A DNA stretch of 35,772 nucleotides from contig CACXNL010000009.1 of assembly GCA_902769055.1 (NCBI GenBank), forward strand, positions 1 to 35,772, given 5' to 3'. Positions 1 through 35,772 of the stretch are shown here, piece after piece. How positions within the stretch are numbered: position 1 is the first letter of the stretch; the number at the start of each line of letters is the position of its first letter. Under the pieces are notes generated by a model, which saw nothing but the letters and a program-made list of their open reading frames with translations, ran no database searches and had not been told where the DNA came from. A program made the position numbers and the translations under genes. Source of the DNA: an uncultured Pseudomonadota bacterium. GTDB taxonomy: Bacteria; Pseudomonadota; Alphaproteobacteria; RUG11792.

Positions 1-411
1 TTCAACAGAAACGCCATATTTTTGTGCGTAACCCACAACTTCTTTCGTTACAGTGACATTTTCTTCAAAATCCAGCGAACTTGCATCAATCATAACTGAA
101 GAAAAACCATTATCTATTGCCTGTTTACAAATCTCGAAATCTTTTCCATGGTCTAAATGCAAAACTAACGGTACCTCAGAGCTTTCAGCTGCGGCTGATA
201 CCATAGCTCTGAGGTAACCGAAACCGATGTATTTTATTGCCGACGACGATGCTTGCAAAATAACCGGCGTTTTAAGCTCATTTGCTCCAGCGACTATCGC
301 TTGTATAACCTCCATATTCGTGAAGTTAAATGCCCCCACCGCAACCTTACGTTGCACGGCATCTTGCAAAATCTCAGCGGCAGAAACTAACTTTGCGTTT
401 GCAAACATCAT
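1..411 (-). CDS. fba: Class II fructose-bisphosphate aldolase, N-terminal part (cut by window edge)
   Basis: The frame is open from an ATG at 411 to the first base of the window, giving the first 137 residues. Translation shows the class II aldolase pattern: an early VAVGAFNFTNMEV segment, then LHLDHGKDF carrying a zinc-ligand His after the active-site Asp, and SSVMIDASSLDFEEN. This family splits fructose-1,6-bisphosphate (or tagatose-bisphosphate) into two triose phosphates in the cytosol, using zinc. The start shares one base with the rlpA stop (TAATG), so translation is probably coupled. A second ATG follows immediately (408). Fba, GatY and KbaY cannot be separated from this part alone; the glycolytic enzyme is the default reading. 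Confidence 0.9.
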   Translation of the reverse strand, partial: MMFANAKLVSAAEILQDAVQRKVAVGAFNFTNMEVIQAIVAGANELKTPVILQASSSAIKYIGFGYLRAMVSAAAESSEVPLVLHLDHGKDFEICKQAIDNGFSSVMIDASSLDFEENVTVTKEVVGYAQKYGVSVE

Positions 412-1130
412 TAAATCTTTTTTAGACACTTTCCGAGATTATTGTAACGCTTTTTTACGCGCCCCTGAGGCTTATCGTTCGGCTTAGTCGTTTTCGCAGA
501 CTTCGCAGATTTTACGGACTTCACCATCGTTATCTTCGGTTCGGTATACAAATCCGGGCGCATTCCACGGATTTCCTGAAAATATACCTCCGCCCAAGAA
601 CGCCCCTTTGCGTCGCGCTTATTTTTGCAATTTCGCCCAATGTATTGTGACAACTTCAGACTATCCGAAACTAGCGTCTGCACTCTCACCGGCGACGGCT
701 TCATATGATGTATGCCCAGCGCCCTCGCAGCACTGTATGAAAGGTCGATTATTCGCCCCTGATAAACAAAAGGTCCTCGGTCGTCTACGACAACTATAAC
801 CGACTTTCCAGTTTTATAGCTTGTTACTTTCACAACCGACGGTATCGGCAGCGTTTTGTGCGCCGCCGTCATTGCCATTTTGTTGAACCGCTCACCACTA
901 GCCTTCGATTTCCCGTGAAAATCATCACCATACCACGACGCAATTCCGACTTTATCGTATTCGTAATAATCCTGTGGATGATGCCAAGAACCGCGACAAA
1001 AATACGTTTTGCTCGACATATGCACCGGACCTACAGGCGTCCTCGTTGCGCACCCAACAAGGAAAATCAACGTCGTGTATAGGAGCCTTCTGGACAAATC
1101 CTTACACGTACTTGCGCAATTTTTCCGCAT
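411..1130 (-). CDS. rlpA: RlpA-like septal lytic transglycosylase, lipoprotein
   Basis: A 239-residue protein. A basic start and hydrophobic stretch end in a lipobox LVGC with Cys27, so it should be an outer-membrane lipoprotein. A double-psi beta-barrel follows (about residues 60-150): GIASWYGDDFHG, SGERF with Glu80, TAAHKTLP with His91, and DDRGPF with Asp117, matching the Glu and Asp known as catalytic in Pseudomonas RlpA. RlpA cleaves denuded peptidoglycan strands at the septum. The usual C-terminal SPOR domain is absent; the tail is Lys/Ser-rich instead, so septal targeting by denuded glycan is doubtful. The start overlaps the end of the M16 peptidase gene by 29 bp, and its stop overlaps the aldolase start. 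Confidence 0.9.
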   Translation of the reverse strand: MRKNCASTCKDLSRRLLYTTLIFLVGCATRTPVGPVHMSSKTYFCRGSWHHPQDYYEYDKVGIASWYGDDFHGKSKASGERFNKMAMTAAHKTLPIPSVVKVTSYKTGKSVIVVVDDRGPFVYQGRIIDLSYSAARALGIHHMKPSPVRVQTLVSDSLKLSQYIGRNCKNKRDAKGRSWAEVYFQEIRGMRPDLYTEPKITMVKSVKSAKSAKTTKPNDKPQGRVKKRYNNLGKCLKKI

Positions 1131-2343
1131 CTTTGCCTTTTCCTATAAGCGCCAAGGTCGGCTTTTTATTGAAAATTCTATTTGCTAACTTCTTTAATGA
1201 AGTTACCGATATTTTTTCTATACGTTCAACAACTTCCGACGGCTCCATAATTCGTCCAAGGTGTATGTATTGATTTGCCAACCTCTCCATCCTCGTCGAC
1301 GAGCTTTCAAGCCCCATCATTAGAGATGCTTTCAATTGCATTTTTGCTTTAGCGATCTCTTCCTCCGTTATATCGTTCTGTATTTTCTCAAACTCTGCCA
1401 ACGACAACTTAACAACCTCTTCAGCTTTACTATCCTCGCAAGCAGCGTATACCCCAAAAGCTCCAGTGTCGCGATAATTGCTAGCAAACGAAAATACAGC
1501 ATACGTCAAGCCGCGCTTTTCTCTGATTTCCTGGAATAACCGCGAAGACATACCACCACCGAGTATTGCCGACAAAATTGTCAAATCGAATTTCTCGTCG
1601 CTCGTGTGACTAACTCCCTCAAATCCAAATATCAGGTGCGTTTGCTCTAAATCTTTTTGCTTAAACGTAAATCCACCCTTATAAACCTGCTTCCCGACCG
1701 GTTCTACATCGAACTTCCGCATATTGGAGGCAAATTTATTTGCTAATTCAACAAATTCAGCGTGCTCGATTTTTCCGCTAGCAGACAAGACCATTTTGTC
1801 CGTGGAGTATTTTGTTCTTAGATACATATCGAGGTCGGATGGTTTATACGACAAAATTTCATCTTCACTTCCCAGGATTTGCGTACCTAGTTTTTCATTT
1901 TCGTAACACTTCGCCTGGAACATATCGAAAACATAATCATCCGGTGCATCGTTCAGCTGGCGTATTTCTTGGATAATCACGCCTTGCTCTTTAGCAAATT
2001 CCTCTGCATCGAAAGTCGAATTTTGAATAATATCGGTAATAATATCAACCGCCAGAGGTACATTTTCCTTCAACACCTTCGCGTGAAATGCCGTAACTTC
2101 TTTGCTCGTATATGCATTTATATATCCTCCGACCGACTCAATAGCGTACGATATTTGCAGTGCCGACCGCGTTTTCGTTCCTTTAAATGCCATATGCTCA
2201 AGAAAGTGCGAAATGCCAGTCTGTTTATTACTTTCATTAACTGAACCAACATTTACAAACAAGCCAATTGATGCCGTTTCGAAATTATCAATACTATCAG
2301 TTGCAACGGTTAACCCATTGCCCAATTGCTCAATTCTTGCCAA
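1102..2343 (-). CDS. M16 family zinc metallopeptidase (mitochondrial processing peptidase-like)
   Basis: About 413 residues. The inverted zinc motif HxxEH is present as HFLEH near residue 46, followed by MAFKGT and, further on, the AKEQGVIIQEI segment that holds the third zinc ligand in M16B peptidases. A C-terminal M16 half with REKRGLTYAVFSF is also present. Relatives include PqqL, bacterial processing peptidases and the beta subunit of the mitochondrial enzyme; they cut small or unfolded peptides. An ATG at 2385 is in frame but has no ribosome site. A TTG at 2343 has GGAG seven bases upstream and gives the typical short N-terminus (ARIEQLGNGL), so I prefer it. It is first gene of the rlpA-aldolase run. 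Confidence 0.88.
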   Translation of the reverse strand: MARIEQLGNGLTVATDSIDNFETASIGLFVNVGSVNESNKQTGISHFLEHMAFKGTKTRSALQISYAIESVGGYINAYTSKEVTAFHAKVLKENVPLAVDIITDIIQNSTFDAEEFAKEQGVIIQEIRQLNDAPDDYVFDMFQAKCYENEKLGTQILGSEDEILSYKPSDLDMYLRTKYSTDKMVLSASGKIEHAEFVELANKFASNMRKFDVEPVGKQVYKGGFTFKQKDLEQTHLIFGFEGVSHTSDEKFDLTILSAILGGGMSSRLFQEIREKRGLTYAVFSFASNYRDTGAFGVYAACEDSKAEEVVKLSLAEFEKIQNDITEEEIAKAKMQLKASLMMGLESSSTRMERLANQYIHLGRIMEPSEVVERIEKISVTSLKKLANRIFNKKPTLALIGKGKDAEKLRKYV

Positions 2344-2508
2344 AACACCACTCCAAATTCCCGCATAACACGGACATTCTAGCAAATTTGGGACGCTGGT
2401 ATCTACACGCCGATATCTACAGAGAGGGGAAGAGCGTGCCGTAGTGATCTCCTATTTGCGTTTTTTAAAAGTTCATGCGACAATTTCCGGATATACAGCA
2501 AGGTTTCG

Positions 2509-3759
2509 ATGGCTATCAGAGGTAAAGAGGCAGGGAACGGCTATTTTATGATAAAAATGCTTTCTAATATACCGCGTACTATAAGGATAGTCGGAGGGGT
2601 GTCGTTCCTTCTGAATGTATCCACTCTGATGATCTTCAGCCTGTTTGGGCTATACCTTCACGACAAATTACATGTAGATTTTTCCAAAATCGGTCTTCTT
2701 GACGGAACAATTGAGGCTTTATCTTTCGTGATGAAAATATTTTCAGGAGTTATGAGCGATTTTCTTATGAATCGCAAACTAATTTTTTTAACTGGCGCAA
2801 TTTGCCTTTTCATAGCTAAACCGATGGAAGCTATTGCCACAAACTACTGGTCATTGTTTCAGGCAAAAATTCTGGAACGAATTGGGAATGGGTTACAATC
2901 AACTCCACGCGATGCTATAGTGGGCGATTGGGCGCCAAAAGAACGCAAGGCAACATGTTTTGGACTGAGGCAATCGCTTGCTGCATTGGGCTCTGTTGTT
3001 GGAGCAATTTTGGCAGCGATGCTTTTCAAAGCATCTGTAGGTGACTTTCAATTTGTGTTTTGGATGGCGTCAATTCCGTCATTTATCGCTGTTTGCCTCA
3101 TTATTATTTGCGTAAAGGATAAAAAATCGGTAACTCCTCGGAATAGCGAAGGTCATTTTAAGTACCGCAAGATAACATTAAAAGACATAATGGGGCTCGG
3201 AGTTGAATACTGGATATTGATTGCGGTTGCTTGTACATATATGGTTGCGAAAGTTTCGGAATCTATAGTGATCTTATACGTTGTAGATGCCCTAGGATTG
3301 CCGAAATACGCAGCGCCGGTTTGTATGATAGTGTATCAAATCGGCAACAGTTTAATATCACTACCGATTGGAGTTATTTCCGATAAGCTCAAAAATCGAG
3401 AATGCATGTTTGTTTTTGGGATAGTGATGTTTTTATTGTCCGATATGTTATTCATATTTGGGAACAATTTAACTGTGATGTGTATAGCGCTTCTGTTTTT
3501 GGGAGCATATATCGGAGTAACGCAAAGTGTTTTCCTAGCTAAAATTATTGATATAGTTCCTGCAGATTTGAAAGGCACAGGAATTGGAATATACAACTTG
3601 GTGTGCGCTATATCACTGTTTGTTGGAGGAGCTATGGCTGGGTATATTGCCGATACATATTCTTTACGCCACTCATTCATAGCAAGTTCAGTTCTTGCCA
3701 CGATTTCCCTATTAACTATATTATTCTCAAGACGTGTTACAAGGTTATTATGCAAATAG
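2509..3759 (+). CDS. Major facilitator superfamily transporter
   Basis: A 416-residue, very hydrophobic protein with about twelve predicted membrane helices. The loop around residues 120-165 reads ERIGNGLQSTPRDAIVGDW followed by FGLRQSLAALGSVVGA, the pattern of a bacterial MFS branch in which ER.GKG.R..PRDA is common. The substrate cannot be read from sequence; an exporter or a metabolite uptake carrier are both possible. The ATG at 2509 has AAGG five bases upstream; a second ATG at 2548 would drop a polar 13-residue leader and is a fair alternative. It is divergent from the M16 gene across a 120-165 bp gap. Its stop lies within a small AT-rich inverted repeat. Confidence 0.85.
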   Translation: MAIRGKEAGNGYFMIKMLSNIPRTIRIVGGVSFLLNVSTLMIFSLFGLYLHDKLHVDFSKIGLLDGTIEALSFVMKIFSGVMSDFLMNRKLIFLTGAICLFIAKPMEAIATNYWSLFQAKILERIGNGLQSTPRDAIVGDWAPKERKATCFGLRQSLAALGSVVGAILAAMLFKASVGDFQFVFWMASIPSFIAVCLIIICVKDKKSVTPRNSEGHFKYRKITLKDIMGLGVEYWILIAVACTYMVAKVSESIVILYVVDALGLPKYAAPVCMIVYQIGNSLISLPIGVISDKLKNRECMFVFGIVMFLLSDMLFIFGNNLTVMCIALLFLGAYIGVTQSVFLAKIIDIVPADLKGTGIGIYNLVCAISLFVGGAMAGYIADTYSLRHSFIASSVLATISLLTILFSRRVTRLLCK

Positions 3760-3777
3760 TTAATAGTCGTTAACTAT
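3756..3777. repeat. AT-rich inverted repeat at end of MFS gene
   Basis: ATAGTTAA at 3756-3763 and TTAACTAT at 3770-3777 are perfect inverted copies around a six-base loop. No T-run follows, so it is a weak terminator; an operator for the promoter 35 bp downstream is equally possible. Confidence 0.4.
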
Positions 3778-3790
3778 TTAGTTAAAATGT

Positions 3791-3824
3791 TTTTGCAATG
3801 ATTTTTTATGTTATAATCTAATTA
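3791..3824 (+). promoter_or_regulatory. Extended -10 promoter for the coiled-coil/prepilin pair
   Basis: TATAAT at 3812-3817 is exact and is preceded by TG at 3809-3810, giving an extended -10 element (TGtTATAAT). No good -35 box is seen, which is usual for this promoter class. The start site would be near 3824, about 29 bases before the GTG start codon. Confidence 0.6.
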
Positions 3825-3852
3825 GATAGGTGTTCGTACTGGGGAGAATTCT

Positions 3853-4710
3853 GTGAACATAAAGAATTTTGTATATTTCGTCTCGATTTTGGGGTTAATG
3901 GGAGAGAGCTCAGCTGGTGAGATAGCTGAAAAAATAATAGATGCGAAGAAAAAGATCGGAGAACTGGAGGTTCAACAGACGACCATTGCCCTACAACTAG
4001 CTCGGGAAGGACAGAATTTAAAGCAAATAGAAAATAATGCAATGCTGGATACGCAAAATTTTATATCTTCAGAAAAAGATAAAACATCCCAATTGAAAAC
4101 AGCGTTGGAGAAAATCGACGAATTGGCTAAAAAACAATCAGACTTAATAATCCAAGTGGAAAAATTGCGTGCAGAGATTTCTGAAACAAAGGAGCAACAA
4201 AAAAAGGCTTTAGCTGAGGAAATAAAAAATAGTTCCGAAGAACCGATAGCTGATGAGGAGAACAAGGACAAAACAGATAAGAGATCTTCTAAGAAAATTT
4301 CAGATACTGAAGGGAAAATAGAGATTGATAGGAGTGATGCTACAAAATCTTCAAAAAAGGCTTCGAAGAACGTATCCGAGAAGGATATGTCTAGCACTGA
4401 ATTGGAAGAAGGAGATGTTGTAAATGATGATGAAACGAAAAATTCTGACAAGGACGGTTCCAAAAAAGACATCGAGATAACAGATGATGTCCCTGATGCT
4501 GATACTTCAGCAAAAAATACTGAAACTGACAAAGATAACGATGCCAATGAAAGTTCCGAGGATAACGAACTTGAGGCGAATAAGGCGATTGAAGATGCCG
4601 AAAAAGCAACAGAAGAAGGTGCAGTAAATGATGAAACCTCTGAAGAAACACCGGAAAAGCTGCCGGAAGCAGAACCAACTGAAATTTCTGAAAACAGTAA
4701 TGAAGAGTAG
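3853..4710 (+). CDS. Secreted coiled-coil protein with long acidic tail
   Basis: 285 residues from a GTG start with GGGGAG six bases upstream. I do not recognise a family. Residues 1-21 look like a signal peptide (basic start, hydrophobic core, small residues SSAG). Residues 23-115 form a Lys/Glu/Gln-rich heptad pattern typical of a coiled coil. From about 117 to the end the chain is almost only Glu, Asp, Lys, Ser, Asn and Thr, strongly acidic and probably disordered. It overlaps the downstream prepilin-like gene by 11 bp, so the two are translated together. A role as a periplasmic or surface spacer linked to pilin assembly is inference only. Confidence 0.75.
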   Translation: MNIKNFVYFVSILGLMGESSAGEIAEKIIDAKKKIGELEVQQTTIALQLAREGQNLKQIENNAMLDTQNFISSEKDKTSQLKTALEKIDELAKKQSDLIIQVEKLRAEISETKEQQKKALAEEIKNSSEEPIADEENKDKTDKRSSKKISDTEGKIEIDRSDATKSSKKASKNVSEKDMSSTELEEGDVVNDDETKNSDKDGSKKDIEITDDVPDADTSAKNTETDKDNDANESSEDNELEANKAIEDAEKATEEGAVNDETSEETPEKLPEAEPTEISENSNEE

Positions 4711-5275
4711 GCTTTGTCGCATTTTCGATAAAAGACTTGATGGGTTTTCCCTGATGGAAATATCTATTGTCCTATTGATAATAGGAGTTATAGCCGGAGG
4801 AATGCTAAAAGGACGCGACTTAATTGAGGTAGCACAGGTTAGATCGGTTGTGAATGATTATCAAAATATACAAAATGTGATTGAAAGCTATATAAATTCA
4901 TATGGAGCACTTCCAGGTGACGATGCCACGGCAAGCGAAAAATTTCAAAATGTTTCCAATGGAGATGGCGATGGGATTATTTCAGAAAGTGATGCGAAAA
5001 AAGTAACAGAGCATCTTTTCGCCGCAAGACTTATCGATTCAAAGGATTTCAAAGCCCCCAAACTTGGAGGTAAATACGATATAGTTTCCGAAGATGGAGA
5101 TATAAAACTTAGAATATCTAATAATGGGAAAGCGGTTTTGAGTAAAAGGCAAGCGCTCTCTCTTATCTCAAAGATAAATGAGATGTTCGGAAATAGTGCA
5201 ACTCTAATAGAAACAGTTCCGGAACTTTCTATAGATGCAAACCAGAAATACGCGATTAAAATGAAAATCAAGTAA
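4700..5275 (+). CDS. Type IV prepilin-like protein
   Basis: 191 residues from the ATG at 4700, inside the end of the preceding gene. A short basic leader is followed by DG|FSLMEISIVLLIIGVIAGG, the class III signal: Gly at -1, Phe at +1 and Glu at +5, then a hydrophobic helix. A prepilin peptidase would cut after the Gly and methylate the Phe. The body has SYGALPGDD and a loop NGDGDGIISESD that fits a calcium-binding EF-hand-like loop, as in related pilin and pseudopilin families. No assembly ATPase, platform protein or peptidase gene is in the window. An in-frame ATG at 4628 would bury the signal under 24 more residues and is unlikely. Confidence 0.85.
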   Translation: MKSRLCRIFDKRLDGFSLMEISIVLLIIGVIAGGMLKGRDLIEVAQVRSVVNDYQNIQNVIESYINSYGALPGDDATASEKFQNVSNGDGDGIISESDAKKVTEHLFAARLIDSKDFKAPKLGGKYDIVSEDGDIKLRISNNGKAVLSKRQALSLISKINEMFGNSATLIETVPELSIDANQKYAIKMKIK

Positions 5276-5335
5276 ACGTTGGGGGCAATGACGAAGTCTC
5301 AGCTTTATTCACTGCTCGCACCGTACTCGCTGTAA

Positions 5336-7276
5336 CTATTCAGCATCCTGCTCGTCATTCTCCTTTGTGACCTCGCTTATCAACTTTTTATCTATTTTGA
5401 CTTTCATCGAACCTCTAAATGCCGATACAGTCTGCTCTAACACTTCGTCCACGATATTTGCACAATATCGTGCAACGATCCCGGCGACTTCCGGCGATGT
5501 TTGCGCCTTAGTTTCAGTGCCTCCATTTCCAATTATGACGTATTCAGTATCCGACGCTTTCGCATAAGTAACCTCGCCCGGTCTTAAAGTTGACATTAGA
5601 TTAACAATTAAAGACGTATTTGGTATTTCTTTTGCTATACGAGCTATATCGGTAGCGTTTTTCTTTGTTAAAAGATCATACTTCGATACCTTGTATTCGT
5701 TCGTTTTGTATTTACGTTTCAATTCTACAACTCCCCCCTTCCCTTTTGATGTCATCTCCCGCATTTCGTCACTTAACGCTTTGTTCGCAACTTCCATTTT
5801 GTAATCATGTGTTACTTTCGCTTTTATTGCTTCATACCCCGGGATACATGCCGAGTTGATTTTATTTACAACGACTACGAATGACTTCAGGTCTGTTTCC
5901 CGTGATGCCACTATCTGACTCGCTTGTTTTTCGTCCGTCTCAAATATCGCTTCTACTAAATCTTTTGCGGTATCTTCATCGGGCGCTATTGCGCCTAATC
6001 TAGCGTAGCCATCTCGTGGCATCGATGTTATTTGAGTTACCCTCATGCCGGTCTCGCGCGCTATATCCTCTATTGCTTTTCCAGCACCAAAGCCATCTTC
6101 TATTTTATTCTTTAGTTCCTTCATTCTCGCACCAAACTCGGGGGAGTTTAACATCTCATTTTGCATATCGGCACGAATTTCAGCTTTTATCTCTGCTTTA
6201 GTCCTTTGTTTAGGCTGATTTATTTTCATCACTTTATAGATATAAAATTTATTCCCAATCGAAAACACGTCGGACGTTTTCCCAAGCCTTATCGTAAATA
6301 ACTTTTTTCCTACCGCCTCGGGGAAATCTTTTCTTGTTGCCATTTTTATCGTATCTATTTCCGGTAGCAACTTTTTCATTATGCTTTTGATCTCTTTCCC
6401 TTTATTTAATAGCTCCCATGCCTTTTGAGCTGCATTCCTGGTTTCAAACGCAAATCTTTTAAACTCACGGGTTTCAGCCTGTATATACAGATCCTTGTCT
6501 TCTTGATACCTTTTTTCTACCTCGTTCTCATCCACCGCCATATCACTCGCGAGGTTGCTGTAATCAATCGTTAAAATTGATATGTCTCTAGTTTCGGGTA
6601 TCCGATATTTCTCCTTATTTTCTGCGTAATACTGCTTTGTCTCTTCATCCGTGATACTCTTGCGAGCGTTTACCGAATTTAAGTTCACCCTTGCTACCAA
6701 AATTGTATGCTCGGCTTCGAAATCTTTAGCTATCAGTTCCCTTACTATTTGCGGAAATTTGTATCCCGCCATTATCGGATGAAACAGTTGTGTCCTTTCT
6801 ACAGAGCTCTTTACACTATTTAAAAAATCGCTCTCGCTCATCCCGGATCTTCTGATGACCGTTTCGTACACTCGACTATCAAATCCCCCGTTGTTCTGAA
6901 ATTGTGGCAAAGAGTGCACTACATCAATTATGCTTTGCCTAGGGACGATAATTCCCAGTTTTTTATACGCTTGCTCTAAAACACTGGCGCTAATGAGTTT
7001 GTCCAAAACAATATCCTTGATGTTCAACTTCATTATTTCAAGAGCAGTCAGTGGTTTTGCACTCATATTTTTAATTCGTTGTTTTTCTTGAGAATACTCG
7101 TGCAAAAACTGAGATACCGTAACTCTCTCTTTACCCACAGTGAATATTGCTTTCGATGCGGAATAGTTTCTTATAATATCGCCTACTCCCCATAAACAAA
7201 AACTCAAAATAATCGCAGAAAACAACACTTTTATTGCAAAGCTGTGAGAAGCATTTCGAAAACTTTTCAATATCAT
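5336..7276 (-). CDS. ppiD: PpiD-type periplasmic folding factor, SurA_N/parvulin family
   Basis: 646 residues from the ATG at 7276. One N-terminal anchor (about residues 13-35, ending in LSFCLWGVGDII) is the hallmark of PpiD/YbaU proteins. A SurA-like chaperone domain follows (about 45-170), then a diverged parvulin-like segment around residues 240-370 and a second long helical region. PpiD works on the periplasmic side of the inner membrane near the Sec translocon, helping newly exported proteins fold. A parvulin active site is not obvious, in line with many PpiD proteins being chaperones rather than isomerases. An upstream in-frame start at 7306 has no ribosome site and adds ten residues unlike the family. 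Confidence 0.88.
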   Translation of the reverse strand: MILKSFRNASHSFAIKVLFSAIILSFCLWGVGDIIRNYSASKAIFTVGKERVTVSQFLHEYSQEKQRIKNMSAKPLTALEIMKLNIKDIVLDKLISASVLEQAYKKLGIIVPRQSIIDVVHSLPQFQNNGGFDSRVYETVIRRSGMSESDFLNSVKSSVERTQLFHPIMAGYKFPQIVRELIAKDFEAEHTILVARVNLNSVNARKSITDEETKQYYAENKEKYRIPETRDISILTIDYSNLASDMAVDENEVEKRYQEDKDLYIQAETREFKRFAFETRNAAQKAWELLNKGKEIKSIMKKLLPEIDTIKMATRKDFPEAVGKKLFTIRLGKTSDVFSIGNKFYIYKVMKINQPKQRTKAEIKAEIRADMQNEMLNSPEFGARMKELKNKIEDGFGAGKAIEDIARETGMRVTQITSMPRDGYARLGAIAPDEDTAKDLVEAIFETDEKQASQIVASRETDLKSFVVVVNKINSACIPGYEAIKAKVTHDYKMEVANKALSDEMREMTSKGKGGVVELKRKYKTNEYKVSKYDLLTKKNATDIARIAKEIPNTSLIVNLMSTLRPGEVTYAKASDTEYVIIGNGGTETKAQTSPEVAGIVARYCANIVDEVLEQTVSAFRGSMKVKIDKKLISEVTKENDEQDAE

Positions 7277-7513
7277 AACAGTGAACACAAAATACACCCG
7301 ACACACAGCATGTTATGCCATCCTGTTGTCAAATCTCAACTTTTTTGTCATTCGATACCTCTTTTACCCCGCTTTTTCAGCGTTTTTTTGAGGGGGTGGG
7401 ATGTCATATTTGCCTTCATTAAAAAATATTATGTGGATCCTATAGATTGTGTCCGGAAGGCAATAATGCTATCCTAGCGGGCGGAATAGTTAGTTTGTTT
7501 TTGAGCATTTCTT

Positions 7514-8992
7514 GTGGTAGGTAAAAAGATTTTGACGACTATTTTGCTCGGGTCTATTGTTGGCGTAATGTCTAAGGATAACAAGGAGCCGAAAAAAGAA
7601 GTTCCCGTTACTGATACGCAAAAGGCGTTGGAAAAAGCGAAGATGGAAAATTTCGAAAAAAGAATAACGAAACGAGGAACGTTGTTTGACGCATTGGAAA
7701 GTGCCCTTAGAAATAACAAGGAAATCCTATCTGCTCAGAGTGAACTTATGGCTGCTCATGAGAACCGAGTTACAGCAGCATCGGCATTTAGACCCAAAGC
7801 ATCGTTGAATTCAAAGGCTCAGTTAAGTTCAAAAAAAGATCGTAGAAAAGCAGCAAATGACAATGATACCGTTGGTCTTAAGAACAGCTATGACGATAAG
7901 GTGTTTTCATACGGCGTAGGAGTGAGCCAAAACCTATTTCATGGATTTTCGGATCTTGCTGCCTTGAAAGAAAGCGACCTCAGCATAAAATCGAAGTGGT
8001 ACGCTTATGAGGCAAAAATACAGGAGGTCTTACTAAACGTTGCCATAACGTACTTTGCGCTGATAGCGAAAAGAGATGAAATAAGCCATTTAAAGGCACT
8101 GTTAGAGGCGCGGCAAAACAGCAAAGAGGTTGCAGAGTGGAGGTATAAGACCGGGGAAGTAAAGTATCTGGATGTTTCACAAGCCATCGCTGCCGTTTCG
8201 GAGACTGAATCGAAATTGGCGGTAGCCGCGGCGGAATATATTGCAAATTGTGCGCAATTCGAGGTATTGACTGGATATAAAGTTCCACAGATTTTGACGA
8301 TGGTGGAAAAAATATTCGATGAAAACATTACCGAAAAGCAAGCCTTTGAGATTGCTAAAAAGAATAATCCTCAGATTATCGCTGCGACGTATGCATTGCT
8401 AGCTGCCAAAGAAGCGGTGAAAAAGCCGACTATAGAGTTTGTACCATCGTTGGATGTGTCGTACTCATTTGACCAAATGAGAAATCGCTCAACGAACACG
8501 CGCGGGCATGCAAGCGATAAGTTTCATGAAACTGGGAATACCGTTACCTTATCGCTAAGTGCTCCGATTTACGATGGGGGAAGAGCTAGAGCGGAGAAGC
8601 GAAAATATATTGATTTGGCAACACAAACTGCGGTTGAAAAGGAGCAAATTATAGAGAATGAGAAAACAAAGATAACTACGGTGTGGGCTGCGAAGGCAGC
8701 TGCGAAGCAGAGCTTGCTATCGGCGAGAAAGGCGGTTGAGGCGAGAAAAATAGCCTTGCATGATGCCGAGGAGGAGTATAAAACTGGTATCAAGATTGTG
8801 AATGATGTCTTGGAAGCTCAAGAGAAGTTATTTGAAGCGAAGTACATGGAAACAAAAGCCGAAAATGATTATTTTTCAAATCAATGCCGAGCAAATGCTC
8901 TGATTGGACGTATGAATCCGCAATACTTGAAATTGAAGGATAGCGGATTTAATTATAAACAGCATTATAACAAAACGAAGAATAGGTTGTAG
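7514..8992 (+). CDS. tolC: TolC-like outer membrane efflux protein
   Basis: 492 residues from a GTG start. A signal-like segment (KKILTTILLGSIVGVMS) is followed by two outer-membrane-efflux-protein repeats, about residues 45-250 and 265-480. Typical pieces are the opening TLFDALESALRNNKEILSAQ, YGVGVSQNLFHGF, and in the second repeat LSLSAPIYDGGRARAEKRKY. The long helices form the periplasmic tunnel of RND and type I export systems. It is not next to the RND pair at 20289-24916 but is the only such channel in the window and a likely partner. The ribosome site is weak, so the exact start could move by a few codons. The popZ-like gene follows 12 bases later. Confidence 0.9.
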   Translation: MVGKKILTTILLGSIVGVMSKDNKEPKKEVPVTDTQKALEKAKMENFEKRITKRGTLFDALESALRNNKEILSAQSELMAAHENRVTAASAFRPKASLNSKAQLSSKKDRRKAANDNDTVGLKNSYDDKVFSYGVGVSQNLFHGFSDLAALKESDLSIKSKWYAYEAKIQEVLLNVAITYFALIAKRDEISHLKALLEARQNSKEVAEWRYKTGEVKYLDVSQAIAAVSETESKLAVAAAEYIANCAQFEVLTGYKVPQILTMVEKIFDENITEKQAFEIAKKNNPQIIAATYALLAAKEAVKKPTIEFVPSLDVSYSFDQMRNRSTNTRGHASDKFHETGNTVTLSLSAPIYDGGRARAEKRKYIDLATQTAVEKEQIIENEKTKITTVWAAKAAAKQSLLSARKAVEARKIALHDAEEEYKTGIKIVNDVLEAQEKLFEAKYMETKAENDYFSNQCRANALIGRMNPQYLKLKDSGFNYKQHYNKTKNRL

Positions 8993-9004
8993 AGAGGAAG
9001 TGAT

Positions 9005-9511
9005 ATGAATTATTCTGAGAAGGGATCTAAGGATGAAATGTCGATGGAAGATATTTTGTCTTCCATACGGAAATATGTTGCGGAAGATGACGAACAGAAT
9101 ATGGATAAAAAAGAAAGTGAGAATGGTAGTAGTGAGTGCTATACCTCGAACGAGGATGTGATAAGTTTAAGTGCGTCGCAGGTCAAAGGGGATACAGTAT
9201 CTGGTCATACAGATGAGCCATCGGAGGATTTGCCGGTGTATCATGAAAGGAGTACTCTATCGACGGGCGTTATTGCGAATGATGATACTGAAGCGTATAA
9301 GCAAAGACAAAGTCCGTTTGAGCAACTGACGAATGCGTTGAATGCGTATGGGAAAAAGCATAAACGGGAAAGCAATGCAGGGGCAAAGACGGTGGAGCAA
9401 CTGTTTTCGGAAATCGCTGAAAAAATCATACAGCGTTGGGTGGATAGTAAGATGGAATCGTTTGTAGAAAAGATAGTGATGAGAGAAATAGAAAAAATAA
9501 AGGCGGAGTAG
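9005..9511 (+). CDS. popZ: PopZ / DUF2497 polar organising protein
   Basis: 168 residues with AGGAAG before the ATG. Near the N-terminus lies SMEDILSSIRKYVAED, and the C-terminus has KTVEQLFSEIAEKIIQRWVD followed by FVEKIVMREIEKI; these two helices, with an acidic disordered linker between, are the PopZ signature of alphaproteobacteria. In Caulobacter PopZ forms a condensate at the cell pole that anchors the origin and recruits cell-cycle factors; the C-terminal helices make the oligomer and the N-terminal helix binds clients. The linker here (about residues 30-115) is rich in Ser, Glu and Asp rather than Pro. It lies between tolC and trxA with short gaps. Confidence 0.88.
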   Translation: MNYSEKGSKDEMSMEDILSSIRKYVAEDDEQNMDKKESENGSSECYTSNEDVISLSASQVKGDTVSGHTDEPSEDLPVYHERSTLSTGVIANDDTEAYKQRQSPFEQLTNALNAYGKKHKRESNAGAKTVEQLFSEIAEKIIQRWVDSKMESFVEKIVMREIEKIKAE

Positions 9512-9520
9512 GAGAAAGAT

Positions 9521-10830
<1,310 letters not shown>

Positions 10831-10871
10831 ATTCTGAACATTTAATCGAGAGTATTTATAGTTTTCTGTTA

Positions 10872-13025
10872 TTACTTTTTCTTCAAATAATTTACTCCAT
10901 CCCAGTTTTGGGGAGGATTCGCAATAAATTCTTTACACCGTTCAATAAGAGGACTTATAGACCGTTCTTTTTCAGGAAATAACTGTTTGATATTTTCATA
11001 AACTTTTAAAGCATCACTGAAATCTTGAGCCTGAAATAATTCGAATGCCTCTTTTGATTTTGAACATAGTTCTATAAGTTTATAGTACGTTTCATCAATA
11101 GTTTTTATTGAGCATAAGGGTTCAAAAACAGTAATGCCGGAATTTCGACCTTTGACGGCTATTTTGTCTATTACACGAAAAAGTATTTTATTTCGGGACT
11201 TAATTTCAACAGTTTCAGAAACAAGTATATTAGTGCCGTAAAATTTATTTGCTCCCCCAAGGCGGGACGCAATGTTAACTGTATCACCGATTGCCGTGAA
11301 ATTCATACGTTCTCGAGAACCTATATTACCAACGATAGCCATTCCCGTGTGTATACCTATTTGCGTTGGCATTAGCGGTTTCCCGAGAGGGAGCCATTTT
11401 TTGGAAAGTTGCATCAAAACTTCTTGACACAGTAGTGCAACTTCACATGCATGAGTTGCTTGGGCATCATCAGGGGTTGGAGAACCCCATATAGCCATAA
11501 TGTTGTCTCCAATATATTTATCAATTATTCCGTTGTTCTCGATAATGATTTTAGTGAGTTTATCAAAATATTCTGAAAGGTGAGTTATTAAATATTCTGC
11601 AGGTAATTTTTCAGAAATCGTTGAAAAATCATCTATGTGAGAAAAAAACAAAGTTACCTCTGCCATTTTCCCACCAAGTTCTGCCCGACTTCCACTTTTT
11701 AATAATTTTCGAACCAAATCTTTGGGAGCATATTTTGAAAATGTTGAAATGCTTGCTTTCATAGAATCCATTGCTTCAGATAGTTTCCGAATTTCTGAAA
11801 TTTTTGAATTTGATAAAGGCAAAAATTGTTCCAAGTTCATATCACCAATGGCTTTTGCCGATCTGCAAAGTTGCACAATAGGCTCAGAAATTCGGCGAGA
11901 ATACCAAAATATAACACCAGCTGATAGCAGAAGCATCAATATCGGTATAAGCACCATGTTTTGTTGAACTTTTCGTAAGCTCCCGGTAAAATCCGATTGC
12001 GGGATGGTCATTACAAGTGAAAAAGGAATTTTATCAAGTTTTTGTATTGTCGCAATGTACTCGTCTCCGTTCTTCAATTTATATGTGGTATGCGTTTCAT
12101 TAGTTCCTAAAAGTGTTTTTGCAGCATTGGTGAGTATCTCGTCGTCCGTAAGAGTCACCTTCTGCAAAACTATATCATTGTCATTTTCTATTTTTACTTC
12201 ATTTTCATCAGAAGTAGAGACAATTATTTCATTTTTTGAATTTATAAGGTAAATATTTGAATGTTGAGTTGGCTTAATATTGTCAACTAAAAGTTTTTTT
12301 AACTCTTGGATTGCAAAATCGATTGCAACAACCCCAAGGAAATTTCCTTCAGATTTTATAATGGGCGCGGAAACGGTAATACCTGGAACTTTTGATGTTT
12401 TGAACATATAGACATCTGTCCAAGTGACACACTTATTCATTTCTGCTTGAATATACCAAGGTCTTTTCCTTGGATCTATAGTCAGATTTTGTACCGTATC
12501 TTTTGATACTAACCTGAAATCACTATTTAAATATTCCCAACTTTCTACCAATTTGTGACCGGTAGCCCTTTCAATTTTTTTGATTACGTATGAGACATAA
12601 GCTGGCAATTTATTTTCGTCATTTCCTAATTTAGTATCAAAATGGTTAGATTGTGCAATATGCATATATCGCCCATCTTCTAGACCGATATAAAATGCTA
12701 TTGCAAGAGGTGTTTTTTTTATTCCTTCTTTAAATAAATCCTCAAAATCTGAAAAGCCTACTGTTTGGTTATTTAATGCAAGGTTATTCTGCGCTAGAAC
12801 ACTAATGATCAATTCAACTTGTTTAAAGTATGAATTCAACCAATTTGTTGCTATAGCTGTAGCTTTTTTCGTGTAGTGATCTCTTTGAAATTGTAAAATG
12901 AGCTCTTTATTTGCATGTGACGAATACAAAACTTCACATATGACAACTGTGCATAGCAATGCCGAAAAAGCCATGAGAATGTATATCCTCAATGTTTTAT
13001 TCCGTAATTCTTCAAACAGTTTCAT
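10872..13025 (-). CDS. Membrane sensor adenylate/guanylate cyclase (Cache-HAMP-CYC)
   Basis: 717 residues. TM1 is about 13-34, a periplasmic double-Cache sensor region about 38-350 (RPWYIQAE at about 190 is typical), TM2 about 356-375, HAMP about 376-430, and the class III cyclase domain about 455-640, then a helical tail. The cyclase keeps the second metal Asp (YIGDNIMAIWG, Asp507) and the transition-state Asn and Arg (GDTVNIASR). The first metal Asp, expected in F-D-I-x-x-F, is His463 (FFSHIDDF); the gap to Asp507 is 44 residues, the family spacing. It may therefore be weak, metal-altered or a pseudo-cyclase. Cache domains bind small ligands such as amino or organic acids. Base use is AT-rich like lptFG. 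Confidence 0.9.
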   Translation of the reverse strand: MKLFEELRNKTLRIYILMAFSALLCTVVICEVLYSSHANKELILQFQRDHYTKKATAIATNWLNSYFKQVELIISVLAQNNLALNNQTVGFSDFEDLFKEGIKKTPLAIAFYIGLEDGRYMHIAQSNHFDTKLGNDENKLPAYVSYVIKKIERATGHKLVESWEYLNSDFRLVSKDTVQNLTIDPRKRPWYIQAEMNKCVTWTDVYMFKTSKVPGITVSAPIIKSEGNFLGVVAIDFAIQELKKLLVDNIKPTQHSNIYLINSKNEIIVSTSDENEVKIENDNDIVLQKVTLTDDEILTNAAKTLLGTNETHTTYKLKNGDEYIATIQKLDKIPFSLVMTIPQSDFTGSLRKVQQNMVLIPILMLLLSAGVIFWYSRRISEPIVQLCRSAKAIGDMNLEQFLPLSNSKISEIRKLSEAMDSMKASISTFSKYAPKDLVRKLLKSGSRAELGGKMAEVTLFFSHIDDFSTISEKLPAEYLITHLSEYFDKLTKIIIENNGIIDKYIGDNIMAIWGSPTPDDAQATHACEVALLCQEVLMQLSKKWLPLGKPLMPTQIGIHTGMAIVGNIGSRERMNFTAIGDTVNIASRLGGANKFYGTNILVSETVEIKSRNKILFRVIDKIAVKGRNSGITVFEPLCSIKTIDETYYKLIELCSKSKEAFELFQAQDFSDALKVYENIKQLFPEKERSISPLIERCKEFIANPPQNWDGVNYLKKK

Positions 13026-13071
13026 TTTCTTTTCGAATTCATCGGGTTTCTATCAGATTCTATAATGCGAT

Positions 13072-13090
13072 TGGTTAATTTTTGGTTAAC
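13072..13090. repeat. Short tandem TTGGTTAA repeats upstream of cyclase
   Basis: TTGGTTAA occurs at 13072-13079 and 13083-13090, an 11-bp period (one helical turn), about 50-65 bp upstream of the cyclase start. The second copy continues into the palindrome GGTTAACC. This could be a regulator binding site; no matching factor is known to me. Confidence 0.3.
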
Positions 13091-13134
13091 CATTTAATTG
13101 GAGGATGCCTCAGAATATTTTTATTAAAAATAAT

Positions 13135-13149
13135 ATACAAAGTTTGTAT
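13135..13149. promoter_or_regulatory. 15-bp palindrome in the divergent cyclase/PhzF-like gap
   Basis: ATACAAA-G-TTTGTAT is a perfect palindrome around one central base, lying about 110 bp from either start codon in the 240-bp divergent region. The form is that of a dimeric repressor site, but the surrounding DNA is AT-rich and chance is not excluded. Confidence 0.35.
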
Positions 13150-13265
13150 CATTGACGCATTTTTAACAAAATCATATAAATAATACAGCTTACACTCGTA
13201 ACCAAAAGTGAATTGTTGAAAAAACTATGTAACTTTGACACAATGAGCGTATTGGGATGTGAGAG

Positions 13266-14069
13266 ATGCGTATGTCGATTGGGTTTTGGATAGTTGATAC
13301 GTTTTGTAAAGAGGCTTTTTGTGGCATTCCTTCTGCGGTATTTTTTTTAGATGATTTGTCCGATGAGAAGCTACTGCAAAACATTGCGATGGAGGTAAAT
13401 GCTCCCGAAAGTATCTTTTTGAAAGATCTCAATAATGGCATTTTCGATTCAGTTTGTTTTACCCCGGCATGCAAGGGGCTGTTCTTTGGAAATGCGTTGT
13501 TTGGCGCCGCTAAAGTTATAAATGAAAAAACCAAGTTAAAGCAATTCAGTATTACCTGTGGAATTAGAGTTTTTGCGATAGAGATTTTGGATGATACTCG
13601 GATTAAGGTGCGTTTTTCATTGGTAGATTTAGAAAAAGCGCCCATACCAGCAAATCTAAACTCAGCATTGGGCGGTGAGTTAGTCGTGTCTCTCGCGGAG
13701 TGCAAAGATGAACTGATCGTGGAAGTTAGGAGCCCAAGCCGATTGCAAGATTTACACCCAAATACGGGTATGCTTAGCGGAATGGATTACAACTCGTTTG
13801 CCATAACTGCCGATACGCACTATGAAACAGACTCGGATTACGATTTTATAGCAAAGGTTGTTGCACCCAAGCTGGGAGTGCATCGGGATGTAATAACCCC
13901 AATAGCTTGCACAAAATTGTCTGCATATTGGAAACAAAGAGTAAACAAGTCGGAGTTTATTGCGATAGGATCGAATGGTGAAAAGGTCTATATTTGTCAA
14001 GATTCGGATTTTACCTACGTTTCAGGAGATTGCATAATATCCGCGACCGGAGAAATGTTCACAGACTAA
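13266..14069 (+). CDS. PhzF-fold protein, diverged (isomerase/epimerase family)
   Basis: 267 residues with the two-part PhzF layout: an opening VDTFCKEAFCGIPSAVFFLDD (family: VDAF..PF.GNPAAV), then NIAMEVNAPESIF with the active-site Glu at 48, FTPACKGLFFGNALFGAAKV where the family has FTP..E..LCGHAT, and near the end DFIAKVVAPKLGVHRDVITPIAC (family: D.....APK.GI.EDPVTGSAH). The Glu and the late Asp remain, but the CGHAT His is Asn76 and both Gly-rich turns are changed. PhzF enzymes move a double bond or epimerise small acids; activity here is uncertain. Start may instead be the ATG at 13272, which has GAGAG six bases upstream. Convergent with nuoC. Confidence 0.75.
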   Translation: MRMSIGFWIVDTFCKEAFCGIPSAVFFLDDLSDEKLLQNIAMEVNAPESIFLKDLNNGIFDSVCFTPACKGLFFGNALFGAAKVINEKTKLKQFSITCGIRVFAIEILDDTRIKVRFSLVDLEKAPIPANLNSALGGELVVSLAECKDELIVEVRSPSRLQDLHPNTGMLSGMDYNSFAITADTHYETDSDYDFIAKVVAPKLGVHRDVITPIACTKLSAYWKQRVNKSEFIAIGSNGEKVYICQDSDFTYVSGDCIISATGEMFTD

Positions 14070-14096
14070 GTAAGTTTAGTTCTAGTAAATATTTTT

Positions 14097-14513
14097 TCAT
14101 CCGTCCTCTTTGCTTAATAGTCTGCGTAAGTCTGGATGATCTATAAACTTTATTCCGAACATCTCAAAAATCTCCCGTTCATACCAATTTGCATTGGTAA
14201 AAAGAGGCGTAGCGCTTGGCACAGAGGCACCATTTGGTACATCTGTAGTTACAAAGATATTCTTGTCTAGTTTGTAACTGTGCAACTGATAATACACCCC
14301 ATACGCATTGCTTTGCTCGGTGTAATCCACGGCAAAGCAGTCTGTCAATACTTCAAACAAAGTTGCTTTGTTCGTGGCTAATGTAGCCATACACTTCAAT
14401 GTGTTTTTCAGCTCTATTTTAAAATACAGGTTACCCTCAGAAAGCCACGCTTCCAACAGATCTGAGCCAAGAAGTGATTTTATCAATTTTTGGCAAGACA
14501 CATCAGCGCTCAT
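14097..14513 (-). CDS. nuoC: NADH dehydrogenase subunit C (30 kDa), C-terminally truncated orphan
   Basis: 138 residues matching the complex I 30-kDa subunit: FEVLTDCFAVDYTEQ, a beta region, then ANWYEREIFEMFGIKFIDHPDLRRLL, close to the family consensus NWFERE..DMFGI.F..HPDLRRIL. Full alphaproteobacterial NuoC runs about 50-60 residues further (GFxGHPLRKDFPL...); here it stops six residues after RRLL. Nothing of the missing tail is seen in other frames, because the converging PhzF-like gene begins 28 bases on. No other nuo gene is in the window. The start overlaps the sspB stop (ATGA). It may be a relic, or the other complex I genes may lie elsewhere and tolerate the short form. Confidence 0.8.
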   Translation of the reverse strand: MSADVSCQKLIKSLLGSDLLEAWLSEGNLYFKIELKNTLKCMATLATNKATLFEVLTDCFAVDYTEQSNAYGVYYQLHSYKLDKNIFVTTDVPNGASVPSATPLFTNANWYEREIFEMFGIKFIDHPDLRRLLSKEDG

Positions 14514-14959
14514 TTGCCCTTTCTGAAGATATCCAAGGAAATTATCTTGCTAGATCTACCACTGCTTGTCTCATCGACCTTGGCAGTTTTGGGATCTATG
14601 TCGGAAAAATCAGGAGTAAACTCCAAATTGAAGTCTTCCGACGGATCGCTCACCGAAATCATCGATGCGAATGGAATGTATATTGTTTCATCAGAATGCT
14701 CAAAAGCTAGACTTACTGAAAAGCCAAAATCGTCAACAATTAAATCCCAAAACTCGTACTGTAATACAATCGTCATCTCGTCATCATATTCGTCCCGCAA
14801 CAACTTTGATATTTTCACATTGGGATGATTCAATGCGAACGTTATGTATATGTGTTGTTTCTTATACAACCCCTCCGTCGCAATCTGTTCAATAATTTCC
14901 TTCACGACCGAAATCGAGGCTTTCCTTAATAGAAAACCGTAATCTAATTTTTTACTCAC
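14510..14959 (-). CDS. sspB: SspB, ClpXP adaptor for ssrA-tagged proteins (alpha type)
   Basis: 149 residues from a GTG at 14959, which has GGAGAG seven bases upstream; the earlier GTG at 14974 has none. The fold core is visible: LRKASISVVKEIIEQIATEGL, IYITFALNHPNVKISKLLRDEYDDEMTIVLQ, YEFWDLIVDDFGFSVSLAF, IPFASMISVSDPSEDFNLEF. The end, SSKIISLDIFRKGK, is the ClpX-binding tail typical of alphaproteobacterial SspB (VVSLDAFRKK). SspB dimers hold the ssrA tag and deliver it to ClpXP for breakdown. It lies directly downstream of the tmRNA gene on the same strand, so adaptor and tag source are neighbours. Confidence 0.9.
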   Translation of the reverse strand: MSKKLDYGFLLRKASISVVKEIIEQIATEGLYKKQHIYITFALNHPNVKISKLLRDEYDDEMTIVLQYEFWDLIVDDFGFSVSLAFEHSDETIYIPFASMISVSDPSEDFNLEFTPDFSDIDPKTAKVDETSSGRSSKIISLDIFRKGK

Positions 14960-14977
14960 TAATCCACTCTCCACAAC

Positions 14978-15019
14978 AAAGCGGGGGAATTCTGTTGCTC
15001 GGATCCCCCTATCCGCTTT
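14978..15019. terminator. Hairpin between ssrA and sspB
   Basis: AAAGCGG at 14978-14984 pairs with CCGCTTT at 15013-15019, and the space within contains a further GGGGGA/TCCCCC pairing option. On the minus strand it lies about 45 bases after the tmRNA 3' end and ends 19 bases before the sspB GTG. No clear T-run follows on the minus strand, so it may attenuate rather than end transcription, or cap the sspB leader. Confidence 0.45.
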
Positions 15020-15061
15020 TAGTCTACCGCTTCGTTAGAAACAGTATGTCCAGAATTTACT

Positions 15062-15322
15062 CAAAATCCCATCACGGGCAGATTAAGCAACTTTCCTTTC
15101 AGCAGCTTGCTCGTTAAGATTGGCTGCGACTTTTGCCTTTTCATTTCTATTGGCATTTATTAAAATTAGCCCGATAACGACGGTACAATGCCGAGTGAAA
15201 AATAAGCCTTTATCGCTCCATGTCGAACCTATTTCGCCCCCATACAAATGGCGGAGGCGCAGGGTACTGCCCCCTGGTCCACAAAGCCTATTTCGCAAAC
15301 CGTTTATCACCATAGTCGCAAA
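15062..15322 (-). ncRNA. ssrA: Circularly permuted two-piece tmRNA (alphaproteobacterial type)
   Basis: The acceptor piece comes first on the minus strand and ends in CGCCTCC-G-CCA at 15249. Its T-arm is CAGGG-GGCAGTA-CCCTG. After a seven-base spacer the coding piece starts with GGGGGCGAAATAGGTTCGAC at 15241. GGGGGCG pairs with CGCCTCC through seven base pairs, including the G3-U70 pair that marks alanine RNAs. Helix P2 is long: 15200-15213 pairs with 15281-15293 with one bulged base. The tag frame runs 15154-15083: resume codon GCC, 23 codons, TAA. It begins ANRNEKAKVA, repeats as ANLNEQAAERKVA, and ends at the stop. A CCCG-TGA-TGGG hairpin (15068-15078) follows. Piece ends at 5' and 3' are estimates. 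tmRNA rescues stalled ribosomes and tags products for ClpXP. Confidence 0.93.
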
Positions 15323-15328
15323 ACGACA

Positions 15329-15355
15329 TTTATATACTACCACAAAAAAAGTCGA
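15329..15355 (-). promoter_or_regulatory. Likely promoter of the tmRNA gene
   Basis: On the minus strand TCGACT (15355-15350) and TATAAA (15334-15329) are 15 bases apart, just upstream of the acceptor piece. The -10 is good and the -35 fair; the spacing is short. The transcript would begin near 15322. Confidence 0.5.
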
Positions 15356-15477
15356 TACATCTAGAGAATCCGGATAATTTGATGTAAATGGGTAAAAATA
15401 TGTGTAGTAGTTGCAATGAACGAGCCAAGAAATAAGCCAATAACAGATTATCCAGAAAATAAACAAAAATGTTGCCA

Positions 15478-15552
15478 CTCACTTTCGGTTCGGGGATATG
15501 ATGCCGCAAGCCGATGATTTACTGCATGGTATAATAAGCGACAGAAAGTGAG
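15478..15552. repeat. 9-bp inverted repeat flanking the skp promoter
   Basis: CTCACTTTC at 15478-15486 and GAAAGTGAG at 15544-15552 are perfect inverted copies 57 bp apart, placed on either side of the -10 box at 15530. This could be a pair of operator half-sites or chance. Confidence 0.35.
15526..15542 (+). promoter_or_regulatory. Extended -10 promoter for skp-lpxD
   Basis: TATAAT at 15530-15535 is preceded by TGG at 15527-15529, giving TGnTATAAT. No good -35 is seen. Transcription would start near 15542, about 20 bases before the start codon. Confidence 0.6.
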
Positions 15553-15560
15553 AATTTAGA

Positions 15561-16172
15561 GTGATGTATCGTCATTTTAGCCATTGGAGGGGTTTGCTTG
15601 TTGGCATCCTGAGCTTGGGTGGGCTTGCGGTGGTTACTTCGGTCGCAGGCTACCTTGCAGACACTAGCGCGAATATAGATAAAAAAAAGTTTGAGGTGCT
15701 TCGGATTGGGGTGCTTGATGGAGCTCGCCTGAAGGTGGAGGCGAAATGTTTTAGAGCACATGATAAAATTGCAAGAAGGATTGGCGTGGTGTTAGGGCAG
15801 CTTCATACGTTATCCAATGAGATGAAGAGCGCTTATGAAAAGATTAAGAACAACAGGAAACTTACGGCGTATAACCGGAATATGCAGCTTGCAAAAATTG
15901 AAAATCGATGGAAAATCAAATCGGAGAAATATAGTGTTGAAATGCAAAAATTGCGAAATTTGGATAATAAACTGACAAACTTTATACAAAACAAGTTGTT
16001 CCAAAATATTGAGATTTTGGCTAAGAAAGCGAAAATAGATATCGTCGTAAATAAGGGCAGTCAGACAGCGCTATATGTATTTTATAACGCAAAGAATATT
16101 GATATAACTGATATAGTAGTGAAACGGATGGATGAAGTTTTGCCGTCAGTAGATTTGAGGGAATTCGAGTAA
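15561..16172 (+). CDS. skp: Skp/OmpH-like periplasmic chaperone
   Basis: 203 residues. A single hydrophobic N-terminal segment (about 11-32) acts as signal or anchor. After it, LRIGVLDGARLKVEAKCF matches the start of the OmpH domain (family: IAVVDMQRIL.ES.A), followed by long Lys-rich helices and a C-terminal KAKIDIVVNKGSQTALYVF strand. Skp trimers hold unfolded outer-membrane proteins in the periplasm. Its place directly before lpxD, overlapping as TAATG, is the classic skp-lpxD order and supports the call. bamA and fabZ, usual neighbours, are missing here. Starts GTG 15561 and ATG 15564 cannot be told apart. Confidence 0.85.
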   Translation: MMYRHFSHWRGLLVGILSLGGLAVVTSVAGYLADTSANIDKKKFEVLRIGVLDGARLKVEAKCFRAHDKIARRIGVVLGQLHTLSNEMKSAYEKIKNNRKLTAYNRNMQLAKIENRWKIKSEKYSVEMQKLRNLDNKLTNFIQNKLFQNIEILAKKAKIDIVVNKGSQTALYVFYNAKNIDITDIVVKRMDEVLPSVDLREFE

Positions 16173-17248
16173 TGGTAGATACAAGATTTTATAACAAGAG
16201 AGAATACATTTTATTCGATGAAATATGTACATTGCTTGGAGTTCCGCTTCCAGACAAATGTTTTTCCAAAAGGGAAATTTCAGGCATAGCTCGACTAGAT
16301 AATGCAACTAGCGCCGATATAACGTTTTTTCACAACGCGAAATACGCGGCAGAGTTGAGCAAAACACAGGCGTTTGCTTGCGTCGTCTCAAAGAAAAATG
16401 CGCACTTGGTACCAGAAGGCACAATTCCTCTTATTGTCCCGGAACCGTATTTAGCGCTTGCGGTATTATTGAAAGAATTTTATTCAATCAAAGGCAAACG
16501 AGGAGAGGCATATTTATCTCCAAAGGCGAATATTTCTAAACTGGCTGTAGTAGAAGATGGTTGCTATATTTCCGATTATGTGACAATTGCGGATGGAGTA
16601 ATTGTCAAGAAAGGTACATTTATAGGTGCTAATGTAACTATTTTAGATGGAGTAGAAATCGGAGAAAATTCGCATATAGAGCCAAATGTGACGATTGGTT
16701 TTGCAGTTATCGGGAAAAATGCTTACATAAAAACGGGTGCTAGAATTGGTCAGCAGGGCTTTGGTTTTCACATCGGGAAAGCTGGTATTACAGATGTTTT
16801 ACAAGTAGGCAAAGTGATCATCGGTGACGATGTGCAGATTGGTGCAAATTGTACAATCGATCGCGGTAGTATGGGAGATACGATTATAGGAAGTCATTCT
16901 CGAATAGATAATTTGGTGCATGTTGCCCACAATGTCGAAATTGGTGATTATTGTGTGATAGCGGCGCAGACCGGCATAGCTGGAAGTACAAAGATCGGCA
17001 ACCAGTGCTTTTTGGGTGGACAGGTTGGAATTGCCGGACATTTGGTTATCGGGGATAAGGTTACTATTGCAGCGCAATCTGGAGCTATGCGAGATATTGA
17101 ATCAGGAGGTAAAGTTGCCGGTTCACCAGCGGTGAACATCTTAAATTGGCACAGGCAAAATGTGACTTTAAAAAAGCTGATCGAACATAATAACCAAACG
17201 AAGATGCGCGGGTTTTTCGAAAAACTGAAGTTTATATTTAAGAAATAA
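16172..17248 (+). CDS. lpxD: UDP-3-O-acylglucosamine N-acyltransferase LpxD
   Basis: 358 residues. The N-terminal uridine-binding domain (about 25-110) has RLDNATSADITFFHNAKYAAEL. A left-handed beta helix of hexapeptide repeats follows (about 120-320). The catalytic His lies in DNLVHVAHNVEIGDYCVIAAQ, and GQQGFGFH is typical of LpxD. A C-terminal helix completes the trimer. The enzyme adds the second 3-hydroxyacyl chain, from acyl-ACP, in lipid A synthesis. Its presence shows the cell makes lipid A. The start shares a base with the skp stop. Confidence 0.96.
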   Translation: MVDTRFYNKREYILFDEICTLLGVPLPDKCFSKREISGIARLDNATSADITFFHNAKYAAELSKTQAFACVVSKKNAHLVPEGTIPLIVPEPYLALAVLLKEFYSIKGKRGEAYLSPKANISKLAVVEDGCYISDYVTIADGVIVKKGTFIGANVTILDGVEIGENSHIEPNVTIGFAVIGKNAYIKTGARIGQQGFGFHIGKAGITDVLQVGKVIIGDDVQIGANCTIDRGSMGDTIIGSHSRIDNLVHVAHNVEIGDYCVIAAQTGIAGSTKIGNQCFLGGQVGIAGHLVIGDKVTIAAQSGAMRDIESGGKVAGSPAVNILNWHRQNVTLKKLIEHNNQTKMRGFFEKLKFIFKK

Positions 17249-17257
17249 TCGTATTTG

Positions 17258-17305
17258 CCTCCGAGCAAAGGATAGCTTACTTTTGCTTGGCATGCCTCGG
17301 GAGGG
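17258..17305 (+). promoter_or_regulatory. Leader hairpin that pairs with the Shine-Dalgarno of the MotA/ExbB-like gene
   Basis: CCTCCGAG at 17258-17265 can pair with CTCGGGAGG at 17296-17304 (one bulged G), and inside it AGCAAA (17264-17269) faces TTTGCT (17282-17287) as an alternative inner stem. The right arm holds GGGAGGG, the ribosome site for the ATG at 17315. The upstream CCTCC is therefore an anti-Shine-Dalgarno. The element lies between lpxD and the next gene. Confidence 0.55.
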
Positions 17306-17314
17306 TGGTGTAGC

Positions 17315-18451
17315 ATGACAGCATGGGATTTTGTGTGCATTTTTGTTATGAAGCTGCTTTCGGCAAAACGCTGTATGTTGCGCATATCGATGTTTCTAAT
17401 TGCTATAGCGGTTGTTGCTGGTCTGTTATTTGACAATCTGAAGAGCGCGTTTGTATACAATATGCCGATCAACTCGGTAATTTTGTTAAGTTTTTTTACT
17501 GGAGTGTTTTTCATATATAGGCATATTTTTTTGTATGATAACGAATATGCGAAACTTTTGCGATATGAAACATTAAAAAAAACTGAAATAGAGAGGCTAA
17601 AATTATTGTCTCCTATTTCATTTTATATATCGAAACCAAGCAATTTGACTTCGCAATCCAAATTAAATTCTGTTATCGACAGCGTAGAGAGACGGGTTGA
17701 TGGCGGTTTAGCTTTTTCAAAGTATGTATCAGGAGTACTCATTTTTTTGGGACTTTTCGGAACTTTTTGGGGGTTGTCACAAACCATAGGGAATGTAGCG
17801 AATATTATAGATAACCTCGGTATAGATCAAGTTGATGCGACAGAATCTTTTTCAAAGCTGAAAGATAGCTTGAAAATACCGCTTTCTGGTATGGGCATAG
17901 CCTTTGGGTGTTCGCTTTTTGGATTGTCAGGCTCCTTAATCTTGGGATTTCTCAACGTACACCAAAGACGCGTTGCCGACGATTTTTTATGTGAAGTTGA
18001 AGTCTGGATAACAAAACATACGGTAACTCTCGAAGCATTAGAGACTAACTCTGAATACCATGGGCAAATATTTTCAATGGGATTGCTGGAGAAGACTATA
18101 GAGATGATATACGCCTTTCAAAGCCAGTTGAAAGAATTTGAGAGCAATCGGATAACCCTCGTTGGAATGCAAAGGGAGTTTTCAGACAAGATATCGATCT
18201 TAACAAATGCGATATCCGAGCAACAAAACTTGTTTAAAACGTTAGGCACTACTCAAATCGAGTTACATAGTATGACGAAGAGAATAAATGACACGATTTG
18301 GAGCGAGATGTTAATGAAACTTGATGGTATTAACAAATCACTAGAAGAATTGGTTCAAGGAACTTATGATAATAGGGATTATGTGGTGGAAAACTTGGGC
18401 AAGGATATAAGGTTAATTTCCAAGACATTGTCCGCAATGATGAGAGAATAA
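17315..18451 (+). CDS. MotA/TolQ/ExbB-family proton channel-like protein
   Basis: 378 residues with GGGAGG upstream of the ATG. Hydrophobic segments lie at about 25-42, 52-72, 138-158 and 190-218. The stretch [21 protein letters not shown] and the later [25 protein letters not shown] match the paired pore helices of MotA/TolQ/ExbB proteins. After residue 220 a long helical, coiled-coil tail extends into the cytosol. Such proteins form pentamers around a MotB/TolR/ExbD or OmpA-like partner and use proton flow for work on the cell wall. No partner gene is next to it; prfA follows with a TAATG overlap. The exact machine is unknown. Confidence 0.8.
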
Positions 18452-19524
18452 TGGATTCATTTAGAGAAAAGTTAAATTCAATTTTAGAGCATTACGAAGC
18501 TGTGCGAGAAAAGATGAACGCTCAAGAGAGCTTTGATCCAAGCGAGTACGCGAAGTTATCCAAAGAGTTCTCGGATTTAGAAGCAGTGACTAATGAGATA
18601 ACGAAACTTTTTTCGAAAGAGAATGAATTGAAAGAAGCTACTGAGTTAGCTAAATCTGACGATAAAGATATTCAGGATATGGCGGAAGAAGAGGTTTTGA
18701 CGCTGAAATCTGAGATTGCTGAGATTGAGAATAAGATAAGAATATTACTATTGCCTAAGGATATCGATGATGAAAAAGGAGCAATTTTAGAGATACGAGC
18801 GGGGACTGGAGGCGAAGAAGCTGGACTTTTTGCGGCGGACCTCCTCAGGATGTATGAAATGTATGCGCAACTCAATGGTTGGAAATTTGAAGTTTTGGAG
18901 TTTTCTGAAAGCGGCATCGGAGCAATAAAAGAAGCCAGTGCATCTATTTCCGGAAAAGGTGTTTTTGCGCGTTTGAAATTCGAATCGGGAGTGCATCGTG
19001 TACAACGAGTGCCTGAAACTGAGGCTTCAGGACGTATACATACATCCACTGCTACTGTGGCGGTGTTACCAGAAGCGGAAGACGTCGATATTCATATAGA
19101 AGATAAAGATTTGCAAATAGATACATATCGAGCCTCGGGAGCTGGTGGTCAACATGTGAATAAGACCGATAGTGCTGTCAGAATAACGCATATTCCAACA
19201 GGAACGGTTGTTGCTGTGCAAGATGAGCGCTCACAGTATAAGAACAAAGCAAAAGCAATGAAAATTTTGAGGGCAAAGATATATGAGAATGAGCGTATGA
19301 AGCAAGAATTGGCACGTTCAGCTGATCGAAAAACACAAGTTGGGACTGGTGATCGATCCGAGCGAATTCGCACATATAACTTTCCACAAGGACGCGTTTC
19401 GGATCACCGTATAAATTTAACGTTATACAAGATTGACAAAATAATGGATGGTTCGGCGTTAGACGAAATTATAGATAAACTGATTGAATACGATCAAGCT
19501 GAAAAATTAAAAGGAACAGAATGA
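18451..19524 (+). CDS. prfA: Peptide chain release factor 1
   Basis: 357 residues, the normal RF1 length. The catalytic GGQ is in [19 protein letters not shown]. The stop-codon tripeptide is PET within [15 protein letters not shown], i.e. the PxT form that reads UAA and UAG, rather than the SPF of RF2. Helix-rich domain 1 covers residues 1-110. It is coupled to the gene before (TAATG) and to ftsQ after (ATGA). The usual partner prmC/hemK is not adjacent. Confidence 0.97.
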
Positions 19525-20258
19525 AAAGAAAAAAGATTTTAGTATATGTGGTTCCTTTTATATGTGTCTCAGCTGGAATTTATTATGCTAAGCCTCACAT
19601 ACTTAATCTTTACGATATATTGTGCGACAATGTTATAAACATTGCTGGGTTTAAAGTAAAAAGAATAGATATTCAAGGAGCAAGTCTGCGTGTGGAAAAG
19701 ATGATACGAAAAAGGATAGGTCTGCAAGAGGGAAGTTCGGTACTAGCAATGCCAAGCTCTGAAATACACCGACGTGTTAGCAGTATCTCATGGGTCAAAT
19801 CTGTATCAGTGAAAAAAAATTTACCAAACGTAATAAAAATAAATGTAATTGAGGCAATCCCCATAGCAATATACCAACAGGACGGGAAATCTATGTTAAT
19901 TGACGAAGAAGGAACATTTCTCGAAGAGTTGACGGCAAAGTTTCCTGGGTTACCGCTTGTTGCGGGAAAAAATTCTCATAAAAATGTAGCCACAATTCTT
20001 AAAAAACTTTCGGAGTACCAAGATATAAAAGAAAGAGTAGAGTCCTTGGTCTTTGTACGCGAACGTCGGTGGGATATGGTTATCTCAGGAATTAAAGTTA
20101 AGCTACCTGAAAAAAATATCGATGAGGCTTTGGGCACGATCGCAAATCTTTTTAGAAGTGGAATAATAAGCAGAAACGGTTTGTCCGTCATAGATTTAAG
20201 TATTTCGGGCAATGTCATCATTGGTGGATTAAAGTTGAAACGAAACAACTCGGTTTAG
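19521..20258 (+). CDS. ftsQ: Cell division protein FtsQ
   Basis: 245 residues. A short basic N-terminus, one membrane helix (about 5-22), a POTRA domain (about 48-115: [44 protein letters not shown]) and a beta domain with [19 protein letters not shown] and [16 protein letters not shown]. This is the FtsQ/DivIB layout; FtsQ joins FtsB and FtsL and recruits late divisome proteins. The gene is not within a mur/ddl/ftsA cluster, which is where ftsQ normally sits, but follows prfA with a four-base overlap. Confidence 0.9.
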
Positions 20259-20288
20259 CCACACAAAACCACAGCATTGCACCCTTTC

Positions 20289-23200
20289 TCATCCTTTTCT
20301 ATCCTTACTTCTTCTAGTTATTAAATACCTGTTCGCATACACGGCACAGGATCTGAGCCAATTGCATACTGTTGATAATCTAGCTGCAGATATATACGTA
20401 TACATCACCGGGACAATGTATATTGTGAATATCGTTCCAACGGTCATACCACCGACAATAACTGCACCAAGCGGGATGCGTATTTCACAGCCAGCGCCGC
20501 GAGCTAATGCAAGAGGCAGCGAGCCCAGCACCATAGCAAACGTCGTCATCAATACCGGACGCAACCTCATCCGCGCGGCTTCTTGTATCGCCTCCCGATG
20601 CGTTTTGCCTTTCTCCACCAGCTTATTTGCGAAGTCCACTATCAAAATCCCGTGTTTCGTAATCAGACCAATCAGCGTCAAAAAACCAATATTTGAGCAC
20701 ATATTTATCGTACTGTCAATGCAAGCCAGAGTAAGTACGCCTCCAACCAATGTCAATGGCACGGTTAGCATTATAATAAGCGGATCCTTCCAGCTTTCGA
20801 ACTGCGCCGCCATAACAAGGTATATGAAGCTAAGCGCCAGCATAAATATCAGCGCCATTGTGTTCGACTCAGTTAAGAAGCGCTTCGTCTCATCAACAAA
20901 GTCTATATACACATCCTCAGGCAACGTTTTGTTCGCCAGCGTCTGTATCACGTCTATCGCATCGCCTAACGATATCGTCGGCGCCAGTATCGGAACCAGC
21001 GTGTTCGAACGCATCCTGTTATACCTGTATATCGTCACAGGTCCGGAGCGGGCGTATACGTTTATGAGCTCGGCTATCGGAATAAGGCGCTCTTCGTGCT
21101 CGTTATACGCCTTGACGTATATGTCCGTTAACTGATCTGGTGACCTTTTTTCCTCCTCGTTTATTTCGACCATAACATCGTGCATTTTATTGTCGCGTTT
21201 AAACTTCGTTGCCACCCGACCTTGTATCAATCCGGATATGGTGCTTGCTATAGATTTCGGATCTATATGTAATAACGCCGCCTTATCGCGATTTATTTCT
21301 ATAGTAAAGTCCTCAGCTTCGGTTCTATTCATTGAGCGCACTGACTGAGCTATGCCGCTCGCCAATATCTCATTCATTAAGTTTTCTGAAATCTCTCGTA
21401 ACTCCCTATGCGACTTGTTCCCTCGTACCACAAACGAAACGTACCGAGAACTGTCATCGCCGCCGCCGCGCCCGGAAGTATATCTGACCGCGATACCCGA
21501 AACCTCGTCGCTTTCGCGCTCACATTGCTTCATTATCTCTTCGGTCGATCTGCCACTTCTGTCTTTTATTATGGCTACTCCTTCGAATGTCGGGTTTGTG
21601 ATGACGTATTGTCGCGATTCTATTTCTGGTATCTTGCCCAAAACCTTGTCTATCGCGTCAACGTAACGCTGCGTATACTTTAGTGTCGAAGTTTGAGGCG
21701 CATGCCCCTCATAGCTAAACATCCCGACGTCCTGATACGGCTTCTGCTCGCTCGGCATAAATGCGTATACAAAATATCCATACGCCGAAAACAACACTGC
21801 TATAAGCAACGACTTTTTGCGATTATCCAAAACTTTCGCCAAAGTTGCTGCATACTTTTCCTCAACTTTTTTTATCGTCTCCGACGCATCTAACTTCGCT
21901 ATATATTGCTGCAACAACAACATATACTTATTCGACCTGCGCCTGCCCATATTCGCACTTTGCTCAACAAGCGTCCGGGAACACATCATCGGTGACAATG
22001 TCAATGCAACAAATCCCGAGAGCAGAACCGCTCCAGCCAAAGTTATCGAAAATTCCTTCAAGTATTTCCCAGTTTCGCCTTGCGCCAACGCGACCGGTGC
22101 GTAAACGGCACACAACGTCAAGGTCATTGCGATTACTGCGAAACTAACCTCCTTAGTTCCTTCTATTGCCGCTTTTATCGGAGTAAATCCACGTTCTATA
22201 TACTTATACACGTTTTCCAATATGACAATAGCATCGTCGACAACAAGACCAATCGCCAAAACCATACTCATCAATGTCATACTATTTATCGTAAAACCGC
22301 AAAGATACATAATAAATAGCGACCCGATTAACGAAATTGGAACGGTTATCAACGGAATTAGCGCCGCCCTAAACGACCGCAGGAACACGAAAACAACCAA
22401 AACGACAAGCAATATCGCCTCGAATATTGTGTGATAAACCTCATGCAACGAACGCTCTATGAACGTTGTACTGTCATACGCCACGCTAAACTTCATCCCC
22501 GATGGTATTTGCTTCAACAATTCTTGATGCTTCGCCTTAATTCCGCGCGCGACCTGAATTGGGTTCGCCGACGTTTGTGAAATAATCGAAAGCGTAACAA
22601 CCTTTTCTCCATTAAACCTAGCTAAAACGCGTTTGTTACTCTTGTCCATTATTGCTTCACCGACGTCTTTCAGCTTCACAATATTCCCCACTTTATTGAC
22701 TATCGGGATTTCCTTAAATTCCTCAGGGCTCTGCAAGTCAGCGACAGTCGTCACGACGTATTCCCTATCGTTATTTATAATCTTTCCCGCCGGACTTTCT
22801 ATGTTCTGCTTGTCCAAAGCATTTACAACATCCAAAACCGTCAAGTTATAGAAAGCCATCTTCTGCGGGTCAAGTCGCACCGACATTTGGTAATCGCCAG
22901 CACCATAAACGTCCACCCTGGCGACACCAGGAACTGCTTCCAATGCGTGACTTATCTCATTCTGTGCAAACGCGTATAGCTCACTTTCGGATAACTTTTT
23001 GCTTATAAGCGCCAGCGACACAATCGATTTCTCGTTAGTTCCCGCCTTGGTCAAAATCGGCTCCTGTGCCGCATCCGGAAACCTGTCGCGCCATTTGCTT
23101 AACCTGTCACGTATATCATTTGTCGCGGAATCCAAATCCCGCCCTTCCGCGATCTCTATCGAAACTTCGCTTGTCTCGCTATCGCTTTTCGACGTAATCG

Positions 23201-23435
23201 TCTCAATTCCCTCGATACCAGCGACTGCTTCCTCTATAACGCGCGTTATCTGGCTTTCTATGATTTCAGGTCCAGCGCCATGGTACGTCATCTTTATCGT
23301 GACGTAATTGCGCTCCATCTTCGGGTATTGCCGAACCTGCAACCTGTCTCCGGTCACCATCCCGAGCAAAACGACGACTAGCGTCAAAACCCAGGCAAAA
23401 ACCGGGCGATGTACGCAAACTTCTGATAGCTTCAT
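20289..23435 (-). CDS. RND efflux pump, inner-membrane permease (AcrB/MexB type)
   Basis: 1048 residues, the normal length for HAE-1 pumps. The start has one TM helix, then porter-domain repeats. The proton-relay pair Asp-Asp is in TM4 (GLVVDDAIVILENVYKYIERG), and the TM10 Lys is in GLITKHGILIVDFAN. The pump trimer captures drugs, detergents or lipids in the periplasm and expels them through a TolC-type channel in exchange for protons. The gene overlaps the membrane-fusion gene (TAATG). Codons are richer in G and C than in lptFG or the cyclase. Confidence 0.95.
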   Translation of the reverse strand: MKLSEVCVHRPVFAWVLTLVVVLLGMVTGDRLQVRQYPKMERNYVTIKMTYHGAGPEIIESQITRVIEEAVAGIEGIETITSKSDSETSEVSIEIAEGRDLDSATNDIRDRLSKWRDRFPDAAQEPILTKAGTNEKSIVSLALISKKLSESELYAFAQNEISHALEAVPGVARVDVYGAGDYQMSVRLDPQKMAFYNLTVLDVVNALDKQNIESPAGKIINNDREYVVTTVADLQSPEEFKEIPIVNKVGNIVKLKDVGEAIMDKSNKRVLARFNGEKVVTLSIISQTSANPIQVARGIKAKHQELLKQIPSGMKFSVAYDSTTFIERSLHEVYHTIFEAILLVVLVVFVFLRSFRAALIPLITVPISLIGSLFIMYLCGFTINSMTLMSMVLAIGLVVDDAIVILENVYKYIERGFTPIKAAIEGTKEVSFAVIAMTLTLCAVYAPVALAQGETGKYLKEFSITLAGAVLLSGFVALTLSPMMCSRTLVEQSANMGRRRSNKYMLLLQQYIAKLDASETIKKVEEKYAATLAKVLDNRKKSLLIAVLFSAYGYFVYAFMPSEQKPYQDVGMFSYEGHAPQTSTLKYTQRYVDAIDKVLGKIPEIESRQYVITNPTFEGVAIIKDRSGRSTEEIMKQCERESDEVSGIAVRYTSGRGGGDDSSRYVSFVVRGNKSHRELREISENLMNEILASGIAQSVRSMNRTEAEDFTIEINRDKAALLHIDPKSIASTISGLIQGRVATKFKRDNKMHDVMVEINEEEKRSPDQLTDIYVKAYNEHEERLIPIAELINVYARSGPVTIYRYNRMRSNTLVPILAPTISLGDAIDVIQTLANKTLPEDVYIDFVDETKRFLTESNTMALIFMLALSFIYLVMAAQFESWKDPLIIMLTVPLTLVGGVLTLACIDSTINMCSNIGFLTLIGLITKHGILIVDFANKLVEKGKTHREAIQEAARMRLRPVLMTTFAMVLGSLPLALARGAGCEIRIPLGAVIVGGMTVGTIFTIYIVPVMYTYISAARLSTVCNWLRSCAVYANRYLITRRSKDRKG

Positions 23436-24916
23436 TATTCGCCCTCTCCTTCTTCACCCGCCTCCGGCGCATCCACATCGTTATCTGCGCTTTTCTCCTC
23501 GGCTTCTTTCGGTTTTTCTTCATTTGCCGCTTCTTCATCTTTCGGTTTCGACTTGAAAATTTCTTTCACCTTTCCCCACAAAGATTTAGATTTTTCATTT
23601 TCACCTGCTTCACTACTTTCCTTCTTGCTATCATTCAGCTTCAACCCTTTTCCTGATTCCTCAAATTCCTCTTTATTGAGTATTTTCGTCTTCGTTCCAT
23701 CCGACAATTTTAGCTGACCTGTCGTTACCACTATTTCTCCTGCCTGTAATCCAGCTATTACCTCAACACCACTGATATCCTTCGCACCAGACAGCACGCG
23801 CTTTCTATATGCCCTACCCTTCTCATCTATAATCCAGACGTACTCTATCGAGCCTTCGCGTAGCAGCGCATCTTCATCAATCAGGACAACGTCACCCTTT
23901 TCGCCAGTGACGAGCTTCACATTCGCAAACATCCCGTGCTTCAGCTTTCCGCTTTTATTAGGAATAACCGCCCTGACCAAAATGCTGTGATTTCTTGTAT
24001 CAACTTCAGAATCTATGGCATCTACCGTGCCAGAAAACACCTTCCCCGGGTATGCATCTACGGTTATTTCAACATTCTGTCCGACCGCTATATCATCGAC
24101 ATACTTCGCCGGCACGGTAAACTCAACGCGCACAGACGTGTTGTCAACGATACATACAAGTTCTGTTTGTTGCTGTACGATGTTTCCCGGCGTCGCCGAA
24201 CCACGCATAATCCCAATTACTCCGTCAAATGGCGCTCTGATTACGGTGCGTGCCAACTGAGCGTTCGCACTATCAAGTTGCGCTCTCGCTACCTGCATCT
24301 GAGCAAATGCCTCATCAGAGGCTTTCTTTGAGCCAACATTTTTTCTATACAAATTATCCACACGATCGTACTCAGATTTTTTCAGCATATATTCAGCTTC
24401 ATACTTAGCTTGTTCAGCCTTATAAAGTTCGTCTTCAAATCTTATAAGAGTATCGCCCTTATGAACTTTAGCGCCTTCAACGAACGCAATTTCAGCGATT
24501 TTTCCGGCGATTTCAGACTTTATTACAACTTCGGCATTTGCCTTCAAAACACCGATAGACTTGACCTCCCGAAGTGTCGTACCTAGTATAGCCCTTTTTG
24601 CTTCAACCCCAGTGACCCGCGACATTCCTCGCTCAAATTCGGAATCAGCGGACTGTAAAACTATGCGACAAGCACCGCGAACCGCCGGTTTCATGGAACT
24701 GTATAAAACAAAGCAAGCAAACGATGTCGCGAGCAAAACTATAATCTGCGTTTTAAACACGCTCTGATTTTGCTGCAAAAATGCTTTTTTATCTTTCTCC
24801 AAAACAAAAGATTTCCAAAACAGAAAACACGATTTCAATATTTCTTTTATCTTTAAAAACATCAAACTTAGCTTATTAACAATCTCCTCTACCCATTCTA
24901 GCACAACATGGATCAT
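23435..24916 (-). CDS. RND pump membrane fusion protein (AcrA/MdtA type) with acidic tail
   Basis: About 493 residues from the ATG at 24916. One membrane helix lies around residues 56-74 (IIVLLATSFACFVLY). The lipoyl/hairpin/barrel core follows: VVIKSEIAGKIAEIAFVEGAKVHKGDTLIRFED, a helical hairpin, TVIRAPFDGVIGIMRGSATPGNIV, and the beta-barrel and membrane-proximal parts. The last 80 residues are an unusual Lys/Glu tail (SKSLWGKVKEIFKSKPKDEE..., then mostly acid). The start is uncertain: the frame is open to 25129 but that stretch lies across the start of acs, and neither 24916 nor the ATG at 24862 has a clear ribosome site. Confidence 0.88.
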   Translation of the reverse strand: MIHVVLEWVEEIVNKLSLMFLKIKEILKSCFLFWKSFVLEKDKKAFLQQNQSVFKTQIIVLLATSFACFVLYSSMKPAVRGACRIVLQSADSEFERGMSRVTGVEAKRAILGTTLREVKSIGVLKANAEVVIKSEIAGKIAEIAFVEGAKVHKGDTLIRFEDELYKAEQAKYEAEYMLKKSEYDRVDNLYRKNVGSKKASDEAFAQMQVARAQLDSANAQLARTVIRAPFDGVIGIMRGSATPGNIVQQQTELVCIVDNTSVRVEFTVPAKYVDDIAVGQNVEITVDAYPGKVFSGTVDAIDSEVDTRNHSILVRAVIPNKSGKLKHGMFANVKLVTGEKGDVVLIDEDALLREGSIEYVWIIDEKGRAYRKRVLSGAKDISGVEVIAGLQAGEIVVTTGQLKLSDGTKTKILNKEEFEESGKGLKLNDSKKESSEAGENEKSKSLWGKVKEIFKSKPKDEEAANEEKPKEAEEKSADNDVDAPEAGEEGEGE

Positions 24917-25030
24917 TTGTAATACCAAGGCTAATCGTACTCCAGCAGTGTGAATTGGGTAATATTTTGTAACACGCCTAAAAAGGTACGGAATGGTAGC
25001 ATAAGCCCATGCGATACTATTCGGCACGGT

Positions 25031-26824
25031 ATGTTTTCGGGTTATAAGAACGCTTGGTCTGATGAGCAGGCATACACAGAGGTCTACAGGAATTCGATAC
25101 AAAATCCGAATGAGTTTTGGCAATCTCATGCTAGAGGTATATCTTGGAAAATCGAACCAAGTATTGTTTTTGACGCTGTTACGGGGAAGTGGTTCTCAGG
25201 AGGCATTTCAAACGTTTGCTATAACTGTGTTGATAGGCATGCCATTGCGACGCCTGAAAAACCAGCCATTATTTGGTACGGCGATGAGGAGGATGAGCGC
25301 CGTGAAATCTCGTGCGCCGAGCTTCTTCGGATGGTTATACGGATAGCTTCGATTTTAAAAAGTCGAGGTATAAAGAAAAACGACGTCGTTGGAATTTATA
25401 TGCCGATGATACCCGAAGCAGTCGCGGCAATGTTGGCGTGCGCCAGGATTGGGGCTATTCACCTCGTTATTTTTGCTGGATTTTCACCGGAAGCGCTGAA
25501 ATACCGATTAACAAAGTCCAATGCTAAGGTATTACTGACGGTTACTTCATTTAGACGCGGCGGAAAAGAGATAGAATTGGTGAACCGCATATCGGATGCA
25601 ATCGATATAGATATCATAAATCTTGATAGTATAACTTATCCTGATAATATAAATGCAGATATAGAGTGGCAAAATTCGGATGACGATTTATTTATTTTGT
25701 ATACATCTGGCTCGTCAGGAAATCCAAAAGGTGTGTTGCATTCTGCGCTGCCATATATGCTTTATGTTGCGGCGACGTTTAAGGTGATATTCGGCATAAA
25801 ACGCGACGACGTTTACTTTTGCACCTCCGACGTTGGCTGGATTACCGGGCACAGTTACATAACGTATGCGCCGCTTTTTTATGGATTGACGACAGTCATA
25901 TTTAGTGGAAGTCCGACGTATCCAAGTGCTGAGCGGTATTGGCAAATTATCGAGAATGAAAAAGTGAACATCTTTTACACTGCGCCAACCGCCATCCGGT
26001 CACTCCAGATGTTCAACAAAAAGTTAGTCAAAAAACATGACCTTTCGTCACTGCGAGTTTTGGGTAGCGTCGGGGAACCAATTAACAAGTCCGCCTGGAA
26101 ATGGTACTTCGAGACAGTGGGCAACAGAAGGTGTCCGATAATGGACACGTGGTGGCAAACCGAAACCGGTGGCATAATCCTGGCACCGTTGCGAAATTTG
26201 GAGCAAAAACCTGGGGTCGCCGGGAAGCCATTTTTCGGCGTAGAGACCGAAATAATCGACGGCGAATTAGTGCTAAAAGGGCATTTTCCAGGAATGTGCA
26301 AATCGATCATAGGCGCTGAAAATGCAACGCAGGACGGGATATTCAGAACCGGGGACGGTGCGGCGTACGACGGCGCGGACATCAAAATCAGCGGGCGGAT
26401 GGACGACGTCATCAATGTATCCGGGCACAGGCTGGGCACGGCGGAGTTCGAATGCGCAATAAGCAAGGTCGCGGGGGTCAGGGAGGTGGCTGTCGTCGCC
26501 GTCCCAGACGAGCTGAAGGGGCAGACCGCTTTTGCGTACATCGTCCCGAACGCCACTGATATTGCGCCGGAAATGCTCGTCAAAAAGGTCATACAGTCGA
26601 CCAGAACGACTATAGGTTCTATTGCAAAGCCGGATTATATAGCTATCGTTCCGGATTTACCCAAAACGCGGTCTGGCAAAATAGTGCGGAAGTTGCTCAA
26701 GAATATTGCGATGGGGAGCGACGCGCTTGTCGATATAAGCTCAGTCGCAAATCCTCAAATCATCGAAACAATCAAAATAATTACGCAAAATTCAATATTT
26801 GTTCCGAATATGTGTAAATTATAA
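25031..26824 (+). CDS. acs: Acetyl-coenzyme A synthetase
   Basis: About 597 residues from the ATG at 25031. AMP-forming ligase motifs are clear: YTSGSSGNPKGVLHS (P-loop), SDVGWITGHSYITYAPL, DTWWQTETGGI with the Trp that limits the acyl pocket to acetate or propionate, SGRMDDVINVSGHRLGTAEFE (hinge), and PKTRSGKIVRKLLKN with the catalytic, acetylation-prone Lys. It makes acetyl-CoA from acetate, ATP and CoA. It is shorter than typical Acs (about 650) at the N-terminus and before the hinge. Propionyl-CoA synthetase is the alternative. The 3' half is visibly richer in G and C than the 5' third. Divergent from the fusion-protein gene. Confidence 0.9.
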   Translation: MFSGYKNAWSDEQAYTEVYRNSIQNPNEFWQSHARGISWKIEPSIVFDAVTGKWFSGGISNVCYNCVDRHAIATPEKPAIIWYGDEEDERREISCAELLRMVIRIASILKSRGIKKNDVVGIYMPMIPEAVAAMLACARIGAIHLVIFAGFSPEALKYRLTKSNAKVLLTVTSFRRGGKEIELVNRISDAIDIDIINLDSITYPDNINADIEWQNSDDDLFILYTSGSSGNPKGVLHSALPYMLYVAATFKVIFGIKRDDVYFCTSDVGWITGHSYITYAPLFYGLTTVIFSGSPTYPSAERYWQIIENEKVNIFYTAPTAIRSLQMFNKKLVKKHDLSSLRVLGSVGEPINKSAWKWYFETVGNRRCPIMDTWWQTETGGIILAPLRNLEQKPGVAGKPFFGVETEIIDGELVLKGHFPGMCKSIIGAENATQDGIFRTGDGAAYDGADIKISGRMDDVINVSGHRLGTAEFECAISKVAGVREVAVVAVPDELKGQTAFAYIVPNATDIAPEMLVKKVIQSTRTTIGSIAKPDYIAIVPDLPKTRSGKIVRKLLKNIAMGSDALVDISSVANPQIIETIKIITQNSIFVPNMCKL

Positions 26825-26980
26825 TAAAAGGTTTGCTTGTAATTTGCAAATATAGGTTTCTCGTTCAACATAGTTTTTCGACGTTGTCAGTCTTGTAAAA
26901 TGCTTATGCCGATTAAAAATTTGTATGGTAGGATGAGAATGTGGATTGGGCTCGTGCATTCAAGATTGGCAAGGTGGCAA

Positions 26981-28462
26981 ATGAAAAATTATTTGACTAT
27001 AACTGAAGCGAGAAAGGGTTTAAAGAGCAAAGAATTTTCCGCATACGAGTTGATGGAGCACTACCTGAAGCGGATCGAGGATTACTCCAAGCTGAACGCC
27101 TTCGTGACACTGGATGCTGAAAAGACTTTGTCTTCAGCAAAGCAAGCGGATGAGCGAATTGCGAATGGCGAAGATTTGCCGCTCCTGGGCGTTCCGCTTG
27201 CCATAAAAGATTTGTTTTGCACGAAGGGCATACGGACGACGGCGTGTTCGAAGATACTCTCCGAGTTCGTTCCCGCATACGAATCAACAGTCTCTCAGAA
27301 CCTTTTGGATAACGGCGCGGTGTTTATCGGCAAAACCAATATGGACGAATTTGCTATGGGCTCAGCGAATTTAACGAGCTGCTTCGGCGCTTGCTTTTTG
27401 CCGTATCGAAAAAAATCGAAGCCGGATATGGAGCTCGTTCCGGGCGGCTCTTCTGGTGGCTCAGCGACTGCTGTTGCATCTGATTTGTGCGTCGCTGCAA
27501 CTGGTTCTGACACCGGCGGTTCGATACGTCAGCCTGCTGCATTCTCCGGACTGGTTGGAATAAAGCCGACATACGGTCTGTGTTCTCGCTGGGGAATGGT
27601 AGCTTTTGCATCATCGCTAGACCAAGCAGGACCTCTGGCGAAGACGGTAAAGGATGCAGCAATTATGCTGAAGGCTATGGCTGGATACGACCCTAAGGAT
27701 TCCACTTCTGAGGATGTCGAAATTCCAGACTATACGATCTTCCTCGGGCAATCGATAAAGGGGATGAAAATCGGCATAGCTAAAGAATATCTCGGAGGAT
27801 TAAATGAGGAGAACTTGGCACTTCTAGAAAAGGCAAAGTCCTGGCTTTTGGATGCTGGGTGCGAGTTTGTCGATATTTCGCTAAAAACGACCTCATACGC
27901 TTTGCCGGCGTATTACATCATTGCTCCGGCGGAGGCGTCATCGAATTTGGCAAGGTATGACGGTGTTAGGTACGCGAAGCGCGCTGAGCACTTCAGCAAC
28001 ATTGATGAGTTATATATAAATTCTCGTTCGGAAGGTTTCGGTGAGGAAGTGAAGCGCCGAATACTGACCGGAACATACGTACTTTCTGCGGGCTATTATG
28101 ATGCATACTATATCCGCGCGCTGAAAATACAGAAGATGATAAAGGAAGACTTCCGCGATAATGCTTTCTCGAAGGTTGACTTGATACTGTGTCCGACGAC
28201 GCCGAATACCGCCTTTGGAATTGAGGAGTCTGAGCATATGAGCACGGTTGATATGTATTTGAATGACGTATACACGGTCAACGCAAACATAGCCGGGCTG
28301 CCTGCGATTTCGGTTCCTGCCGGATTGTCGAAGGACGGTTTGCCGATGGGCGTTCAGCTGATTGGCAACCGCTTTTCCGAAGGCGAGCTGTTCAAGGTCT
28401 CGCACGTCATTGAGAAGTCGGCGAATTTTGATGAACTGAGAAAAGAAATAATAACGATATGA
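26981..28462 (+). CDS. gatA: Asp-tRNA(Asn)/Glu-tRNA(Gln) amidotransferase subunit A
   Basis: 493 residues from the ATG at 26981, which has AAGGTGG three to four bases upstream; upstream in-frame ATGs (from 26900) lack this and add residues unlike the family. The amidase Ser-cisSer-Lys triad is visible: AIKDLF, GSDTGGSIRQPAAFSG and the Gly-Ser-rich PGGSSGGSATAVASD. GatA frees ammonia from glutamine for GatB. Overlaps gatB by a few bases (ATGAGGAG). gatC is not seen beside it, as in many alphaproteobacteria. Confidence 0.95.
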   Translation: MKNYLTITEARKGLKSKEFSAYELMEHYLKRIEDYSKLNAFVTLDAEKTLSSAKQADERIANGEDLPLLGVPLAIKDLFCTKGIRTTACSKILSEFVPAYESTVSQNLLDNGAVFIGKTNMDEFAMGSANLTSCFGACFLPYRKKSKPDMELVPGGSSGGSATAVASDLCVAATGSDTGGSIRQPAAFSGLVGIKPTYGLCSRWGMVAFASSLDQAGPLAKTVKDAAIMLKAMAGYDPKDSTSEDVEIPDYTIFLGQSIKGMKIGIAKEYLGGLNEENLALLEKAKSWLLDAGCEFVDISLKTTSYALPAYYIIAPAEASSNLARYDGVRYAKRAEHFSNIDELYINSRSEGFGEEVKRRILTGTYVLSAGYYDAYYIRALKIQKMIKEDFRDNAFSKVDLILCPTTPNTAFGIEESEHMSTVDMYLNDVYTVNANIAGLPAISVPAGLSKDGLPMGVQLIGNRFSEGELFKVSHVIEKSANFDELRKEIITI

Positions 28463-28473
28463 GGAGTGCAGAT

Positions 28474-29928
28474 ATGGAGAATTTAGTAAAAGGATGGGAA
28501 GTCATCATCGGTCTTGAGGTGCACGCGCAGATTGCGACGAAGTCAAAGCTGTTCAGCGCCGGTCCGACGACATATGGGGCTGATCCGAATACGCAGGTTT
28601 GCTTTTATGATGCCGCGATGCCGGGTATGCTGCCGGTGTTGAACGAGAACGCGATTGACCAGGCGGTGAAGTCTGGCTTCGGCATCAGAGGCACAGTTAA
28701 CAAAATTTCCCGTTTCGATAGGAAGAATTATTTTTACCCCGATTTGCCGTCTGGGTATCAGATATCGCAGCTGTACCACCCGATAGTTACTGATGGGCAT
28801 ATTGACATTGAATTGCAGGACGGTACGACGAAGCGCATCAACATTGAGCGCATCCATATCGAGCAGGATGCCGGAAAGAGCATACATGACCTGTCGCCGG
28901 AGTTTTCGTATATTGACTTGAACCGCTCCGGCGTACCGCTTATGGAAATCGTTTCGAAGCCCGATATGCGTTCGCCGTATGAGGCAATGCAATACGTAAA
29001 GAAGCTCCGCAATATACTGCGGTATGTCGGCTCTAGCGACTGCAACATGGAAAAAGGCAATTTGCGTGTTGATGCGAATATTTCGATACACAAGCCTGGA
29101 GAGCCGTTTGGAAATCGCGCTGAGATAAAGAACATCAACTCGATACGCTTTTTAGGACAGGCACTGGAATATGAAATAGAGCGTCAGATAATGGCGAAGG
29201 AGATGGGCGAGGAGATTGTCCAGGAGACAAGGCTTTTTGACTCAAACACTGGAGAAACTAGATCGATGCGTACGAAAGAGGATGCGGCAGATTATCGCTA
29301 TTTTCCAGATCCGGATTTGAAGCCGGTGATTTTGACGGACGAGCGGATAGAGCGCCTGAAGGCTGAGATGCCGGAGTTGCCGGATGAGAAGAAGCAGCGC
29401 TTTATGAGCGATTATGGGCTGACATCGAATGACGCGGATGTCCTGATTGAGGACAAGGAAATCGCGGATTGTTTTGAGCGGGCGGTCAGTGCGTCGAAGT
29501 TCAAGCCGTCGGAGACTGCGAAGCTCATAGCGAATTGGATGATAAGCGAGCTTTTCGCGATACTGAACAAGGAGAACAAGACGATTGAAACGGTCGGTTT
29601 CCCGGTGGAATACCTGGCTGAGTTGGTCGATCTGATAGTTGACAAGACGATTTCCGGCAAGATTGCGAAGACGGTTTTCGCTGAGATGGTTGCTTCTGGT
29701 CACAAGCCGGCGGATATAGTCAAAGAGCTGGGGTTGGTACAAATCCAAGATGAAGGCGTTATCACAAAGACTATAGAGCAAGTTTTGTCAAACAATCCGA
29801 CTCAGGTGGAACAATATAAATCAGGGAAAACGCAGCTTTTTGGGTTCTTCGTCGGGCAAACGATGAAAGCCCTCCAGGGCAAGGGCAATCCTGAGATGAT
29901 AAACAAACTATTACGGAAGCTGTTATAA
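28474..29928 (+). CDS. gatB: Asp-tRNA(Asn)/Glu-tRNA(Gln) amidotransferase subunit B
   Basis: 484 residues from the ATG at 28474, which has GAGGAG seven bases upstream; the ATG at 28459 overlapping the gatA stop adds five residues and lacks such a site. The start VIIGLEVHAQIATKSKLFS, the segment RFDRKNYFYPDLPSGYQISQ, EQDAGKSIHD and DLNRSGVPLMEIVS are GatB signatures. A helical YqeY-like tail (about 330-484) binds the tRNA. GatB activates the mischarged Asp or Glu and receives ammonia from GatA. A strong terminator follows. Confidence 0.97.
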   Translation: MENLVKGWEVIIGLEVHAQIATKSKLFSAGPTTYGADPNTQVCFYDAAMPGMLPVLNENAIDQAVKSGFGIRGTVNKISRFDRKNYFYPDLPSGYQISQLYHPIVTDGHIDIELQDGTTKRINIERIHIEQDAGKSIHDLSPEFSYIDLNRSGVPLMEIVSKPDMRSPYEAMQYVKKLRNILRYVGSSDCNMEKGNLRVDANISIHKPGEPFGNRAEIKNINSIRFLGQALEYEIERQIMAKEMGEEIVQETRLFDSNTGETRSMRTKEDAADYRYFPDPDLKPVILTDERIERLKAEMPELPDEKKQRFMSDYGLTSNDADVLIEDKEIADCFERAVSASKFKPSETAKLIANWMISELFAILNKENKTIETVGFPVEYLAELVDLIVDKTISGKIAKTVFAEMVASGHKPADIVKELGLVQIQDEGVITKTIEQVLSNNPTQVEQYKSGKTQLFGFFVGQTMKALQGKGNPEMINKLLRKLL

Positions 29929-29929
29929 C

Positions 29930-29945
29930 GCTTTCAAAAGAAAGC
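29930..29945 (+). repeat. Small hairpin after gatB
   Basis: GCTTTC-AAAA-GAAAGC, a six-base-pair stem two bases after the gatB stop. It has no T-run and stands 20 bases before the main terminator; it may shield the mRNA end. Confidence 0.4.
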
Positions 29946-29964
29946 CTACTGAAGCAAACTTTAT

Positions 29965-29993
29965 AATCTCTCCGAAGGAGGGATTGTTTTTTT
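29965..29993 (+). terminator. Rho-independent terminator of gatAB
   Basis: AATCTCTCC (29965-29973), loop GAA, GGAGGGATT (29977-29985), then G and seven T. Nine pairs with one G-U. Confidence 0.9.
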
Positions 29994-30140
29994 ATTCTAA
30001 AATTCGCGTTCAAGCGCCACCTTATGTCGTAATTTTAGATTTTTCCGTTCGCTTTATAAAGCTGATGGCTTAAGAAAAGGAAACAAAAAAAATATTTTTG
30101 TATTTTTAATACAGAAATGCTTTTCTTTCTTTTTAATTTG

Positions 30141-30317
30141 AGATAAAATCCCTTGTAGAAAACGAGGCTGAAGTTAAGAAGGAGTGAGTAGCCATGTTAT
30201 TGTCATTAAGTTTAGCGACGTTAGTTGCGCCGCAGCAGGATTTGAACCATTTAAGGGCGCCGACGTATGTAGTCAACGAGGATGCGCAGTCAGTGCAAAA
30301 GAAGATAAAATCCCTTG
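30141..30317 (+). repeat. Exact 15-bp direct repeat around the start of the 30194 gene
   Basis: AGATAAAATCCCTTG is found at 30141-30155, in the leader, and again at 30303-30317, inside the coding region. The period is 162 bp, a multiple of three. The first copy contains a -10-like TAAAAT. Confidence 0.7.
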
Positions 30318-31027
30318 AAAATCGGTACAAGAATGCGGAAGAAAACCTGCAAAACTATAAAAATCTTACAAAAATAATGAATGAGGCGTCTGAAAAAAAA
30401 ATGCAAGATATACAGAAAAATCTTGACCTAAAGACACGTGAAAATGATGAATTGAAGGAGAAGTTAAATAAAAGGAACGAAGAATACCGTAAACTTGAGC
30501 TAAACTATAAGAACGAGCAGGAAAAGTTGGAGGAGTCGAAAAAGTATAAAAAGCTGGTGCAGGCTAGAGAAGATGAGCAGCATAGAAAGCAAATGTTGGA
30601 TCTTCAAAAAAAAGAGCAAGCAAATGCCGAGTTGCTGAAAGAGTTGGAAGAATGCAAGAGGCAGTTAGATTATCAGAAACGGCAGAACTACAAGCTGGCA
30701 GTTGAGTGTAATAATAAACAAAGAACAGTCATAAATATTAGGAAACAGTTGAGGTGGGCGCTAGCAGGTAAAGATGTAGACGAAGAAGCGGCAAAAGATG
30801 GGGTGATAATGGCGCATCCGGAGCTGCGAAAAATTACAGTTGCGAATAAATCCGATAACACACAAGCAATGACAAAAGTTAAGGCTACGCGTCAAAATGC
30901 TAACGTTGCTGTACAGCCGAGCTTAGGCTCCACAATAAAAACCAAGTGGCAGCGTATAAAACAAGGCTTTTTCAGTTTCTTATCGAATGTTGGGATAGCC
31001 GTTATGAATCATTTTTACACAAGATAA
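30194..31027 (+). CDS. Coiled-coil protein of unknown function
   Basis: 277 residues with AAGGAG nine bases before the ATG. I recognise no family. Residues 1-13 are hydrophobic but lack the basic start of a normal signal peptide. Residues 30-185 are one long Lys/Glu/Gln heptad region with little Pro or Gly, i.e. a coiled coil. Residues 190-245 are mixed, and the end has a basic patch followed by GFFSFLSNVGIAVMNHF, a possible membrane-binding helix. It stands alone between two strong terminators, so it is a single-gene unit. A structural or host-facing role is possible but cannot be shown here. Confidence 0.75.
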   Translation: MLLSLSLATLVAPQQDLNHLRAPTYVVNEDAQSVQKKIKSLENRYKNAEENLQNYKNLTKIMNEASEKKMQDIQKNLDLKTRENDELKEKLNKRNEEYRKLELNYKNEQEKLEESKKYKKLVQAREDEQHRKQMLDLQKKEQANAELLKELEECKRQLDYQKRQNYKLAVECNNKQRTVINIRKQLRWALAGKDVDEEAAKDGVIMAHPELRKITVANKSDNTQAMTKVKATRQNANVAVQPSLGSTIKTKWQRIKQGFFSFLSNVGIAVMNHFYTR

Positions 31028-31042
31028 TTAGATGGAGGTGAA

Positions 31043-31082
31043 AAAATTACCTACTTGTGCATAAGTAGGTAATTTTATTTTG
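31043..31082. terminator. Terminator after the coiled-coil gene
   Basis: A perfect 14-bp stem, AAAATTACCTACTT (31043-31056) and AAGTAGGTAATTTT (31063-31076), around loop GTGCAT, with T-rich ends on both strands, so it could work in both directions. Confidence 0.85.
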
Positions 31083-31290
31083 CGTATAAAAAAAGAGGCA
31101 GACACGCATTTCCCAGGCGAACAAATCGTTAATACGAGGATTAGTGTGTCAAAATGCACCGAGTTTCTTGTAAACAGCTGATATATAATAAAGCGCGTAA
31201 AAACTAACGAATGTAAATAAATAAAACTTATCAGGACAATGCGGCTTTAAGCCCATCAGTACCAATTCCTGAAAAATTAGTCAAAAGGTG
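31083..31290 (+). other. Gene-free stretch before tRNA-Asn, with a small structured element
   Basis: No coding frame of substance is seen between the terminator and the tRNA promoter. At 31232-31271 CAGGA and TCCTG can pair around an inner GGC/GCC hairpin (31243-31253), followed by AAAAA. A TATAAT-like box lies near 31184-31189 without a clear -35. A short RNA is conceivable but unproven. Confidence 0.3.
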
Positions 31291-31291
31291 C

Positions 31292-31326
31292 TTGCGCATA
31301 ACGAATTTTATGTGATAACATCTAGC
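31292..31326 (+). promoter_or_regulatory. Likely promoter of tRNA-Asn
   Basis: TTGCGC at 31292-31297 and GATAAC at 31314-31319 stand 16 bases apart. The start site near 31326 would leave a leader of under ten bases before the tRNA. Confidence 0.5.
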
Positions 31327-31334
31327 TATGGTTT

Positions 31335-31410
31335 TCCTTGATAGCTCAGTCGGTAGAGCAAGTGGCTGTTAACCACTGGGTCGGCGGTTCGAGTCCGTCT
31401 CAAGGAGCCA
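31335..31410 (+). tRNA. tRNA-Asn (anticodon GUU)
   Basis: A full cloverleaf of 76 bases with CCA encoded. Acceptor TCCTTGA pairs with TCAAGGA, discriminator G. D-arm has AGCTCAGTCGGTAGAGC. The anticodon loop is CTGTTAA with GTT at 31368-31370. The T-arm has GGTTCGAGTCC. The nearby gatA/gatB enzyme may make Asn on this tRNA from Asp, if no AsnRS exists in the genome. Confidence 0.97.
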
Positions 31411-31443
31411 TTTTTTGTGTGCATTTTTTTCGGAGACATCATT

Positions 31444-32742
31444 ATGACTAATGAGACTGATAAATCGAAGATGGGCTTTTGGTCGCTCCTCGCGATTGTT
31501 ATTGGGGCACAACTGGGTGCCAGTATATTCCTTCTTCCTTCCGAGTTGGCACAATACAGAACTCTTGGACTTTGCGGATGGATGGTTGGAGGAATTGGAG
31601 CAATTCTTTTGACTATCGTTTTCTCGTATCTATGCACACAAACAGGGAAAGCCGGAGGACCGCACATATATGCCCGTATGTTCTTCGGAGACAAGGTTGG
31701 CTTTTTCATAACCTGGATATTTTGGTGCGGTGCTTGGGCATGTAACCCCATATTGATAGCGACAGCCGTGAATTATCTTATGTCGTTTGTTGGAGATATG
31801 TCTCTGACGCAGAAGTTGATATGCGAAATTGCAATGGTTTTTTCGCTAACTTATGTCAATTTGCGAGGTGTAAAAACTACAGGAATATTTGAGATAACCC
31901 TGACAGCCTTTAAGGTATTGCCGCTAATAATCATACCAATCTTGGCATTTCAGCATATAAATATGGACAATTTTAAAGAAATAACTCCAGTGAATATGAC
32001 GCCGAGTGATACGATAATACAGGCGGCGATACTTTCTTTCTGGGGATTTGTCGGTTTGGAGGGCGGAACGACCCCTGCTGGCGATGTAAAAAATCCGAAA
32101 AGGACGATACCACTCGCAATCATCCTAGGAACAGCATTGGTTGCGATTATAAGTCTGGTGAACACTTTTTCTGTATTTGGCATAATATCTCCGGCGGAGT
32201 TGGAGAACGTAGGAGCTCCATTTGCACAAATAATGGTGCGCTTGTTTGGTGGCTCGTCCGAGAAAGTTATAGGACTGGTGACATTTGTAATGTGTTACGG
32301 CTCGCTTAATGCTTGGGTATTCTTCAGCGGTCAGATAGCAAAAACCGCGGCTGAGGAGAATATATTTCCGAAGTTTTTTGCGAAGAAGAACAAATATCAT
32401 GCTCCGAGCAATGCCCTCTTAACGGCATTTTTGGGGACGGTCGTTATATTGTTTTTACAAAAGTCGTCTCTTTTTGAGGACAAAATTGGGAAATTCTTGG
32501 ATATGAGCGTTCTTATATATGTCGTATTGTACACGGTTGCCGTGCTGTGTTTCTTTAAATACATGGTACAGCAGAAAGTGAAGTCGACAATAAAGTGGAT
32601 CGTTACGTCTATAGCGATGTGCTTCTGTTTATTCATAATGTATAACTCAGAGCTGGTGAATTTCTCCGCAGTCATTGCGATAATGCTTCTAGGAGTTCCG
32701 GTATATTTGACTATGAACAAGCATAAAACCGATACAAAATAG
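31444..32742 (+). CDS. APC superfamily amino acid permease or antiporter
   Basis: 432 residues from the ATG at 31444, which has GGAGA eight bases upstream; an earlier in-frame start at 31417 lies just behind the tRNA. About twelve membrane helices. The first holds IVIGAQLGASIFLLPSELAQY, the unwound substrate-binding turn of the APC fold, and is close to the arginine/agmatine and putrescine/ornithine antiporters (AdiC/PotE: G..LP). The segment FWGFVGLEGGTTPAGDVKNPKRTIP matches TM6 and the loop after it. In intracellular bacteria such carriers import host amino acids, but the substrate cannot be read here. Confidence 0.9.
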   Translation: MTNETDKSKMGFWSLLAIVIGAQLGASIFLLPSELAQYRTLGLCGWMVGGIGAILLTIVFSYLCTQTGKAGGPHIYARMFFGDKVGFFITWIFWCGAWACNPILIATAVNYLMSFVGDMSLTQKLICEIAMVFSLTYVNLRGVKTTGIFEITLTAFKVLPLIIIPILAFQHINMDNFKEITPVNMTPSDTIIQAAILSFWGFVGLEGGTTPAGDVKNPKRTIPLAIILGTALVAIISLVNTFSVFGIISPAELENVGAPFAQIMVRLFGGSSEKVIGLVTFVMCYGSLNAWVFFSGQIAKTAAEENIFPKFFAKKNKYHAPSNALLTAFLGTVVILFLQKSSLFEDKIGKFLDMSVLIYVVLYTVAVLCFFKYMVQQKVKSTIKWIVTSIAMCFCLFIMYNSELVNFSAVIAIMLLGVPVYLTMNKHKTDTK

Positions 32743-32750
32743 ATGCTGAC

Positions 32751-32804
32751 GTATTGTATGCTCATGTGGATTCTTGCCGGATTCTGAAGATTGGCATACA
32801 ATAC
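32751..32804. repeat. 11-bp inverted repeat between the permease gene and tRNA-Gly
   Basis: GTATTGTATGC at 32751-32761 and GCATACAATAC at 32794-32804 are perfect inverted copies 32 bp apart. The right arm contains the -10 box of the tRNA-Gly promoter. No T-run follows. Confidence 0.6.
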
Positions 32805-32809
32805 AGGGT
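32774..32809 (+). promoter_or_regulatory. Promoter of tRNA-Gly
   Basis: TTGCCG at 32774-32779, a 17-base spacer, then TACAAT at 32797-32802. Start near 32809, 12 bases before the tRNA. Confidence 0.65.
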
Positions 32810-32820
32810 GTGGAGTTTCC

Positions 32821-32894
32821 GCGGGTGTAGTTCAATGGTAGAACACAAGCTTCCCAAGCTTGTAGCGTGGGTTCGATTCCCATCACCCGCTCCA
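32821..32894 (+). tRNA. tRNA-Gly (anticodon CCC)
   Basis: 74 bases with CCA encoded. GCGGGTG pairs with CACCCGC, discriminator T (U73, as expected for bacterial Gly tRNAs). Anticodon stem CAAGC/GCTTG, loop TTCCCAA, so the anticodon is CCC at 32853-32855 and reads GGG. T-arm GTGGG-TTCGATT-CCCAT. Confidence 0.95.
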
Positions 32895-32908
32895 GTATTT
32901 TTTGATAT

Positions 32909-33793
32909 ATGAAATCTTGTAAATTTCAGGTGCCGAGCTCTGTGTTGTCGGAGCTGGATAAGTTTTTCACTGAGCATGAAATAAATAACGTATCTGTTTT
33001 TGAGAATAAAGAGCTGGGGTTTTCCGATCAGTTGGATGAGAACGGCTTTCCGATAGCCAACTTCTTTGATGTTGATATTTATACCGAAGGTACAGATTTG
33101 TTGCCGCCCCTATTACAAGAACGTTTTGGGAACAATATAAGGTCATTGGAGATCGATGAGATTAGTGCAAACGATTGGGTTGATAGTTATTTAAAGGGGC
33201 TAAAACCAATAATTTGTGACAAATTTTACTTTTATAACGAGCTGCTTCAAGCTCCTCCTAAGAATAATGAACTTATTCCAGTTAAAATAAATTCCGCCTT
33301 AGCTTTTGGTAGCGGACATCACCAAACAACTCAGGCATGTTTGATGAATATGCGGTTTTTGATAGAACGAATGGGATTTGCCTCCCAGCATATCCTTGAT
33401 ATGGGATGCGGTACTGGAATTCTCGGAATTTGTGCTAAGAAAGTCTGGACGGATGCGGAGCTTTTAGGTATTGATATAGATCCAGAAGCTGTAAAAATTA
33501 CTCGGGCTAATTATAAATCAAATAATATCGATGCCGAGGCTATCGTGGCAGAAAATCTTACGAATGTTAAGAGTAAATTTGATTTAGTCTTTTGCAATAT
33601 CTTAAAACAACCGTTGATTACATTGTGCCCGGATTTTTCAAATGCTATGAATGTTGGCGCATACATCATCACTTCTGGATATATAGTTTCGCAAGAAACA
33701 GAGATAATTGATTGCTATGTTGCAAATGGATTTGAAGTAACAAATCGAATACAAATGGACGAATGGGTATCTATTATATTTAAAAAGCGATAG
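32909..33793 (+). CDS. prmA: Ribosomal protein L11 methyltransferase
   Basis: 294 residues. The middle has AFGSGHHQTTQACL, the PrmA-specific turn, then motif I LDMGCGTGILGICAKK, the acidic AdoMet-ribose loop LLGIDIDPEAV, and VFCNILKQPL in the place of NPPY. The N-terminal 115 residues match the L11-binding domain in layout. PrmA trimethylates amino groups of L11 using S-adenosylmethionine. It starts 15 bases after tRNA-Gly with no clear ribosome site, so the start is less sure than the call. Confidence 0.92.
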   Translation: MKSCKFQVPSSVLSELDKFFTEHEINNVSVFENKELGFSDQLDENGFPIANFFDVDIYTEGTDLLPPLLQERFGNNIRSLEIDEISANDWVDSYLKGLKPIICDKFYFYNELLQAPPKNNELIPVKINSALAFGSGHHQTTQACLMNMRFLIERMGFASQHILDMGCGTGILGICAKKVWTDAELLGIDIDPEAVKITRANYKSNNIDAEAIVAENLTNVKSKFDLVFCNILKQPLITLCPDFSNAMNVGAYIITSGYIVSQETEIIDCYVANGFEVTNRIQMDEWVSIIFKKR

Positions 33794-33873
33794 CACATAT
33801 AATCCTTTCGTAAAAGCCCTCCCCTATTTCCGCATAAAACATTCTAGGCGTCGCTCACAAAAAAATCACCTAG

Positions 33874-34968
33874 TTATTTTCCTTTAAGAAAAAGTAGCCC
33901 GGTAAGCAAAATGGTTATAGGCAACGCTAACATTGCCATTGGCAGAGGAAGTGTCCCATTTGTGCCATATGCAATTACAACGTTATTTATAAAATGCAAC
34001 GGGAACGCCAAAGCGAGCAAAAGTGCTAATTTTTTCGTATACGAACTACCATCTCTTATATTCTTTTCTATGCAAAACGCCGTCGCTAGCGCAGCAAATG
34101 CGAACATCTGTAGTATCGCAGCAATCCTCGAAAACCAGTGCATCTGATAAGATATACTCGACAATCCAACATTTTCTAACATTCCTACATATTTTTTAAT
34201 GCTCCAAAATGAAACGTTTTTCGGATTTGTCACCATCCTGTTGATTTTTTTATACGATAATTTTGTTGGCAACTTGCATTCCGCTTTTATTGCACTATTT
34301 CCATCTTTTGTTATCAATTTACAATTTGCAATTCGCCAATTACCATCAGCGATAGTTGCATTCTTCGCTATCATTGATGTTTTTAAATCTCCACATCCAT
34401 CAAACTCGTATACCCTCACGTTGAATAACGCTGTGCCTGTTGGATCAAATCCACGAGCAAATACTATATATGAATTTTTTTCGAAAGTATCTCTAAACCA
34501 TATTCCTTTGTTTGTTACTGTCAAATTTTCATTAAGTTGCGAATTATATTTTATATTTATATTAGTTGTCTTAAGGTATCTATATGAGTAAACGGACATT
34601 GTGTCAAAAATTGTAATGTATGTAATACTTAAAAATGCGATTGCAATAAATATAAACCCTAATAGCTTATACGTTGAAATACCCGTTCCTTTTATGATCG
34701 TCAATTCTAGTTTATTGTGCATAGTTAAATAAAAAATAATCGATGCCATCAAAGTGATAAATGGAAAAAACTGTGTCATATTTAATAATGCTCGACACAC
34801 CGTTATTTTTAATACTAAAGATATCGAGGGGTTATATCCTCCAGAGTAATATTGTCTGACAACATCCATCATATCCAGTATGGCTATAATTATATAAAAA
34901 CAAAAAAACACTATTATAAAAGCTCTCAAAAAGTTCTTTGTAATATATTTTATTAAAACGGATTTCAT
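33874..34968 (-). CDS. lptG: LPS export permease LptG
   Basis: 364 residues from the ATG at 34968, which has GAGGAA six bases upstream and lies two bases after the lptF stop. The YjgP/YjgQ layout is clear: two or three N-terminal helices with KYITKNFLRAFIIVFFCFYIIIAILDMMDVV, the ELTIIKGTGISTYKLLGF coupling segment that contacts LptB, a beta-jellyroll region (about 150-270), and three C-terminal helices. LptF and LptG with LptB extract LPS from the inner membrane. An in-frame start at 35022 would overlap lptF and lacks support. Confidence 0.93.
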   Translation of the reverse strand: MKSVLIKYITKNFLRAFIIVFFCFYIIIAILDMMDVVRQYYSGGYNPSISLVLKITVCRALLNMTQFFPFITLMASIIFYLTMHNKLELTIIKGTGISTYKLLGFIFIAIAFLSITYITIFDTMSVYSYRYLKTTNINIKYNSQLNENLTVTNKGIWFRDTFEKNSYIVFARGFDPTGTALFNVRVYEFDGCGDLKTSMIAKNATIADGNWRIANCKLITKDGNSAIKAECKLPTKLSYKKINRMVTNPKNVSFWSIKKYVGMLENVGLSSISYQMHWFSRIAAILQMFAFAALATAFCIEKNIRDGSSYTKKLALLLALAFPLHFINNVVIAYGTNGTLPLPMAMLALPITILLTGLLFLKGK

Positions 34969-34970
34969 TT

Positions 34971-35772
34971 CTAATTCCTCTTTTTCAAAAAAAATAAAAG
35001 TTGAGATATTATTAAAGCACAAACTATCATATAATTGTATACGACAGCTTTATTGCCATTTATTAAAATTAACATACTGATATGACATATTATCCCGCAA
35101 ATAAAAGTAAAAATAGCTTCTCTACGACCTCTACCTCGATTTCGCGCTCCAAACAAAAATATTCCAATGATAATAGCGTCCATTATTGAAACAAACGGAG
35201 TTAATAATCGCGAGTGATATTCAATTAAGCAATTCGTTTGGTGTTGCTCATCCGGGCTCCTTTTAATTTCCTGCATTAGTTCATCTTGAGTTTTGTATTT
35301 TACTTTAGATGATTTTTCATAGAACCCACTAACGAAATGTGTAACTTCATACGTCAAGCTGTCAAACGTTAGCGTTGCAACAACATCATTTTGTTTGTCT
35401 AGTTCTTGTCTACATCCATTTTTTAAATTTATGTAGGTCTTACTGTTTTCCGTCACTACGCTTCCTTCTCGTGCGGTTATTATGTTTGTATTAGACTTTT
35501 GATTTTTAGGAACATATGATATAAAAATATTTCTTAAAACGTTTGCTTTTCGTGCTCCAATATATATTACAGAATTTCCAATATTATTGAAGGTTTTGAT
35601 TTTTAAAAAATTCGTCATCACATTCGTTTGAACTTGTTCTTTTAGGCTTTCAAACGTCTTATACGCGTATGGCGCTCCGGTTATATTTAGAAACAACACC
35701 GTCACTGATACGCAGCAACCCAGAAATAAAAGTGGAGACAATAGCGATAACGGACTTTTCCCGGAGGTTAAA
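34971..35772 (-). CDS. lptF: LPS export permease LptF, C-terminal part (cut by window edge)
   Basis: The frame is open to the last base of the window; about 267 residues are visible and no true start is inside. The first visible part (SGKSPLSLLSPLLFLGCCVSVTVLFLN) is TM2-TM3 of the permease; the jellyroll part follows, and three helices close the chain (LTPFVSIMDAIIIGIFLFG and on). Together with the adjoining lptG this is the usual lptF-lptG pair. Confidence 0.9.
   Translation of the reverse strand, partial: LTSGKSPLSLLSPLLFLGCCVSVTVLFLNITGAPYAYKTFESLKEQVQTNVMTNFLKIKTFNNIGNSVIYIGARKANVLRNIFISYVPKNQKSNTNIITAREGSVVTENSKTYINLKNGCRQELDKQNDVVATLTFDSLTYEVTHFVSGFYEKSSKVKYKTQDELMQEIKRSPDEQHQTNCLIEYHSRLLTPFVSIMDAIIIGIFLFGARNRGRGRREAIFTFICGIICHISMLILINGNKAVVYNYMIVCALIISQLLFFLKKRN

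Follow-up and report, generated by a model that had tools for sequence, protein, structure and literature searches.

Accounts of the ssrA tag usually describe a short degron that varies rather little. The tmRNA gene considered here, carried on a 35,772-nucleotide stretch of DNA (the window) from an uncultured alphaproteobacterium, had been predicted from its letters alone to encode a tag of 23 residues built from two degenerate copies of one unit. The questions here are whether the tag is really doubled, whether the doubling belongs to this genome only, and what role such a tag might have in the handover of tagged proteins to ClpXP.

Identification of the tmRNA gene and its tag

The ssrA gene in the window was found by ARAGORN and by the Rfam alpha_tmRNA model (RF01849), which matched over its full length (model positions 1-355, extent 14980-15367) with 167.1 bits against a curated cut-off of 50 bits. 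A genome search showed it to be single copy in the 0.8 Mb genome. In the ARAGORN call the acceptor half lies ahead of the mRNA half, as expected for this family, and reading of the sequence gives an acceptor stem in which GGGGGCG (15241-15235) pairs with CGCCTCC (15259-15253), with the G3.U70 pair and an encoded CCA. The features are collected in Table 1, where the outer limit of the acceptor piece is the ARAGORN boundary. The gap between the two pieces is merely seven bases long. The discriminator base, usually A in tmRNA, is G here and in G005, and A in G001, G003, G004 and G008.

Table 1. Features of the ssrA-sspB region of the window
Feature	Position	Strand	Basis
sspB, adaptor gene, predicted to deliver ssrA-tagged proteins to ClpXP	14510..14974	-	Pfam SspB; PDB relatives
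ssrA, permuted (two-piece) alphaproteobacterial tmRNA	14992..15341	-	ARAGORN; Rfam alpha_tmRNA
Tag reading frame, 23 codons + TAA, ANRNEKAKVAANLNEQAAERKVA	15083..15154	-	ARAGORN (188-259 of gene); sequence
Tag unit 1, ANRNEKAKVA	15125..15154	-	Sequence; same unit in relatives
Tag unit 2, ANLNEQAAERKVA	15086..15124	-	Sequence; internal [VA]AN.N in 26/55 long tags
Intervening sequence TTTGTAT, 7 bases, putatively excised to give two pieces	15242..15248	-	Sequence; relatives' alignment
Acceptor piece, tRNA-like 3' half with encoded CCA at 15251-15249	15249..15341	-	Sequence; Rfam alignment

ARAGORN and the Rfam alignment agree with the original prediction on the position of the tag and on its resume codon, GCC at 15154. 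This codon follows AAUAAAU and is aligned to GCA, the consensus resume codon of the ANDN tag; the context UAAAU-GCC is common to relatives, and the frame is open to the stop. The Rfam alignment and the common context together rule out a chance or mis-called resume codon. The window gene thus shares with the Caulobacter-type two-piece tmRNA (RF01849) the permuted arrangement, the encoded CCA, the G3.U70 pair, the resume-codon context, the A-N-x-N start of the tag and its terminal Ala. Its tag differs from the ANDN...(L/V)AA tag of that type in being 23 rather than 9-15 residues long, in having two A-N-x-N units, and in ending in KVA rather than LAA or VAA. Nor does it fit the typical alphaproteobacterial tag (9-15 residues, one AN.N, an (L/V/I/M)AA end) as represented by 118 short tags in our comparison.

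As had been noticed, AN.NE..A is present in each half of the tag, and each half ends in KVA. When the self-similarity of the tag was compared with codon shuffles, p was 0.067 for the protein and 0.36 for the DNA, and a doubling within the window tag alone is not statistically convincing.

Long tags with repeated modules throughout the order

The comparison with the ssrA genes of relatives proposed in the original prediction was made with 29 genomes of the same order, comprising rumen and termite-gut Holosporales-like MAGs from 18 genera. Carriers in the order apparently include RUG14374 (G003), RUG14192 (G004), Gsp477_bin1 (G006), RGIG4847 (G008), Rs511_bin80 (G012), Iy174_bin24 (G021), RUG11792 (G025) and Cd354_bin23 (G032); in each case the tmRNA positions and scores agree with those of the named MAG, reached by way of its prfA locus. 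RGIG4847 was recovered from the rumen of roe deer, and RUG is a code for rumen MAGs; among the remaining carriers, several bear the label Holosporales and isolate codes hinting at termite guts. These names, together with genome sizes, lead us to infer that the carriers are host-associated.

All 29 tags are 23-37 residues long, and the unit pattern of the window tag recurs among them, for example in ANRNRRQKVA-ANLNRKAVAKKAA and in ANLNRKSNGRRRVS-NLNRKDAQKKVA. An N-x-N motif beyond the first four residues was present in 61% of the 18 genera (genus-averaged), compared with 16% +/- 7% when the remainder of each tag was shuffled; none of 5000 shuffles gave as high a value. Strictly counted, about one third of the tags have no second N-x-N; for most tags taken singly, repetition does not reach significance in codon shuffles, and tag sequences differ widely between genera. 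Two sister tags carry tandem duplications for which the DNA p value lies at the 1/401 floor. In G007 the DNA repeat is CAACGTAACAGGAAAGTTGCG followed by CAACGTAACAGAAAGGTTGCT, translated as QRNRKVA-QRNRKVA; in G014 the tag reads QLNRARVAKAV-QLNRADAVAKAA.

Because the relatives carry repeated modules beyond chance, we accept the doubled pattern in the window tag as real; it would have arisen by duplication in the window's own lineage. The likeness of the two halves, unconvincing within the single tag, thus gains its support from the order as a whole. The tag is indeed atypical beside the short tags, but it is no peculiarity of this genome, being found order-wide and also in other lineages. The proposal that a whole short tag was duplicated past an old ...VA end is plausible in view of the duplications in sister tags and of clean ANDN repeats in two other families (see below). 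On the best reading of these sequences, long, multi-part and usually arginine-rich tags would be an old inherited trait of the whole order.

Basic charge and the C-terminal end of the tags

The original prediction overlooked the most striking feature of the clade, which is that its tags are strongly basic, a property mostly lost in the window species. Net charge is positive in 29 of 29 order tags (+2 to +12, median +9), against -3 to +1 in short tags, and the window tag is the least basic of the order at +2, compared with +8 in G003. Charge per residue is 0.32 in the tag frame of the order tags, compared with 0.06 and 0.12 in the other two frames, and arginine is encoded by both codon blocks (AGA/AGG 106, CGN 65). 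The frame-specific basicity, together with the use of both blocks, indicates that the amino acid was selected and not the base composition, and rules out a by-product of purine-rich DNA.

In a DNA alignment of seven sequences, AGA-AAA-GGC-AAA-AAA (as in G008) stands opposite GAA-AAG-GCA-AAA in the window. This suggests that in the window species Arg may have been replaced by Glu through indels, changing R-K-G-K-K to E-K-A-K. The indels sum to a whole codon, so that the frame was preserved. As the window species has lost most of the basic charge, any matching of charge cannot be strict.

The third-last residue is K in 20 and R in 2 of the 29 order tags, whereas it is L or V in 93 of 118 short tags; an Ala-Ala end is present in 20 of 29. 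The weakened ClpX end that had been suggested for the window tag accordingly finds no support as a novelty of this genome, since K or R at this position is the rule in the order (22/29) and ClpX retains its tag-contact loops GYVG and GGRKHP.

The SspB adaptor and other partners

The gene directly downstream of ssrA, on the same strand, encodes an SspB domain (PF04386, 94.7 bits against a cut-off of 27) with sequence relatives 2qas and 2qaz in the PDB. These are SspB-alpha of Caulobacter; the window protein belongs to the same Pfam family and has a similar C-terminal tail, KIISLDIFRKGK, which looks like a ClpX-binding tail. The sspB gene adjoins ssrA in the order. The neighbourhood is not in itself a special feature, being shared by much of the class.

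The SspB core of the order is more acidic than that of Caulobacter SspB-alpha and has acidic columns of its own. Its median charge is -11, versus -5 in short-tag genomes, and tag charge and SspB charge are negatively correlated (Spearman -0.51, n=116), phylogeny being ignored in both comparisons. SspB charges of -12 to -14 are likewise seen in four basic-tag genomes of other families. The order-specific acidic positions include LQYEFW in place of LQHQFW, with E in all order sequences, and DPSEDF.LEF in place of DPSV.FGLQF. We assign neither these columns to the peptide groove nor the order-specific acidic residue E68 to a known groove position of the E. coli protein, the alignment around E68 being ambiguous. 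SspB is thus apparently matched to basic tags by its acidity.

ClpX and SmpB were both found in the window genome; in a survey of the order, SmpB was found in 30 of 35 genomes and ClpX above the cut-off in 32 of 35. An alteration of the ClpX reading head to suit a basic end was not seen, the RKH loop and GYVG being unchanged, and ClpX had no charge shift like that of SspB (-9 versus -11). In G182 (L274) and G126 (L275), where ssrA is present, the search for ClpX gave only weaker AAA+ matches; another protease may act on tagged proteins there, unless the genomes are simply incomplete.

Long tags in other alphaproteobacterial families

The 144 tags collected from other alphaproteobacterial families fall into two length classes with none between. 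The short class (118 of 144) has 9-15 residues, a median charge of -1 and no internal N-x-N. The long class (26 of 144) has 20-44 residues, and 21 of its 26 members contain an internal N-x-N where 8.0 would be expected by shuffling. The sample was deliberately enriched for low-scoring tmRNAs, and the proportion of long tags therefore does not reflect a natural frequency. For about a third of these tags ARAGORN failed, and they were read by eye or with a resume-codon rule of our own.

Two of these tags, ANDNVAFVA-ANDNTVVEVAVAA in G143 and ANDNAQFVA-ANDNFVVEGDIAIAA in G169, have the appearance of a normal tag duplicated in textbook fashion. Among 55 long tags, an internal [VA]-A-N-x-N, a pattern picked after the data were seen, occurs in 26, compared with 1.4 expected and a maximum of 8 in 3000 shuffles. 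The internal copy is mostly preceded by V-A or A-A, so that the A-A-N-x-N start is recreated. Long tags are found mostly in small genomes. A ClpX tree calls for several changes between short and long tags; as it represents one gene and has long branches, a single origin of long tags may still hold.

A proposed mechanism and its alternatives

We consider it somewhat more probable than an even chance that the order has an ordinary trans-translation system (permuted tmRNA, SmpB, SspB and ClpX) with an inherited multi-module, basic degron. A short ancestral tag of the form A-N-x-N-...-(L/V)-A-A would have been lengthened by tandem duplication to 23-37 residues, mostly with at least two A-N-x-N modules, and would in this order have become enriched in Arg and Lys. 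Stalled proteins would receive the tag from tmRNA, and the acidic SspB encoded next door would dock on one A-N-x-N module with the assistance of charge, while the final residues, basic and then (A/V)-A, would enter ClpX. With the SspB module far from the ClpX end, adaptor and unfoldase could bind simultaneously, and a second module would raise the chance of capture. As sspB is the next gene, repeated docking of SspB is possible. Inferred features of this model are docking at several sites, complementary charge where SspB meets the tag, and the advantage of spacing.

Published work makes a basic ClpX end and extra spacing reasonable: ClpX is known to use the MuA C-terminus RRKKAI as a degron, and insertion of four residues between the SspB and ClpX sites makes degradation of the tag SspB-dependent (PMC8138137). 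The order tags share with the engineered DAS+4 ssrA tag the extra spacing between the two sites, and with the MuA degron a run of basic residues just ahead of the C-terminus (PMC8138137). They differ from these in being natural and order-wide and in having more than one A-N-x-N module.

The strongest competing explanation is that selection has relaxed in small genomes, with slippage. The tag of host-associated lineages would then grow by slippage and drift, the repeats would be leftovers without a function of their own, and nothing but the initial A-N-x-N and the terminal Ala would matter. Small genomes do hold most of the long tags, tags vary widely between genera, and the exchange of Arg for Glu in the window species, with its charge largely lost, speaks for some relaxation. 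Drift would not, however, be expected to leave all 29 order tags net positive, with a basicity seen in the tag frame only and drawn from two Arg codon blocks, to preserve the frame through the window indels, or to make SspB charge track tag charge, and we regard this explanation as unlikely, if still to be taken seriously. The view that no duplication occurred, and that a second A-N-x-N appeared by chance or by convergent selection in an extended Asn- and Arg-rich tag, meets the order-wide excess of internal motifs, the clear DNA duplications in sister tags and the clean ANDN..VA-ANDN repeats in two other families. Even though neither the window tag nor most single tags are individually significant, and the DNA halves of the window tag are not alike beyond chance, we think it very improbable.

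A long basic tag might instead serve another protease or receptor (Lon, ClpAP, FtsH, or nucleic acid binding), with SspB-ClpXP secondary. Such tags are far from the known ClpX/SspB degron, and their third-last residue is Lys and not Leu or Val. Yet sspB stays beside ssrA and ClpX is kept throughout, the partner with changed charge is SspB, and the Ala-Ala end persists in 20 of 29 tags; this makes the proposal improbable in our judgement. Returning to the multi-module, basic degron, we suggest tentatively, at a little under even chances, that in this order of gut-associated Holosporales-like alphaproteobacteria it co-evolved with an acidified SspB to allow multiple docking, and that similar tags re-arose in other small-genome families. 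If so, it would be a natural multivalent, charge-steered form of the ssrA-SspB-ClpXP handover.

Relation to known tags and to tag calling

In the papers that could be searched, we found no description of tag duplication, of multi-module or Arg-rich ssrA tags, or of a matching SspB. The 2025 tmRNA database paper gives ten residues as the commonest tag length, and its passages on tags that were searched do not mention multi-unit tags. The individual sequences may well already be among the 97,179 of the tmRNA database (PMC11915505).

The relatives show an ssrA tag lengthening by duplication, changing the sign of its charge and tracking its adaptor. Co-evolution of degron and adaptor can thereby be tested directly on purified SspB, ClpXP and peptides, and the new tag-adaptor pairs may be orthogonal to known ones. 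The results also serve as a warning that tag callers miss or truncate such long tags. ARAGORN did so at L029, L019, L214, L036, L039, L050 and L051; in G014 it called AVAKAA where the actual tag has 35 residues, and it called 15 residues for 40 in G039 and 14 for 39 in G185. Tag databases based on ARAGORN may therefore under-report long tags.

Two further loci are of note. The permuted tmRNA gene of L206 (G143) has a long intervening sequence that looks partly tRNA-like (GTCGCCCGTAGCTTAAGC...). The longest tag read, of 44 residues, is that of L285 in the 0.8 Mb genome G359, GENAKNGLNAFIHAANTGAAVFSAVTLLAANGAMPVRRRRRMAA, which starts with Gly and has a run of five Arg followed by MAA.
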